The notes under the pieces are model-generated. The model worked only from the letters and a program-made list of their open reading frames with translations. It made no database searches and was not told the DNA's origin. The position numbers and the translations under genes were made by a program. Below, piece by piece: positions 1-64,000 of a DNA stretch of 64,000 nucleotides. The stretch comes from Arthrobacter sp. NicSoilC5 (lineage in GTDB: Bacteria > Actinomycetota > Actinomycetes > Actinomycetales > Micrococcaceae), in NCBI RefSeq assembly GCF_019977395.1, contig NZ_AP024660.1, positions 4,627,367-4,691,366 on the forward strand, in the 5' to 3' direction. Positions within the stretch are counted from its first letter, which is position 1, and each line of letters begins with the position of its first letter.

Positions 1-449
1 CAGGCCGCGTCACGCGCCTGCGCCCGGACCACTGAGTCGTCCGAAAGGACCAGCTGCAGGCTGTTCAGGCGGACATTGTCCCCGGCGGTGTGGACGGCTG
101 CTGAAACTGTGGCCGCCGCGCTGCCGAGGTCCCGCAGCCTGACCGCGAGGCTGCTGGAGGCAATGTAGCCCACAAGCCGCTGGCCCTCACCGTCCCGCCA
201 GGCGAGGTCCGCTCGGACGGCCAGGCCGGCCGAGCGGATATCGTCCGGGGAAACGCCCCGGCTGCGGAGGGCCGCTCCAACTGCCGCCAGGTCCCTGCCT
301 GCTGCCGCGTAGGCTTCCGCCACCGATTCGGCGCGGCACTCCATGCCTATGGAAACAAGCATCAGGTCCGGTGCGGCCTCCGCCCATCCAGTCCCCGTGA
401 CGGTGATGGCCCCAGGATCCCGGCGGTCCTGCGGGTCCTGGCCCGTCAC
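1..449 (-). CDS. SIMPL (DUF541) domain protein, 3' end cut by window edge
   Basis: The minus strand reads from a GTG at 449 through position 1 without a stop, giving about 149 codons. The translation opens VTGQDPQDRRDPGAITVTGTG and continues with a conserved-looking pattern (AEAAPDLMLVSIGMEC, RSRGVSPDDIRSAGLAVRAD, VGYIASSSLAVRLRDL). This is the beta-alpha architecture of the SIMPL/DUF541 family, whose members are often exported or membrane-linked and of poorly known function. No signal peptide is visible at this start. The GTG overlaps the stop of the upstream gene by four bases (GTGA), so the two are probably co-translated. The C-terminus lies outside the window. Confidence 0.75.
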   Translation of the reverse strand, partial: MTGQDPQDRRDPGAITVTGTGWAEAAPDLMLVSIGMECRAESVAEAYAAAGRDLAAVGAALRSRGVSPDDIRSAGLAVRADLAWRDGEGQRLVGYIASSSLAVRLRDLGSAAATVSAAVHTAGDNVRLNSLQLVLSDDSVVRAQARDAA

Positions 450-898
450 GGCTGCCTCGCCGCCCGGAGTGGGTAACCGCCGGCGGCAAGGCCTGCCCGC
501 CGCTCGAAGATGTTCGCCGTCCCCGGATTGCCGGTGCGCAGCACGGACCAGCCGGCGGCTGCCAGGTACAAGGGGATGAAGGGCAGCCCCAGGCACCACG
601 CGTACTGGCTGCAATGCCGTTCCTCGTGTCCCAGGAGCGCAGGCCGGGACAGCAGGTCCGCAGCCGTGCTGCGGCACAGCACCACGTTGCCCAGGGTGAA
701 GGCGCCGGCGAAAGGCAGCCGCCAGCGGTAGCCGGCCGCAATGATCAGGCCGCGCGGCCCCCGGCTGATCCGGGTCCGGGCGGCCAGGGCGACGGCGAGC
801 CCGGCCAGGGTGCTCCCGTTGAGGAGGTTTGCTGCCCGCCTGAGCCGCTGGGCCGTCGTCGGGCCATTCACCGAACCTGCGTGCTGCCGCAACGTCAT
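446..898 (-). CDS. Small HEXXH-motif protein, function unknown
   Basis: A 150-aa product. The ATG at 898 is chosen because a -10-like hexamer ends exactly six bases upstream, as at several other genes here; a longer reading frame to 988 has no start support. Two weakly hydrophobic stretches (about 30-45 and 50-75) precede the sequence HEERHCSQ (His91, Glu92, His95, Gln98), then a hydrophobic stretch FIPLYLAAAGW and FERRAG (Glu132). HExxHxxQ followed by a membrane-like stretch and a later acidic residue recalls small zincin-like proteins, but I cannot name a family. Its stop overlaps the start of the SIMPL gene. It is transcribed divergently from pheS. Confidence 0.7.
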   Translation of the reverse strand: MTLRQHAGSVNGPTTAQRLRRAANLLNGSTLAGLAVALAARTRISRGPRGLIIAAGYRWRLPFAGAFTLGNVVLCRSTAADLLSRPALLGHEERHCSQYAWCLGLPFIPLYLAAAGWSVLRTGNPGTANIFERRAGLAAGGYPLRAARQP

Positions 899-904
899 GA
901 GGCC

Positions 905-910
905 ATGGTA
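905..910 (-). promoter_or_regulatory. Putative -10 hexamer of a leaderless transcript
   Basis: On the minus strand TACCAT is followed by six bases and the ATG at 898. This matches the TANNNT-N6-start arrangement seen at other genes in the window. No convincing -35 element is visible. Confidence 0.4.
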
Positions 911-1099
911 ACCGGAGGGTTCTACTAGACTGGAGGGCAGTGGCCGCCGGTCCTGCCGGCGAGCCCTGACCTGGTCATTGAATGACACTGACGTTCAGCG
1001 CATTCATCCATGACCTGCCAGCGACGGAGGCACCGGGCGGGAAACCGCGCAGGGCTGCCCCGGCCGCAGGCAGCCACGACTCGTAGCTAAGAACAGTAG

Positions 1100-2161
1100 A
1101 TGACTGAAACTTTGCCGGGCGCCGCCATCCCGAACCCCACGGATGAGGCCGCCATCAACGCCGCTGTAGACCAGGCCATCACCGCCATCGCCGGTGCGGC
1201 CACCCTTGACGAGCTGAAGGCGGTGCGCCTCGCCCACAGCGGCGAAAAATCGCCGCTTAGCCTGGCCAACCGGGAAATCGGCCGCCTCCCCAAGGACCAG
1301 AAGGCGCTCGCCGGAAAGCTGATGGGTGCTTCCCGCGGCCGGGTCAACAAGGCGCTCGCCGACCGGACCGAGGTACTCGAAGCCGAGAATGATGCCCGGA
1401 TCCTGGTTGAGGAGACCGTGGACGTCACCGCTGCCCCCCGCCGCCGCCGCGCCGGTGCGCGCCACCCGCTGTCCACCCTGCAGGACCGCGTGGCGGACAT
1501 CTTCGTGGGAATGGGCTGGGAGATCGCGGAGGGCCCCGAGGTGGAATCCGAGTGGTTCAACTTCGACGCCCTGAACTTCAAGCCGGACCACCCGGCGCGC
1601 GAAATGCAGGACACCTTCTTCGTGGAGCCGCCCGAAGCCCACCTGCTAATGCGCACCCACACCTCCCCGGTGCAGGTCCGCTCCATGCTCGAGCGTGAGG
1701 TGCCCATCTACGTGCTGTGCCCGGGCAAGGTGTTCCGCACCGATGAGCTGGACGCCACCCACACCCCGGTGTTCCACCAGTTTGAGGGCCTTGCCATCGA
1801 CAAGGGCCTGTCCATGGCGGACCTGCTGGGCACCCTGGAGCACTTCACCCGGCAAATGTTCGGCGAGGAGGCGAAGGTCCGCCTGCGCCCCAACTACTTC
1901 CCGTTCACCGAGCCCTCCGCCGAGCTGGACATCTTCCACCCCGGCGCCAAGGGCGGCCCGCGCTGGATCGAGTGGGGCGGCTGCGGCATGGTCAACCCCA
2001 ACGTCCTGCGCGCTGCGGGCATCGACCCGGACGTCTATTCAGGTTTTGCCTTCGGCATGGGCATCGAGCGTGCCCTCATGTTCCGCAACGAGGTTGCCGA
2101 CATGCACGACATGATCGAAGGCGATGTACGGTTCAGCGAGCACTTCGGGATGGAGATCTAA
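1100..2161 (+). CDS. pheS: Phenylalanine--tRNA ligase alpha subunit
   Basis: The 353-aa catalytic alpha subunit of the alpha2beta2 PheRS charges tRNA-Phe in the cytoplasm. The N-terminal region (1-105) forms the expected tRNA-binding coiled coil. The class II core follows, with motif 2 around [20 protein letters not shown] (about 207-226) and motif 3 in [18 protein letters not shown] (about 316-333). The length is normal. The ATG at 1100 is the only sensible start; TAAGAA lies six bases upstream, a weak match to the leaderless -10 pattern. The gene is followed after two bases by pheT, so both subunits come from one transcript. No T-box structure was recognised upstream. Confidence 0.97.
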
Positions 2162-2163
2162 CA

Positions 2164-4707
2164 GTGCGTATCCCACTTTCCTGGCTGCGGGAATTCGCAG
2201 CAGTACCGGCCGGAGCAACGGCCGAAGACGTCATGGAAGAACTGGTCAAGGTCGGCTTTGAAGAAGAAGCCGTCCACCGTCCCACGGACACCCTCCAGGG
2301 CCCCGTGGTGGTGGGCCAGGTCCTGAGCCTGGTCAAGGAACCGCAGACCAACGGCAAGACCATCAACTGGTGCCAGGTCCGCGTAGTCCCCGAAGGCAAG
2401 GAACAGACCCTCACCGGGGACGGCATCGACCCGTCCGGCGTCCAAGGCATCATCTGCGGCGCGCACAACTTCGTTGAGGGCGACAAAGTGGTGGTCACGC
2501 TTCCGGGCGCCGTGCTGCCCGGCGACTTCCGCATCTCCGCCCGCAAGACGTACGGCCACCTTTCCGCCGGCATGATCGCCTCGGTCCGCGAACTGGGCAT
2601 CGGCGAGGACCATGACGGCATCCTGGTGCTGTCCCGCATCGGGCTGGACCCTGAGGTGGGTACCGACGCCATGGAGCTCCTGGGCCTGTACGACCAGGCA
2701 GCCGAAATCAACGTCACCCCGGACCGCGGCTACGCCTTCTCCATCCGCGGCGTGGCCCGCGAATACGCGCACGCCACCGGCACCGCCTTCACGGATCCCG
2801 CCTCCAGGGTCCAGGCGCCGGCCGAACTTTCCGGCGGTTACGGCGTCAAGCTCAACGACGACGCCCCGATCTACGGCAAGGCCGGCTGCGACCGGTTCGT
2901 GGCCCGCACCGTCAGGGGCGTGGACGCCACCCGTCCCACCCCGCCATGGATGGTCTCCCGGCTCCGGCTCGCCGGCATCCGCTCCATCTCGCTGCCGGTG
3001 GACATCTCCAACTACGTCATGCTCGAACTGGGCCAGCCCACGCACTGCTATGACCTGGACAAGCTCTCCGGCGACATCGTGGTGCGCCGCGCCGCCGCAG
3101 GGGAGAAGATCACCACCCTGGACGGCAAGGAACGCACCCTTGACGCCGAGGACCTGCTCATCACCGACGACTCCGGCGCCATCGGCATCGCAGGCGTCAT
3201 GGGCGGCGCGGCCACCGAGGTGAGCGATTCGACGTCGAACATCCTGGTTGAGGCGGCGCACTTTGACGACGTGTCCATCGGCAGGTCCCGGCGCAGGCAC
3301 AAGCTGCCGTCCGAGGCGTCCAAGCGCTTCGAACGCGGCGTGGACTGGCAGGTGGCGGGCATCGCCGCCCAGCGCGTGGTGGACCTCCTGGTGGAACTGG
3401 CCGGCGGCACTGCCGACGAAGCCGGCACCGACGTCGGGACCGCCCCGGAAACCGTCACCATCGAGCTGCCCGCAGGCTTCGCTGCCGCACGGATTGGCAT
3501 CGACTTCACCGAAGACCAGATCGTCACCTCGCTTGAGGACCTGGGCGCCGTGGTGGCAAAGCACGACGCCGGGTGGACGGTGACGCCGCCGAGCTGGCGG
3601 AGCGACCTGGAGACCAAGGAAGACCTGACCGAGGAAATCGCCCGGCTGGTGGGCTACGACAAGATCCCCGCCACCCTGCCGGTCGCCCCTCCGGGCCGTG
3701 GCCTCACCCGTGTCCAGCAGCAGCGCCGCCGCCTCATCCAGGCACTGGCCGACGCCGGACTCACCGAGGTCCTGTCCTACCCCTTCGTCTCCAAGGCGGC
3801 CAACGACACCTTCGGCGTGGCCGACGAAGGAGGGGCGCGGACCGCCCTCAAGCTCGCCAACCCGATCAGCGAGGAGCACGGCTACCTGCGCACGTCCATC
3901 CTGCCCGGACTGATCGAGGTGGCCAAGCGCAACCACTCCCGTGGCTTCCGGGACCTGGCCCTGTTCGAATCCGGCCTGGTGTTCCTGCCCGAGGGGACAG
4001 TGGGCACGGCCTCCATCCCGCCGCTGGGTGCCAAGCCTGCCGATGAGGTTCTTGACGCTTTGTACGACGGCGTCCCGAACCAGCCGTTCCACATCGCGGC
4101 AGTCCTCACCGGCCACGATTCCCCGGCCGCCGCGTCCCACACGCCCCGTGTGTGGGACTGGGCCGACGCCCTGGACGTGGCCCGGCTTGCCGGCGACGTG
4201 CTGGGCGTGGACCTGGTGGTCAGCCAGGGCAGCCACCAGGCGTTCCACCCCGGCCGCACCGCCCGGCTGGCGCTGCGCACGGGGGAGACCGTTGGCTACG
4301 CCGGCGAACTGCACCCCAAGCTGCTGGCCGCCTCGGACATGCCCGCCCGTTCGGTGGCACTGGAACTTGATGCCGATGCCCTGTTCGAGGCCGCGCCGGA
4401 CGTGATTGTGGCCCGCCACATTTCCACGTTCCCGGTGGCCACCCAGGACGTGGCGCTCGTGGTCCCGGCCGACGTGGCGGCAGACGACGTCCTTGCCGCC
4501 CTGCGCGAAGGCGCCGGAGAGCTGCTGGAAGACGTGGCACTGTTCGACGTTTACGCAGGCAGGGGCATCGAGGACGGCAAGAAGTCGCTGGCCTTCGGGC
4601 TCCGCTTCCGGGCCGCCGACCGCACCCTGACCGCTGACGAGGCCTCGGCGGCGCGTGAAGGCGCAGTTGCGCTGGCTGCCGAACGCTTCGGAGCTGTCCA
4701 GCGGTAG
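2164..4707 (+). CDS. pheT: Phenylalanine--tRNA ligase beta subunit
   Basis: An 847-aa beta subunit. The GTG at 2164 is chosen because the protein then begins VRIPLSWLREF, the conserved PheT start; the open frame extends further upstream only inside pheS. In order come the N-terminal B1 region, a tRNA-binding EMAP-like domain (about 40-160, GIICGAHNFVEGDKVVV), B3/B4 editing domains (about 210-400, with GVMGGAATEVSD), B5 (about 410-480), the catalytic-like core (about 500-730) and a C-terminal ferredoxin-fold anticodon-binding domain ending ERFGAVQR. It edits Tyr-tRNA-Phe and positions tRNA. The length is typical. A strong inverted repeat starts 20 bases after the stop. Confidence 0.97.
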   Translation: MRIPLSWLREFAAVPAGATAEDVMEELVKVGFEEEAVHRPTDTLQGPVVVGQVLSLVKEPQTNGKTINWCQVRVVPEGKEQTLTGDGIDPSGVQGIICGAHNFVEGDKVVVTLPGAVLPGDFRISARKTYGHLSAGMIASVRELGIGEDHDGILVLSRIGLDPEVGTDAMELLGLYDQAAEINVTPDRGYAFSIRGVAREYAHATGTAFTDPASRVQAPAELSGGYGVKLNDDAPIYGKAGCDRFVARTVRGVDATRPTPPWMVSRLRLAGIRSISLPVDISNYVMLELGQPTHCYDLDKLSGDIVVRRAAAGEKITTLDGKERTLDAEDLLITDDSGAIGIAGVMGGAATEVSDSTSNILVEAAHFDDVSIGRSRRRHKLPSEASKRFERGVDWQVAGIAAQRVVDLLVELAGGTADEAGTDVGTAPETVTIELPAGFAAARIGIDFTEDQIVTSLEDLGAVVAKHDAGWTVTPPSWRSDLETKEDLTEEIARLVGYDKIPATLPVAPPGRGLTRVQQQRRRLIQALADAGLTEVLSYPFVSKAANDTFGVADEGGARTALKLANPISEEHGYLRTSILPGLIEVAKRNHSRGFRDLALFESGLVFLPEGTVGTASIPPLGAKPADEVLDALYDGVPNQPFHIAAVLTGHDSPAAASHTPRVWDWADALDVARLAGDVLGVDLVVSQGSHQAFHPGRTARLALRTGETVGYAGELHPKLLAASDMPARSVALELDADALFEAAPDVIVARHISTFPVATQDVALVVPADVAADDVLAALREGAGELLEDVALFDVYAGRGIEDGKKSLAFGLRFRAADRTLTADEASAAREGAVALAAERFGAVQR

Positions 4708-4726
4708 GGTTCCTCCAGGCTTTTCG

Positions 4727-4776
4727 GGAAGGGCGGGTCATGGCGCAATGCGAAGTGCGCGCCATCCCGCCCTTCC
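4727..4776 (+). terminator. GC-rich hairpin after pheT covering the PPTase ribosome binding site
   Basis: GGAAGGGCGGG (4727-4737) pairs perfectly with CCCGCCCTTCC (4766-4776). Inside it, ATGGCGC (4740-4746) pairs with GCGCCAT (4759-4765); two bases (4738-4739) are bulged and the loop is about 12 bases. No T tract follows, so it is a weak candidate for an intrinsic terminator. The stem contains both the Shine-Dalgarno-like GGAAGGG and the ATG of the next gene, so it could instead or also limit translation of that gene. Confidence 0.6.
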
Positions 4777-5444
4777 TGCTGTCCGGGGAAGCGGCTGGGG
4801 TGCAGCAGGACGCCGAAGGCCTCCTGGACAGCGTCGAATTGGCGCGGGCCAAGGCTTTGCCGCCAGCCGCCGGCATTGCTTTTCTGGCCGGCCGGCTGGC
4901 GCAGCGGAGGCTCGCCGCGGAGCTGCTCTCACTTCCCGCCGCAGACCTCACCGTGGCCTACAGCTGCCCGCAGTGCGGAACCGGTCCCGGGGTGGGCCAC
5001 GGCCGGCCGGGATACAGCTATCGGGGTGCCCCCGTGCCGCTGGCACTGAGCTTGTCCCGGGCAGCGGGCTGGACATTGTTGGTGGCTGTGGTGGACGCCT
5101 CGCCGGGAACGCGGCTGGGCGCCGACATCGAGGATCCGTCCCGTACCGGCTTTGACGGGTTCGACGGGCTTGCCCTGACGCCTGCGGAGCGCCGGAACCT
5201 CCGGAACGTCAGGGTGGAGCTGCTGCCGGCGGCGAGGGCCAGGCTCTGGGCACGCAAGGAAGCCTGGCTGAAAATGACCGGTGACGGACTCCGGACTGCG
5301 CCGTCCACCGTGGACGTCAGCGGGCGTCCCGGCCTGCGGGACCTGGGCCCTGCTGAAACCGGGCTGCCCGCACACCTGGCCGCCGCCGTCGCACTCTCCG
5401 GACCCGTTCAGGCCAGCGGAAGCGGCGGCAGCGGCTCCTCGTAA
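4740..5444 (+). CDS. 4'-phosphopantetheinyl transferase superfamily protein (Sfp type)
   Basis: A 234-aa protein that would transfer phosphopantetheine from CoA to the serine of a carrier domain. Recognisable features are a CPQCG...GHGRP segment (about 79-91), common in actinobacterial Sfp-type PPTases; the Mg-binding GADIED (about 127-132); and WARKEAWLKMTGDGL (about 169-183), the classic W.(K/R)EA..K..G.G signature. The start ATG has a good Shine-Dalgarno sequence, GGAAGGG, but lies within a hairpin; GTG at 4800 is an alternative. The last 37 bases overlap the 3' end of the convergent M1 peptidase gene. The nearby Pls-like NRPS has a carrier domain needing this modification, so it is the obvious partner (inference). 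Confidence 0.88.
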   Translation: MAQCEVRAIPPFLLSGEAAGVQQDAEGLLDSVELARAKALPPAAGIAFLAGRLAQRRLAAELLSLPAADLTVAYSCPQCGTGPGVGHGRPGYSYRGAPVPLALSLSRAAGWTLLVAVVDASPGTRLGADIEDPSRTGFDGFDGLALTPAERRNLRNVRVELLPAARARLWARKEAWLKMTGDGLRTAPSTVDVSGRPGLRDLGPAETGLPAHLAAAVALSGPVQASGSGGSGSS

Positions 5445-6769
5445 AGCCATGGGTGCAGCAGCGGCTCCGCATCGACAGCTGTGGCGCTGCTGACCGCCAC
5501 GATGAAGTCCTGCGTCGTGACGGAGCCGTGCCTGTGACCGGCTGTCCAGTCCTGCAGGACGGCGAAAAAGGCGAGGTCGCCCACGGCCGTCCGGACGGCG
5601 TGCAGGGCCAGGGCGCCCCGCTTGTACACGCGGTCATCGAACATGCGCGCCGGACCGGGATCGCCCACCAGGATGTCCTGGTCCTCAGCCTGCAACCGCT
5701 GCCAGGCCGCCGCGGCCCGCTCCGCCACGGGCATGACACCGGCTTCCTCGGACCAGATCCACTCGGCATAGCAGGCGAAGCCCTCGTGCAGCCAGATGTC
5801 CTGCCACCCCGCAGCGGTCAGGGAATTGCCAAACCACTGATGCGACAGCTCATGGGCGATCAGGCGCTGGGACTCCCAGTCCAGGCCCAGGTGGTTGGGA
5901 CCCAGGATTGCCATCGACTGCGCCTCAAGCGGGATTTCCAGTTCGTCCTCGGTCACCACCACCGTGTACGCGGGAAACGGATAAGGGCCAAAGCAATTGC
6001 TGAAGGTGCGCATCATTGCCGGTTGCCGGGCCAGTCCTGTCCTGGCACGGTCCGCCAAGGCGTGGGAGACCGCCACGGACTGCGGAACCGGGGCCCCGTG
6101 CCGTCCGGCGTCCAGATCCAACGGCACGTACCTGCCAATCTGGACGGTCGCAAGATAGGCGGCCATCGGCTCCGCCTGTTCGTAGACCCAGGTTTCCCGG
6201 CTGGCGCGGGCCGTGTGCGATTGCAGTACGCCGTTGCACACCACCCGGTAGTTCGCTTCAGTGGTGACCGTGAACCGGTAGCTGGCCTTGTCCCCGGAGT
6301 GGTCGTTGCAGGGGAACCAGGAGGGGGCACCGTTGGGTTGCCCGGCCACCAGGACACCGTCCGTCAGTTCCTCCCAGCCCACCTCGCCCCAGGGGCCGCG
6401 CCGCGGCCGCGGGTTGCCCTCATAGCGCACCTCCAGGGTGAAGGGCTGTTCCGGTTCGAAGGGGGCTTGCGAGGTGACGACCAGCTGCCCGGCCCGCTGG
6501 CTGAACCGGAGCGGTTTGCGGCCATCCAGCAGGACCTTGGTGGCGCGCAGGCCAACGAGGTCCAGGACAATGGCCGACGTCGGAGCGCAAGTGACGCCGT
6601 GCAGCACCGCTTTGCCGCTGAGCCGGTTGCTGGCCACCCGGTAGTCCAGGTCCAGTTCGTACCGCTCGACGCGGAAGGCGTTTGTCCCGGCACCGGGCAG
6701 GTACGGGTCCGGGGAGGTTCCCGTGGCTGCGGGAATGCTGCCCCGGGCGGCTGATGCTGAAGAACTCAT
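5408..6769 (-). CDS. M1 family zinc aminopeptidase
   Basis: A 453-aa gluzincin. The zinc site is HELSH (306-310) with the third ligand Glu329 exactly 18 residues later (HEXXH-X18-E, in WLHEGFACYAEW). The usual GAMEN exopeptidase motif is replaced by EIPLEAQS (about 278-285), as in the short M1 subfamily. The protein covers the N-terminal beta domain and catalytic domain, without the long C-terminal domain of PepN. No signal peptide is clear. ATG 6769 is chosen because it has GAAGG upstream and lies 11 bases after the stop of the Pls-like gene, so the two probably form one transcript. In epsilon-poly-lysine producers an M1-type aminopeptidase degrades the polymer; the same role here is inference. 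Confidence 0.9.
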   Translation of the reverse strand: MSSSASAARGSIPAATGTSPDPYLPGAGTNAFRVERYELDLDYRVASNRLSGKAVLHGVTCAPTSAIVLDLVGLRATKVLLDGRKPLRFSQRAGQLVVTSQAPFEPEQPFTLEVRYEGNPRPRRGPWGEVGWEELTDGVLVAGQPNGAPSWFPCNDHSGDKASYRFTVTTEANYRVVCNGVLQSHTARASRETWVYEQAEPMAAYLATVQIGRYVPLDLDAGRHGAPVPQSVAVSHALADRARTGLARQPAMMRTFSNCFGPYPFPAYTVVVTEDELEIPLEAQSMAILGPNHLGLDWESQRLIAHELSHQWFGNSLTAAGWQDIWLHEGFACYAEWIWSEEAGVMPVAERAAAAWQRLQAEDQDILVGDPGPARMFDDRVYKRGALALHAVRTAVGDLAFFAVLQDWTAGHRHGSVTTQDFIVAVSSATAVDAEPLLHPWLYEEPLPPLPLA

Positions 6770-6780
6770 GGGACCTTCGG

Positions 6781-9700
6781 TTAGGTGGCAGGCGGCGATC
6801 CGGGCCCGCTCCATGGGCTGACCGGGTTACCCATCCAGTACGTCGCGGCGGGCACTGCTTCGCCGCGCATCACCAAGGATGCCGGCCCCACCGTTCCGCC
6901 GGCGCCGATGCTGGCCTGGGGAAGGATGACCCCGTGCGGGCCCATGGTGGCCCCGTCCTCGAGCGTAACAGCGTCAATGCTCATCACACGGTCGTGGAAC
7001 AGGTGCGTCTGCACCACGCAGCCCCGGTTGACCGTGGAATTCCTGCCAAGGGCCACCAGGTCGGCTTCAGGCAGCCAGTAGCTCTCGCACCACGTGCCGC
7101 TGCCAATTTTCGCCCCGAGCGCCCGCAGCCACCAGACCAGCGCGGGGGTGCCCGATGCTGCCCGGGCGAACCACGGCGCCGTGACCAGTTCGATGAAGCT
7201 GTCCACCACTTCGTTCCGCCAGATAAAGGAGCTCCACAGTGGATGTTCGCCGGGCCGGATCCGCCCCACCAGCACCCATTTCGCGGCGACGGACGCCCCT
7301 GCCGCCACGAGGCCCGCCAGCAGCATCACGACGCCGGTGAGCAGGGCGGCGGCGGCGTAGCCCCAGGTTGTTGCGATCCAGTCGAAGGCCAGCATGGTAC
7401 CGGCCGCGATGGCGACCGTGAGCATGACCGGCAGAAAGCGGCCCAGTTCCCACAGGGTGCGGGCGACTTTCAGCCGCGCCGGGGGCTGGAAAGTGCGCGA
7501 ATCGTCGGAGGCGATCGCGGTCCGCCGCAACCGGACGGGCGGGCTTCCCAGCCAGGAGGTGCCGGATTTTGCCTTCGCCGGTGTGGCGGACAGGACGGCC
7601 ACGAGTGAGTTCTTGGGGACGCTGCGTCCCGCGGCGGTCATGCCCGAATTGCCCAGGAAGGACCTTTTGCCGATCTTCGCCGGTGCCACCCGCAGCCAGC
7701 CGCCGTCGAGTTCGTAGGAGGCCACCATGGTGTCATCGGCGAGGAAGGCGCCCTCGCCCACGGTGGTCATCTTCGGTATCAGCAGCACGGTGGAGGCCTC
7801 GACGTTCTTACCGACCTTCGCGCCCAGCAGGCGCAGCCACACCGGCGTGAACAGGCTCGCGTAGATGGGGAAAAGCAGGTCCCTGGCCAGGTCCAGCACC
7901 CGCTCGGTGGCCCAGATCTGCCACCCCACCCGGCTGCGGATCCGGTAGTAGCCCTCCGTGATCCCGATGGAGAGGAGCCGCGTGGCAACCAGCACCAGGA
8001 CGGCGTTCGTGGCGAACCACACCAGCGATGCCGGAGCAAGGGCCGCCAGCAGCCGGGGGAGGGCCCCGGTCAGCGACGTACTGCCCTGGACGAAGGTGAA
8101 CGCGACCCACAGCGCGGCGGCAGCAGACAGGTACGGAATGAAGGACAGGCACGCAGACGCCAGGGAAAATCCGGCAAACCACGCACGTGCGGCAAACTTG
8201 CCCTGGGGCGGGGCATGTGGCACGCTGTGTTTGGCCTTGCCCTGCCGGCGGGCCGGTGAACCTGCGGCCAATTGGCCTGCCTTCACCTTCCCCAGCACCG
8301 CGGAACCGGCTTCCACCTGCGCCCCGGCCCCAATCGAGGCGCCGGGCATCAGCGTGCTGCGTGCACCCACGCTGGCACCGCGGCCAATGCGGATGGCCCC
8401 AATGTGAACGTCGTCGCCGTCGATCCACCAGCCTGACAGGTCCACCTCCGGTTCCACGTTGGCTCCGCTGCCGAGCGTCAGCAGCCCCGTGACAGGCGGC
8501 AGCGAATGAAGCTGGACGTCCCTGCCGATCTTCGCCCCCAGCGCCCGGGCGTAGTACGGCACCCAGGGCGCACTGGCGAGGCTGATGGCCCCTGCCAGGT
8601 CCTGGATCTGTTCCGCCAGCCACAACCGCAGGTGGACCCGCCCGGACCGGGGATAGATGCCTGGCCTGACGCCCCGGAGGAGGACCCTCGCGGCTGCGAT
8701 GGACAGCAGCATGCGCCCGGCCGGGCTGACGAACACCAGCCAGGACGCTGCCACCCACCACCACGAAATGGTCGGTGCAGCAGTAAATCCGGCGAGTCCG
8801 GCCAACAGGTTGTTGATTGCCATGAGGTAGGTCAGCCACCGCATGCCCACCAGGATGTGCAGCGGCACACCCATCAGTGTCTGGAAGACCTGCGACTTCC
8901 TGGCAGTTGGCCGCACCGTCCGCTCCCGCGCAGGAACGGAGTCCCCGGATTGGTTGACCTGCCGCGCCAGCTCCACCAGTGCCCCGACCCTCGGCGTCGC
9001 GTAAACATCGGCCACCGTGATGGTGGGGTAGCGGACCCTCAGCGCGGAGACCAGCTGGGCGGCGGACAGCGAACCGCCGCCGTAGGCGAAGAAGTCGGCG
9101 TCCAGCGATGTGACGGGGCTGCCCAGCACGCTGCTCCACTGTTCCACCACCCACGCGGCATCATCCGGAAGGTTCAACGGAGCGGCATCCGCCTCTGCGG
9201 CGCCTGCACCCGCCAGGGGCCACGGCAGGGCGTGCCGGTCCACTTTTCCGCTGGTCTTGGTGGGCAGCGAGTCAACTGTGGTCAACAATGGCACCAGCGC
9301 CGCCGGAAGGCTTGCCGCCAGCTGTTCCCGTGCGGCACCCAGGTCCATGTCGTGGCCCGGTGCGGGGGCAAGATAGCCCACCAGGATGTGGTTGCCTGCG
9401 GCGGTGGTCTGCACGGCGGCCGCCGCGCCGGCCACCCCGGGGAGGGCCTGCATGGCTGCGTCGATCTCGCCGAGTTCGATCCGGCGGCCGCCCAGCTTGA
9501 CCTGGTCGTCCGCGCGGCCCTGGAAGATCAGGCCCGCCTGTTCGAACCGCACGAGGTCCCCCGAGCGGTAAGCCCGCTCCCACCCCAGGCTGGGCATGGG
9601 CGCGTACTTTTCCGCGTCCTTGGCCGGATCCAGGTACCGTGCCAGCCCCACCCCGCCGATAATCAGTTCACCCGTTCCGCCCTCGGGCACCGGGACACCC

Positions 9701-10836
9701 GCGGCATCGACAACGGCAAGGTCCCAACCGTCCAGGGGCAGTCCGATCCGTATTGGTCCGGGGCCGCCCAGCGGCGCCGCGCACGCCACCACCGTTGCTT
9801 CCGTGGGGCCGTACGTGTTCCAGACCTCCCGGCCCTCCACGGCCAGGCGGTCGGCGAGTTCCGGCGGGCAGGCCTCGCCGCCGAAGATCAGGAGCCGGAC
9901 GTTTTCGAGGGATTCGGCGGGCCACAGGGCTGCGAGCGTGGGCACCGTGGAAACGGCGGTGATTGCGTGGTTGATCAGCCAGGGGCCGAGGTCCATGCCG
10001 GTGCGGACCAAGGCGCGCGGTGCGGGTACCAGGCAGGCGCCGTGGCGCCAGGCGAGCCACATTTCCTCGCAGGAGGCGTCGAAGGCAACCGAAAGGCCGG
10101 CCAGGACGCGGTCCTGCGGGCCGAGCGGATCATCCTGGAGGAAAAGCCGGGCCTCCGCATCGACGAAGGCTGCGGCCGAGCGGTGCTGGACGGCCACCCC
10201 CTTGGGTGTTCCGGTGGACCCCGACGTGAAGATGATCCAGGCGTCGTCCCCGGGTCCGGGCAGGCGCGCGCCCTTGAATGGACCGCTGCGTGCCGCACCT
10301 GCCGGCCCCGGCCCGACGGAGCCCCCGGCCCCCAGGACGGCTGCCACCCGGGCTTCGCCAAACACGAGCCGGGCCCGTTCTGCGGGATCGTCCGCATCCA
10401 CGGGAACGTAGGCTGCGCCCACCAGGAGGATGGCAAGGATGGAGACATACAGTTCGTTGGTGCCGGAGGGGATCCGCACGCCAATCCTGTCGCCGGCGCC
10501 CAGGCCGGCGAGGTGGAGCCGGCGTCCCGTGGCACGGACCTCGTCCAGCAATTGGGCGTAACTGAGCGACGTGCGGCCGTCATCCAGTGCCGAGGCGTCA
10601 GGAAACCGGGCGGCCGTGTCCTGCAGCACATCAATGAGGGTCCGGGCCGGCGGCGCCGCGGGAGCCCCGGCCAGCTGGGGCCGGAAAACGGCAACGCTGT
10701 GGCCGGCGTCCCCGGACTCCTGGTCCCGGCCGCCGGCTCCTGCACCGTCCCGGATGATGCTGGCTGGCTCCACGCCGGAACCGGAATCCCCAAAGGGGAC
10801 CTGCTGCTGAGTCACTTGCGCATTGTGCCGGGACAA
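6781..10836 (-). CDS. Pls/PosA-type non-ribosomal peptide synthetase (candidate cationic poly-amino-acid synthetase)
   Basis: A 1351-aa membrane NRPS. The adenylation domain (about 65-535) shows IIFTSGSTGTPKG (201-213), NTYGPTE (340-346), YRSGDL and catalytic Lys531 in TSGK. The carrier domain (about 555-625) has GGGSL with Ser589 as phosphopantetheine site. There is no condensation or thioesterase domain. The C-terminal half has three pairs of membrane segments (about 662-712, 886-955, 1134-1190) alternating with three hexapeptide/left-handed-helix domains (about 740-865, 990-1090, 1215-1345). This matches epsilon-poly-L-lysine synthetase (Pls, about 1300 aa), which chains free amino acids without a classical C domain. 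By-eye specificity residues read D-A-E-S-I-G-T-V-V-K, close to a lysine code. The start is uncertain: TTG 10836, or GTG 10815. The M1 aminopeptidase gene lies directly downstream. Confidence 0.88.
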   Translation of the reverse strand: MSRHNAQVTQQQVPFGDSGSGVEPASIIRDGAGAGGRDQESGDAGHSVAVFRPQLAGAPAAPPARTLIDVLQDTAARFPDASALDDGRTSLSYAQLLDEVRATGRRLHLAGLGAGDRIGVRIPSGTNELYVSILAILLVGAAYVPVDADDPAERARLVFGEARVAAVLGAGGSVGPGPAGAARSGPFKGARLPGPGDDAWIIFTSGSTGTPKGVAVQHRSAAAFVDAEARLFLQDDPLGPQDRVLAGLSVAFDASCEEMWLAWRHGACLVPAPRALVRTGMDLGPWLINHAITAVSTVPTLAALWPAESLENVRLLIFGGEACPPELADRLAVEGREVWNTYGPTEATVVACAAPLGGPGPIRIGLPLDGWDLAVVDAAGVPVPEGGTGELIIGGVGLARYLDPAKDAEKYAPMPSLGWERAYRSGDLVRFEQAGLIFQGRADDQVKLGGRRIELGEIDAAMQALPGVAGAAAAVQTTAAGNHILVGYLAPAPGHDMDLGAAREQLAASLPAALVPLLTTVDSLPTKTSGKVDRHALPWPLAGAGAAEADAAPLNLPDDAAWVVEQWSSVLGSPVTSLDADFFAYGGGSLSAAQLVSALRVRYPTITVADVYATPRVGALVELARQVNQSGDSVPARERTVRPTARKSQVFQTLMGVPLHILVGMRWLTYLMAINNLLAGLAGFTAAPTISWWWVAASWLVFVSPAGRMLLSIAAARVLLRGVRPGIYPRSGRVHLRLWLAEQIQDLAGAISLASAPWVPYYARALGAKIGRDVQLHSLPPVTGLLTLGSGANVEPEVDLSGWWIDGDDVHIGAIRIGRGASVGARSTLMPGASIGAGAQVEAGSAVLGKVKAGQLAAGSPARRQGKAKHSVPHAPPQGKFAARAWFAGFSLASACLSFIPYLSAAAALWVAFTFVQGSTSLTGALPRLLAALAPASLVWFATNAVLVLVATRLLSIGITEGYYRIRSRVGWQIWATERVLDLARDLLFPIYASLFTPVWLRLLGAKVGKNVEASTVLLIPKMTTVGEGAFLADDTMVASYELDGGWLRVAPAKIGKRSFLGNSGMTAAGRSVPKNSLVAVLSATPAKAKSGTSWLGSPPVRLRRTAIASDDSRTFQPPARLKVARTLWELGRFLPVMLTVAIAAGTMLAFDWIATTWGYAAAALLTGVVMLLAGLVAAGASVAAKWVLVGRIRPGEHPLWSSFIWRNEVVDSFIELVTAPWFARAASGTPALVWWLRALGAKIGSGTWCESYWLPEADLVALGRNSTVNRGCVVQTHLFHDRVMSIDAVTLEDGATMGPHGVILPQASIGAGGTVGPASLVMRGEAVPAATYWMGNPVSPWSGPGSPPAT

Positions 10837-10918
10837 GATGAACGGAAGGTGTCGTGCGCGCCCGGACGGGCCGTTTCAGGCCGTTCGGGCGTTTGCCCGT
10901 TGTTCACGTCGCCCGTGC

Positions 10919-11884
10919 CTAGGGAACCAGCAGGACTTTCCCGGTGGTCTTGCGGCCTTCGAGGTCGCGGTGCGCCTGCCCGGCCTGGCTGAGCGGGTAG
11001 CGTGCACCGATCCGGACCTTCAGGCTGCCGTCGGCTGCGGCGGCGAACACCTCGTCCGAACGCCAGCGCCGCTCCGCCGCGTCCCGCAGGTAGTGGCCCA
11101 TGGTGGGGCGCGTCAGGAACAGGGAGCCCGCGGCGTTGAGGCGCTGCGGGTCAAACGGCGGGACGGGCCCGGAAGCCGCCCCGAACAGCACCAGCATGCC
11201 CCGGATCCGCAAGGCTGCCAGGGAGCCGTCGAACGTATCCTTCCCCACGCCGTCGTAGACGACGTCGACGCCGGTACCGCTGGTGATGTCCCTGACCCGC
11301 TCCGCGAAGCCGTCGTAGCGCAGCACGTGGTGCGCGCCGGCTTCGAGCGCAAGCTGCTCCTTTTCGTCGGTGGAGACCGTGGTGATGACTTCCGCGCCCC
11401 GTGCCTTGAGCAGCTGGATCAGCAGCAGCCCCACGCCCCCGGCGCCCGCGTGCAGCAGGACCTTGTGGCCGGGCTCCACCTTGAAGGTGGAATTCATCAG
11501 GTAGTGGGCGGTGACGCCCTGCAGGGGGAGCGCTGCGGCAGTGAAAACATCCAGGCCTTTCGGTACGGGCAGTGCGGCATCCTCATCCACCAGCGCGTAG
11601 TCCGCGTAGCAGCTGATGCCTTCAGCGGTAGCCACCCGGCTGCCCACGGCGAAGCCGGTCACGCCCTCGCCGACTGCCTCGACAGTGCCGGCGGCCTCCG
11701 AACCTGGAGTGAAGGGGTAGGGGACTTTGTACGTTCCGCTGCGCTTATAGGTGTCGATGAAGTTGACGCCGGCCGCCCCGACCTTGACCAGCAGCTGCCC
11801 AGGGCCCGGAACGGGGGGCTCCGCCTCCGTGTACTCAAGGACTTCCGGTCCGCCTGCCTGCCGTGCGACGATTGCGTGCGTCAT
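10919..11884 (-). CDS. NADPH:quinone oxidoreductase / zinc-independent MDR family
   Basis: A 321-aa medium-chain dehydrogenase/reductase of the quinone oxidoreductase (QOR, ζ-crystallin) type that would reduce quinones or enals with NADPH. The N-terminal GroES-like domain carries VGAAGVNFIDTYKRSGTYKV, the QOR signature around residues 37-56. The Rossmann domain contains LLHAGAGGVGLLLIQL (about 143-158) and DVVYDGVGKDTFDGSL. No structural-zinc cysteine cluster is present. ATG 11884 is preferred over a longer frame because AAAGGAG lies eight bases upstream. The gene ends 82 bases before the start of the Pls-like gene on the same strand, so co-transcription is possible. It is divergent from argC. 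Confidence 0.9.
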   Translation of the reverse strand: MTHAIVARQAGGPEVLEYTEAEPPVPGPGQLLVKVGAAGVNFIDTYKRSGTYKVPYPFTPGSEAAGTVEAVGEGVTGFAVGSRVATAEGISCYADYALVDEDAALPVPKGLDVFTAAALPLQGVTAHYLMNSTFKVEPGHKVLLHAGAGGVGLLLIQLLKARGAEVITTVSTDEKEQLALEAGAHHVLRYDGFAERVRDITSGTGVDVVYDGVGKDTFDGSLAALRIRGMLVLFGAASGPVPPFDPQRLNAAGSLFLTRPTMGHYLRDAAERRWRSDEVFAAAADGSLKVRIGARYPLSQAGQAHRDLEGRKTTGKVLLVP

Positions 11885-11991
11885 GGCTCTCCTTTCGCGG
11901 GTCCCGGCGTCTCCGGCCCCGGCTGCCGAAACCATCCTAGGGACACTCCCGGGCGGCACGACAAGTGCCGCGTTACCCGGACGCGCTCGAA

Positions 11992-12025
11992 TGCATAATT
12001 ATCAGTACCAATGCATAACTATTGC
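11992..12025 (+). promoter_or_regulatory. Two ARG-box-like ArgR operators before argC
   Basis: TGCATAATTATCAG (11992-12005) and TGCATAACTATTGC (12012-12025) are two similar AT-rich imperfect palindromes with a 20-base period, about two helical turns. They sit immediately upstream of the argC -10 element in otherwise G+C-rich DNA. ArgR hexamers in other bacteria bind such paired boxes in the presence of arginine, and argR is in the same operon. Confidence 0.75.
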
Positions 12026-12027
12026 TG

Positions 12028-12033
12028 TATAGT
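12028..12033 (+). promoter_or_regulatory. argC -10 element, predicted leaderless start
   Basis: TATAGT ends six bases before the argC ATG, placing the expected transcription start on or next to the start codon. The second ARG box lies directly upstream and would block RNA polymerase when occupied. Confidence 0.6.
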
Positions 12034-12039
12034 CGGAGC

Positions 12040-13071
12040 ATGACTATTTCTGTTGCGGTTTCGGGAGCCAGCGGCTACGCCGGGGGAGAGGTCCTCCGCC
12101 TCCTTGCCGGGCACCCCGGTGTGACCATTGGCGCCATCACAGCCCACAGCAACGCCGGTTCCCGCCTCGGTGAACTCCAGCCCCACCTGCACGGGCTGGC
12201 CAGCCGCATCCTCGAGGACACAACGGTGGAGAACCTCTCCGGCCACGACGTCGTGTTCCTTGCCCTGCCGCACGGCGCCTCCGCGGAGATCGCCGCCCAG
12301 CTGCCGGAGGGCACGGTGGTCATCGACGCCGGCGCAGACCACCGGCTTGAGGACCCCGCCGCCTGGGAAAAGTTCTACGGCTCCGCCCACGCCGGCACCT
12401 GGCCCTACGGCCTTCCCGAGCTGCCCGGCCAGCGTGAAGCCCTCAAGGGCGCCAAACGCATCGCCGTTCCCGGGTGCTACCCCACGTCCGCCCTGCTGGC
12501 CCTGACCCCCGGGTTCGCCGCGCACCTGCTGGAGCCCGACGACGTCGTGATCGTTTCCGCGTCCGGCACCTCAGGCGCGGGCAAGGCCGCCAAAGTCAAC
12601 CTGATCGGCTCGGAGGTCATGGGCTCCATGAGCCCCTACGGCGTAGGCGGCGGCCACCGGCACACGCCGGAAATCGAGCAGGGCCTGTCCAACGCGGCGG
12701 GGGAGCAGGTCACCGTATCCTTTACGCCCACCCTTGCCCCGATGAGTCGCGGCATCCTGACCACCGCCACGGCCAAGGTCAAGGCCGGCACCACGGCGGC
12801 GGAACTGCGCCTGGCCTGGGCCGAGGCGTACGAAGATGAGCCGTTCGTCCACCTGCTGCCGGAAGGCCAGTGGCCCACCACCAAATCGGTCCAGAGCTCC
12901 AACCATGCCGCCATGCAGCTGGCCTTCGACGCCCACACCGGCCGGGTCATCGTCACCTGCGTCATCGACAACCTCACCAAGGGCACTGCCGGCGGCGCCG
13001 TGCAGTCCATGAACATCGCACTCGGCCTGCCGGAAACCGCCGGCCTCAACCTGCAGGGAGTAGCCCCGTGA
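12040..13071 (+). CDS. argC: N-acetyl-gamma-glutamyl-phosphate reductase
   Basis: The 343-aa enzyme reduces N-acetylglutamyl phosphate to the semialdehyde using NADPH, the third step of arginine synthesis. An N-terminal Rossmann motif [16 protein letters not shown] (about 7-22) binds NADPH, and the catalytic cysteine is Cys146 in [17 protein letters not shown] 12040 is chosen because it gives the standard N-terminus and follows a TATAGT element. Its stop overlaps the argJ GTG by four bases (GTGA), so the genes are translationally coupled. Two ARG boxes upstream predict arginine repression. Length and motifs are normal. Confidence 0.97.
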
Positions 13072-14234
13072 CCATCACCGCACCCCAGGGATTCCGGGCC
13101 GCCGGCGTCACTGCCGGACTCAAGGCCTCCGGCAATCCGGACCTCGCCCTGGTCGTCAACGACGGCCCCTCCAAGGCCGCCGCCGCCGTGTTCACCAGCA
13201 ACCGGGTGGCGGCAGCCCCCGTGCACTGGTCCCGCCAGGTGGTCTCCGACGGCCGGGTGGACGCCGTCATCCTCAACTCCGGCGGCGCCAACGCCTGCAC
13301 CGGCCCCACCGGGTTCCAGAACACCCACAGCACAGCGGAAAAAGTGGCGAAGGTGCTGGGGATCTCGGCCACTGACGTCTTCGTCTGCTCCACCGGCCTG
13401 ATCGGCGAGCAGCTGCCCATGGACAAGATCCTTCCGGGGGTGGAGGCTGCCGCGGCGGAGCTCAGCACCGACGGCGGTCCGGCCGCCGGCACCGCCATCA
13501 TGACCACGGACAGCGTGCCCAAGTCAGCGCTCTTCATCGGCACCGACGCCGACGGCCAGGAGTTCAGCATCGGCGGCATCGCCAAGGGGGCAGGCATGCT
13601 GGCCCCGGGCCTGGCCACCATGCTGGTGGTGCTCACCACGGATGCCGACGTGCAGCCGGAAATGCTCGACGTCGTCCTCCGCGATGCCACCCGCGTCACC
13701 TTTGACCGCGCCGACTCGGACGGCTGCATGTCAACCAACGACACCGTGGTCCTGCTTGCCTCGGGAGCTTCCGGTGCCGTGCCGTCCGCCGAGGCGTTCG
13801 GTGCCGGGCTGACCCAGGTCTGCGCCGAGCTGGCACGCAAACTGATCGCCGATGCCGAGGGCGCCAGCCACGACATCGCCATCCGGACCTTCAACGCGGC
13901 CAGTGAAGCCGACGCCGAGACGGTCAGCCGCTCCGTGGCCCGCTCCAACCTCTTCAAGGCCGCCATCTTCGGCAAGGACCCCAACTGGGGGCGTGTGCTC
14001 TCCGCCGTGGGCACCACCGACGCCGCCTTCGAGCCGGACAAACTCAACGTGGCCATGAACGGCATCCAGATCTGCCGGAACGGCAGCATCGGCGATGACC
14101 GCTCCCTGGTGGACCTGGAACCCCGCGAAGTGCTGGTGGAAATCGACCTGCAGGCAGGCGACGCCGAAGCCACCATTTGGACCAACGACCTCACCCACGA
14201 CTACGTGCACGAAAACAGCGCCTACTCCAGCTAG
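13068..14234 (+). CDS. argJ: Bifunctional glutamate N-acetyltransferase / amino-acid N-acetyltransferase (ornithine acetyltransferase)
   Basis: A 388-aa enzyme that recycles the acetyl group from N-acetylornithine to glutamate. The self-cleavage site is recognisable in [14 protein letters not shown], where the Thr of ATML becomes the N-terminal nucleophile of the beta chain. The N-terminal segment [12 protein letters not shown] and the [10 protein letters not shown] loop are characteristic. The start is the GTG at 13068 overlapping the argC stop; the open frame upstream is within argC. The gene ends 54 bases before argB, the largest gap in the first half of the operon. Whether it also uses acetyl-CoA cannot be told from sequence. 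Confidence 0.96.
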
Positions 14235-14288
14235 GAGCCCCGGCCACGGCAATACCGCCAGGCACAAGCCGCTGTGGAAAGTGACAAC

Positions 14289-15248
14289 ATGAACACCCAG
14301 ACGCGTGAAACCACCAGCATGTCCGCCGCCCAGGACAAGGCAGAAACCCTGATCGAGGCACTGCCTTGGATCCAGCGGTTCGCCGGCACCACCATGGTGA
14401 TCAAATACGGCGGCAACGCCATGGTCAACGACGAACTCCGGCGTGCCTTCGCCGAGGACATCGTCTTCCTCCACCACGTGGGCATCCACCCTGTAGTGGT
14501 GCACGGCGGCGGTCCGCAGATCAACTCGATGCTGGGCCGGCTGGGCATCGAATCCGAATTCAAGGGCGGCCTGCGCGTCACCACCCCCGAGGCGATGGAC
14601 GTGGTCCGCATGGTCCTCACCGGCCAGGTGGGCCGCGAACTGGTGGGCCTGATCAACTCCCACGGTCCCTACGCCGTCGGCATGTCCGGCGAAGACGGCG
14701 GGCTCCTCCGCGCCGTCCGCACCGGGACCGTGGTGGACGGCGAAGACGTGGACCTGGGGCTGGTGGGCGAGGTGGTCGGCGTCGACCCCGCAGGCATCAT
14801 GGACATCCTCGCCGCGGGCCGCATCCCCGTAATTTCCACGGTGGCCCCGGAAATCGTCGACGGCGGCGAAGGCGTGGCGGGGGCCGCGCGGTTCCAGCCC
14901 ACCGGCCAGGTCCTGAATGTCAACGCCGACACCGCAGCGGCCGCCGTGGCCTCGGCCCTTGGTGCCTCCAAGCTGGTGATCCTGACCGACGTCGAGGGCC
15001 TCTACGCCAACTGGCCGGACAAGTCTTCCCTGATCTCCTCGCTCACGGCGTCGGAGCTGCGGGACATGCTGCCCCGCCTCGAATCCGGCATGATCCCCAA
15101 GATGGCCGCGTGCCTCAAGGCCATCGACGAGGGCGTGGAACGCGCACACATCGTGGACGGGCGCCTGCCCCACTCCATGCTTCTTGAAACATTTACGACG
15201 GCGGGCATCGGCACCCAGGTTGTCCCGGACGAGGAGATCAACGGATGA
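14289..15248 (+). CDS. argB: Acetylglutamate kinase
   Basis: A 319-aa amino-acid kinase that phosphorylates N-acetylglutamate, usually the arginine-inhibited step. Motifs include [12 protein letters not shown] (ATP-binding lysine region, about 37-48), [15 protein letters not shown] (substrate loop) and the nucleotide-binding region [11 protein letters not shown]. The ATG at 14289 has GGAAAG just upstream; GTG 14274 and ATG 14319 are alternatives. An N-terminal helix (about 1-25) is present, as in arginine-sensitive hexameric enzymes, so feedback inhibition is likely (inference). The stop overlaps the argD ATG (ATGA). Confidence 0.96.
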
Positions 15249-16498
15249 ACACCATGGAAAAGTCACCAGTGAATGAGTTGGTGGAAACCACGGGCCACGC
15301 CGGTTCCGAGTGGCTCTCCCGCTACTCCAGCTCGCTGATGAACGTGTTCGGCACGCCGCAGCGGGTCCTGGTCCGCGGCGCCGGCTGCCTGGTCTGGGAC
15401 GCCGACGGCAAGGAATACCTGGACCTGCTCGGCGGCATCGCCGTGAACGCCCTGGGCCACGCCCACCCGTTCGTGACGTCGGTGATTTCCAGCCAGCTGG
15501 CCACCCTGGGGCACGTCTCCAACTTCTTCACCAGCCCCACCCAGGTGGCGCTGGCCGAGAAACTCCTGCAATTGGCCCACGCGCCAGCCGGCTCCAAGGT
15601 GTTCTTCAGCAACTCCGGCACCGAGGCCAACGAGGCAGCGTTCAAGCTGGCCCGGCGCAACACCGGTTCCGGGGACACGAAACGCACGAAGATTATTGCC
15701 CTGGAGGGCGCCTTCCATGGCCGGACCATGGGGGCCCTGGCACTCACCGCCAAGGAAGCCTACCGTGCACCCTTCGAGCCGCTGCCCGGCGGCGTGGTGC
15801 ACATCCCGTTCGGTGACATCGCCGCGCTGGAGGCAGCCGTTGACGACACCGTCGCCGCCGTGTTCCTGGAACCGATCCAGGGCGAGGCAGGCGTCCGTCC
15901 GCTGCCGCCGGGCTACCTGAAGGCAGCGCGGGAGGCCACCAGCAAAGTGGGCGCCCTGCTCATCCTGGACGAGGTCCAGACCGGCATCGGCCGGACCGGC
16001 AAATGGCTCGCCAGCGAGGATGCGGGCATCGTCCCCGACGCCATCACCCTGGCCAAGGGGCTGGGCGGAGGCTTCCCCATCGGTGCTCTGCTCACCTTTG
16101 GTGAGCAGACGTCGTCGTTGCTCTCAGCAGGCCAGCACGGCACGACGTTTGGCGGAAATCCCGTGGCTACCGCGGCGGCCCTGGCCACCCTCCACGCCCT
16201 CGAAAGCCAGAACGTGCTGGCCAACGCGGCGGCGGTTGGGGAGCACCTGCGCTCCGCGCTGGGCGCCATTCCCGGCGTCACCGAAGTCCGCGGCGAAGGA
16301 CTGCTGATCGGCTTCGACCTGGACGCCGACGTCGCGCCGGCCGTGGTGCAGGCGGCCCTCGACGCCGGCTTCATCGTCAACAGCCCGGGTCCGCGCACCA
16401 TCCGCCTGGCACCGCCGCTGATCCTCACCACGGCGCAGGCCGATGCCTTCCTCTCCGCTTTCCCGGCAATCCTCCAAGCAGCTAAGGACGCCCAGTGA
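15245..16498 (+). CDS. argD: Acetylornithine aminotransferase
   Basis: A 417-aa class III PLP aminotransferase making N-acetylornithine from the semialdehyde and glutamate. The PLP lysine is Lys271 in [32 protein letters not shown] (about 120-137) binds the cofactor phosphate, and [15 protein letters not shown] holds the Asp that contacts the pyridine nitrogen. ATG 15245 overlaps the argB stop by four bases. The stop TGA overlaps the argF GTG in the same way, continuing the coupled chain. Length is usual for ArgD. Confidence 0.96.
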
Positions 16499-17496
16499 CC
16501 ACCGCAACCCGGCACTTCCTCAAGGACACCGACCTCAGCCCCGCCGAGCAGGCAGAGGTGCTGGAACTTGCCGCCCGCATGAAGGCGGCCCCCTACAGCG
16601 TGCAGCCCTACGCCGCGGAAGGCAGCGGCCGCAAGACCGTGGCCGTGATCTTCGACAAGACCTCCACCCGGACCCGCGTGTCCTTCGCCACCGGCGTGGC
16701 CGACATGGGCGGCAACGCGCTGGTCATCAACCCGGGCGAAGCCCAGATCGGGCACAAGGAATCCGTGGAGGACACCGCCAAGGTCCTCGAACGGATGGTG
16801 TCCACCATCGTGTGGCGCACCGGCGCGCACGCAGGCCTGGTGGCCATGGCTGCCAACTCCAAGGTCCCGGTCATCAACGCCCTGTGCGACGACTACCACC
16901 CGTGCCAGCTCCTGGCCGACCTGCTCGCCGTCAAGGAACACAAGGGCGAACTCAAGGGGCTCACCATGAGCTACCTGGGCGATGCCGCGAACAACATGGC
17001 CAACTCCTACCTGCTGGCCGGAGTCACGGCCGGCATGCATGTCCGGATCGCCGGGCCGGCGGGCTACCTGCCCGCGGAGGACATCGTCGCGGCAGCCCGG
17101 GAGCGTGCGGCCGAAACCGGCGGCTCCGTGCTCATCACCACCGACGCCAAGGAAGCGCTGCAGGGCGCAGACGTCGTAGCCACCGACACCTGGGTGTCCA
17201 TGGGCCAGGAAGCCGAAAAGGAAGCCCGGATGCAGCTGTTCCGGGACTACTCCGTGGACTCGGACGCCATGGCACTCGCCGCGGAAGACGCCGTCGTGCT
17301 TCACTGCCTGCCCGCCTACCGCGGCTACGAAATTTCCGCCGACGTCATCGACGGCCCGCAGTCCATCGTCTGGGATGAAGCCGAAAACCGGCTGCACGCC
17401 CAGAAGGCGCTGATGGCGTGGCTGATGCACCGCTCGGGCCTTGCCTTCGTGGACGGACTTTCCCCCGTCGAAGGCACCGGAGAGAGCACGTTCTAG
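16495..17496 (+). CDS. argF: Ornithine carbamoyltransferase
   Basis: A 333-aa enzyme that forms citrulline from ornithine and carbamoyl phosphate. STRTR (57-61) binds carbamoyl phosphate, HPCQLLADL is the second phosphate-binding loop, and HCLP (270-273) is the ornithine/catalytic loop. GTG 16495 overlaps the argD stop. The last base of the TAG stop is the first base of the argR GTG. The C-terminus extends slightly past the common end ([13 protein letters not shown]) but is otherwise ordinary. Confidence 0.97.
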
Positions 17497-18026
17497 TGTC
17501 CGCCCAGCCGTCCTCCCCGGGCACCAGCCCCGCCACCAAGACCGCCCGGCAGGCGCGCATCACCGCCATCCTCACCGGGCAGTCCGTGCGTTCCCAGGCG
17601 GAGCTTGCGGCGCTGCTGGCGGACGATGGCGTCCAGGTCACCCAGGCCACGCTGTCCCGCGACCTCGTGGAACTGGGTGCCGTCCGGGTCCGCGGGAAGG
17701 AAGGCGTCCTGGTGTACGCCGTCCCCGGCGAGGGCGGCGAACGGGGCGCCAAGAGCGGCGTCACCCAGGAGATCCTGGATGCCCGGCTCGCCCGGCTGTG
17801 CAGCGAACTGCTGGTCACCGCCGAAGCGTCCGCCAACATCGCAGTCCTCCGGACGCCGCCCGGAGCCGCGAACTTCCTGGCCCTGGCCATCGACCACTCG
17901 GTGATGCCGTCCATCCTGGGCACCATCGCCGGTGACGATACCGTCCTGCTGGTTTCCCGTGACCCGCTGGGTGGCCCGGACCTCGCCGCCCGCTTCCTGC
18001 AACTGGCTGAGGAAGCCGGGCAATAA
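17496..18026 (+). CDS. argR: Arginine repressor
   Basis: A 176-aa ArgR/AhrC-family repressor. The N-terminal winged helix (about 15-75) includes [19 protein letters not shown] and [13 protein letters not shown], the family DNA-recognition region. The C-terminal oligomerisation and arginine-binding domain (about 105-176) includes [18 protein letters not shown] 17496 overlaps the argF stop by one base; earlier in-frame starts lie in argF. It probably represses its own operon through the boxes at 11992-12025. Confidence 0.95.
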
Positions 18027-18071
18027 GCTTGAAGACAACAAATCAACCAACCCCAACAAGGAGCATTTAAA

Positions 18072-20710
<2,639 letters not shown>

Positions 20711-20721
20711 GAAACATTGTT

Positions 20722-20759
20722 GCCAAGGGCCCCGGGGCATGTTCCCTGGGGCCCTTGGC
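20722..20759 (+). terminator. Terminator hairpin after the arg operon
   Basis: GCCAAGGGCCCC (20722-20733) pairs perfectly with GGGGCCCTTGGC (20748-20759) across a 14-base loop. Only a short T-poor tail (TCTGT) follows, so efficiency is uncertain. Confidence 0.75.
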
Positions 20760-20768
20760 GTCTGTGGC

Positions 20769-20774
20769 TAGGCT
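20769..20774 (+). promoter_or_regulatory. Putative -10 hexamer, leaderless
   Basis: TAGGCT ends six bases before the ATG at 20781. The expected transcription start coincides with the start codon. No -35 match; the terminator stem lies there. Confidence 0.5.
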
Positions 20775-20780
20775 GGGGCC

Positions 20781-21329
20781 ATGAGCGAAACCTTCCGCAA
20801 GTTCCTTCGTACCCTGCCCGACTTCCCGTCCGACCTGCCCGGCTTCGACCCCGGCAACGCACCGCAGGACCCGGCCTTGCTCTTCAAGCAGTGGCTGGAC
20901 GAGGCACTGGATGCGGGGGAGCAGCAGCCGCACGCGTTCAGCCTCGCCACGGTGGGGGAAAGCACCGACGGCGCTCCGCAGCCTTCTTCGCGGATGCTTA
21001 TCCTGAAGAACATTGACGACGACGGCTGGCACTTCGCCACGTCCCGCACCTCCCGCAAGGGCCGCGAGCTGTCGGGGTCACCGCGCGCGGCGATGAACTT
21101 CTACTGGCCGGCCCTGGGCCGCCAGGTGCGGGTGGCGGGCACTGTGGTTGAGCTTTCCGCCGAAGCCTCCGCCGTCGACTGGCACGAGCGGCCCCGGGCC
21201 GACGGCAGCGACAACCCGGACTGGCAGCTCTACGCCCTCCAGCCGGCCGAAATCGAGTTCTGGCAGGCCAGCAACGACCGCCGGCACGTCCGCCACCGTG
21301 TCGGGCGGGACGGAAGACCACTGGACTGA
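20781..21329 (+). CDS. Pyridoxamine 5'-phosphate oxidase family FMN protein
   Basis: A 182-aa protein with the split-barrel FMN fold of PNPOx. Conserved elements are FSLATVGESTDGAPQPSSRM (about 53-72), the FMN-binding FATSRTSRKGRELSGSPRA (about 87-105) and the C-terminal YALQPAEIEFWQASNDRRH (about 152-170), where PdxH enzymes have an EFWQG..RLH motif. The region is close to that of true PdxH but the protein is shorter (E. coli PdxH is 218 aa), so it may act on another substrate. ATG 20781 follows a TAGGCT element directly. It stands alone between the arg terminator and the next leaderless gene. Confidence 0.85.
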   Translation: MSETFRKFLRTLPDFPSDLPGFDPGNAPQDPALLFKQWLDEALDAGEQQPHAFSLATVGESTDGAPQPSSRMLILKNIDDDGWHFATSRTSRKGRELSGSPRAAMNFYWPALGRQVRVAGTVVELSAEASAVDWHERPRADGSDNPDWQLYALQPAEIEFWQASNDRRHVRHRVGRDGRPLD

Positions 21330-21338
21330 CTGCTCGGC

Positions 21339-21344
21339 TAGGCT
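21339..21344 (+). promoter_or_regulatory. Putative -10 hexamer, leaderless
   Basis: TAGGCT ends six bases before the ATG at 21351, in the 21-base gap after the flavoprotein gene. Confidence 0.5.
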
Positions 21345-21350
21345 AACCGC

Positions 21351-22088
21351 ATGACGTCACCATCCCCTGCCGCCCTCCTCGCTGAACTGCACAAAGCCGC
21401 GGACGCACTGACCGCTGCGGTGGACCGGATTCCGGCCGGCGGCGAAAGGGCCCCGTCCACCCTTCCCGGCTGGAGCCGCGGCCACCTCCTGGCCCACATC
21501 GCCGGAATCTGCAGCGCGCTGGCCCGCCAGGTGGAATACGGGCGGTCCGGCAGGACGGTGGAGCTGTACGACGGCGGCGTGGACGGCCGCAACCGGGCCA
21601 TCGAGCTTGCCGCCGGCCACAGCCTGGAGGAGCACCGGAAGGACGTTGCGGCCGCAGTGCAGCGGGCACTGGCGGCCTTCGATGCGCTGGGGGAGGACGA
21701 ATGGCAAACGCGCATCGCCTTCCGCGACGGCGTGATTTTCGACGCCGGTTTGGCGCTCTGGCGCGAGCTGGTCATCCACACCGCGGACCTGGACACCGGC
21801 GCGGGACCCGAGACCTGGAACAGGGCATTCTGCTCCCACCTCTTCGACTTCCTCGCCGCCCGCGTGCCGGCGGAAACCCGGCTGGTCCTGCAGCCCGTGG
21901 CACTCCCGCCGCTGACCCTCGGAACCGGCGGCAGCACCGTCGTCGTCAGCGGGATGGTGACGGACATCGCCGCGTGGCTCGCAGGCCGGCAGCCGTCGCT
22001 GGACAGCCTGCGGGCCACGGCCGCCGGGGACGGCACCGATCTTCCCGGCCTGATGCCCTGGCCGTCGGCGATGCCGGACCCCAAGTAG
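21351..22088 (+). CDS. Maleylpyruvate isomerase family mycothiol-dependent enzyme
   Basis: A 245-aa protein of the mycothiol-dependent maleylpyruvate isomerase (MDMPI) family, which has a DinB-like four-helix N-terminal bundle. STLPGWSRGHLLAHIAGI (about 38-55) holds the first metal-binding His, and ALWRELVIHTADLDTG (about 138-153) holds the second Glu/His pair. The C-terminal alpha/beta domain (about 175-240) follows. Members use mycothiol, the actinobacterial thiol, but most have unknown substrates. No aromatic-degradation genes are nearby, so a maleylpyruvate role is not supported. Start as at the leaderless ATG. Confidence 0.85.
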   Translation: MTSPSPAALLAELHKAADALTAAVDRIPAGGERAPSTLPGWSRGHLLAHIAGICSALARQVEYGRSGRTVELYDGGVDGRNRAIELAAGHSLEEHRKDVAAAVQRALAAFDALGEDEWQTRIAFRDGVIFDAGLALWRELVIHTADLDTGAGPETWNRAFCSHLFDFLAARVPAETRLVLQPVALPPLTLGTGGSTVVVSGMVTDIAAWLAGRQPSLDSLRATAAGDGTDLPGLMPWPSAMPDPK

Positions 22089-22094
22089 CCATTC

Positions 22095-22155
22095 GTTGCC
22101 CCATCACTTTTGGTCCCCAAACCGGGGTTAAAGGGACCACAAGTGATGGAGCAAC
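22095..22155. repeat. 61-base near-perfect inverted repeat between convergent genes
   Basis: Left arm 22095-22117 and right arm 22133-22155 are 23 bases each and complementary except at two positions. The 15-base centre can pair further (AACC/GGTT). It lies between the plus-strand MDMPI-type gene and the minus-strand ogt, so it can act as a bidirectional terminator. It could also be one copy of a dispersed chromosomal repeat; no second copy was seen here. Confidence 0.75.
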
Positions 22156-22172
22156 GCCAGGGGAGTGAGTGG

Positions 22173-22667
22173 TCAGGCGGCCTCGCGGGCCAGCAGGCTC
22201 TCTTTGATGCGCAGGCCCCAGCGGAAGCCGCCCAGCGAGCCGTCGGTCCGTATGACGCGGTGGCACGGCACGAACAGGGCAGCTGCGTTGAACGCGCAGG
22301 CACTGGCGGCGGCCCGCACGGCGCGCGGGTTGCCGGCCAGTGCGGCGTACTCCGAGTAGGTGACGGGTGAGCCCGGCTTGACCTGACGCAGCACGTCCCA
22401 GGCGTGGGCACGGAACGGTCCGGACTGCTGGCGGACCGGCACCGCCATGGCCGGGGCGGGGTCACCGGCATAGAAGGCCTCCACGGCGGATGAGATCCCC
22501 CCAAGGTCCGTTACCTCTTCCACGGCGTCGGGCCGCAGCATTGGATGGACCTGGCCGGTCAGGTCCGCCAGGCCGGCCGTCCAGCCGGACGCAAGGACCA
22601 CGCCATCCTGGGCGAGGACCGTAAACGGACCGTCCGGCGTGGACAGCTGCAGCAGTTGGGCTTTCAT
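22173..22667 (-). CDS. ogt: Methylated-DNA--[protein]-cysteine S-methyltransferase
   Basis: A 164-aa suicide repair protein for O6-alkylguanine. The acceptor is Cys135 in VPCHRVIRTDG. The HTH region PVTYSEYAALAGNPRAVRA (about 101-119) inserts into DNA and its Arg finger flips the base. ATG 22667 is chosen for AAAGGGA upstream and its four-base overlap (ATGA) with the stop of the Ada-AlkA gene, giving tight coupling. It belongs to the same repair operon. Length is typical for Ogt. Confidence 0.94.
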   Translation of the reverse strand: MKAQLLQLSTPDGPFTVLAQDGVVLASGWTAGLADLTGQVHPMLRPDAVEEVTDLGGISSAVEAFYAGDPAPAMAVPVRQQSGPFRAHAWDVLRQVKPGSPVTYSEYAALAGNPRAVRAAASACAFNAAALFVPCHRVIRTDGSLGGFRWGLRIKESLLAREAA

Positions 22668-24142
22668 GGCGTCCCTTTCGCGGGAATGGTGGTTTTTGCG
22701 GCGGGCCGGACGGCAGCGCGCCAGAGGTGCATGGTGGCGTAGGAGCGCCACGGGCTGGTCTCCCGGAAGTCAGGGCTCAAGGCGCTGGTCCCATTATCGA
22801 GGGCGCGGATCCCGTTCCGCACGGCGGCGTCGTTGGCAAGGAAAATATCCGGGGCACCCAGGACCCGCATGGCGACGTACCCCACCGTCCAGGGCCCGAC
22901 GCCGGGGAGCGGCAAAAGTGCCGCGGTGAGGCTTGGGAGGTCGTCTCCATAGCCGAAGTCCAGGCGGCCGCGGGCCATGGCCTCTGCAGCATGCAGCAGC
23001 GACTCGGTGCGGCGCCGGGGGCCGCGAAGCAGATGTCCTGCAGCAGCGATTTCCGCCGGAGTGGGAAACAGGCGGTCCAGGCCGTCGCCGGGGGCACTGG
23101 CAGGACTGCCCGCCGCGGACAACTGGGTCAAGGCTGTCCTGGCGGCCGCCACCGTGATCTGCTGGCCCACCATGGCCCGGATCAGCAGTTCCTGCGGATC
23201 CACCGCGCCCGGCAGGCGCATCCCCGGTGCGGAGGCAACGGAGCCGGCAAGCCTGGGATCGGCGGCGAGCGTGCCGTCGATCGCCTCCGGGTCCGCGTCC
23301 AGGTCGAACAGCCGGCGGACGCGGCTGAGCAGCGCCGGAAGGTCGCGAAGGTCCACCGCGCCGATGGTGAGGGTCAACGGCCGTTCCCGGGCCCCGTCGT
23401 CGTACTCCACCCTGAAGCGCGCGTCCCCGTGGGGGAGCCGCAGCGTCCGGGCATAGGAAGTGGGCGTGCCGTCCTCGACCCCGGGGATGGCGCGGACCGC
23501 CAGGAAGGAGAAGATGCCCGGATCGAAAGGCGGACGGTAGGGCAGGCCCAGGGTCAGGGCTGTGGCGCCGCCGCCGTTCACCGGATGGCGGACGGTCCTC
23601 CTGAGCGCCGTGGGCGTCATATCGAACACCTCGGCGATGGTCTCGTTGAACTGCCTGACGCTGCTGAAGCCTGCCGCAAAGGCGACGTCGGCGAGTTTCA
23701 TCGATGTTGAAACCAGCAGGGTGCGGGCCGTCTGGGCCCGTGCGGCGCGGGCCAATGACAGGGGGCCGGCGCCAAGTTCCTGGCCGAGGATCCGGTTCAA
23801 CTGGCGCGGCGAATACCCCAGCCGGGCGGCCAGGCCCGCCACGCCGTCGCGGTTGATCACGCCGTCGTTGATCAGGCGCATCGCCCGCCCCGCGATGTCC
23901 TGCCGCACGTTCCAGGCCGGGGTTCCGGGCACCGCCTCCGGCAGGCAGCGCTTGCAGGCGCGGTAGCCTGCCTCGTGTGCGGCGGCGGACGTCTCGTAGA
24001 ACGTGACGTTGGAGGCCTTGGGGGTCCTGGCAGGGCACGACGGCCGGCAGTAGATCCCCGTGGTGCGGACGGCCGTAAAGAACTGGCCGTCGAACCGGGT
24101 ATCGCGGGCATCGATTGCCCGGTAGCGCTGCCAGAAGTCCAT
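22664..24142 (-). CDS. Ada-type methyl-sensor / AlkA DNA-3-methyladenine glycosylase fusion
   Basis: A 492-aa fusion. The Ada N-terminal zinc domain has Cys32, Cys36, Cys63 and Cys66 (CRPSC...CKRC), one of which in Ada accepts a methyl from phosphotriesters. An AraC-type HTH follows (about 80-185, with MKLADVAFAAGFSSVRQFNE). The rest (about 200-492) is an AlkA glycosylase with the helix-hairpin-helix LPGVGPWTVGYVAM and catalytic Asp438 in DIFLANDAAV. It lacks the Ada C-terminal O6-methylguanine transferase domain, which the next gene, ogt, supplies. ATG 24142 has GGAGGA just upstream. Methylation-triggered activation of this operon is a likely inference from Ada. Confidence 0.93.
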   Translation of the reverse strand: MDFWQRYRAIDARDTRFDGQFFTAVRTTGIYCRPSCPARTPKASNVTFYETSAAAHEAGYRACKRCLPEAVPGTPAWNVRQDIAGRAMRLINDGVINRDGVAGLAARLGYSPRQLNRILGQELGAGPLSLARAARAQTARTLLVSTSMKLADVAFAAGFSSVRQFNETIAEVFDMTPTALRRTVRHPVNGGGATALTLGLPYRPPFDPGIFSFLAVRAIPGVEDGTPTSYARTLRLPHGDARFRVEYDDGARERPLTLTIGAVDLRDLPALLSRVRRLFDLDADPEAIDGTLAADPRLAGSVASAPGMRLPGAVDPQELLIRAMVGQQITVAAARTALTQLSAAGSPASAPGDGLDRLFPTPAEIAAAGHLLRGPRRRTESLLHAAEAMARGRLDFGYGDDLPSLTAALLPLPGVGPWTVGYVAMRVLGAPDIFLANDAAVRNGIRALDNGTSALSPDFRETSPWRSYATMHLWRAAVRPAAKTTIPAKGTP

Positions 24143-24258
24143 TCCTCCATCCTGCCAGCCGCCGGCCACGGCTTCTAGCGGAAATCGGACATGGCCGTGG
24201 GCGTGCAGATCCACCCCGGACCCCTTTCCGGTGGCGGATGAAACCTGCGGGATCTGGG

Positions 24259-24264
24259 TAAGGT
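24259..24264 (+). promoter_or_regulatory. Putative -10 hexamer, leaderless, of mpg
   Basis: TAAGGT ends six bases before the ATG at 24271. The 128-base gap to the divergent Ada-AlkA start must hold both promoters and any Ada-type operator. Confidence 0.45.
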
Positions 24265-24270
24265 CAACTA

Positions 24271-24960
24271 ATGAACCAAAGCGCTGGGGCAATGGCACAG
24301 CTGCGGGAATTCCTGTCCGCGGACGCCCGGGAACTCGCACCAAAGCTGCTCGGTGCCGTGCTCACCCATGAGTCCCGCGACGGTGCCGTGTCCGTCCGGC
24401 TCACCGAGGTGGAGGCCTATATGGGCCCCGAGGACTCCCTGCACCCGGACCCCGGCTCCCACACCTACCGCGGCCCCACGCCCCGCAACGCCCCCATGTT
24501 CGGCCCCGCCGGCCACCTCTACGTCTACTTCACCTACGGAATGCACCACTGCACCAACATCGTGTGCGGTCCGGCCGGCGTCGCGTCCGCCCTGCTGCTC
24601 CGGGCAGGGGAAGTGGTGGACGGGCTGCAGCTGGCCCGGCTGCGCCGTCCAACGTCCAAAACTCCTGCGGACCTTGCCAGCGGGCCGGCCCGCCTTGCCA
24701 AAGCGCTGGGATTGACGACGGCGGACAGCGGCCGCGACGCGCTCGCTCCGCCGTTCCGGCTCGAACTTCCGTCCGTTCCCGCCGGCGCGGTCAGTTCCGG
24801 TCCCCGGGTGGGGGTGGCCGGCGCCGGAGGCACGGACGAATACGCCTGGCGGTACTGGCTGACCGGCGACCCTACCGTGTCCAGATACAAGGCAGCGAAG
24901 CCGCGGACCCGGAAGCAGGCAGCGGAACCCCGGCCGGATGCAACGTTTCACCGGCGTTAA
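24271..24960 (+). CDS. mpg: 3-methyladenine DNA glycosylase (AAG/MPG family)
   Basis: A 229-aa monofunctional glycosylase that excises alkylated purines. Recognised by APKLLGAVLTH, the catalytic-glutamate region VRLTEVEAYMGPEDSLHP (about 47-64), the NAPMFGPAGHLYVYFTYGMH segment (about 78-97) with its DNA-intercalating tyrosines, and RAGEV. The C-terminus is a short basic tail (KAAKPRTRKQ). It is divergent from the Ada-AlkA/ogt pair, so three alkylation-repair enzymes of two unrelated glycosylase folds sit together. Start is the first in-frame ATG and fits the leaderless pattern; ATG 24292 is possible. Confidence 0.94.
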   Translation: MNQSAGAMAQLREFLSADARELAPKLLGAVLTHESRDGAVSVRLTEVEAYMGPEDSLHPDPGSHTYRGPTPRNAPMFGPAGHLYVYFTYGMHHCTNIVCGPAGVASALLLRAGEVVDGLQLARLRRPTSKTPADLASGPARLAKALGLTTADSGRDALAPPFRLELPSVPAGAVSSGPRVGVAGAGGTDEYAWRYWLTGDPTVSRYKAAKPRTRKQAAEPRPDATFHRR

Positions 24961-25011
24961 CGGAAATGGTTGTAGAATGGACGGTCTGTCTTTTGCGATA
25001 GGGGAACGTTA

Positions 25012-27240
25012 ATGCTTGACGCCGAATTGGCCCACGAACGGGAGTATGTAGCCGGCCTGTACGCCCGGCTGGAGGAACTCCGGGAGGAGAAGCGCCGCCA
25101 GTTGGCGCAGGTCCGTCGTGCCGGAGCCGTGGGCACCATGCAGAACGTTTCGGAGCGGGACGCGTTCGCTGCACTGTATGAGGACCGCCTGGCGCAGCTG
25201 GACGCCGTGGATGACCGGCTGGTTTTTGGCCGCCTGGACCTGGACTCCGGCGAAGCGCAGTACATCGGCCGCATTGGCCTCACCACCGAGGACCTGCAGC
25301 GTCTCATGGTGGACTGGCGTGCCCCCGAGGCCGGGCACTTCTACCAGGCCACGGCCTTTGACCGGCAGGGCGTCCGCCGCCGCCGGCACCTGATCCTGCA
25401 GGGACGCGAGGTCAAGGCCATCGAGGACGATGTCCTGGACGCCGGGATGCTCACGGACGACGAATCGCTCCAGGGCGAAGGTGCCCTGCTGGCTGCCCTG
25501 AACTCCAAGCGGACCGGCCGCATGTCGGACATCGTCAGCACCATCCAGTCGGAGCAGGACCGGATCATCCGCTCCTCCATCTCCGGCGCCGTCGTGGTCC
25601 AGGGCGGACCCGGCACCGGCAAGACCGCAGTGGCCCTGCACCGCGCCGCCTACCTGCTCTATACCCACCGTGACCGGCTCAAGAGTGCCGGCGTGCTGCT
25701 GGTGGGGCCGTCGTCGTCGTTCATGAAGTACATCGAACGGGTGCTGCCGTCCCTGGGTGAGACCGGCGTGGTCATGGCTAGCCTTGGCCGCCTGATGCCC
25801 GGCATCCACGCCGTTCCGGAAACAGACGCCGACGTCGCCGCCATGAAGGGGCGGCTGGACATGGCCGCCATCGTGGCCAACGCCGTCTCCAACCGCATGC
25901 GCGTCCCCGCCCAGAACCGGATCCTCGAGGTCGACGGCCGCAAGCTGACCCTTACGCCCCGGCAGGTGCGCCGCGCGCGGGAACGCGCCCGCGCCACCGG
26001 AAAGCCGTACAACGAGGCCCGCGTAACGTTCGTGAAGATCCTGCTGCGCGAACTGACCGAGCAGATGACCGAGCTCGTCGAGGCCGGAAACATTGGCAAC
26101 AACGCGGACCGCTCCTACCTGGCCGAGGACGTCCGGACCGCCCGGGACGTCCGGATCGCCCTGAACCTGTGCTGGATGCCCATGACGCCGGAGAAGCTCA
26201 TCTCCGACCTCTTCAGCAAGCCGGAGGTGCTGGAGTTCTGCACCCCCCACCTGACCCCTGCCGAGCGGGCGCTGCTGCAGCGTCCGGCCGATGCGCCGTG
26301 GAGCGAGTCCGACGTCCCGCTGCTGGATGAGGCCGCCGAGCTGCTTGGGGAGCTGGACCCGGCCGCCGGACGCGGGCTGGCCCAGCAGGAGCACGACCGT
26401 GCCCGGGACCTCGCCAACGCAAAGCAGACCCTGGTCAACATGGAAGCCGCCGGGGTGGATCCGCTCATGTCCGCAGAGGAGCTGGCGGAGCAGAACCGGG
26501 AGCAGGAAGCCCGGCAGACGGCAGCCGAACGCGCAACGAGCGACCGCACGTGGGCGTTCGGGCACATCGTCGTGGATGAAGCCCAGGAGCTTTCGCCCAT
26601 GCAATGGCGTCTGCTGGTGCGCCGCTGCCCGCTGAAGTCCTTCACCATCGTGGGCGACATTGCCCAGACCAGCTCCGTGGCCGGGGCCAATTCCTGGCAG
26701 GGGGCGCTGGCCCCGATGTTCGGCGACCGCTGGCAGCTGGAGGAGCTGACCGTCAACTACCGCACCCCGTCCCAGATCGCCGAGGCCGCCGTCAGGATGG
26801 CCAACGCCGCGGGCTTGGTGGTCTCCGCACCCAAGGCCGTCCGCGAGGGCCGCTGGGCCCCCATCATCGACGAGGTGCCCGCCGGCGGCATCGTGGACCG
26901 GCTGGTGGAGGTCCTTCCGGAGGAGCTTGCGGCGCTCGACGGCGGCCTGCTCGCCGTGATTGCCGACGGTGACCTCCTGCCCCAGGCAACGGCGGCCCTC
27001 CGTGCCGTATACGGCCGCAGGATCGGCACCGGGGCCGGCAGCTACGAGCAGGACATCGTGGTCATCAGCCCGCGTGAGGCAAAGGGCCTGGAGTTCGACG
27101 GCGTGGTGGTCCTGGAACCCTCCGTGATGCTCAACCACGAACACGGCAAAGTGGGGGACCTGTACGTCGCCATGACCCGCGCCACGCAGAGGCTGCGGCT
27201 GATCGCGGCGCAACCGGTCCCCGCCGGTATTGCCGGCTGA
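25012..27240 (+). CDS. HelD-like UvrD-family ATPase (RNA polymerase recycling/HelR type)
   Basis: A 742-aa SF1 ATPase. An N-terminal antiparallel coiled coil (about 1-40, ELAHEREYVAGLYARLEELR) precedes a first domain with VFGRLDLDSGEAQYIGRIGL (about 70-90). Walker A GGPGTGKTAVALHRAAYL is near 198-215, Walker B HIVVDEAQELSPMQWRL near 518-534, and late helicase motifs TVNYRTPSQIAEAA and LYVAMTRATQRLRL end the core. This layout fits HelD, which pulls stalled RNA polymerase off DNA; actinobacterial HelR also gives rifamycin tolerance. ATG 25012 has GGGGAA upstream, and a TAGAAT at 24973-24978 could be its -10. No rifamycin-associated element was recognised. Confidence 0.88.
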   Translation: MLDAELAHEREYVAGLYARLEELREEKRRQLAQVRRAGAVGTMQNVSERDAFAALYEDRLAQLDAVDDRLVFGRLDLDSGEAQYIGRIGLTTEDLQRLMVDWRAPEAGHFYQATAFDRQGVRRRRHLILQGREVKAIEDDVLDAGMLTDDESLQGEGALLAALNSKRTGRMSDIVSTIQSEQDRIIRSSISGAVVVQGGPGTGKTAVALHRAAYLLYTHRDRLKSAGVLLVGPSSSFMKYIERVLPSLGETGVVMASLGRLMPGIHAVPETDADVAAMKGRLDMAAIVANAVSNRMRVPAQNRILEVDGRKLTLTPRQVRRARERARATGKPYNEARVTFVKILLRELTEQMTELVEAGNIGNNADRSYLAEDVRTARDVRIALNLCWMPMTPEKLISDLFSKPEVLEFCTPHLTPAERALLQRPADAPWSESDVPLLDEAAELLGELDPAAGRGLAQQEHDRARDLANAKQTLVNMEAAGVDPLMSAEELAEQNREQEARQTAAERATSDRTWAFGHIVVDEAQELSPMQWRLLVRRCPLKSFTIVGDIAQTSSVAGANSWQGALAPMFGDRWQLEELTVNYRTPSQIAEAAVRMANAAGLVVSAPKAVREGRWAPIIDEVPAGGIVDRLVEVLPEELAALDGGLLAVIADGDLLPQATAALRAVYGRRIGTGAGSYEQDIVVISPREAKGLEFDGVVVLEPSVMLNHEHGKVGDLYVAMTRATQRLRLIAAQPVPAGIAG

Positions 27241-27274
27241 CGGGGCAATCGGCGTTACTGCTAACTTAGGAAGC

Positions 27275-28588
27275 GTGCCAGAACTGAACATCCTCGAACC
27301 GCAGCGCAACGACCCCACTTTCGCCAATATTTGGCAGGAACTGAAGTGGCGTGGGCTGGTCCATGTTTCCACCGATGAAGCGGAGCTCGAAAAGCTGCTC
27401 GCCAACGGGCCGGTCACGTACTATTGCGGCTTCGACCCCACCGCGCCGAGCTTGCACCTGGGCAACCTGGTCCAGCTCCTGGTCATGCGGCGGCTTCAGC
27501 TGGCAGGGCACAAGCCCCTCGGCCTGGTGGGCGGGTCCACCGGCATGATCGGGGACCCGCGTCCGACGGCGGAACGCACCTTGAACACCAAGGACACGGT
27601 GGCGGAGTGGGTTGGCTACCTCCAGGCCCAGGTGCAGCGCTTCCTCAGCTTCGAGGGGGACAACGCTGCCAGGATGGTGAACAACCTGGACTGGACGGCG
27701 CCGCTGAGCGCCATCGACTTCCTGCGTGAAGTGGGCAAGCACTTCCGGGTGGGCACCATGCTGCGCAAGGACGCCGTGGCGTCCCGGTTGAACTCCGATG
27801 AAGGCATCAGCTACACCGAGTTCAGCTACCAGATCCTGCAGGGCATGGACTACCTGCAGCTTTACCGCGACTACGGCTGCGTCCTGCAGACCGGCGGCTC
27901 GGACCAGTGGGGCAACCTCACCAGCGGTACGGAACTGATCCGCAAGGTGGAGGGCAAGAGCGTCCACGCCCTGGGGACCCCGCTCATCACCAACTCTGAC
28001 GGAACCAAGTTCGGCAAGAGCGAAGGCAACGCCATCTGGCTCGATGCCGGCATGTGCAGCCCGTATGCGTTCTACCAGTTCTGGCTCAACACTGCGGACG
28101 CGGACGTGGTGGACCGGCTCAAGGTGTTCACCTTCCTGACCCGCGCGGAGATTGAAGAGATTGCCGTTTCGGTGGCGGAGCGTCCGTTTGCCCGTGAGGG
28201 TCAGCGGAAGCTTGCCTTCGAAGTGACCTCGTTGGTGCACGGCGTTGACGCCACCGAAAAGGTCATCGCAGCTTCGGCGGCGCTCTTCGGCAACGGGGAT
28301 TTGGCCGCATTGGACAAGGCAACCCTGCAGGCTGCAACGTCCGAACTTCCTTCCACCACAGTGCAGGTGGATGAGATGGGGATTGTGGACCTGCTGGTGG
28401 CGTCCGGTCTTTCCGAAAGCAAGTCCGCCGCACGCCGGACCGTGGGTGAAGGCGGAGCCTACGTGAACAACGAGAAAGTCTCGGATCCTGACGCTGTGAT
28501 CTCCGAGTCGGAGCTCCTGCATGGACAGTACCTGCTCCTGCGCCGGGGCAAGAAGAACCTGGCGACAGTGGAAGTACTGGTCCCGTAA
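27275..28588 (+). CDS. tyrS: Tyrosine--tRNA ligase
   Basis: A 437-aa class I synthetase charging tRNA-Tyr. The HIGH-equivalent HLGN is at 61-64 and the KMSKS-equivalent KFGKS at 245-249. YCGFDPTAPSLH binds tyrosine and ATP. The C-terminal S4 domain (about 365-437) includes SKSAARRTVGEGGAYVNNEKV. GTG 27275 gives the standard start (VPELNILEP); TAACTT lies seven bases upstream, so the mRNA may be leaderless. It ends before a strong terminator that separates it from the rRNA operon. Confidence 0.96.
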   Translation: MPELNILEPQRNDPTFANIWQELKWRGLVHVSTDEAELEKLLANGPVTYYCGFDPTAPSLHLGNLVQLLVMRRLQLAGHKPLGLVGGSTGMIGDPRPTAERTLNTKDTVAEWVGYLQAQVQRFLSFEGDNAARMVNNLDWTAPLSAIDFLREVGKHFRVGTMLRKDAVASRLNSDEGISYTEFSYQILQGMDYLQLYRDYGCVLQTGGSDQWGNLTSGTELIRKVEGKSVHALGTPLITNSDGTKFGKSEGNAIWLDAGMCSPYAFYQFWLNTADADVVDRLKVFTFLTRAEIEEIAVSVAERPFAREGQRKLAFEVTSLVHGVDATEKVIAASAALFGNGDLAALDKATLQAATSELPSTTVQVDEMGIVDLLVASGLSESKSAARRTVGEGGAYVNNEKVSDPDAVISESELLHGQYLLLRRGKKNLATVEVLVP

Positions 28589-28613
28589 CCGCGGGAGCGC
28601 AACCTACCACCTG

Positions 28614-28665
28614 CACGCCCCTCGGCGGCCGATTTGCGCGGCCGCGGAGGGGCGTGTATTGTTTT
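28614..28665 (+). terminator. Intrinsic terminator of tyrS
   Basis: CACGCCCCTC (28614-28623) pairs with GAGGGGCGTG (28647-28656). Inside, GGCGGCCG also pairs with CGGCCGC. TATTGTTTT follows. This is the clearest Rho-independent terminator in the first half of the window. Confidence 0.85.
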
Positions 28666-29090
28666 CTGAGTCGCCGCCGCTGAGTGGTGACAAACCCCCA
28701 ACTGATATTGAGAAGCAATTCTCGGCCATGCGGTGCATGGAACCAAGAATGCTTCTCATTCTGCTGGGCGGATTCATTCCGCAGAGTGAATTCCGGGAAA
28801 ACAACCGGATTTGCAAAAGCGAATATGAATGAAATAAGATAAAAACATCGCAGCGAAGAAATACGGAAAAGAAATTCTCTTTTGAATTGTTCCGGGAATA
28901 TTCGTATGTGTCTGTTGTTTGAGAACTCAATAGTGTGCCAAGTTTGTTGATACCGATTATGTATGTAATTGGTTGAATTTGCCGAATCGTGCCGCCCCTG
29001 TGGTGTGGTTTGGTGTTTTTAGCTGGTTTCAAATTTTGTGCAGCCATTATGACCGTTATTTCCGGTGGTTTTGGTTGTGTCTGTTTGTTT
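28666..29090 (+). promoter_or_regulatory. rrn promoter and leader region
   Basis: A 425-base A+T-rich stretch without a convincing gene. It holds a long interrupted palindrome (28710-28757; arms GAGAAGC/GCTTCTC with an inner CCATGC/GCATGG stem). A candidate promoter is TTGCAA (28811-28816), 18 bases, TAAGAT (28835-28840). A boxA-like antitermination sequence TGTTGTTTGAGAACT (28913-28927) is repeated in the 16S-23S spacer. Short open frames here are not supported as genes. Confidence 0.6.
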
Positions 29091-34240
<5,150 letters not shown>

Positions 34241-34400
34241 CCACACAGAAAAACATTCTGCTTGCGTCCACTATGTGGTTCCCAACCAACAACCCTGTTG
34301 GCGGAACCTAACAATTGAATACAACACCACCCCCTGCCCACGGGCAGGGATGTTGTAACCACAAGACTTCCCAACCCCCTGCGGGGTTCGGGTACAAGGG

Positions 34401-34517
34401 TTACGGCGGTCATAGCGTGGGGGAAACGCCCGGTCCCATTCCGAACCCGGAAGCTAAGACCCACAGCGCCGATGGTACTGCACCCGGGAGGGTGTGGGAG
34501 AGTAGGTCACCGCCGGA
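34401..34517 (+). rRNA. rrf: 5S ribosomal RNA
   Basis: Starts TTACGGCGGTCATAGCG and ends GTCACCGCCGGAAC, with complementary ends (GGCGGT/ACCGCC). The central CCCATTCCGAACCCGGAAGC is the conserved loop. About 117 bases, 160 bases after the 23S end; limits are by eye. Confidence 0.95.
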
Positions 34518-34533
34518 ACAACTATTAATGGTC

Positions 34534-34561
34534 GAGGCCCCAACCACACGGTTGGGGCCTC
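34534..34561 (+). terminator. Terminator of the rRNA operon
   Basis: GAGGCCCCAACC (34534-34545) and GGTTGGGGCCTC (34550-34561) form a perfect 12-bp stem with an ACAC loop. The following CCCACATTT has only a short T run. Confidence 0.85.
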
Positions 34562-34848
34562 CCACATTTAACACACAAAACACGCGGGAGCTGCCAGCGG
34601 CGTCCGGCGGGCAGAGTTCATGTCCGGCTGCCTGGTTACAGCGGGCAGCGGCTGCCGCAGGGCTGTCCCGTTGTGAAGATGGCCACGATACCCGGTCCCA
34701 GGGCCCGCACTGTCCGGGGGGATTTGGTCGCTCCACTAGAATTGATGAAGATGTACGGACTTCGAAGCGCTTGATTTCGGGTTGCGTAGGAAACGAAACG
34801 AGCGGCTGCAGTTGCGCCAGTGGTCGGCTCACAACAGGAGGAATCCAC
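34562..34848 (+). promoter_or_regulatory. Gap between rrn and the RGG/TPR-like gene
   Basis: About 290 bases with no supported gene. TAGAAT at 34737-34742 is a candidate -10 and would give a leader of about 100 bases before the ATG at 34849. That leader holds a 9-codon frame (ATG 34745 to TGA 34774) without a clear ribosome site. AGGAGG at 34836-34841 is a near-ideal Shine-Dalgarno sequence for the next gene. Confidence 0.4.
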
Positions 34849-36879
34849 ATGGCCGAGCATAACGGTGGCAACCGAGGCAACGACCGGGGCGCGTTCCGCG
34901 GCAACAACAACTCCGGCGGTGAGCCCCGCGGATTCCGGTCCCGGTCCGACCGCGACGGCAACAACTTCTCCCGCGGCGGCTCTGCCGGCGGTGGCGAGCG
35001 GAAGCCGTTCGGTGACCGTGACCGTAAGCCGTTTGGTGACCGCCCCCGTCGCGATGGCGAGGGTGACCGTCGCGGTTTTGGCGGCGGTGCCGGCGGTGGC
35101 GAGCGGAAGCCGTTCGGTGACCGTGACCGCAAGCCCTTTGGCGACCGTCCGCGCCGCGATGGCGAGGGCGACCGTCGCCAGTTCAACGACCGTGACCGTA
35201 AGCCGTTTGGTGACCGTCCGCGCCGCGATGGCGAGGGTGAGCGTCGTGGTTTTGGCGGCGGTGCCGGCGGTGGCGACCGTAAGCCCTTTGGCGACCGTCC
35301 GCGCCGCGATGGCGAGGGCGACCGCCGTGGTTTTGGCGGCGGTGCCGGCGGTGGCGACCGTAAGCCCTTTGGCGACCGTCCGCGCCGCGATGGCGAGGGT
35401 GACCGCCGCGGTTTTGGCGGCGGTGCGGGCGGTGGCGAGCGGAAGCCGTTCGGTGATCGTGACCGTAAGCCGTTTGGTGACCGTCCCCGTCGCGATGGCG
35501 AGGGTGATCGCCGAGGTTTTGGCGGCGGTGACCGTGACCGTAAGCCGTTTGGTGACCGTCCCCGCCGCGATGGCGAGGGTGATCGCCGAGGTTTCGCTGG
35601 CGGTGACCGTGACCGTGACCGCAAGCCGTTTGGTGACCGTCCGCGCCGCGACGGCGAAGGCGATCGCCGTGGTTTTGGCGGCGGCGATAACCGCAAGCCG
35701 TTCGGAGACCGGCAGGACCGGGCTCCCCGCAGCTTCGACCGCGGTGACTCCCGCGCCGAGTCCGGCCGTGGCGCCGGCCCCCGCAGCTTTGGCCGCGATC
35801 GCCAGGAAGACCGTCCTGTCCGCGTGCCCAACGCCGCTGACCTCCGCAGTGCCAACCGCCCGGACCGGGAACGCTCACCCGAAATCGATGAAGACGTCAC
35901 GGGTAAAGAACTGGACCGCGCCACCCAGCACCAGATCAAGACCCTCGAAGCCAAGAGCTCGGAATGGGTGGCCCGCCACCTGGTGATGGCCGGCCGCCTC
36001 ATCGATGACGAGCCGGAGCTTGCCTTCCAGCACGCCCTGGCAGCCAGCCGCCGCGGCGGCCGGCTCGCCGCTGTCCGGGAAGCCGTTGGCCTGACAGCCT
36101 ACGCCGCCGGGCACTACGGTGAGGCGCTCCGCGAGTTCCGCACCTTCCGCCGTATCAGTGGTTCAAACGTCCACCTCCCCATCATGGCGGACTGCGAGCG
36201 TGGCCTGGGACGCCCCGACCGTGCCCTGGATGTGGCGCGCTCTGAGGAAGCCCAGGACCTGGATGCCCCCGGCAAGGTGGAACTGGCAATCGTCGCCGCC
36301 GGTGCGCGCACCGACCTGGGCCAGCTTGACGCGGCAGTAGCCGAACTTGAAATCCCGCAGCTGGACATGAACCGCGCGTTCTCCTACAGCCCGCGCCTCT
36401 TCCGCGCCTACGCCGATGCGCTGGCTGCGGTGGGACGCGAAGACGAGTCGCAGAAGTGGAGCCGTCAGGCCGTCGTGGCAGAATATGCCCTGGGCGTGGG
36501 CGCTGACGAAGAACCCGAAATCATCGACCTCGGCTGGGACGAGGAAGAGGAAGCCCGGGAAGAGGCAGAACGCCGGCGGATGCTGGACCGCGCCTCCAAG
36601 GGCGCTGGGCCCGAAACGCCCGCAGCAGGTTCCACGGAGGCAGCTTCCGGGAGCGCCCGCGCAGCCGAGGCGAAGTCCTCACAGGACAGCAGCATCGACG
36701 ACCAGGATGCCGACTACTTCGTTTCCGACGACGCAGAATCGGACCAGGACTCGGTGGAACACGACGAGCTCCACTCCGTGCCCGCGGACGACGCCGGTGC
36801 TGATGATGCCAGCGCAGACGACACCGCTGCCCAGGACAACGCTGGCACTGAGCACGACGAAGACCGCCGGGAAGACTGA
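34849..36879 (+). CDS. RGG/arginine-rich repeat protein with TPR-like C-terminal region
   Basis: A 676-aa protein in three parts. The N-terminal part (about 1-320) is low-complexity, with Arg, Gly and Asp dominating and eight copies of a unit built on KPFGDRPRRDGEGDRRGFGG. The middle (about 350-555) is helical and TPR-like (AFQHALAASRRGGRLAAVRE, YAAGHYGEALREFRTFR, DALAAVGREDESQKWSRQA). The end (about 560-676) is very acidic. Actinobacterial homologues of the helical part are annotated as TPR or, without good reason, primosomal proteins. RGG-like repeats suggest RNA binding or condensate formation (inference). AGGAGG precedes the ATG. It follows the rRNA operon directly and precedes the HAD gene by six bases. 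Confidence 0.85.
   Translation: MAEHNGGNRGNDRGAFRGNNNSGGEPRGFRSRSDRDGNNFSRGGSAGGGERKPFGDRDRKPFGDRPRRDGEGDRRGFGGGAGGGERKPFGDRDRKPFGDRPRRDGEGDRRQFNDRDRKPFGDRPRRDGEGERRGFGGGAGGGDRKPFGDRPRRDGEGDRRGFGGGAGGGDRKPFGDRPRRDGEGDRRGFGGGAGGGERKPFGDRDRKPFGDRPRRDGEGDRRGFGGGDRDRKPFGDRPRRDGEGDRRGFAGGDRDRDRKPFGDRPRRDGEGDRRGFGGGDNRKPFGDRQDRAPRSFDRGDSRAESGRGAGPRSFGRDRQEDRPVRVPNAADLRSANRPDRERSPEIDEDVTGKELDRATQHQIKTLEAKSSEWVARHLVMAGRLIDDEPELAFQHALAASRRGGRLAAVREAVGLTAYAAGHYGEALREFRTFRRISGSNVHLPIMADCERGLGRPDRALDVARSEEAQDLDAPGKVELAIVAAGARTDLGQLDAAVAELEIPQLDMNRAFSYSPRLFRAYADALAAVGREDESQKWSRQAVVAEYALGVGADEEPEIIDLGWDEEEEAREEAERRRMLDRASKGAGPETPAAGSTEAASGSARAAEAKSSQDSSIDDQDADYFVSDDAESDQDSVEHDELHSVPADDAGADDASADDTAAQDNAGTEHDEDRRED
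34993..35713 (+). repeat. Tandem coding repeats in the RGG protein gene
   Basis: Eight imperfect units of about 75-105 bases, each encoding KPFGDRPRRDGEG with variable spacers (GFGGGAGGG, QFND, DRDRDR). Long stretches are identical at the DNA level, including synonymous positions, which points to recent duplication or gene conversion. Copy number could vary between strains. Confidence 0.85.
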
Positions 36880-36885
36880 ACACCG

Positions 36886-37875
36886 ATGAGCGATGTTTCC
36901 CTGGTTTCCCGCTTCGACGCACTCCTCGCCGACCTGGACGGCGTGGTCTACGCCGGGCCCCACGCCATTCCCGGAGCTGTTGAGTCGCTGAAGCAGCTTT
37001 CCGGGCTGGGCATTGGCCTGGGCTATGTCACCAACAACGCCTCCCGGTCACCGGCGGAAGTGGCCGCGCATCTCCGTGAGTTGGGTGCACCGGCTGAGGA
37101 CAATCAGGTGGTCAGTTCATCCCAGGCGGCGGCCGAGCTGCTCGCCTCGATGCTGGCTCCGGGGTCAAGGATCCTCATCACCGGCAGTCCGGCCCTCGCC
37201 CGCGAAATTGAGCTGGCGGGCCTGGTGCCGGTGGCCGGCCAGGATGAGGACCCGGTCGCCGTGGTCCAGGGTTTCAGCCCCGCCATTGGCTGGAAGGACC
37301 TGGCGGAAGCCACCTATGTGGTGAACGCCGGTGCCCTCTGGGTGGCCACCAACACGGACATGTCCATTCCCCAGGCGCGCGGCATCGCTCCTGGAAACGG
37401 CACCCTGGTGGCGGCGGTCGCTGCGGCCACCGGGCAGCAGCCGAAAGTCGCGGGTAAGCCGGAAGCGCCGCTTTTCCATTCGGCCGCCAAGCGGCTTGGC
37501 GCCGGGCGCCCCCTGGTGGTGGGCGACCGGCTGGACACGGACATCCTGGGCGGCAACAACGCCGGCTTCGCCACCGTGGCCGTGCTGACCGGCGTCGACA
37601 CGCGCGAGACCATCCTGGCGGCCCGCGCCGCGGAACGTCCCGCGTACATCATCGAAAACCTTACGGACCTGCACCGGCCATACCCGGAGATAACGCACGA
37701 CGACGGCACTTACACGTGCGGGCAGTCGACGGCGCGCGTGGCCAACGGAGCAGTGGGCATCATTGGCAGCCAGGACGACCTCAACTCGTGGCGCGCGGCG
37801 TGTGCCGCATGGTGGGCCGGGACGCCTGACGCGTCAACCCCGCAGGCGCCCAAGCTGGTGTGGCTGGATCACTAG
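36886..37875 (+). CDS. HAD-IIA family hydrolase (NagD-like)
   Basis: A 329-aa phosphatase-like protein. Motif I is ADLDGVVY (about 14-21) with the nucleophilic Asp, motif II is YVTNNASRS (about 46-54), and motif IV is VVGDRLDTDILGGNNAGF (about 207-224). The C2-type cap between motifs II and III is typical of NagD/PNPase-like enzymes. The substrate is unknown. ATG 36886 lies six bases after the RGG gene stop, so co-transcription is likely. Homologues keep the same place next to tlyA in actinobacteria. Confidence 0.9.
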   Translation: MSDVSLVSRFDALLADLDGVVYAGPHAIPGAVESLKQLSGLGIGLGYVTNNASRSPAEVAAHLRELGAPAEDNQVVSSSQAAAELLASMLAPGSRILITGSPALAREIELAGLVPVAGQDEDPVAVVQGFSPAIGWKDLAEATYVVNAGALWVATNTDMSIPQARGIAPGNGTLVAAVAAATGQQPKVAGKPEAPLFHSAAKRLGAGRPLVVGDRLDTDILGGNNAGFATVAVLTGVDTRETILAARAAERPAYIIENLTDLHRPYPEITHDDGTYTCGQSTARVANGAVGIIGSQDDLNSWRAACAAWWAGTPDASTPQAPKLVWLDH

Positions 37876-37878
37876 ACT
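37873..37878 (+). promoter_or_regulatory. Putative -10 hexamer, leaderless, of the tlyA operon
   Basis: TAGACT overlaps the HAD stop codon and ends six bases before the ATG at 37885. This may add an internal promoter for the small ORF, tlyA, nadK and recN. Confidence 0.5.
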
Positions 37879-37884
37879 GGTTCT

Positions 37885-38136
37885 ATGACCGAGCTGACCG
37901 AACCGGACCATCCGACAGACCAGCCGGCCCCGGAGTGGCCCCAGGCCCCCGGGCAGGACATCAGGGATCCGCAGGTGGCACAGGCCACCGCCAGGCTTCT
38001 GGACCTGCCCGGCCTTCCGGCAGCGGAGCACGAAGCCGTTTACAACGTGCTGCACGATGAACTGCTGGCCGCCCTCAACAGCGAACCCGCAGACAGCGGT
38101 CCCACAGGCAGCGAAAAGACCGGCGGGGCCGCCTGA
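37885..38136 (+). CDS. Conserved small protein upstream of tlyA, function unknown
   Basis: An 83-aa acidic, proline-rich protein with one likely helix (AEHEAVYNVLHDELLAAL, about 48-65) and disordered ends. No family function is known to me. It is kept as a gene because it starts at a leaderless-type ATG and ends with TGATG overlapping tlyA. A small ORF is found in the same place between the HAD gene and tlyA in mycobacteria (from memory, Rv1693). Confidence 0.75.
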   Translation: MTELTEPDHPTDQPAPEWPQAPGQDIRDPQVAQATARLLDLPGLPAAEHEAVYNVLHDELLAALNSEPADSGPTGSEKTGGAA

Positions 38137-38951
38137 TGCCGGTACGCCTCGACCAGGCATTGGTGGCCCGCGGACTGGCCAGGTCCCGGACGCACGCAGC
38201 CTCGCTGATTGCCGAGGGCAAGGTCCGTTCCGGCGGCCAGGTCCTTGCCAAGGCCTCCCTGCAGGTTGACGACAGCCGGGACCTGGCCGTCGAACATGAT
38301 GACCAAGACACCTACGCCAGCCGTGCCGGGCACAAGCTGGCCGGCGCCCTGGACGCATTCCCGGACGTTTCGGCCCAAGGCAAAAGGTGCCTCGACGCCG
38401 GTGCCTCCACCGGCGGCTTCACGGACGTCCTGCTGAGGCGCGGGGCCGCACACGTGGTGGCGGTCGACGTCGGGCACGGCCAGCTGGTGCCGCACCTCCG
38501 GGACGACCCCCGCGTGGAGGTCCACGAGGGCATGAACGTCCGGTACATGGCGCCCGCGGACATCGGCGGGCCGGCCGCCCTGACCGTCGCCGACCTCTCC
38601 TTCATCTCCCTCACCCTCGTGGTGCAGCCGCTGGCTGACTGCACGGAGCCCGGCGGCGACCTGGTGCTGATGGTCAAGCCACAGTTCGAGATCGGCAAGG
38701 ACCGCCTGGGCCGCACCGGCGTGGTGACGTCGGAGCGCGAGCGGCGGATGGCCGTGGAGAAGGTGGCCAGGGCGGCGCTCGACGCCGGCCTGGACCTGTG
38801 CGGCCTTGCGGCCAGTCCGCTGCCCGGACAGGACGGAAACGTCGAATACTTCCTGTGGATAAAACGCAGGATCACCCAAGACTTGCCTAAGATCGAAGAG
38901 CGTGAGGCAGCAGCTGCTGCTTTGCTCGGACAAATCTGGCCGAACCACTAG
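38136..38951 (+). CDS. tlyA: TlyA family rRNA 2'-O-methyltransferase / putative hemolysin
   Basis: A 271-aa protein with an N-terminal S4 RNA-binding domain (about 3-60, RLDQALVARGLARSRTHAAS) and an FtsJ-type Rossmann methyltransferase. The SAM site is CLDAGASTGGFTDVLL (about 88-103). Mycobacterial TlyA methylates 16S C1409 and 23S C1920 and its loss causes capreomycin resistance; hemolysin is a historical name. ATG 38136 shares its first base with the stop of the small ORF. The protein ends 13 bases before the nadK ATG. Confidence 0.93.
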   Translation: MPVRLDQALVARGLARSRTHAASLIAEGKVRSGGQVLAKASLQVDDSRDLAVEHDDQDTYASRAGHKLAGALDAFPDVSAQGKRCLDAGASTGGFTDVLLRRGAAHVVAVDVGHGQLVPHLRDDPRVEVHEGMNVRYMAPADIGGPAALTVADLSFISLTLVVQPLADCTEPGGDLVLMVKPQFEIGKDRLGRTGVVTSERERRMAVEKVARAALDAGLDLCGLAASPLPGQDGNVEYFLWIKRRITQDLPKIEEREAAAAALLGQIWPNH

Positions 38952-38964
38952 AGAGCGGAACCTG

Positions 38965-39990
38965 ATGAGCAGGCGTGTACTGGTCCTTGCCCACACCGGC
39001 CGCGAGGAGTCACTGAAAGCCGCCTGGGAGGCCTGCGCCCTGCTGCATGCTTCAGGCATGGTCCCCGTGATGCAGGAGTCCGAACTGGGCGACATGGAAC
39101 GGTTCTTCGGGCACCTGGCCCAGCCGGTGGAGGTGCTCCACGACCACGTCCAGCTGCCCGATGTGGAACTGGTCATGGTCCTTGGCGGCGATGGAACCAT
39201 CCTCCGGGCCGCTGAGCTGGTCCGCGAGGTGGACGTGCCGCTGCTGGGCGTGAACCTGGGCCATGTGGGCTTCCTGGCTGAAAGCGAGCGGGCGGACCTT
39301 GCCCAGACCGTGGAGTGGATTGCCAGCCGCGAGTACACCGTTGAAGAGCGGATGACCATCGATGTCCAGGTCTGGGTCCGCGGCCAGAAGATTTGGCACA
39401 CCTGGGCTTTAAACGAGGCCGCCATCGAGAAAGCCAACAGGGAACGGATGCTCGAGGTGGTGACCGAGGTGGACGAGCGACCGCTGACGTCCTTCGGCTC
39501 CGACGGCATCGTGCTGGCCACCCCCACGGGCTCCACGGCCTACGCGTTCTCCGCCGGTGGTCCCGTGGTGTGGCCGGAGGTGGAGGCGCTGGTGATCGTG
39601 CCCATCAGCGCACATGCGCTCTTCGCCAAGCCCCTGGTCGTATCGCCCCGGTCCAGGCTCGCTGTTGAGGTGCTGGGACGCACCGACGCCCAGGGTGTCC
39701 TGTGGTGCGATGGCCGGCGCTCGGTGGACCTGCCGCCGGGCGCCCGCGTGGAAGTGACCAAATCGGCCACCCCGGTCCGGCTGGCCCGCACCCACCAGAC
39801 CCCCTTCTCGGCCCGCCTGGTCCGCAAGTTCGAGCTGCCCATCCATGGCTGGCGCGGTCCGGTGCCCAAGTCCGATGCCGTGCACACCGGCCCCATTCCC
39901 ATTGTGCGGACGCCACGGCCCATGCCGCCGCTGCCGGTACCGCATGCGGAGAACCCGGGCAGCGATCCCGATCCGTCGACTGCGAAGTGA
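38965..39990 (+). CDS. nadK: NAD kinase
   Basis: A 341-aa enzyme that phosphorylates NAD to NADP. GGDGT (74-78) is the catalytic/ATP motif. NEAAIEKANRERMLEV and the glycine-rich TPTGSTAYAFSAGGPVV complete the family signature. ATG 38965 gives the standard MSRRVLVLAHTGR start; an upstream frame lies within tlyA. The last 50 residues are proline-rich and likely disordered. recN follows after four bases. Confidence 0.95.
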   Translation: MSRRVLVLAHTGREESLKAAWEACALLHASGMVPVMQESELGDMERFFGHLAQPVEVLHDHVQLPDVELVMVLGGDGTILRAAELVREVDVPLLGVNLGHVGFLAESERADLAQTVEWIASREYTVEERMTIDVQVWVRGQKIWHTWALNEAAIEKANRERMLEVVTEVDERPLTSFGSDGIVLATPTGSTAYAFSAGGPVVWPEVEALVIVPISAHALFAKPLVVSPRSRLAVEVLGRTDAQGVLWCDGRRSVDLPPGARVEVTKSATPVRLARTHQTPFSARLVRKFELPIHGWRGPVPKSDAVHTGPIPIVRTPRPMPPLPVPHAENPGSDPDPSTAK

Positions 39991-39994
39991 AGCC

Positions 39995-41734
39995 ATGCTT
40001 GAAGAACTGAGAATCCGCGACCTCGGCGTCATCACCGACGCAACGCTTCCGCTCGGCCCTGGACTGAGCGTGGTGACCGGCGAAACCGGTGCGGGCAAGA
40101 CCATGGTGGTCACCGCCGTCGGACTGCTCCTGGGGGCGCGTTCCGATGCCGGCGCCGTCCGGAGCGGCGCAAAAAGTGCCACCGCGGAAGCGGTGCTCAA
40201 GCTCGACGCCGGACATCCGGCCATCGCCCGTGCGCTTGATGCCGGTGCCGAAGCCGAGGAGTTCGACGGCGGCGCCGAGCTCATCCTGGCGCGCCGCCTG
40301 GGTGCGGACGGCCGCAGCCGTGCGTTCCTCGGTGGGCGGGCTGCGCCGGTGGGCGTCCTGGCCGAGATCGGCGAATCGCTGGTGGTGGTGCACGGCCAGT
40401 CGGACCAGATCAGGCTCAAGAGCGCCACGGCCCAGCGGGAAGCCCTGGACAAGTTCGCCGGGGACAGCCTGGCCGGCCCGCTGTCCGCGTACCAGGAGCT
40501 GTACAGCAGGTGGAAGGCCAGCCAGGCAGAACTGGACAGCCTGCGGAGCGCCGCACGGGACAGGCTCCGCGAAGCCGAATCCCTGGAGGCCGCCCTGGCC
40601 GAAATCGACGAGGTGGATCCGCAGCCGGGGGAGGACGAGCTCCTGAAGGCCGAGGCCGTCAAGCTCGCCAACGTTGAGGAACTGCGGATTGCCGCCAGCA
40701 CGGCACACCAGGCCCTCATCGCCGAGGACTTCGGCGAGACCGGTGACGCCACCACCCTGGTGGATTCCGCCAAACGTACCCTGGAACATGTGGCCGAGCA
40801 CGACGCCGAACTCGGTTCCGCCGCGGCGCGGCTGGCGGAAGTGGGCTTCCTGCTCAACGACATCGCCACCGAACTGGCCAGCTACCAGGCCGGCCTGGAC
40901 TCGGAGGGCCCGGAACGGCTCGCCGAGATTGAGGACCGGCGGGCAGCCCTGGCCAAGCTGGTCCGCAAATACGCCCCAACCATCGACGAACTGCTGGAGT
41001 GGGCCGAAAAGGCCCGCGTCCGGTACGACGAGCTGCAGGACGACTCCTCCCGCATCGAAGCCCTGGACGCGGAGGTGGTCCGCGCCGAAGCAGAACTCAC
41101 CAAGCAGTCGGCAGCCATCAGCAAGATCCGGGCCAAGGCCGCCAAGGACCTCTCTGCCCGGGTCAGTGCCGAGCTGAAGGCCCTGGCCATGGCCGACGCC
41201 ACCCTGGTGATCAATCTTGAGCCCTCCGGGCAGCTGGGCCCCCACGGCGCGGACGAGATCACCTTCCTGCTGCAGCCGCACTCCGGAGCCCCGGCCCGGC
41301 CCCTGGGCAAAGGCGCCTCCGGTGGTGAACTGTCCCGGGTGATGCTTGCCATCGAGGTGGTGCTCGCCGCCGTCGACCCCGTCCCCACGTTTGTGTTCGA
41401 CGAGGTCGACGCCGGTGTGGGCGGACGCGCCGCCGTCGAGATCGGCCGCCGGCTGGCCATGCTGGCACGCCACGTCCAGGTGCTGGTGGTCACGCACCTT
41501 CCCCAGGTGGCCGCCTTTGCCGACCAGCACATCACCGTGACCAAAACGTCCGTCAGGGGAGCCGACGGCGGCACCGCCACCGGCTTCACCTCCAGTGACG
41601 TCCGCCTCCTTGACGGGCCGGAACGGGTGCGTGAACTCGCCCGCATGCTGGCCGGGCAGGAAGACTCCGAGTCCGCCCAGGCCCACGCCCAGGAACTGCT
41701 GGACGACGCCAAACTCCTGCCACAGCGGGCCTGA
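39995..41734 (+). CDS. recN: DNA repair protein RecN
   Basis: A 579-aa SMC-like ATPase for double-strand-break repair. Walker A GETGAGKT is at 29-36, followed by long coiled-coil arms (about 150-370). The ABC signature GKGASGGELSRVMLAIEVVL (about 433-452) and Walker B TFVFDEVDAGVGGRAA lie in the C-terminal half. ATG 39995 gives the canonical MLEELRIRDLGVI. The tlyA-nadK-recN order is common in actinobacteria. No LexA box was recognised before it, which fits transcription from upstream. Confidence 0.95.
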   Translation: MLEELRIRDLGVITDATLPLGPGLSVVTGETGAGKTMVVTAVGLLLGARSDAGAVRSGAKSATAEAVLKLDAGHPAIARALDAGAEAEEFDGGAELILARRLGADGRSRAFLGGRAAPVGVLAEIGESLVVVHGQSDQIRLKSATAQREALDKFAGDSLAGPLSAYQELYSRWKASQAELDSLRSAARDRLREAESLEAALAEIDEVDPQPGEDELLKAEAVKLANVEELRIAASTAHQALIAEDFGETGDATTLVDSAKRTLEHVAEHDAELGSAAARLAEVGFLLNDIATELASYQAGLDSEGPERLAEIEDRRAALAKLVRKYAPTIDELLEWAEKARVRYDELQDDSSRIEALDAEVVRAEAELTKQSAAISKIRAKAAKDLSARVSAELKALAMADATLVINLEPSGQLGPHGADEITFLLQPHSGAPARPLGKGASGGELSRVMLAIEVVLAAVDPVPTFVFDEVDAGVGGRAAVEIGRRLAMLARHVQVLVVTHLPQVAAFADQHITVTKTSVRGADGGTATGFTSSDVRLLDGPERVRELARMLAGQEDSESAQAHAQELLDDAKLLPQRA

Positions 41735-41793
41735 CGCGGCAAAAAGCGGGGGGAGCGGGCCGGTTGGCCGTCGACTATCCGGATGGAGGCCTC

Positions 41794-41822
41794 TTGATTC
41801 AGCGGCCCCATCCCAGCAGACT
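41794..41822 (+). promoter_or_regulatory. Candidate pyrG promoter
   Basis: TTGATT (41794-41799), 17 bases, CAGACT (41817-41822). It would give a leader of about 40 bases ending in GGAAGG before the ATG at 41870. A second -10-like TAGGCT (41874-41879) could serve a shorter product. Confidence 0.45.
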
Positions 41823-41869
41823 GGAACGCTTGGGTGCAGGTTCGGCCCGATCCGTGGAAGGCTCAATTG

Positions 41870-43645
41870 ATGATAGGCTCGAATTCCGTGGTGCAGCGAT
41901 CAAATTCCCGTGTAAATTCCCGGTTCCCGGGCTCCTCCAAGATGACCAAGCACATCTTCGTCACCGGCGGTGTGGCGTCCTCACTCGGTAAGGGACTGAC
42001 GGCCTCCAGCCTCGGTCACCTGCTCCGGGCACGCGGCCTGTCCGTCACGATGCAGAAGCTCGATCCCTACCTGAATGTGGATCCGGGCACGATGAACCCC
42101 TTCCAGCACGGTGAGGTCTTCGTCACTGACGATGGCGCCGAAACGGACCTGGACATCGGGCACTACGAGCGCTTCCTCGATGAGAACCTTGAAGGTTCCG
42201 CGAACGTGACCACCGGCCAGGTCTACTCCACCGTGATCGCCAAGGAACGGCGTGGCGAATACCTCGGCGACACCGTCCAGGTCATCCCGCACATCACGGA
42301 CGAGATCAAGCGCCGCATGCGGCTGCCTGCTGAAGGCAAGAACGCCCCCGACGTCATCATCACCGAAATCGGCGGCACCGTTGGCGACATCGAGTCCCAG
42401 CCGTTCCTCGAATCGGCCCGACAGGTCCGCCAGGACGTGGGACGCGGCAACGTCTTCTTCGTGCACGTGTCACTGGTCCCGTACATCGGACCGTCGCAGG
42501 AACTGAAGACCAAGCCCACCCAGCACTCGGTGGCGGCCCTGCGCTCCATCGGTATCCAGCCCGAAGCCATCGTCATCCGCTCCGACCGCGAGATCCCCGA
42601 AGCCATGCGCGCCAAGATCGGCCGCATGTGCGACGTCGACCTCGAAGCCGTCATCGGCTGCCCGGACGCCCCCAGCATCTACGACATCCCCAAGACCCTG
42701 CACGCCCAGGGCCTGGACTCCTACATCGTCCGTGCCCTGGACCTGCCGTTCAAGGACGTGGACTGGACCAGCTGGGACCGCCTCCTGGAGGCCGTCCACA
42801 ACCCCAAGCACCAGGTCGAAATCGCCCTGGTGGGCAAGTACATCGACCTTCCGGACGCCTACCTCTCGGTGACTGAAGCCCTGCGTGCCGGCGGCTTCGC
42901 CAATGAGGCCAAGGTCAAGATCCGTTGGGTCCCTTCGGACGAGTGCGAGACCCGTGAGGGTGCCATCAAGGCGCTCGACGGCGTGGACGCCATCTGCGTG
43001 CCGGGCGGTTTCGGTATCCGTGGCCTCGAAGGCAAGCTGGGCGCCCTCAAGTTCGCCCGCGAGACCAAGCTGCCTGTGCTGGGCCTGTGCCTTGGCCTGC
43101 AGTGCATGGTCATCGAGTACGCCCGCAACGTGGTGGGCATGGAAGGTGCTTCCTCCAGCGAGTTCGAGCCGGATTCCAAGTACCCGGTCATCGCCACCAT
43201 GGAGGAGCAGCTGGAGTTCGTGGAAGGCGGTGGCGACCTGGGCGGCACCATGCGCCTTGGCCTCTACGAAGCCAAGCTGGACGAGGGCTCGGTCATCGCC
43301 GGTACCTACGGCAAGACCACGGTCAGCGAACGCCACCGGCACCGCTACGAGGTCAACAACAAGTACCGCCAGCAGATTGCCGAGAAGGGCCTGGTCTTCT
43401 CCGGCACCTCCCCGGACGGCAGGCTCGTCGAATTCGTTGAGCTGCCGGCCGACGTCCACCCGTACTACGTGGCGACGCAGGCGCACCCCGAACTGAGTTC
43501 GCGGCCCACCCGCCCGCACCCGCTGTTCACCGGACTGGTCAAGGCGGCCCTGGATCACCAGAACGCGAACCACCAGGGTGCCGCCGACACGGACGCTGCC
43601 GCGGCAGGGGAGCCTGCAGCATCGGGTAGCGTTACCGCTAAGTAG
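41870..43645 (+). CDS. pyrG: CTP synthase
   Basis: With the ATG at 41870, a 591-aa enzyme amidating UTP to CTP. The amidoligase domain starts at [19 protein letters not shown] (from residue 25) with its P-loop. The glutaminase domain holds the oxyanion loop [14 protein letters not shown], the catalytic Cys in [10 protein letters not shown] and the His-Glu pair in [13 protein letters not shown] 41870 has GGAAGG at ideal spacing; ATG 41942 would give the standard N-terminus but lacks a ribosome site; GTG 41888 is a third option. A basic 24-aa extension and a disordered acidic tail flank the core. Confidence 0.95.
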
Positions 43646-43670
43646 TCAATAGAACAAAAAGGACGGCGCG

Positions 43671-44330
43671 ATGCCTGGTACACCTGAAGCCACCCCTGCA
43701 AAACAGGTTTCGGATGCACCAAGCCCGCGCCGTCTTTTGTCTACGGAGAAGGTCTACCAGGGCCGGATCTGGGACGTCGTCAGTGACACCTTCCAGCTCT
43801 CCGAGTCCGGGGACGCCCTGACCCGTGACTACATCGACCACCCGGGTGCTGTCGCCGTCCTGCCCATGAACGGCGAAGGTCAGATCCTGCTGCTGAAGCA
43901 GTACCGGCATCCCGTCGGCATGGACCTTTGGGAAGTCCCCGCGGGACTGCTGGACGTCGAAGGCGAAGACTTCGTGGTGGGGGCGGCGCGGGAACTCGCT
44001 GAGGAAGCGGACCTGGCGGCCGGAACATGGAACGTCCTGGCCGATGTCTTCAATTCCCCCGGATCCTCGAGCGAAGCCATCCGGATCTATCTGGCCCGTG
44101 ACCTCACCGAGGTGCCGCACCACGAGCGCCACGAGCGGACGGACGAGGAAGCGGAGATCGAGTTCCACTGGATCAGCCTGGACGATGCCGTGGCTTCTGT
44201 CCTGGCAGGCCGCCTGCACAACCCGTCCGCCGTCGTCGGGATCCTTGCCGCTGCTGCGGCCCGGGCCGGCAACTATGAAGGGCTTCGTCCCGCCGACGCC
44301 CCTTGGCCCGCACACCCCAGCCAGCGCTGA
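43671..44330 (+). CDS. Nudix hydrolase, ADP-ribose pyrophosphatase type
   Basis: A 219-aa protein. The Nudix box runs from GLLDVEGED through [10 protein letters not shown] (about 103-126), preceded by [20 protein letters not shown], characteristic of ADP-ribose pyrophosphatases (NudF type). It would hydrolyse ADP-ribose to AMP and ribose 5-phosphate. Start ATG 43671 has AAGGACGG upstream. Its stop shares one base with the xerD ATG (TGATG). The pyrG-Nudix-xerD order is conserved in mycobacteria. Confidence 0.92.
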
Positions 44331-45370
44331 TGGTTCCGGGTCCCTCGGCTGAAGCGGCTCCGGAGGTCGAACAGGCTCCGAACCCCGGCGCTGCAAACGG
44401 TGCCGCCTTGGCCGGTGCTGCCCCGCCCGGAATACCGGCCGCGATCGAACGCGGAATCACCGATTACCTCCAGCATGTTGGCGTGGAGCGGGGGCTTGCC
44501 GCGAACACGCTGGCAGCCTACCGGCGGGACCTCGCCCGCTACGCCCGCTACCTCGCCGCCGCAGGCTGCACACGTCCAGGCGACATCACCCGGCACCACG
44601 TCACCGGCTACGTCCGCGCCCTTTCGGACGGTTCCGACGGCGGGTCCACCCTTGGGGTGCGGTCCGCCGCCAGGACCGCGGTGGCTGTCCGGGGGCTGCA
44701 CAAGTTCTGGGCCCTGGAGGGCCACACAACGGCGGATCCGGCCAGCGAGGTACACCCGCCGATGGCCGGCAAGCGGCTCCCCAAAGCCATCAGCGTCGAT
44801 GAGGTGACCCGCATCCTCGAAGCGGCCGGAACCGATACCGCCACCGGGCTGAGGGACCGCGCCCTGCTCGAATTCCTCTATTCCACGGGGGCCAGGATCA
44901 GCGAAGCGGTGGGACTGGACGTTGACGATATCTCCCTTGCCGAACCGGGAGCGGGGCCCGCGATCGTCCGCCTGTTCGGCAAGGGATCGAAGGAACGCCT
45001 GGTGCCGCTGGGCTCCTACGGGGCCCGGGCGCTCGATGCCTACCTGGTCCGCGGGCGCCCGCTGCTGGCCGCCAAGGGAAAGGGCACGCCCGCGCTGTTC
45101 CTTAATGCCCGCGGCGGGCGGATCAGCCGCCAGAGTGCCTGGACCATCCTGAAGGCGGCGGCGGAGAAGGCCAACATCACCCGCGATGTTTCGCCGCACA
45201 CGCTTCGGCATTCATTCGCCACCCACCTGCTCGAAGGCGGCGCCGACGTCCGTGTGGTGCAGGAGCTGCTTGGCCATGCGTCGGTGACCACCACCCAGGT
45301 GTACACACTGGTCACTGCGGATACACTCCGCGAGATCTACGCCGCGGCACACCCGCGGGCACTGGGCTAG
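44330..45370 (+). CDS. xerD: Site-specific tyrosine recombinase XerD
   Basis: A 346-aa recombinase that, with XerC, resolves chromosome dimers at dif. The catalytic set is visible: Arg189 (GARISEA), beta-hairpin Lys (GKGSKER, 217-223), His290 and Arg293 ([12 protein letters not shown]), His316 ([10 protein letters not shown]) and the Tyr325 nucleophile (QVYT). The SAM-like N-terminal domain spans about 38-130 after a disordered 35-aa extension. ATG 44330 overlaps the Nudix stop. It is the last gene of the conserved pyrG block; a foreign-looking metabolic insert follows. Being housekeeping, it does not indicate an integrated element. Confidence 0.94.
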
Positions 45371-45378
45371 CCCGCGGG
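45352..45378. terminator. GC-only hairpin at the xerD stop
   Basis: CCCGCGGGC (45352-45360) pairs with GCCCGCGGG (45370-45378) over a nine-base loop covering the stop codon. No T run. It lies between convergent genes. Confidence 0.35.
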
Positions 45379-45393
45379 CGGGCGGGCGGGGGA

Positions 45394-46095
45394 TCATTCC
45401 ATCACGTTGAGCGTCAGTTCCAGTCCGCTGAGGACCAGGGCCAGGAGAGTAGTGCCGAGCCCGGCCACCAGGAGCAGGCCCGGGTGGGCGAGGCCAATGA
45501 CCACCCTCCGGAGTTCCGGGGAACGTCGCAGGAACCTTGCCGGGACGCGCGAATTCCCAGGCGCCTGGTGCCAGCCGCGGAGGCGGGCAAGGAACCAGGC
45601 GCAACGCACGATCAGGGCCATCCACAGCACAGACACAACCAACGGCACGGCGGCCACGAGGAGATTCAGGCCGAGCGAGGTGACTGCCCGCTCCGATTCA
45701 CCTGCAAGCGCCTGGACCGTGGTTGAAACCGAGGCGCTGGCCACCACCGAGATGCCCCAGACCAGGAAAGCGGCCGTCAACGCCAGGAACCGCACGAAGA
45801 AGTGTGCCAGCACGGACTCTCCCGCGGGCCGCAGGTATGTGCGTGGAGTGGCATGCAGGACGGCCACCGTGCAGCCCAGGGTGGGCAGTGCGGCCATCCC
45901 CACGCACGCGTACCAGGCCCAGCCGGCCAGGTCCAGGTATTCGTCGGCGAGGATCAGCAACGCCCACGCTCCGGTCCACAGCCATCCGGCATACAGCGGA
46001 CTCTTTACCAGCCAGCCAGGCAACCGGACGGTGCTGCGTCCCGGAGGCCGGACTCCCGGAGCGGGCGTGGACTGTTCCCCGCCTTCCGTGTTCAT
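45394..46095 (-). CDS. Integral membrane protein, unknown function
   Basis: A 233-aa protein with about five predicted membrane segments (about 37-55 WLWTGAWALLILADEYL, 57-80, 94-120, 145-170, 200-228) and a proline-rich cytosolic start. I recognise no functional motif or family. ATG 46095 follows TACAGT by seven bases, suggesting a leaderless transcript; an upstream in-frame extension has no support. It is convergent with xerD and divergent from the MTH1-like Nudix gene, marking the left edge of the inserted block. Confidence 0.75.
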   Translation of the reverse strand: MNTEGGEQSTPAPGVRPPGRSTVRLPGWLVKSPLYAGWLWTGAWALLILADEYLDLAGWAWYACVGMAALPTLGCTVAVLHATPRTYLRPAGESVLAHFFVRFLALTAAFLVWGISVVASASVSTTVQALAGESERAVTSLGLNLLVAAVPLVVSVLWMALIVRCAWFLARLRGWHQAPGNSRVPARFLRRSPELRRVVIGLAHPGLLLVAGLGTTLLALVLSGLELTLNVME

Positions 46096-46161
46096 GGGGC
46101 TCACTGTAGCAACGGGCACCGGAGCGCGGCACCGCACCGCTGTACGGGGCCGGCGCCACGT

Positions 46162-46167
46162 TAAGCT
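46162..46167 (+). promoter_or_regulatory. Putative -10 hexamer, leaderless
   Basis: TAAGCT ends six bases before the ATG at 46174. A GGAG sits between them, so a short-leader start is also possible. Confidence 0.45.
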
Positions 46168-46173
46168 GGAGCA

Positions 46174-46656
46174 ATGACCGCAGCCGCTGTGACCCTATGC
46201 TTCCTTCTCCGTGACGGGGAAGACGGGGCCGAAGTCCTCCTGGGACTCAAGCAAACCGGGTTCGGCAAAGGCAAGATCGTAGGCATCGGCGGCCACGTTG
46301 AGCCGGGGGAGACCGACGCGGAGGCCGTGATCAGGGAAGTCCTTGAAGAGACCGGGGTGGTGCTGCAGGCGGAGGACTTGGCGGATGCCGGATCGGTCCA
46401 CTTCCTTTTTCCCGCCCGCCCGGAATGGAACATGAAGACCACGCTGTTCACCGCCCGTACCTGGGAGGGCGAACCGGAACCCAGCGACGAGATCCTGCCC
46501 GAGTGGTTCCCGGTGGACACCCTCCCGGTGGACCGCATGTGGCAGGACGCGGACCACTGGCTGCCCGTGGTGCTGGAGGGCCGCAGGGTGAACGTAGTGG
46601 TCACCATGCACACTGACAACGAGACCGTCGCGTCATCCCGCAGCCTCCTGGGCTGA
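46174..46656 (+). CDS. Nudix hydrolase, MTH1-like (8-oxo-dGTP diphosphatase type)
   Basis: A 160-aa protein with a complete Nudix box, GGHVEPGETDAEAVIREV plus LEETGV (about 39-62). The preceding LLGLKQTGFGKGKIVGIGG and the later PEWNMKTTLFTAR and EILPEWFPVDTLPVDRMWQD match human MTH1-type enzymes, which cleave oxidised purine dNTPs. That would protect the nucleotide pool; activity is inferred from family. Transcribed divergently from the membrane protein and convergently with prpC. Confidence 0.88.
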   Translation: MTAAAVTLCFLLRDGEDGAEVLLGLKQTGFGKGKIVGIGGHVEPGETDAEAVIREVLEETGVVLQAEDLADAGSVHFLFPARPEWNMKTTLFTARTWEGEPEPSDEILPEWFPVDTLPVDRMWQDADHWLPVVLEGRRVNVVVTMHTDNETVASSRSLLG

Positions 46657-46682
46657 CGCGGCAAACTCCAGGTTGTTAAAAG

Positions 46683-46723
46683 CCGACGGCGGGCCAGGCA
46701 CCGCAGTGCCCGCCCGCCGTCGG
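46683..46723. terminator. Bidirectional terminator between Nudix and prpC
   Basis: CCGACGGCGGGC (46683-46694) and GCCCGCCGTCGG (46712-46723) pair perfectly, with an inner GGCAC/GTGCC stem. On the minus strand GCTTTTAAC follows, so it is best placed to end the prp operon. Confidence 0.8.
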
Positions 46724-46739
46724 ACGTTCCAACCAAACC

Positions 46740-47879
46740 CTAGGCCAGGTGCCGTTCCTCCACCCCGTTGTACTCGCTCAACGGGCGGATCAGCGAGTTG
46801 GCGTCCAACTGCTCCATGATGTGCGCGGTCCAGCCGGTGATCCGGCTGGCCACGAACAGGGGGGTGAACGTGGGGGTGTCGAAGCCCATCAGGTGGTAGG
46901 TGGGCCCCGCCGGGTAGTCAAGGTTCGGCTTGATGGCCTTGGCTTCGTCCATCGCCGTTTCCAGGCCGTTGTACAGCCCCAGCAGTTCGGGGCGGCCGTA
47001 GTGGGCAATCATTTTGTCCAGGGCGGCCTTCATGGTGGGGACCCGGGAGTCGCCGTGCTTGTAGACGCGGTGGCCGAAGCCCATGACCTTCTTCTTCTGG
47101 GCCAGGGCATCCTCCATCCAGGCCTTCGCCCGCGCCGCAGCCTCCTCGAGGGACTCCTCCTGCCGGATGCCGATCTCGTCGAAGGTATGCATTACGGCTT
47201 CGTTCGCCCCGCCGTGCAGCGGACCCTTCAGGGCCCCGATGGCTCCGGTTACCGCTGAGTGCAGGTCCGAGAGCGTCGAGGTGATGACGCGTGCGGTGAA
47301 CGTGGACGCGTTGAAGGAGTGCTCGGCGTAGAGGATCATCGAGACGTTGAAGGCATCCACCACCTCGGGCACCTGTTCCTCGCCGAAGGCCATCCACAGG
47401 AAGTTCGCCGAATAGCCCAGGTCATCGCGCGGCTCCACGAGCTCCTGGCCGTGGCGGCGGCGCTGGTCGTAGGCCACCACTGCGGGCATGGCGGCGAACA
47501 GGTCCACCGCTTTGGCCATGTTGGCCTCCCGCGACGAGTCCTCCGCCTGCGGGTGCCGGGCACCCATCACCGAGGCCGCGGTCCGGCAGACATCCATCGG
47601 GTGCGAGGTCACCGGCAAGGCGTCGATGACCTGCTTGACCACGGGGTCAAGGGCACGTCCGGCACGTTCCCGCGCGGTGAACTCCGCGAGCTGCTCTTTT
47701 GTGGGCAGTTCGCCGTTCCACAGCAGGTAGGCCACTTCCTCGAAGCTGCAGCGGGCGGCCAGCTCCTGGACCGGGTAGCCGCGGTAGAGCAGCGAGTTGG
47801 TGTCCGGGTTGACCTTCGAAACCGCGGTGTAATCCACCACGACGCCGGCGAGGCCCTTTTTGATCTCATTTTCAGCCAT
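46740..47879 (-). CDS. prpC: 2-methylcitrate synthase (bifunctional citrate synthase)
   Basis: A 379-aa citrate-synthase-fold enzyme joining propionyl-CoA and oxaloacetate. It opens KKGLAGVVVDYTAVSKVNPD, typical of methylcitrate synthases. Catalytic regions are LYAEHSFNASTFTARV, GPLHGGANEAVM (His) and MGFGHRVYKHGDSRVP (His). These enzymes usually also accept acetyl-CoA. ATG 47879 has AAAGGAG upstream. It is the last gene of gntR-prpD-prpB-prpC, 61 bases after prpB, and is followed by a terminator. Confidence 0.95.
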   Translation of the reverse strand: MAENEIKKGLAGVVVDYTAVSKVNPDTNSLLYRGYPVQELAARCSFEEVAYLLWNGELPTKEQLAEFTARERAGRALDPVVKQVIDALPVTSHPMDVCRTAASVMGARHPQAEDSSREANMAKAVDLFAAMPAVVAYDQRRRHGQELVEPRDDLGYSANFLWMAFGEEQVPEVVDAFNVSMILYAEHSFNASTFTARVITSTLSDLHSAVTGAIGALKGPLHGGANEAVMHTFDEIGIRQEESLEEAAARAKAWMEDALAQKKKVMGFGHRVYKHGDSRVPTMKAALDKMIAHYGRPELLGLYNGLETAMDEAKAIKPNLDYPAGPTYHLMGFDTPTFTPLFVASRITGWTAHIMEQLDANSLIRPLSEYNGVEERHLA

Positions 47880-47940
47880 GCTGAAACTCCTTTGTTCCTA
47901 ACGCCTGTTGACCGGCCGGGGCCGGCAGTCCGGTGGGGTG

Positions 47941-48843
47941 TCAGACTCCGGGGATCCGGAAGTTGAACACCCCGGTGTCAAAGTGGTTGTAGGCCTCATA
48001 GTCAACGAGGTCGTAGAGCCGGGCACGGGTCAGCATGTTTGGAACCTGTGCCTCCTGGGTGCCGTCGGATTTGATCGATTCCAGAGTACGCTCAGCAGCG
48101 CCCATGGCACTACGGAGCAGCGTTACCGGGTAGATGACCATGTTGACGCCCACGCCCGCCAGTTCATCCACGGTGAAGAGCGCGCTCTTGCCGAACTCGG
48201 TCATGTTGGCCAGGATCGGCACGTCCACCGCGTCCCGGATGGCCTTGAACTCGCTCAGGTCCTTCATGGCCTCGGGGAAGATTGCATCCGCGCCGGCTTC
48301 AACCAGGGCCTTGGCTCGCTGCTGCGCCGCCTCCAGTCCATCGGTGGCCCGGATGTCGGTACGGGCCATGATGAGGAAGTTCGGGTCCCGGCGGGCGTCG
48401 GCGGCGGCCCGGATCCGCTTGGTGGCAGTATCCAGGTCCACCACGTTCTTGCCGTCCAGGTGGCCGCAGCGCTTGGGGTTGAACTGGTCTTCGATGTGGC
48501 AGCCGGCCAGGCCGGCGTTTTCCAGTTCCTGCACGGTGCGGGCCACGTTCATCGGTTCACCGAACCCGGTGTCGGCGTCGACGATCGAGGGAAGGTCCGT
48601 CATGCGGGCAATCTGGCCCGCACGGGTGGCCACCTCTGTCAGCGTGGTCAGGCCGATGTCCGGCAGGCCCAGGTCGTTGGCCAGGACGGCGCCGGAGATG
48701 TAGACGCCGGCGAAGCCCTTCTCCTCGATCAGGCGGGCGGAGAGCGGGTTGAAGGCGCCGGGGAACTGCTGGATGGTCCCGGAGGCCAGCAGTTCCCGGA
48801 ACCGGATCCGCTTCTGTTCCGGGGTTGTCTTTGAGTACAGCAT
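47941..48843 (-). CDS. prpB: Methylisocitrate lyase
   Basis: A 300-aa PEP mutase/isocitrate lyase-superfamily enzyme cleaving 2-methylisocitrate to pyruvate and succinate. The catalytic loop KRCGHLDGK is at 124-132 with Cys126, and the metal-binding VDADTGFGEP at about 88-97. The short length and KRCGH rather than KKCGH of isocitrate lyase support PrpB. ATG 48843 shares one base with the prpD stop (TGATG). Confidence 0.95.
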   Translation of the reverse strand: MLYSKTTPEQKRIRFRELLASGTIQQFPGAFNPLSARLIEEKGFAGVYISGAVLANDLGLPDIGLTTLTEVATRAGQIARMTDLPSIVDADTGFGEPMNVARTVQELENAGLAGCHIEDQFNPKRCGHLDGKNVVDLDTATKRIRAAADARRDPNFLIMARTDIRATDGLEAAQQRAKALVEAGADAIFPEAMKDLSEFKAIRDAVDVPILANMTEFGKSALFTVDELAGVGVNMVIYPVTLLRSAMGAAERTLESIKSDGTQEAQVPNMLTRARLYDLVDYEAYNHFDTGVFNFRIPGV

Positions 48844-50363
48844 CAGAAGAGTCCCTTCGGTGCCGCCGCGAGGTCGATCACGCCGGGGGCGGCGGTGATG
48901 TTCAGCTGGTCCAGCTCGCCGGCGGCGAGTTCGGGGAGGCGTTCGACGGCGGCGAGGAACCTTTCGATTTCAGCCTCTTCCACCAGGCCGGCGGCCAGCG
49001 TGCGGAACTTGTTCACGTACTGTTCCCGGGCGAACGGCCGGGCGCCCAGCGGGTGCGCGTCGGCCACGGCGATCTGGTCCGTGATGACGGTGCCGTCCTT
49101 GAGCGTGATCTCCACGGAACCGCCGAAGGCCTTCTCGGCGATGTCCAGGGAGTGGTAGCGGCGGGTCCATTCCGCGTCTTCCACCGTGGTGACCTTGTGC
49201 CACAGCTCCACGGTGTCCGGACGCGCGGCGCGCTCCGGGGCGTAGGAGTCCACGTGGTGCCAGGCGCCGTCCTGCAGCGCCACCGTGAAGATGTAGGGGA
49301 TGGAGTGGTCCAGGGTCTCGCGGCTGGCGGTGGGGCTGTACTTCTGCGGATCGTTCGCGCCCGAGCCGATCACGTAGTGCGTGTGGTGGCTGGTCTTGAT
49401 CAGCACGGACTCGACGTTGGCCGGGTCGGTGACCTCCGGGTGCTCACCGTGGAGCTTGCGGGCCAGGTCGATCCAGGCCTGCGCCTGGTACTCGGCGGAG
49501 TGCTCCTTGGTGTAGGTGTCCAGGATGGCACGCTTGGCTTCGCCCGGAGTGGGGAGCGGGACCATGTAGGAGGCGTCCGGGCCGTCGAGCATCCAGGCGA
49601 TGACGCCGTCCTCGCCCTCGTAAATCGGCACGGGTGAGGTCTGGCCCCGCATGGCCCGGTCCGCGGACTCGACGGCCATTTTGCCGGCAAACGCCGGGGC
49701 GTGCGCCTTCCAGGTGGAGATCTCGCCCTTGCGGGACTGCCGGGTTGCGGTGGTGGTGTGCAGCGCCTGGCCCACCGACTGGAAGATCGTCTCGACGTCG
49801 AGGCCCAGCAGGGTGCCGATGCCGGCGGCGGCGGAGGGGCCGAGGTGGGCGACGTGGTCGATCTTGTGCTTGTGCAGGCAGATGGCCTTGACCAGGTTGA
49901 CCTGGATTTCGTAGCCGGTGGCGATGCCGCGGATGAGGTCGTGCCCGCTGGACCCAACGTGTTGGGCCACGGCGAGGATCGGGGGAATGTTGTCACCGGG
50001 GTGGGAGTAGTCGGCGGCGAGGAAGGTGTCGTGGTAGTCGAGTTCCCGTACGGCCACGCCGTTGGCCCAGGCAGCCCATTCCGGTGCAACCCGTTCCTCG
50101 ATGCCGAAGACCTTGGAGCCCTTGCCTCCGGTGCTGGGACCATGGGTGAGCGCCTGGGCCCGGGCAGCGACGATCGGGGCGCGGTTCAGGGAAGCAATGG
50201 CCACCGAGGCGTTGTCGATGACGCGGTTGATGACCATGTCGGTGACTTCGTCGGAGACGGCGACGGGATCGGCCGCGACCTGGGCGATCTTGTAGGCGAG
50301 CTGGTCCTCGCGGGGCAGGTTCTCTTCGCTCTTGTAGACGCGGACGTGGTGTTCCTTAACCAT
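48843..50363 (-). CDS. prpD: 2-methylcitrate dehydratase
   Basis: A 506-aa MmgE/PrpD-family dehydratase converting 2-methylcitrate to methyl-cis-aconitate; an aconitase elsewhere would finish the isomerisation, since no acnD/prpF is present. Family segments include [44 protein letters not shown] and [16 protein letters not shown] 50363 is chosen for GAAGGAG at proper spacing; the reading frame upstream runs antisense-free into gntR without support. The start overlaps the end of gntR by eight bases. Confidence 0.95.
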
Positions 50364-51012
50364 GGTGCTCCTTCGGGTGGGATGCGTGGGTTGCTTTGAC
50401 GTGGGAGAGGCTTCGGTGCAGGTGGACGATCGTCGCCGCCTCAGCGAGCTTCGGGTTGCCGGCTGCGATGGCCTCCGCGATGGCGGCGTGTTCGGCCGCT
50501 GCGGCGGTGAGGCGGCGGGCGTCGTCCGCTGCAAGCCGGCGGATCCGGACCAGGTGCACGCGCAGGCTTCGCATGGCCTGGGCCAGGTAGGAGTTGGAGA
50601 TGGCGGCGTCGATGGCGGCGTCCAGCCGGCCCACCAGTTCGTAATAGTCATGCAGGGCGGGGTCCCCGCCGCTGATCAGCGCGGGGGCATTGAGCAGTTC
50701 GCGCTGCAGCTGCTCGAACGTGGCAGCGTCCCCTCGCCGGGCAGCCAGGGCGGCGGCCTTGCCCTCAAGGGTTTCGCGCAGTTCGAACAGTTCGTCGATG
50801 TCCTCGAGGGAGATGTCGGTGACCACGACGCCGCGGCCGCCTGCCGTCGTCAGCCCCTCTGCCGTCAGGCGGCCCAGTGCTTCACGGAGCGGTGTGCGCG
50901 ACACACCAAGGCGTTCGGACTGTTCCACCTCGGCCAGGACAGTACCGGGAGCGAGGCGCCATTCGATGATGTCGTCCCGCAGGGCCGCGTAGGCCTTGTC
51001 GCTGGCGCGCAT
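50356..51012 (-). CDS. GntR-family (FadR/FCD) regulator, likely of the prp genes
   Basis: A 218-aa regulator. The N-terminal winged helix (about 5-70) contains [20 protein letters not shown], the GntR recognition region. The C-terminal all-helical FCD domain (about 80-210) carries the Asp/His metal-ligand pattern ([29 protein letters not shown]). ATG 51012 has AGGAAGGAG upstream. It heads prpDBC and is divergent from prpE. Two TGTATACA sites flank the promoter region, so auto- and co-regulation by a propionate metabolite (for example methylcitrate) is likely (inference). Confidence 0.9.
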
Positions 51013-51041
51013 GCAGTTCTCCTTCCTCGGTGACAGCATCA

Positions 51042-51113
51042 GTGTATACACAAGAGGCGTCGGATTACAGCAAAAGGGGAAAATATTCGGATTCCATCCA
51101 ATTTCTGTATACA
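51042..51113. promoter_or_regulatory. Two TGTATACA operators between gntR and prpE
   Basis: GTGTATACAC (51042-51051) is a perfect palindrome, and TGTATACA recurs at 51106-51113. The 63-base spacing is about six helical turns. Each overlaps a plausible -10 region, one for gntR-prpDBC on the minus strand and one for prpE. FadR-type GntR proteins bind short palindromes of this kind. Confidence 0.65.
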
Positions 51114-51185
51114 TAACCCTTGTGGCGGGCGCACTCTGCCCGCTACCATGAGCTGCATCACAACGTCGTGGACGGGATACCCCTC

Positions 51186-53090
51186 ATGGTCACCAAAAGC
51201 TACCGGGACAGCTACCAGCGCAGCCTCGAACAGCCCGAAGATTTTTGGCTGGAGGCAGCGCAGAAGATTTCCTGGACCTCTCCGCCGGGCCGGGCCCTGG
51301 ACTCCAGCCGGGCACCGCTTTACAGCTGGTTCCCCGACGGCGCCCTGAACACCTGCTACAACGCGCTGGACCGGCACGTCGCCGAGGGCCGCGGAGGGCA
51401 GGATGCCCTGATCCATGACTCCGCGATGCTGGGTACACAGCAGCGCTACACCTACGCGGAACTGACGGACCTCGTGGCCCGCTTTGCCGGCGTGCTGCGG
51501 CGCCACGGCGTCGGCAAGGGCGACCGCGTGGTGATCTACATGCCCATGATCCCGGAAGCCGCCATCGCCATTCTGGCCACTGCCCGGCTGGGCGCGGTCC
51601 ACTCGGTGGTCTTTGGCGGCTTCGCGCCCAAGGAGCTCGCCGCGCGCATCCGCGATGCCGCCCCCGCCGCCGTGGTCACGGCCTCCGGCGGGATCGAACC
51701 GGCCAGGCGCATCGAATACCTGCCTGCCGTCGCGGAGGCCCTCGGGCTGGCCGGCACGGCCGGCATTCCCGTGGTGGTCAAAGCGCGCGACGGCTTCGCA
51801 TCGGCGGCCGGGGACCATGCTGGATGGCTGGACTGGGATTCGGCCATGGCTTCGGCCGAAGCCGTGGCCCCTGTCGCCGTGCAGGCCACGGACCCGCTGT
51901 ATATCCTCTACACCTCCGGAACAACGGGCGCGCCCAAGGGCGTGGTGCGGGACAACGGAGGGCACGCCGTCGCCCTGCGCTGGACCCTGGAAAACATTTA
52001 CGGCATCGGCCCCGGCGACGTGATGTGGACGGCGTCCGACGTTGGCTGGGTGGTGGGGCACTCCTACATCGTTTATGGTCCGTTGCTGGCCGGAGCCACC
52101 ACCGTGATGTACGAGGGCAAACCGGTGGGCACTCCTGACGCCGGGGCGTTCTGGCGCGTGGTCCAGGACCACAAGGTCAACGTGCTGTTCACCGCTCCCA
52201 CGGCGCTGCGGGCCATCCGCAAGGCCGATCCGGAGGCATCGCTGCTGGGGAACTACGACGTCTCCAGCCTGCGGACGCTGTTCGCCGCCGGCGAGCGGCT
52301 GGACACGGACACGTTCCACTGGGCATCCAGGGTTTTAGGCGTGCCCGTGGTGGACCACTGGTGGCAGACCGAGACAGGTTGGGCCATTTGCGCCAATCCG
52401 CGTGGACTGGAGCCATTGCCCATCAAGGCCGGCTCCCCGAGCGTTCCGATGCCCGGGTTCCGGCTGCGGATCCTCGACGGCGCGGGCGGGGAAGTGGAGC
52501 CCGGCACCGAAGGCAACATCGTCCTGGAGCTGCCGTTGCCGCCGGGCACCCTCACCACCCTGTGGAGAAACGATGAACGCTTCATCTCGTCCTACCTGCA
52601 GGCCTTCGAGGGCTGCTACGCCACGGGCGATTCCGGCTACCGCGACGAGGACGGGTACCTGTTCGTCATGGGCCGCACCGACGACATCATCAATGTTGCC
52701 GGACACCGGCTGTCCACCGGCGCCATGGAACAGGTGATCGGCCAGCATCCGGCGGTTGCCGAGTGTGCCGTGATCGGCCTCGCCGACCCCCTCAAGGGCC
52801 AGCGCCCCAGCGGCTACGTGGTGCTCAAATCCGGCGTCGACATCCCCGAAGACGTCCTGGCCAAGGACCTGGTGGCCCTGGTCCGGCGGGACATTGGTGC
52901 GGTTGCGGACTTCAAGCATGTGACGGTGGTGGACGCGCTGCCCAAGACCCGGTCCGGGAAAATCCTCCGCAAGACCATGCGCCAGATCGCAGACGGCGAG
53001 GAGTACACCGTACCCTCAACCATCGAGGATCCCGGGGTCATCGACCAGTTGATCGGCACCCTCCGGGTGGGCGGGGCGGAAGCCCGCTGA
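51186..53090 (+). CDS. prpE: Propionyl-CoA synthetase (acyl-CoA synthetase, ACS family)
   Basis: A 634-aa AMP-forming enzyme activating propionate. YILYTSGTTGAPKGVVRDNG is the P-loop (about 240-259), WWQTETGWAI is near 394-403, YATGDSGYRDEDGYLFVMGR precedes the hinge, and Lys of TRSGKILRKTM (about 595-605) is the catalytic, acetylation-regulated lysine. VVRDNGGHAVAL and the DFWLEAA...W N-terminus fit PrpE/ACSS3 rather than Acs. ATG 51186 gives the family start (MVTKSYRDSYQRSL); a longer frame to 51120 would overlap the operator. It is divergent from gntR-prpDBC and completes a propionate regulon. Confidence 0.9.
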   Translation: MVTKSYRDSYQRSLEQPEDFWLEAAQKISWTSPPGRALDSSRAPLYSWFPDGALNTCYNALDRHVAEGRGGQDALIHDSAMLGTQQRYTYAELTDLVARFAGVLRRHGVGKGDRVVIYMPMIPEAAIAILATARLGAVHSVVFGGFAPKELAARIRDAAPAAVVTASGGIEPARRIEYLPAVAEALGLAGTAGIPVVVKARDGFASAAGDHAGWLDWDSAMASAEAVAPVAVQATDPLYILYTSGTTGAPKGVVRDNGGHAVALRWTLENIYGIGPGDVMWTASDVGWVVGHSYIVYGPLLAGATTVMYEGKPVGTPDAGAFWRVVQDHKVNVLFTAPTALRAIRKADPEASLLGNYDVSSLRTLFAAGERLDTDTFHWASRVLGVPVVDHWWQTETGWAICANPRGLEPLPIKAGSPSVPMPGFRLRILDGAGGEVEPGTEGNIVLELPLPPGTLTTLWRNDERFISSYLQAFEGCYATGDSGYRDEDGYLFVMGRTDDIINVAGHRLSTGAMEQVIGQHPAVAECAVIGLADPLKGQRPSGYVVLKSGVDIPEDVLAKDLVALVRRDIGAVADFKHVTVVDALPKTRSGKILRKTMRQIADGEEYTVPSTIEDPGVIDQLIGTLRVGGAEAR

Positions 53091-53150
53091 CGGTCAGGGC
53101 GGGGCGTCGAACCTTCGCACGTGGACCCCCGCATGTTTAGCCTCGGCGCG

Positions 53151-53864
53151 TCAGCGCGCGTTCCAGCGGTACTCGTTCTCCGGCCTTCCCGGGGTGCCGT
53201 AGCGCGCGGTCCGGGAAACGGTGCCCGCGTCGGCAAGGTATTCCAGATAGCGCCGCGCGGTTACCCGGGACATACCCAGGGCATCCATGACCTCGGTGGC
53301 GGACACTGCTTCGGGCTGGCCGCGCAGGAACTCCTGGACCGAGCCGAGGGTCGAGGTGGACAGGCCTTTGGGAAGGGGAAGTTCGGACGGCGCACGGAGG
53401 CTCGCAAAAGCCTGGTCCACCTCGCTTTGCGAGGCACCTCCCTTGCCGGGACCGCCGTTGGAACCCGCCAGCTGCTGCCGGAACTGGCGGTAGTTTTCCA
53501 GCTTGTCCGAGAAGGTGGCGAACGTGAAGGGCTTGATCAGGTACTGGACCACGCCGATGGCGACGGCGCTGCGGACGATTGCCAGCTCGCGCACGGCGGT
53601 GATGGCGATGATATCCGCGAGGATCCCGGCGGAGCGCATCCGCCGGGCGATGTCCAGGCCGTGCAGGTCGGGCAGGTTCATATCCAGCAGGACAAGTTCC
53701 ACCGGCTCTCCCGCCGCCACGAATTCATTGAGGAGCCGCAGGGCGGACTGGCCATCGGGTGCAGTCCCCGCGAGCTCAAACCCTTCCAGCCGCCCCACGT
53801 ACGCGGCATGGGCCGCGGAAGCGATGGCCTCGTCTTCGACGACGAGGACCCGGATGTTGCTCAC
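53151..53864 (-). CDS. CitB/DcuR-family response regulator
   Basis: A 237-aa regulator. The receiver domain has the acidic pair VVEDEA (about 8-13), phospho-acceptor Asp61 in LLDMNLP, Thr of ITAV and Lys of IKPF. The C-terminal winged helix (about 165-237) includes ATEVMDALGMSRVTARRYLEY, typical of the CitB class. GTG 53864 overlaps the stop of the sensor gene by four bases. With the sensor it forms a two-component system; the nearby divergent dctA is the likely target. Confidence 0.93.
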   Translation of the reverse strand: MSNIRVLVVEDEAIASAAHAAYVGRLEGFELAGTAPDGQSALRLLNEFVAAGEPVELVLLDMNLPDLHGLDIARRMRSAGILADIIAITAVRELAIVRSAVAIGVVQYLIKPFTFATFSDKLENYRQFRQQLAGSNGGPGKGGASQSEVDQAFASLRAPSELPLPKGLSTSTLGSVQEFLRGQPEAVSATEVMDALGMSRVTARRYLEYLADAGTVSRTARYGTPGRPENEYRWNAR

Positions 53865-55495
53865 TGTCTGTGCTCCTTATCCGCGGAGACCGCCGCAGGC
53901 AGGAATACTTCGAACTTGGCGCCGCGCCGGCCATTAATGGCCAGCGTACCGCCCAAACGCTGCACGGCCTGCCGGACCAGCGCCAGTCCAATGCCCCGGC
54001 CCCCCATCCCGGCGGGCTTGGTGCTGAACCCGTGCCGGAAGATCTTTTCCGAATCCGCGGGGTCGATGGCCGCCCCGGAATCGTTGACGGCGATGTCCAG
54101 TCCTTCCTCGTCCGCCTCCAGCGTCAGCACCACCCGCCGCGGGGGAGGGGCGTCGGCAGCAGCATCAATCGCGTTGTCCAGCAGGTTGCCCAGGATCGTC
54201 ACCAGGTCCTGGACGGCCACCCCGGGTGCGGCGCCCGAGCCGAGGGTGGAAACATCCAGCTGGACGCCGCGCTCGTGGGCCTCGGCCACCTTGCCCATGA
54301 CCAGGGCTCCCACCACCGGTTCATCAATCGAGCTCACCATGTCGTCCGTCAGCTGCTGGCTCAGGGCCAGGTCCTGGGTGGCGAAATCGAGGGCTTCGCC
54401 CGTCCGGCCAAGCTCCAGGAGCGAGACCATGGTGTGGAGCCGGTTGGCGTGTTCATGGGTCTGGGCCCGCAGCGCATCCGAAAGGGTCCGCATGGTCTGC
54501 AGCTCGTTGCCCAGTGCCTCGATTTCCGTCCGGTCCCGGAGCGTGGCCACTGTTCCATACACGGGGACCTTCCCCCGCGCCCCAGGGGACTCGGGCCCCC
54601 TGGCCGGGCCCTGGTTGACCACCAGCACGCGGGAACCGGTCAGCACCATCTCGTCCTTGGTGGTGCGCCCCGAATCGAACAGGCTGCGCAGCTCGCTGTC
54701 CAGGGGGAGGTCTGCCAGGGATGGGGGCCGCGTGGGATCGTTGCTGCCCGTTTCGGCGAGGCCCAGCAGTTCGGCAGCCTGGTCGTTGTACATCACCACG
54801 CGCTTCTTGGCATCGATGAGGATCAGCCCTTCGCGCACCGAGTGCAGCACTGATTCGTAGTAGGTGAACAACTGCGCCAGCTGTTCGGGCCCCCAGCCGC
54901 GCGTCACTCGCCGCAGATACCTGCCCAGCAGCCACGACGCCAGGGATCCGCCCACCAGCAGGGCGATGCCGACGGCCAGCAGGACCGGCAGGCGGCCGGT
55001 GAAGGCCACGTCGACGCTGCGGACGGTGACACCCGCCGCCACCAGCGCCTTCACGGTCCCTTGGGCGTCCTTGACCGGAACGATGGTCCGGACCGAGGGG
55101 CCCAGGGTGCCGGCGGTGACTTCGGTGAAGGCCCGGCCCTGCAATGCAGCGTCGATGGAGCCGATGTACGGGTGGCCCAGTTCCTCGTCCCGCGGGTGTG
55201 TCCAGCGGGTCCGGTCAGGAGCCATGATGGTGATGAAGTCGATGTGGGCGGCGCTGGTGACGTCCTTGGCGTAAGGCTGCAGCAGGGCGGACGGGTCCGG
55301 CGTGGCGGCGGCCTGGAGCACCAGGGGATTGGCGGCGATGGAGGCAGCCACTCCTTCCATGCGGCGCCCCGCCTCGTCATACGTACGGTCCCGGGCGTCC
55401 ACGTAGGCCGCAGTCCCCACAATGGCGATGAAGGATACGACGATCAGCAGGTTCGCCAGGAAGAGCCGGCGGGCGATACTCCAGCGGTGGATCAT
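53861..55495 (-). CDS. CitA/DcuS-family sensor histidine kinase
   Basis: A 544-aa membrane sensor. Two membrane helices (about 11-32 and 169-191) enclose an extracytoplasmic PASp domain (about 35-165), the ligand site that in CitA/DcuS binds citrate or C4-dicarboxylates. A cytoplasmic PAS domain (about 212-325) is followed by the phospho-acceptor His347 in AQTHEHANRLHTM and a HATPase domain (ILGNLLDNAIDAA, GGRGIGLALV). ATG 55495 has AAGGAGG upstream; a longer reading frame on this strand runs antisense to dctA and is not real. It shares a 159-base promoter region with dctA. Confidence 0.93.
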   Translation of the reverse strand: MIHRWSIARRLFLANLLIVVSFIAIVGTAAYVDARDRTYDEAGRRMEGVAASIAANPLVLQAAATPDPSALLQPYAKDVTSAAHIDFITIMAPDRTRWTHPRDEELGHPYIGSIDAALQGRAFTEVTAGTLGPSVRTIVPVKDAQGTVKALVAAGVTVRSVDVAFTGRLPVLLAVGIALLVGGSLASWLLGRYLRRVTRGWGPEQLAQLFTYYESVLHSVREGLILIDAKKRVVMYNDQAAELLGLAETGSNDPTRPPSLADLPLDSELRSLFDSGRTTKDEMVLTGSRVLVVNQGPARGPESPGARGKVPVYGTVATLRDRTEIEALGNELQTMRTLSDALRAQTHEHANRLHTMVSLLELGRTGEALDFATQDLALSQQLTDDMVSSIDEPVVGALVMGKVAEAHERGVQLDVSTLGSGAAPGVAVQDLVTILGNLLDNAIDAAADAPPPRRVVLTLEADEEGLDIAVNDSGAAIDPADSEKIFRHGFSTKPAGMGGRGIGLALVRQAVQRLGGTLAINGRRGAKFEVFLPAAVSADKEHRQ

Positions 55496-55654
55496 GCCTG
55501 CCTCCTTCAGAACCCCGGGGGTGCCGCGACCAATATGAACGCAACGGTGAGCTGGATCACGGGGTGCCCAATGATGGATATCACATTGCACGGACGTGTT
55601 GAGCCCAGAGACTGCGCCGCAGCGTCTATCAGAATATCCACAAGGAGACACATC

Positions 55655-56998
55655 ATGGCTTCTCAACGAGGAGAGTCGCTCGAGACCGCGACGCCGCGGC
55701 GCAAGGGACTGGACAAGTCCCACTACCTTTACATTGCCGTTATCGCCGCCGTCGTCCTCGGCGCGGTTGTCGGCCTGCTCTTCCCGGAGGTGGGCAAGTC
55801 CCTCAAGCCCCTGGGAGACGGGTTCGTCAAGCTCATCAAGATGATGATTGCCCCGGTCATCTTCTGCACGATTGTCCTGGGCATCGGATCCATTGCCAAG
55901 GCAGCCACCGTCGGCAAGGTGGGCGGCCTCGCACTGGGCTACTTCATCATCATGTCCACCTTCGCGCTGGCCATCGGCCTCGTGGTGGGCAACCTGATCC
56001 ACCCCGGCGAAGGCCTGAAGCTGACGCCCTACGACCCCAACAAGAAGGCCGCCACTGACAGCACCGTGGACTTCCTGATGGGCATCATCCCGGGTGACAT
56101 CCCCGTCCTGCCCACCCTGCTGGCCGCCATCCTGGTGGGCTTCGCCCTGCAGAAGATGGGCACGCAGGGGACCCCCATCCTCAAGGCCATCGGCCACGCC
56201 CAGGGCCTCGTTTTCCGCATCCTCATCATGATCATGTGGCTGGCTCCGATTGGTGCCTTCGGTGCCATCGCCGCCGTCGTCGGCGCAACCGGCGTCCAGG
56301 CCATCGTGAGCATGTTCACGCTGATGATCGCCTTCTACATCACCTGCGCACTGTTCATCGTGGTCATCCTGGGCGGCCTCCTCCAGGTCGTTGCCGGAGT
56401 GAACATCTTCAAGCTGATGAAGTACCTGGCCCGCGAGTACCTCATCATCTTCTCCACCTCCTCCTCCGAAGCGGCGCTGCCCCGCCTGATCGCCAAGATG
56501 GAACACCTCGGCGTCTCCAAGCCCGTCGTGGGCGTCACCGTTCCCACGGGCTACTCCTTCAACCTGGACGGAACCGCCATCTACCTGACCATGGCGTCCC
56601 TCTTCGTTGCCAACGCCATGGGAACCCCGCTGGACCTCGGCGCCCAGATCTCCCTGCTGGTCTTCATGATCATCGCCTCCAAGGGTGCCGCCGGCGTCAC
56701 CGGCGCCGGCCTGGCCACCCTCGCAGCAGGCCTGCAGGCACACCGTCCCGAGCTGCTGGGCGGCGTGGGCATGATCGTGGGAATCGACCGCTTCATGTCC
56801 GAGGCCCGCGCCCTGACCAACTTCACCGGCAACGCAGTGGCCACGGTCCTGGTGGGCACCTGGGTCAAGGAGATCGACGGCGGCCAGGTTGCCCGCGTCC
56901 TCTCCGGCGAAGTCCCCTTCGACGAGCAGACCATGATCGCCGGCCACGGCGAGATGGCACCGAAGGAAGAAGGCGCCCGCGAGGCCGCCAAGGCCTAG
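55655..56998 (+). CDS. dctA: C4-dicarboxylate:cation symporter (DctA, DAACS family)
   Basis: A 447-aa transporter with about eight membrane helices and two re-entrant hairpins. Family motifs are present: SSSEAALPRLI (about 267-277, serine-rich hairpin), GYSFNLDGTAIYLTMA (about 296-311) and GAAGVTGAGLATLAA near 345. It imports succinate, fumarate or malate with protons or sodium; glutamate transport is possible in this family. ATG 55655 has AAGGAG upstream. It is divergent from the CitA/CitB-type sensor-regulator genes, which probably control it. A strong terminator follows. Confidence 0.93.
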   Translation: MASQRGESLETATPRRKGLDKSHYLYIAVIAAVVLGAVVGLLFPEVGKSLKPLGDGFVKLIKMMIAPVIFCTIVLGIGSIAKAATVGKVGGLALGYFIIMSTFALAIGLVVGNLIHPGEGLKLTPYDPNKKAATDSTVDFLMGIIPGDIPVLPTLLAAILVGFALQKMGTQGTPILKAIGHAQGLVFRILIMIMWLAPIGAFGAIAAVVGATGVQAIVSMFTLMIAFYITCALFIVVILGGLLQVVAGVNIFKLMKYLAREYLIIFSTSSSEAALPRLIAKMEHLGVSKPVVGVTVPTGYSFNLDGTAIYLTMASLFVANAMGTPLDLGAQISLLVFMIIASKGAAGVTGAGLATLAAGLQAHRPELLGGVGMIVGIDRFMSEARALTNFTGNAVATVLVGTWVKEIDGGQVARVLSGEVPFDEQTMIAGHGEMAPKEEGAREAAKA

Positions 56999-57020
56999 CC
57001 TCTGTCCCATAAGAGACGTG

Positions 57021-57055
57021 AAACCGCCCCTGCAGCCCTGCTGCGGGGGCGGTTT
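57021..57055 (+). terminator. Intrinsic terminator of dctA
   Basis: AAACCGCCCCTGCAG (57021-57035) pairs with CTGCGGGGGCGGTTT (57041-57055) with one mismatch and a five-base loop; the stem runs into TTTTT. A textbook Rho-independent terminator. Confidence 0.92.
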
Positions 57056-57217
57056 TTCGTTGCCCTGCAGTGCAACCTTCGACCTCAGCTAGAGGGTCAA
57101 GGCTCAACATTCGCGGAAAGTCAAGTTCCGTCGAATACCGTGTCGGGCGCTGTAACCTAGGGAGCAGAACGAACGGCGCTGGTCAGCCAGCGGCAGGAAA
57201 TCACCGTCATCGAAAGT

Positions 57218-58129
57218 GTGGACAGATACGTGAGCAGCGAACAGGGTTCAGCAACTCTGGAGGGCACGGAATTCGACCTGGAAAACGCGGTGATGGGCCC
57301 CACGGGTCGCCCATACCGCGAGTTCCCGGAACCCGCGCCGCTGTCCTCCCACGGTCCGGCCCGCGTCATCGCCATGGTCAACCAGAAGGGCGGCGTCGGG
57401 AAGACCACCTCCACCATCAACCTGGCCGCGGCACTCGCCGAATACGGCCGGCGTGTCCTGCTGGTGGACTTCGACCCCCAGGGTGCGCTGTCGGCGGGCC
57501 TGGGCGTCAACCCGCACGAACTCGACCTCACCGTGTACAACGTCCTGATGGACCGCAAGGTGGACATCCGCGACGCCATCCACCAGACCGGTGTCGAGAA
57601 CGTCGACCTGCTGCCGGCCAACATCGACCTCTCCGCGGCGGAAGTGCAGCTGGTGAACGAGGTGGCGCGCGAACAGGTCCTGGACCGTGCGCTGAAGAAG
57701 GTCGAAGACGACTACGACGTCGTCCTCATCGACTGCCAGCCGTCCCTGGGCCTCCTGACCGTCAACGCCCTCACCGCGGCCCACGGCGTCATCATCCCGC
57801 TCATTTGCGAGTTCTTCGCGCTCCGCGCCGTGGCCCTCCTCGTTGAGACCATCGACAAGGTCCAGGACAGGCTGAACCCGCGGCTGCAGGTGGACGGCGT
57901 GCTGGCCACCATGTACGACGCACGCACGCTGCACAGCCGCGAAGTGATCACCCGGCTGGTGGAGGCGTTCGGTGACAAAGTCTTTGAAACCGTCATCAAG
58001 CGCTCCATCAAGTTCGCGGATGCCACCGTGGCTGCGGAGCCCATCACCAGCTACGCCGGAAACCACGTGGGTGCTGACGCCTACCGCCGGCTGGCCAAGG
58101 AGCTGATCTCCCGCGGCGGCGCACCCTAA
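57218..58129 (+). CDS. ParA-family ATPase of the scpAB operon
   Basis: A 303-aa deviant-Walker ATPase. NQKGGVGKTTSTINLA (about 54-69) is the deviant Walker A, VDFDPQGALSAGLG the A' motif and VVLIDCQPSLG the B motif. It is not the oriC-linked parA: no parB is adjacent, and homologues sit beside scpA in many actinobacteria, suggesting a role in chromosome organisation with the SMC complex (inference). The start is GTG 57218; GTG 57230 is an alternative. A 45-aa N-terminal extension precedes the ATPase core. scpA begins seven bases downstream. Confidence 0.9.
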   Translation: MDRYVSSEQGSATLEGTEFDLENAVMGPTGRPYREFPEPAPLSSHGPARVIAMVNQKGGVGKTTSTINLAAALAEYGRRVLLVDFDPQGALSAGLGVNPHELDLTVYNVLMDRKVDIRDAIHQTGVENVDLLPANIDLSAAEVQLVNEVAREQVLDRALKKVEDDYDVVLIDCQPSLGLLTVNALTAAHGVIIPLICEFFALRAVALLVETIDKVQDRLNPRLQVDGVLATMYDARTLHSREVITRLVEAFGDKVFETVIKRSIKFADATVAAEPITSYAGNHVGADAYRRLAKELISRGGAP

Positions 58130-58136
58130 GCACGCC

Positions 58137-58952
58137 GTGGCCGAGACCAAACCCGGCTTCGAGGTGCGGCTGGCCAACTTCACGGGTCCGTTCGACCTCC
58201 TCCTGGGACTGATCGCCAAGCACCAGCTGGACATCACCGAAGTTGCCATCGCCACGGTCACCGATGAGTTCATCAAGTACATCCGCAAGCTGCAGGAGCT
58301 CGGTGAAGAATGGGCCCTGGACGAGGCCAGCGAGTTCCTGGTGATTGCCGCCACCCTGCTTGACCTCAAGGCAGCACGGCTCCTCCCGGCCGGAGAAGTC
58401 GAGGACGACGAGGACATCGCCCTGCTGGAAGCGCGGGACCTCCTGTTTGCCCGGCTGCTCCAGTACAAGGCCTTCAAGCAGGTGGCAGGCATCATGGGCG
58501 AAACCCTGCACCAGGAAGGCCGCCGCTTTCCACGGCAGGTGGCACTCGAGGAACATTTCGCAGCCATGCTCCCCGAGCTCGTCTGGAAACATACGCCCCG
58601 GCAGTTCGCTGCACTGGCAGAAGCCGCGCTTCGGCCCAAGGCGCCGGCGCAGCCACCACAGGTTGCCCTCGGCCACCTGCACGGCGGCAATGTCAGCGTC
58701 AAGGAGCAGGCCGAAGTGCTGGGCCTCAGGCTCCAGCAGGAGTCACCCCTGACATTCCGTTCCCTGATTGCCGACGCCGAGTCCACCCTGGTGGTGGTGG
58801 CCCGGTTCCTGGCCCTGCTGGAGTTGTTCCGGGACCGGGCTGTCTCGTTCGACCAGCTCTCCCCGCTGGCGGACCTTGCCATCCACTGGACGGCCGACCG
58901 CCGGGACTGGTCGGCGGAAAACCTAAGCGAAGAATTCGAGGAGCAACTGTGA
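58137..58952 (+). CDS. scpA: Segregation and condensation protein A (kleisin)
   Basis: A 271-aa kleisin that bridges SMC heads. The N-terminal domain FEVRLANFTGPFDLLLGLIA (about 9-28) and ITEVAIATVTDEFIKYIRKL (about 34-53) bind the SMC neck. The middle acidic segment (EVEDDEDIALLEARD) binds ScpB, and the C-terminal winged helix (about 185-265) binds the SMC head. GTG 58137; the stop overlaps the scpB GTG by four bases. Confidence 0.95.
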   Translation: MAETKPGFEVRLANFTGPFDLLLGLIAKHQLDITEVAIATVTDEFIKYIRKLQELGEEWALDEASEFLVIAATLLDLKAARLLPAGEVEDDEDIALLEARDLLFARLLQYKAFKQVAGIMGETLHQEGRRFPRQVALEEHFAAMLPELVWKHTPRQFAALAEAALRPKAPAQPPQVALGHLHGGNVSVKEQAEVLGLRLQQESPLTFRSLIADAESTLVVVARFLALLELFRDRAVSFDQLSPLADLAIHWTADRRDWSAENLSEEFEEQL

Positions 58953-59635
58953 ACCCGCAGGAGGATACGCAGCCGCAGCAGACGCGGTGGCAGGACGACG
59001 CCGGCCACGGCCCCGCCTTCGCCGACCTTCCCGGCGGCGCCAAGGCTGCCCTGGAAGCCGTCCTCATGGTTTTGGACGAACCGGCCACGGAGGAGGAGCT
59101 GGCGGCAGGGGTGGGGCTAACGGTGGACTCGGTCCGCTCTCTGCTGGCAGAACTGCAGCGCGATTATAACGGCTATACTGTTAAAGCCCCGGAGGTGGAG
59201 AGTGCCAGCAGCGCTGGTATCGGTTCCAGTCCCCGGGGTTTTGAATTGCGGAACATCGCCGGTGGCTGGCGCATCTACTCCCGCACGGAATTTGCCGACA
59301 TTGTGGGCAAGTACGTGCTTGAGGGGCAGACTGCCAGGCTCACCCAGGCGGCGTTGGAAACACTGGCGGTCATCGCGTACCGCCAGCCCGTTTCCCGGGC
59401 GCGCGTGTCTGCAATTCGCGGGGTCAATGTTGACTCTGTCGTACGGACGCTGGCCCAGCGCGGGCTGATCGAGGACGCGGGAACAGATCCCGAGTCCGGC
59501 GCAATCCTCTACCGGACTACCTCGTATTTCCTCGAACGGATGGGAATCAGTTCAGTGGAGGACCTGCCCCAACTGTCGCCGCACCTTCCGGGGCTCGACG
59601 GGATCGCAGAGTTCTACGACGCCGGGACGATGTAG
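58949..59635 (+). CDS. scpB: Segregation and condensation protein B
   Basis: A 228-aa protein with two winged-helix domains (about 30-110 and 115-195), including TQAALETLAVIAYRQPVSRARVSAIR and VDSVVRTLAQRGLIEDAG, the ScpB signature. An insert of about 15 serine/glycine-rich residues lies between the two. It joins ScpA and SMC in condensing the chromosome. GTG 58949 overlaps scpA. About 127 bases of intergenic DNA with no clear terminator follow. Confidence 0.95.
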   Translation: MNPQEDTQPQQTRWQDDAGHGPAFADLPGGAKAALEAVLMVLDEPATEEELAAGVGLTVDSVRSLLAELQRDYNGYTVKAPEVESASSAGIGSSPRGFELRNIAGGWRIYSRTEFADIVGKYVLEGQTARLTQAALETLAVIAYRQPVSRARVSAIRGVNVDSVVRTLAQRGLIEDAGTDPESGAILYRTTSYFLERMGISSVEDLPQLSPHLPGLDGIAEFYDAGTM

Positions 59636-59762
59636 GCAGGACACCCCTGCCCGCAACAGTCCATCCAGCACGGTTATTTATCAGGGCAGACGAAGTCTGC
59701 GCGGCTGGCTAAGGTTGTCCTTGGACATCTCAGCCGGCCAATACACATTTGAAGGACGGGTC

Positions 59763-60971
59763 ATGACACAGGCGGGACGCCAGGGTTCACCACGTAACGG
59801 TTCGGGACGCGGCGGGAACGAACGCAACAGTTCACAGCGCAACCCGGCACAGGGCGGCAGCTTCAGCGGGGGCTCCCGCGGCGGAGCAGGCAAGCGATCC
59901 TCCGGATTCGGCGGGGACCGCCCGCACCGCGCGCCCAAGCCGCGCGAAGAGCGCTTCATCGACCCCGACCTCGCGGGGGACCAGCAGGGACGCGGAGCCG
60001 AGCCCGCCAGGGGTGCCAAGCCGTCGTCGCGCAAGCCCGCGGCCCGCAAGCCCGGTGCCGGGAAAGCCCCCGGAACCCCCGGTGCGCTCAAGCCCAAGCC
60101 GCGAACGGGCGCTCCCGGAGCAGCCGCTTCCCGTGCTTTCGGCAGCGAACGCTTTGGCCAGAACCTGGGGCCGGTCCGCAAGCCTGCACGGAAGAAGGGT
60201 CCCCGGGGCAACGTTCCCCAGTCCGAACTCCACGATGCCGACGGCGTGCGCCTCCAGAAGGTGATGGCCTCCGCAGGAGTCGCCTCCCGGCGCGTCTGCG
60301 AAGAGATGATCGCCGAGGGCCGTGTCGAAGTTGACGGCCAGGTAGTCACCGAACTCGGTGTCCGCGTAGACCCCAAGACTGCCGTAATCCACGTTGACGG
60401 CCTGCGGATCCAGCTGGACGAAAACCTGGTCTACATGGTCTTCAACAAGCCCAAGGGCGTGGTGTCCACCATGGAGGACCCCGAGGGCCGGCCCTGCATC
60501 AGCGACTTCCTGAAGAACAACAAGAACACCGGCGAACGCCTCTTCCACGTTGGCCGGCTCGACGTCGCCACCGAAGGCCTGCTGCTGCTGACCAACGACG
60601 GCGAACTCGCCAACCGGCTCACTCACCCCTCCTACGAGGTTCCCAAGACCTACCTGGTGCAGGTGCGCGGACCGTTCCCGCAGGGCGTTGGCGCCCAGTT
60701 GAAGGCCGGCGTCGAGCTGGAGGACGGCTTCGCTTCCGTTGACTCCTTCCGCCTGGTGGACTCAACCCCGGGCCATGTGCTGATCGAGGTTGTACTCCAC
60801 TCCGGCAAGAACCGCATTGTCCGGCGCCTCTTCGACGCCGTTGGCTTCCCGGTCCAGCGGCTGGTCCGCGTCAAGGTGGGCCCCATCGGGCTCGGCGACC
60901 AGCGCCAGGGCAGCATCCGCAACCTGGGCAAGCAGGAAGTCGGCCACCTGCTGGCATCCGTAGGGCTCTGA
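59763..60971 (+). CDS. Pseudouridine synthase, RsuA/RluB family, with disordered N-terminus
   Basis: A 402-aa protein. Residues about 1-155 are basic, Gly/Ser/Arg/Pro-rich and likely disordered. An S4 domain (about 160-215, RLQKVMASAGVASRRVCEEM) and the catalytic domain follow, with GRLDVATEGLLLLTNDG (about 262-278) holding the active-site Asp and HSGKNRIVRRLFDAVGFPV near the end. It probably modifies 23S rRNA (RluB-like, U2605) or 16S. ATG 59763 has GAAGGAC upstream; TTG 59715 would add residues without support. tyrA follows after three bases. Confidence 0.9.
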   Translation: MTQAGRQGSPRNGSGRGGNERNSSQRNPAQGGSFSGGSRGGAGKRSSGFGGDRPHRAPKPREERFIDPDLAGDQQGRGAEPARGAKPSSRKPAARKPGAGKAPGTPGALKPKPRTGAPGAAASRAFGSERFGQNLGPVRKPARKKGPRGNVPQSELHDADGVRLQKVMASAGVASRRVCEEMIAEGRVEVDGQVVTELGVRVDPKTAVIHVDGLRIQLDENLVYMVFNKPKGVVSTMEDPEGRPCISDFLKNNKNTGERLFHVGRLDVATEGLLLLTNDGELANRLTHPSYEVPKTYLVQVRGPFPQGVGAQLKAGVELEDGFASVDSFRLVDSTPGHVLIEVVLHSGKNRIVRRLFDAVGFPVQRLVRVKVGPIGLGDQRQGSIRNLGKQEVGHLLASVGL

Positions 60972-60974
60972 GGC

Positions 60975-62084
60975 ATGTCCGCGTTCAAAAGCCAGGGCCG
61001 CGGCCACCTGGATGGCCCGGTGGTGGTCATCGGCACCGGGCTGCTGGGCACCAGCATTGGGCTGGGCCTGCGGGGGCGCGGCGTACCCGTGTTCCTCTCG
61101 GACCCGTCGCCCACCAACCAGGCGGTGGCCGTGGACATCGGTGCCGGCCGCCCGCTGCCGGAACTGGGCGATGCAGCGCCGCAGCTGGTGGTGGTGGCCG
61201 CCCCGCCGGACGTCACGGCCGACGTCGTCCTTGCCGCGCTGTCCAACTACCCGGACGCTGTGGTCATCGACATCGCCAGCGTGAAGGCGGGCATCCTGGC
61301 CCGGCTGCGGGAATCGGGCGTCGACCTTTCCCGCTACGTGGGGACCCACCCCATGGCGGGCCGCGAAAAGTCCGGCCCCGTAGCGGCGCGCGGTGAGCTC
61401 TTCACGTCCATGCCCTGGGTGCTCTGCCCCTCCGAGGAAACGTCCGGTGGCGCCCTGCAGGTGGCCCGCTCGCTCGCCTCGGACCTGGGGGCCGTCGTCT
61501 CGCAGTTCACGGCGGACGAACACGACGAAGCCGTGGCACTGGTCTCGCACCTGCCCCAGGTGATGTCCTCACTGCTGGCCAGCCGGCTGCAGGGAACTCC
61601 TCTGCACGCGTTGTCCCTGGCAGGCAACGGACTGCGTGACGTCACCAGGATCGCGGCCAGCGACCCCACCCTGTGGGTCCAGATCCTCGGCGGCAACGCG
61701 GACAAGGTGGTGGAGATCCTCTACGGTGTCCGGGACGACCTGAACCGGTTGATTGGAACCCTGGAGAACCCCACCGCACCCGGGGCCCGGCTGGACCTCG
61801 CGCAGCTGATCAGCGAGGGCAACGCCGGCCAGGCGCGGATCCCCGGGAAACACGGTGGTCCGCCGCAGGCTTATGCATGGCTTACCGTCCTGGTGGATGA
61901 CAAGCCTGGCCAGATCGCCCGGCTGCTCACCGAGATCGGGGAGATCGGCGTCAACCTGGAGGACATGCGGCTTGACCACTCGTCAGGCCAAAACGTGGGT
62001 ATGGTGGAAATCTCCGTGTTGCCGAACAAGCACGACCACTTGATCGAAGCTCTCAACGACCGCGGATGGCGGGTACTTCAGTAA
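60975..62084 (+). CDS. tyrA: Prephenate dehydrogenase
   Basis: A 369-aa enzyme of tyrosine synthesis converting prephenate to 4-hydroxyphenylpyruvate with NAD. VVVIGTGLLGTSIGLGLRG (about 16-34) is the Rossmann motif; VGTHPMAGREKSGP (about 121-134) holds the catalytic His; HLPQVMSSLLA is also conserved. A C-terminal ACT domain (about 295-369, LTVLVDDKPGQIARLLTEIG) suggests tyrosine feedback. The TAA stop overlaps the cmk ATG by one base (TAATG). Confidence 0.94.
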   Translation: MSAFKSQGRGHLDGPVVVIGTGLLGTSIGLGLRGRGVPVFLSDPSPTNQAVAVDIGAGRPLPELGDAAPQLVVVAAPPDVTADVVLAALSNYPDAVVIDIASVKAGILARLRESGVDLSRYVGTHPMAGREKSGPVAARGELFTSMPWVLCPSEETSGGALQVARSLASDLGAVVSQFTADEHDEAVALVSHLPQVMSSLLASRLQGTPLHALSLAGNGLRDVTRIAASDPTLWVQILGGNADKVVEILYGVRDDLNRLIGTLENPTAPGARLDLAQLISEGNAGQARIPGKHGGPPQAYAWLTVLVDDKPGQIARLLTEIGEIGVNLEDMRLDHSSGQNVGMVEISVLPNKHDHLIEALNDRGWRVLQ

Positions 62085-62797
62085 TGACACAGGAACTCCT
62101 CGAATCCATGCGCGCCCTGCGCATCGGCCGGCCGCTGGTGGTTGCCATCGATGGGCCTTCAGGCTCCGGAAAATCCAGCGTGAGCAAGGAAGTTGCGCGC
62201 AGGCTCCGGCTGGCCTACCTGGACACCGGCGCCATGTACCGTGCCCTGACCTGGTACTGCGTGACCGAAGGCATCGACCTTGAGGACGGCGCGGCGGTGG
62301 AACAGGCATCCAGGGACTTCGTCCTGGAACTGAGCACCAGTCCCATGGAGGAATATGTCCGGGTGGGCGGCGTGGACGTCACGGACGCCATCCGTGAGCC
62401 GGCCATCTCCTCCGCCGTCAGTGCCGTCGCCACCACCCTGGGCGCCCGGACCGAACTGATCCGGCGGCAGCGGGACCTGATCGAAAAGCACCACCGCCGG
62501 ATGGTGGTGGAAGGCAGGGACATCACCACCGTCGTCGCGCCCGGGGCCGAGGTGCGCATGCTCCTCACCGCCAGCGAGGAAGCCCGCCTGCGCCGGCGGG
62601 GCATCCAGCTGGGCGGTACTCAGAACGCCGAGCAACTGGCAGCCCAGGTCACGCACCGCGATGCCAAGGACTCCACCGTGGTGAACTTCACGCAAGCCGC
62701 TTCCGGGGTGGTGACGCTGGACTCCTCGGACCTCGACTTCGAACAGACCGTGGATGCCGCCCTCGTCATCGTCACCAAGGTCCTGAACCGTGACTGA
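62084..62797 (+). CDS. cmk: Cytidylate kinase
   Basis: A 237-aa kinase phosphorylating CMP and dCMP. The P-loop GPSGSGKSS is at 24-32, LDTGAMYRA (about 48-56) is the nucleotide-binding signature, and VEGRDITTVVAPGAEVRML (about 144-162) is the conserved GRDI motif. ATG 62084 overlaps the tyrA stop. The stop lies inside the start of the plsC-like gene (eight-base overlap). Confidence 0.95.
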   Translation: MTQELLESMRALRIGRPLVVAIDGPSGSGKSSVSKEVARRLRLAYLDTGAMYRALTWYCVTEGIDLEDGAAVEQASRDFVLELSTSPMEEYVRVGGVDVTDAIREPAISSAVSAVATTLGARTELIRRQRDLIEKHHRRMVVEGRDITTVVAPGAEVRMLLTASEEARLRRRGIQLGGTQNAEQLAAQVTHRDAKDSTVVNFTQAASGVVTLDSSDLDFEQTVDAALVIVTKVLNRD

Positions 62798-63500
62798 CGC
62801 CGGGCCCGGCCTGCCGTCCGGGCTGACCACGGCATGGAGCAGGCCGGTGGGCTGGATCCTTGACCACCTGGTCTACCGGACCACCGTGACCGGCAGGACC
62901 AATGTCCCCACCGGCGGACCGGTGATCTTCGCAGGCAACCACATCAGCTTCCTTGACGGGCCGGTGATGTTTGGCGCCGCGCCGCGTCCGATGCACATCC
63001 TGGTGAAGCAGGAGATGTTCAAAGGTTTCCTGGGCCGCGTGCTCACCGCGTCCGGGCAGCTGCCCGTGGACCGCCGCGGTGACCGAGCAGCGCTGCAGCG
63101 CTGCAAGGACGTGCTCGACGCCGGGCGCTGCGTAGGGATTCTTCCGGAAGGGACCCGGGGGAGCGGCGCAGCCGCGGACATCAACGGGGGCGTGGCCTGG
63201 CTGGCGCTGAATTCCGGAGCCCCCGTGGTGCCGGTAGCCATCCTGGGCACCCGCCAGGGCGATGAGCACCTGGACTTCGTCCCACGGCCCGGTCGGCGCT
63301 TCCACGTCAGCTTCGGGTCAGCCCTGACCCTGGCCCGCAGGGCCGGGGAAACCGGCCGTGCTTCAATGGACAGGGCCGCGCAGGACATCCGTGCAGCGCT
63401 GGCAGGGCACGTCCAGGACACCATCCAACTCAGCGGGCAGACCCTGCCCTTCGCTGACCACAAAGACTTGACAGCAGTAGCCGGGGACGCCGGCAGATGA
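62790..63500 (+). CDS. 1-acylglycerol-3-phosphate O-acyltransferase family (PlsC)
   Basis: A 236-aa membrane-associated acyltransferase. The catalytic NHISFLD (about 50-56, NHX4D) and the substrate-binding PEGTRG (about 119-124) are present, with [11 protein letters not shown] between. It would make phosphatidic acid, or acylate another lipid. GTG 62790 overlaps the cmk stop. The C-terminus (about 205-236) is shorter and more polar than the core. The stop overlaps a possible upstream der start. A plsC-like gene between cmk and der is common in actinobacteria. Confidence 0.9.
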
Positions 63501-63517
63501 CCACTAAGGACAGTGCA

Positions 63518-64000
63518 ATGAGCGACACCACCCAGGCTTCCGGGCACTCCGGCGCCGACGACGAATACACCCCCACCGGCACCGACCAGGTTGCAGAGCG
63601 CCTGGCGGCGATTGGGGACGACGAGGCCGAGCTCCGCGCCGCCTCCCTCCGGGCCGGCCTGGAGGACTACGAGCTGGACGAGGACGACGCCGCCCTGCTG
63701 AGCGGCGAGTACGGGGACGAGGACCTCGAAGGTCCCCTCAAGCTGGACCCCGTCCTGGCCATTATCGGACGTCCGAACGTGGGCAAGTCCACCCTGGTGA
63801 ACCGTATCCTGGGCCGCCGCGAAGCGGTCGTGGAGGATACTCCCGGCGTAACCCGCGACCGCGTGATGTACTCCGCGAACTGGAACGGACGCAACTTCAC
63901 CCTGGTGGACACCGGGGGATGGGAACACGACGCCCGCGGCATCCACGCCAGGGTCGCGGAGCAGGCCGAGATGGCCGTGGAACTCGCTGACGCCGTCCTG
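63518..64000 (+). CDS. der: GTPase Der (EngA), 3' end cut by window edge
   Basis: The first 161 codons of a ribosome-assembly GTPase. The first G domain shows GRPNVGKST (84-92, G1), [10 protein letters not shown] (G2) and LVDTGGWE (G3). An acidic, disordered extension of about 75 residues precedes it. ATG 63518 is chosen because AAGGAC lies upstream at good spacing; ATG 63497, overlapping the plsC stop, is in the same frame and also possible. The second G domain and KH-like domain lie beyond the window. Confidence 0.94.

Follow-up and report, generated by a model that had tools for sequence, protein, structure and literature searches.

Does a group of genes beside pheT in Arthrobacter sp. NicSoilC5 encode a module for epsilon-poly-L-lysine, a natural food preservative, and, if so, where would the peptidase encoded behind the synthetase act? 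The initial annotation of the window (the whole 64,000-nucleotide stretch of DNA that was analysed, from a genome of 4.69 Mb in a single contig) had proposed a compact module of synthetase, activating phosphopantetheinyl transferase (PPTase) and polymer-trimming M1 aminopeptidase. On the combined evidence of the domain layout, the substrate pocket, an adenylation (A) domain 68% identical to that of S. albulus Pls and an M1 enzyme homologous to PldII, we consider an epsilon-poly-L-lysine module, including proposed loading, polymerisation and export steps and an internal peptidase, to be the best explanation of the locus, with a probability of about 0.85.

Layout of the locus and family of the synthetase

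The open reading frame (ORF) list placed pheS, pheT and the PPTase gene on the forward strand, the M1 peptidase gene, pls and a quinone reductase gene on the reverse strand, and argC on the forward strand. The names pheT and argC are presumptive, being read from the sequences of these genes. The features are as follows.

2164..4707, + strand: pheT, left border of the module and marker for the tree (ORF)
4740..5444, + strand: Sfp-type 4'-phosphopantetheinyl transferase (ORF, Pfam, genome search)
5408..6769, - strand: PldII-type M1 metallopeptidase with HELSH motif (ORF from 6814; likely start ATG 6769)
6781..10836, - strand: pls, epsilon-poly-L-lysine synthetase homologue (ORF; TIGR02353, 707 bits)
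9217..10641, - strand: A domain, residues ~66-540 (alignment to 7wew, pocket, 68% identity)
8968..9153, - strand: carrier (thiolation) domain, residues 562-623 (PF00550)
9070-9072, - strand: phosphopantetheine site Ser589 (Ser in 172/172 aligned rows)
6820..8889, - strand: Pls C-terminal polymerisation half, residues 650-1339 (TIGR02353, hydropathy, AlphaFold, fold matches)
10919..11959, - strand: quinone oxidoreductase-like gene, right border of the module (domain matches)
12022..13071, + strand: argC, right flank of the site (ORF)

The pls product is 1351 aa from a TTG whose choice as start is uncertain, and its protein-database entry (P0001) has 1344 aa. The likely start of the M1 gene lies 11 bases past the pls stop, a spacing that is probable. 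The PPTase gene is convergent, with a 37-base tail overlap with the peptidase gene, and begins 32 bases after pheT. Elsewhere in the window, a complete 16S-23S-5S rRNA operon occupies 29091-34518 (+), and ARAGORN found no tRNA genes in the window.

Pfam matches in the Pls protein were confined to AMP-binding, PP-binding and hexapeptide repeats, and neither Pfam nor NCBIfam searches found a condensation or thioesterase domain. A profile search for the Pls C-terminal domain, proposed earlier as a check, gave a whole-length match to TIGR02353, the NCBIfam model of the Pls/PosA family. The AlphaFold model (pLDDT 89.7) folds the C-terminal half into three repeats of membrane helices and a left-handed beta-helix, with beta-helices read from the model at residues ~767-867, 1006-1104 and 1242-1342. 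Six membrane helices alternating with the three C1-C3 domains were indicated by both the model and the family-mean hydropathy, as against four from the hydropathy of the single sequence. Together, these data bear out the architecture that had been read from the ORF, an A domain, a Ser589 carrier and a six-helix, three-beta-helix C-terminal half with no condensation or thioesterase domain.

The best solved relative of the A domain was 7wew, the S. albulus epsilon-poly-lysine synthase (659 bits; next 384), with 68% identity over 481 columns; A domains of eight relatives with a DFE-type pocket were all lower, at 36-41%. The pocket residues D253, A254, E257, S296, I317, G319, T341, V350, V351 and K531 (DAESIGTVVK) are identical in 7wew at all ten positions, as read by eye from the alignment, and recur in 156/172 aligned rows, the window counted. 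In passages of PMC10522769 the residue at pocket position 2 is linked to the substrate: Ala goes with lysine, Met with ornithine, and Phe with the shorter diamino acids. The named protein most similar to the synthetase came from Pseudarthrobacter niigatensis (97% across 92% of the query), and on this basis we take the strain for a Pseudarthrobacter.

A phylogeny of 106 rows (FastTree, long branches) placed the window Pls among Micrococcaceae Pls and largely mirrored families. S. albulus Pls, the sole reference and present as the 7wew A domain covering 36% of columns, was separated, together with the window, from all eight DFE-type rows by a branch with support 100. The earlier assignment to a Pls-type synthetase of the epsilon-poly-lysine kind thus agrees with the pocket, the A-domain identity and the tree. 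One synthetase, L227 (L227:3711-7700), combines a lysine pocket with 60% A-domain identity to S. albulus Pls, but its whole protein sits on the DFE side, which indicates that pocket and clade can part; its A domain and polymerisation half may come from different sources, as in a mosaic.

A second Pls/PosA-family synthetase, in frames of 1382-1464 aa with the pocket DFECLSVVTK, was observed in L193, L194, L195, L196 and L197 (genomes G082, G078, G117, G075 and G014), and no M1 match was found in these five stretches. The Phe at position 2 suggests that their product may be a diaminobutyrate or diaminopropionate polymer.

Three genes that come and go together

Among 150 genomes of the genus, Pls scored above the cut-off in 123, the PPTase match occurred in the same 123 (lists compared by eye), and an M1 gene was present in the stretches from all 122 other Pls-positive genomes as well as in the window. 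The remaining 27 lacked Pls, a PldII-type M1 and the PPTase match in these searches. Their best M1 matches had E-values of 3.5e-12 to 2.6e-17, apart from G142 (4.9e-46, in a 767-aa frame) and G134 (68% complete; no M1 match). A family search with PF01648 gave at least two matches in 122 of the 123 Pls genomes and one in G027 (68% complete); in the 27 Pls-less genomes it gave one in 25, none in G118 (63% complete) and two in G099.

Pls and M1 lay on the same strand with M1 downstream in 121/122 positive stretches, the other (L078) being without Pls. In two of the 121 (L125, L145) pls was reduced to remnants, and a further seven Pls frames were broken or shorter than 1290 aa, one of which (L088) was a script artefact. 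The M1 gene was split into two frames in L085, L108, L143 and L174. The PPTase was a convergent neighbour in 105 of the 121 stretches, on the same strand in 5 and absent from the stretch in 11, in five of which (G014, G046, G080, G129, G139) it stood beside pheT; in six Pls genomes (G002, G091, G102, G128, G137, G140) the match was away from the module. Both pheT and argC were present in 95 of the positive stretches. No whole pls was found at the site in G018, G072 and G094, which retain both neighbours and each have another Pls-family match above the cut-off, with the pocket DAESIGTVIK in G018 and G094.

Deletion or a remnant of the native pls, with peptidase and PPTase kept, was noted in L078, L125 and L145 (with L191 and L192). 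A second Pls-M1 pair was present in G020 and G093. Pls-peptidase pairs of another lineage were seen at other chromosomal sites (L072, L077, L081, L104, L117, L167, L173, L177, L189, L190), with Pls identities of 71-73%.

The pheT flanks of the 27 negatives read pheT-qor-argC in 14 and pheT-qor in 9, with no further match in 4. In these 23 genomes the quinone reductase lay within 1.5 kb of pheT, its match starting less than 170 bases from pheT in 22 and at 865 in L254, and no Pls, M1 or PPTase was found in the 1.5-kb pheT flank of any of the 27. In eight genomes (G009, G016, G021, G048, G061, G122, G130, G135) the module was elsewhere, with no adjoining pheT, quinone reductase or argC; the pheT flank (1.5 kb) of six of these had a quinone reductase and no module gene, and that of the other two gave no further match. 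The site is also empty in the sister genome G026, whose pheT protein is 98% identical to that of the window.

In a pheT phylogeny covering 147 genomes, Pls switched between present and absent no fewer than 17 times in the best tree, and no fewer than 13 times when supported branches alone are counted. The tree gives no direction of change; module loss is suggested by the shared site together with the gene tree, and because pheT adjoins the module, regional exchange could add changes of state. In 13 independent pairs defined by supported branches, the second PF01648 gene tracked Pls in 11.9 on average, showed no difference in 1.1 and never ran opposite to it.

The window's genome contains two PF01648 matches, the module PPTase and a 132-aa frame that we take for AcpS; the former is a member of the superfamily distinct from AcpS. 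It co-occurs with Pls and is the putative activator of the Pls carrier. Four carrier-domain matches, including Pls, were found in this genome, and an 874-aa adenylation-carrier-membrane protein outside the window (L006:55-2679, near C1:2004840-2007464) could be a second client. What was first proposed of the PPTase holds in part: it adjoins Pls and comes and goes with it, but it is convergent and outside the operon, so a compact module in the sense of a single operon is not supported.

Across the class, TIGR02353 scored above the cut-off in 73/296 genomes. The peptidase adjoined pls in 37/45 class loci and 76/80 named loci, and a convergent PPTase was next door in 8/45 and 27/80, respectively. 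Lysine-pocket Pls without an M1 match occurred in L212, L227 and L241, and M1 was not adjacent to pls in four named loci (Tsukamurella, Williamsia). With the S. albulus A domain as query, matches at E up to 1e-150 were found in 166/392 genomes of the genus of G409, which is Streptomyces, judging from its named Pls relatives. In G409-group genomes, Pls C-terminal halves were also seen in frames of only 816-946 aa (e.g., G373:C1:396970-399081), which leave no room for an in-frame A domain.

The M1 peptidase and the proposed site of polymer breakdown

The reference for PldII was taken from two Streptomyces loci (L377, L378) whose Pls A domains are 94% and 93% identical to that of S. albulus; it was matched by place and length, not by accession. 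The gene directly behind pls in both encodes an M1 enzyme, which in L377 has 467 residues, equal to the 1404-bp length given for pldII in passages of PMC9223678. The window enzyme carries the M1 zinc motif HELSH and is 41-42% identical to these two. Sequence comparison and its place behind pls make it a PldII homologue, and the M1 aminopeptidase initially noted behind the synthetase, probably 11 bases downstream, is thereby confirmed.

No hydrophobic N-terminus was found in the window enzyme, the best 15-aa mean being 0.42 versus 1.65 (L377) and 1.36 (L378). Only one of 119 M1 rows of the genus, the window counted, exceeded the hydropathy mark. That row (L093) was rejected as an exported M1, as its hydrophobic stretch was A-domain sequence and an artefact. 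Four of 43 M1 rows from outside the genus passed (L244, L245, L377, L378). The N-termini of the PldII homologues in L377 and L378 are Tat-like (RRALIRG and RRALLRG, respectively), unlike those of nearly all other pls-linked M1 enzymes.

Parts of PMC9223678 give the location of PldII as outside the membrane; they also describe incipient dissolution of the cells in repressed strains, an effect interpreted there as pointing to self-protection. Judged by its N-terminus, the window enzyme is not predicted to be exported in this way and looks cytosolic, with the caveat that an M1 enzyme without a hydrophobic N-terminus may still be exported by another route. The initial reading of a polymer-trimming enzyme is not supported for a secreted product: neither the window enzyme nor its relatives in the genus show a signal peptide, in contrast to the Tat-like PldII of near-S. 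albulus strains.

This pattern raises the alternative, which we regard as unlikely, that epsilon-poly-lysine is not a secreted antibiotic here and instead has an internal or cell-surface role (polyanion or phosphate binding, adhesion, a lysine store), being recycled by a cytosolic M1. The broad agreement of the Pls tree with families and the failure to detect polymer from C. variabile, described in passages of PMC8117764, are in keeping with such a role, as is the missing export signal in 118/119 genus rows. However, the Streptomyces product is described as exported and antimicrobial (PMC8117764 and PMC9223678, in part), and the presence or absence of the whole module, seen repeatedly, is more in line with an ecological trait than with a core role.

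Proposed function and comparison with known systems

A Pls-family synthetase of a different cationic polymer, from ornithine, diaminobutyrate, diaminopropionate or beta-lysine, is highly improbable. According to passages of PMC10522769 the family makes all four of these kinds, and DFE-pocket synthetases occur in the same genus, but all ten pocket positions of the window Pls, including the Ala tied to lysine, equal those of S. albulus Pls, the pocket of the ornithine enzyme PosA is DMEHNGTVSK, and both the A-domain identities and the Pls tree point to lysine. Least probable of all is that the PPTase and M1 are housekeeping genes beside pls by chance, for although the PPTase is on the opposite strand close behind pheT, the window's genome has another adenylation-carrier protein and six Pls genomes have the PPTase match elsewhere, the three genes are absent from the same 27/150 genomes, the second PF01648 gene never opposes Pls in the independent pairs, and the three genomes without native pls but with both neighbours have another Pls-family match.

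In the epsilon-poly-L-lysine module that we favor, the PPTase would attach the phosphopantetheine arm to Ser589, and the A domain would adenylate L-lysine and load the carrier. The membrane-embedded C-terminal half, with its three-fold beta-helix array, would then use the epsilon-amino groups to join lysines, yielding a short cationic polymer for release across the membrane. Polymer staying in or returning to the cell would be hydrolysed by the M1 peptidase, giving self-protection and lysine recovery. Family, pocket, predicted fold, gene linkage and joint presence and absence were observed here; we infer substrate, polymerisation and export from characterised relatives, and the cytosolic site and protective role of the peptidase are presumed. 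Against this explanation stand the absence of product from cultured C. variabile, the mismatch of pocket and clade in L227, a possible second client of the PPTase, the PPTase away from the module in six genomes, the PF01648 counts of G099 and G027, and lysine-pocket loci in which M1 is not adjacent or gave no match.

We speculate further, with doubt, that a cytosolic PldII-type peptidase is the usual companion of pls beyond the S. albulus group and that the two form a make-and-destroy pair, the synthetase being harmful without an internal antidote. If true, this would explain the M1 gene in all 123 Pls genomes of the genus, the three genes coming and going together at least 13 times, and the silence of producers in culture, and export of PldII in relatives of S. 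albulus would have arisen secondarily, along with high secretion. Two draft genomes with a split M1, G027 and G092 (68% and 90% complete), speak against it, as their pls is whole.

The locus itself was expected. Such a function had been called little described in Arthrobacter-type bacteria, but passages of PMC8117764, PMC12025171 and PMC11078813 already report such loci. The first describes Pls homologues in Arthrobacter and seven other coryneform genera, Glutamicibacter and Micrococcus among those named, with the same or very similar pockets. The other two list clusters that antiSMASH assigned to the NAPAA (epsilon-polylysine-like) type, from Pseudarthrobacter and further Micrococcaceae. In PMC11078813 NAPAA is stated for every one of the nine Antarctic strains, which belong to Micrococcaceae and Dermatophilaceae; epsilon-poly-lysine clusters in Agrococcus and Microbacterium are noted in parts of PMC12067966. 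Added here are the three genes seen coming and going together and a breakdown enzyme that appears intracellular; neither joint absence with the PPTase nor a missing M1 export signal was found reported in the open-licence literature searched. The missing signal offers a concrete hypothesis for the apparent silence of coryneform producers. One chromosomal site that is full or empty in close sisters of one genus (the window versus G026) is also a natural experiment, in which matched strains could show what epsilon-poly-lysine is worth ecologically and what the peptidase does.

Of the known systems, the Pls-PldII pair of S. albulus resembles the window in domain order, the ten-residue pocket, A-domain identity (PDB 7wew) and an M1 peptidase directly behind pls (compared in two near relatives of S. 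albulus). It differs in a 4-bp overlap between the two genes (PMC4361855, in part), whereas the window probably has a gap of 11 bases, and in the reported location of PldII outside the membrane. C. variabile Pls (WP_041630296.1), compared by the description in passages of PMC8117764, is similar in coming from a non-filamentous actinobacterium, in its architecture and in its operon with a peptidase; its pls yielded epsilon-poly-lysine in S. coelicolor, while C. variabile itself gave no product in culture. The NAPAA clusters share genus or family and cluster type with the window but are antiSMASH predictions only, and the passages of PMC12025171 and PMC11078813 do not treat peptidase or PPTase. 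PosA of Acinetobacter baumannii belongs to the same superfamily, with six helices and three left-handed beta-helices modelled (PMC10522769, in part), and is set apart by its pocket, its ornithine substrate and its product, delta-poly-L-ornithine.
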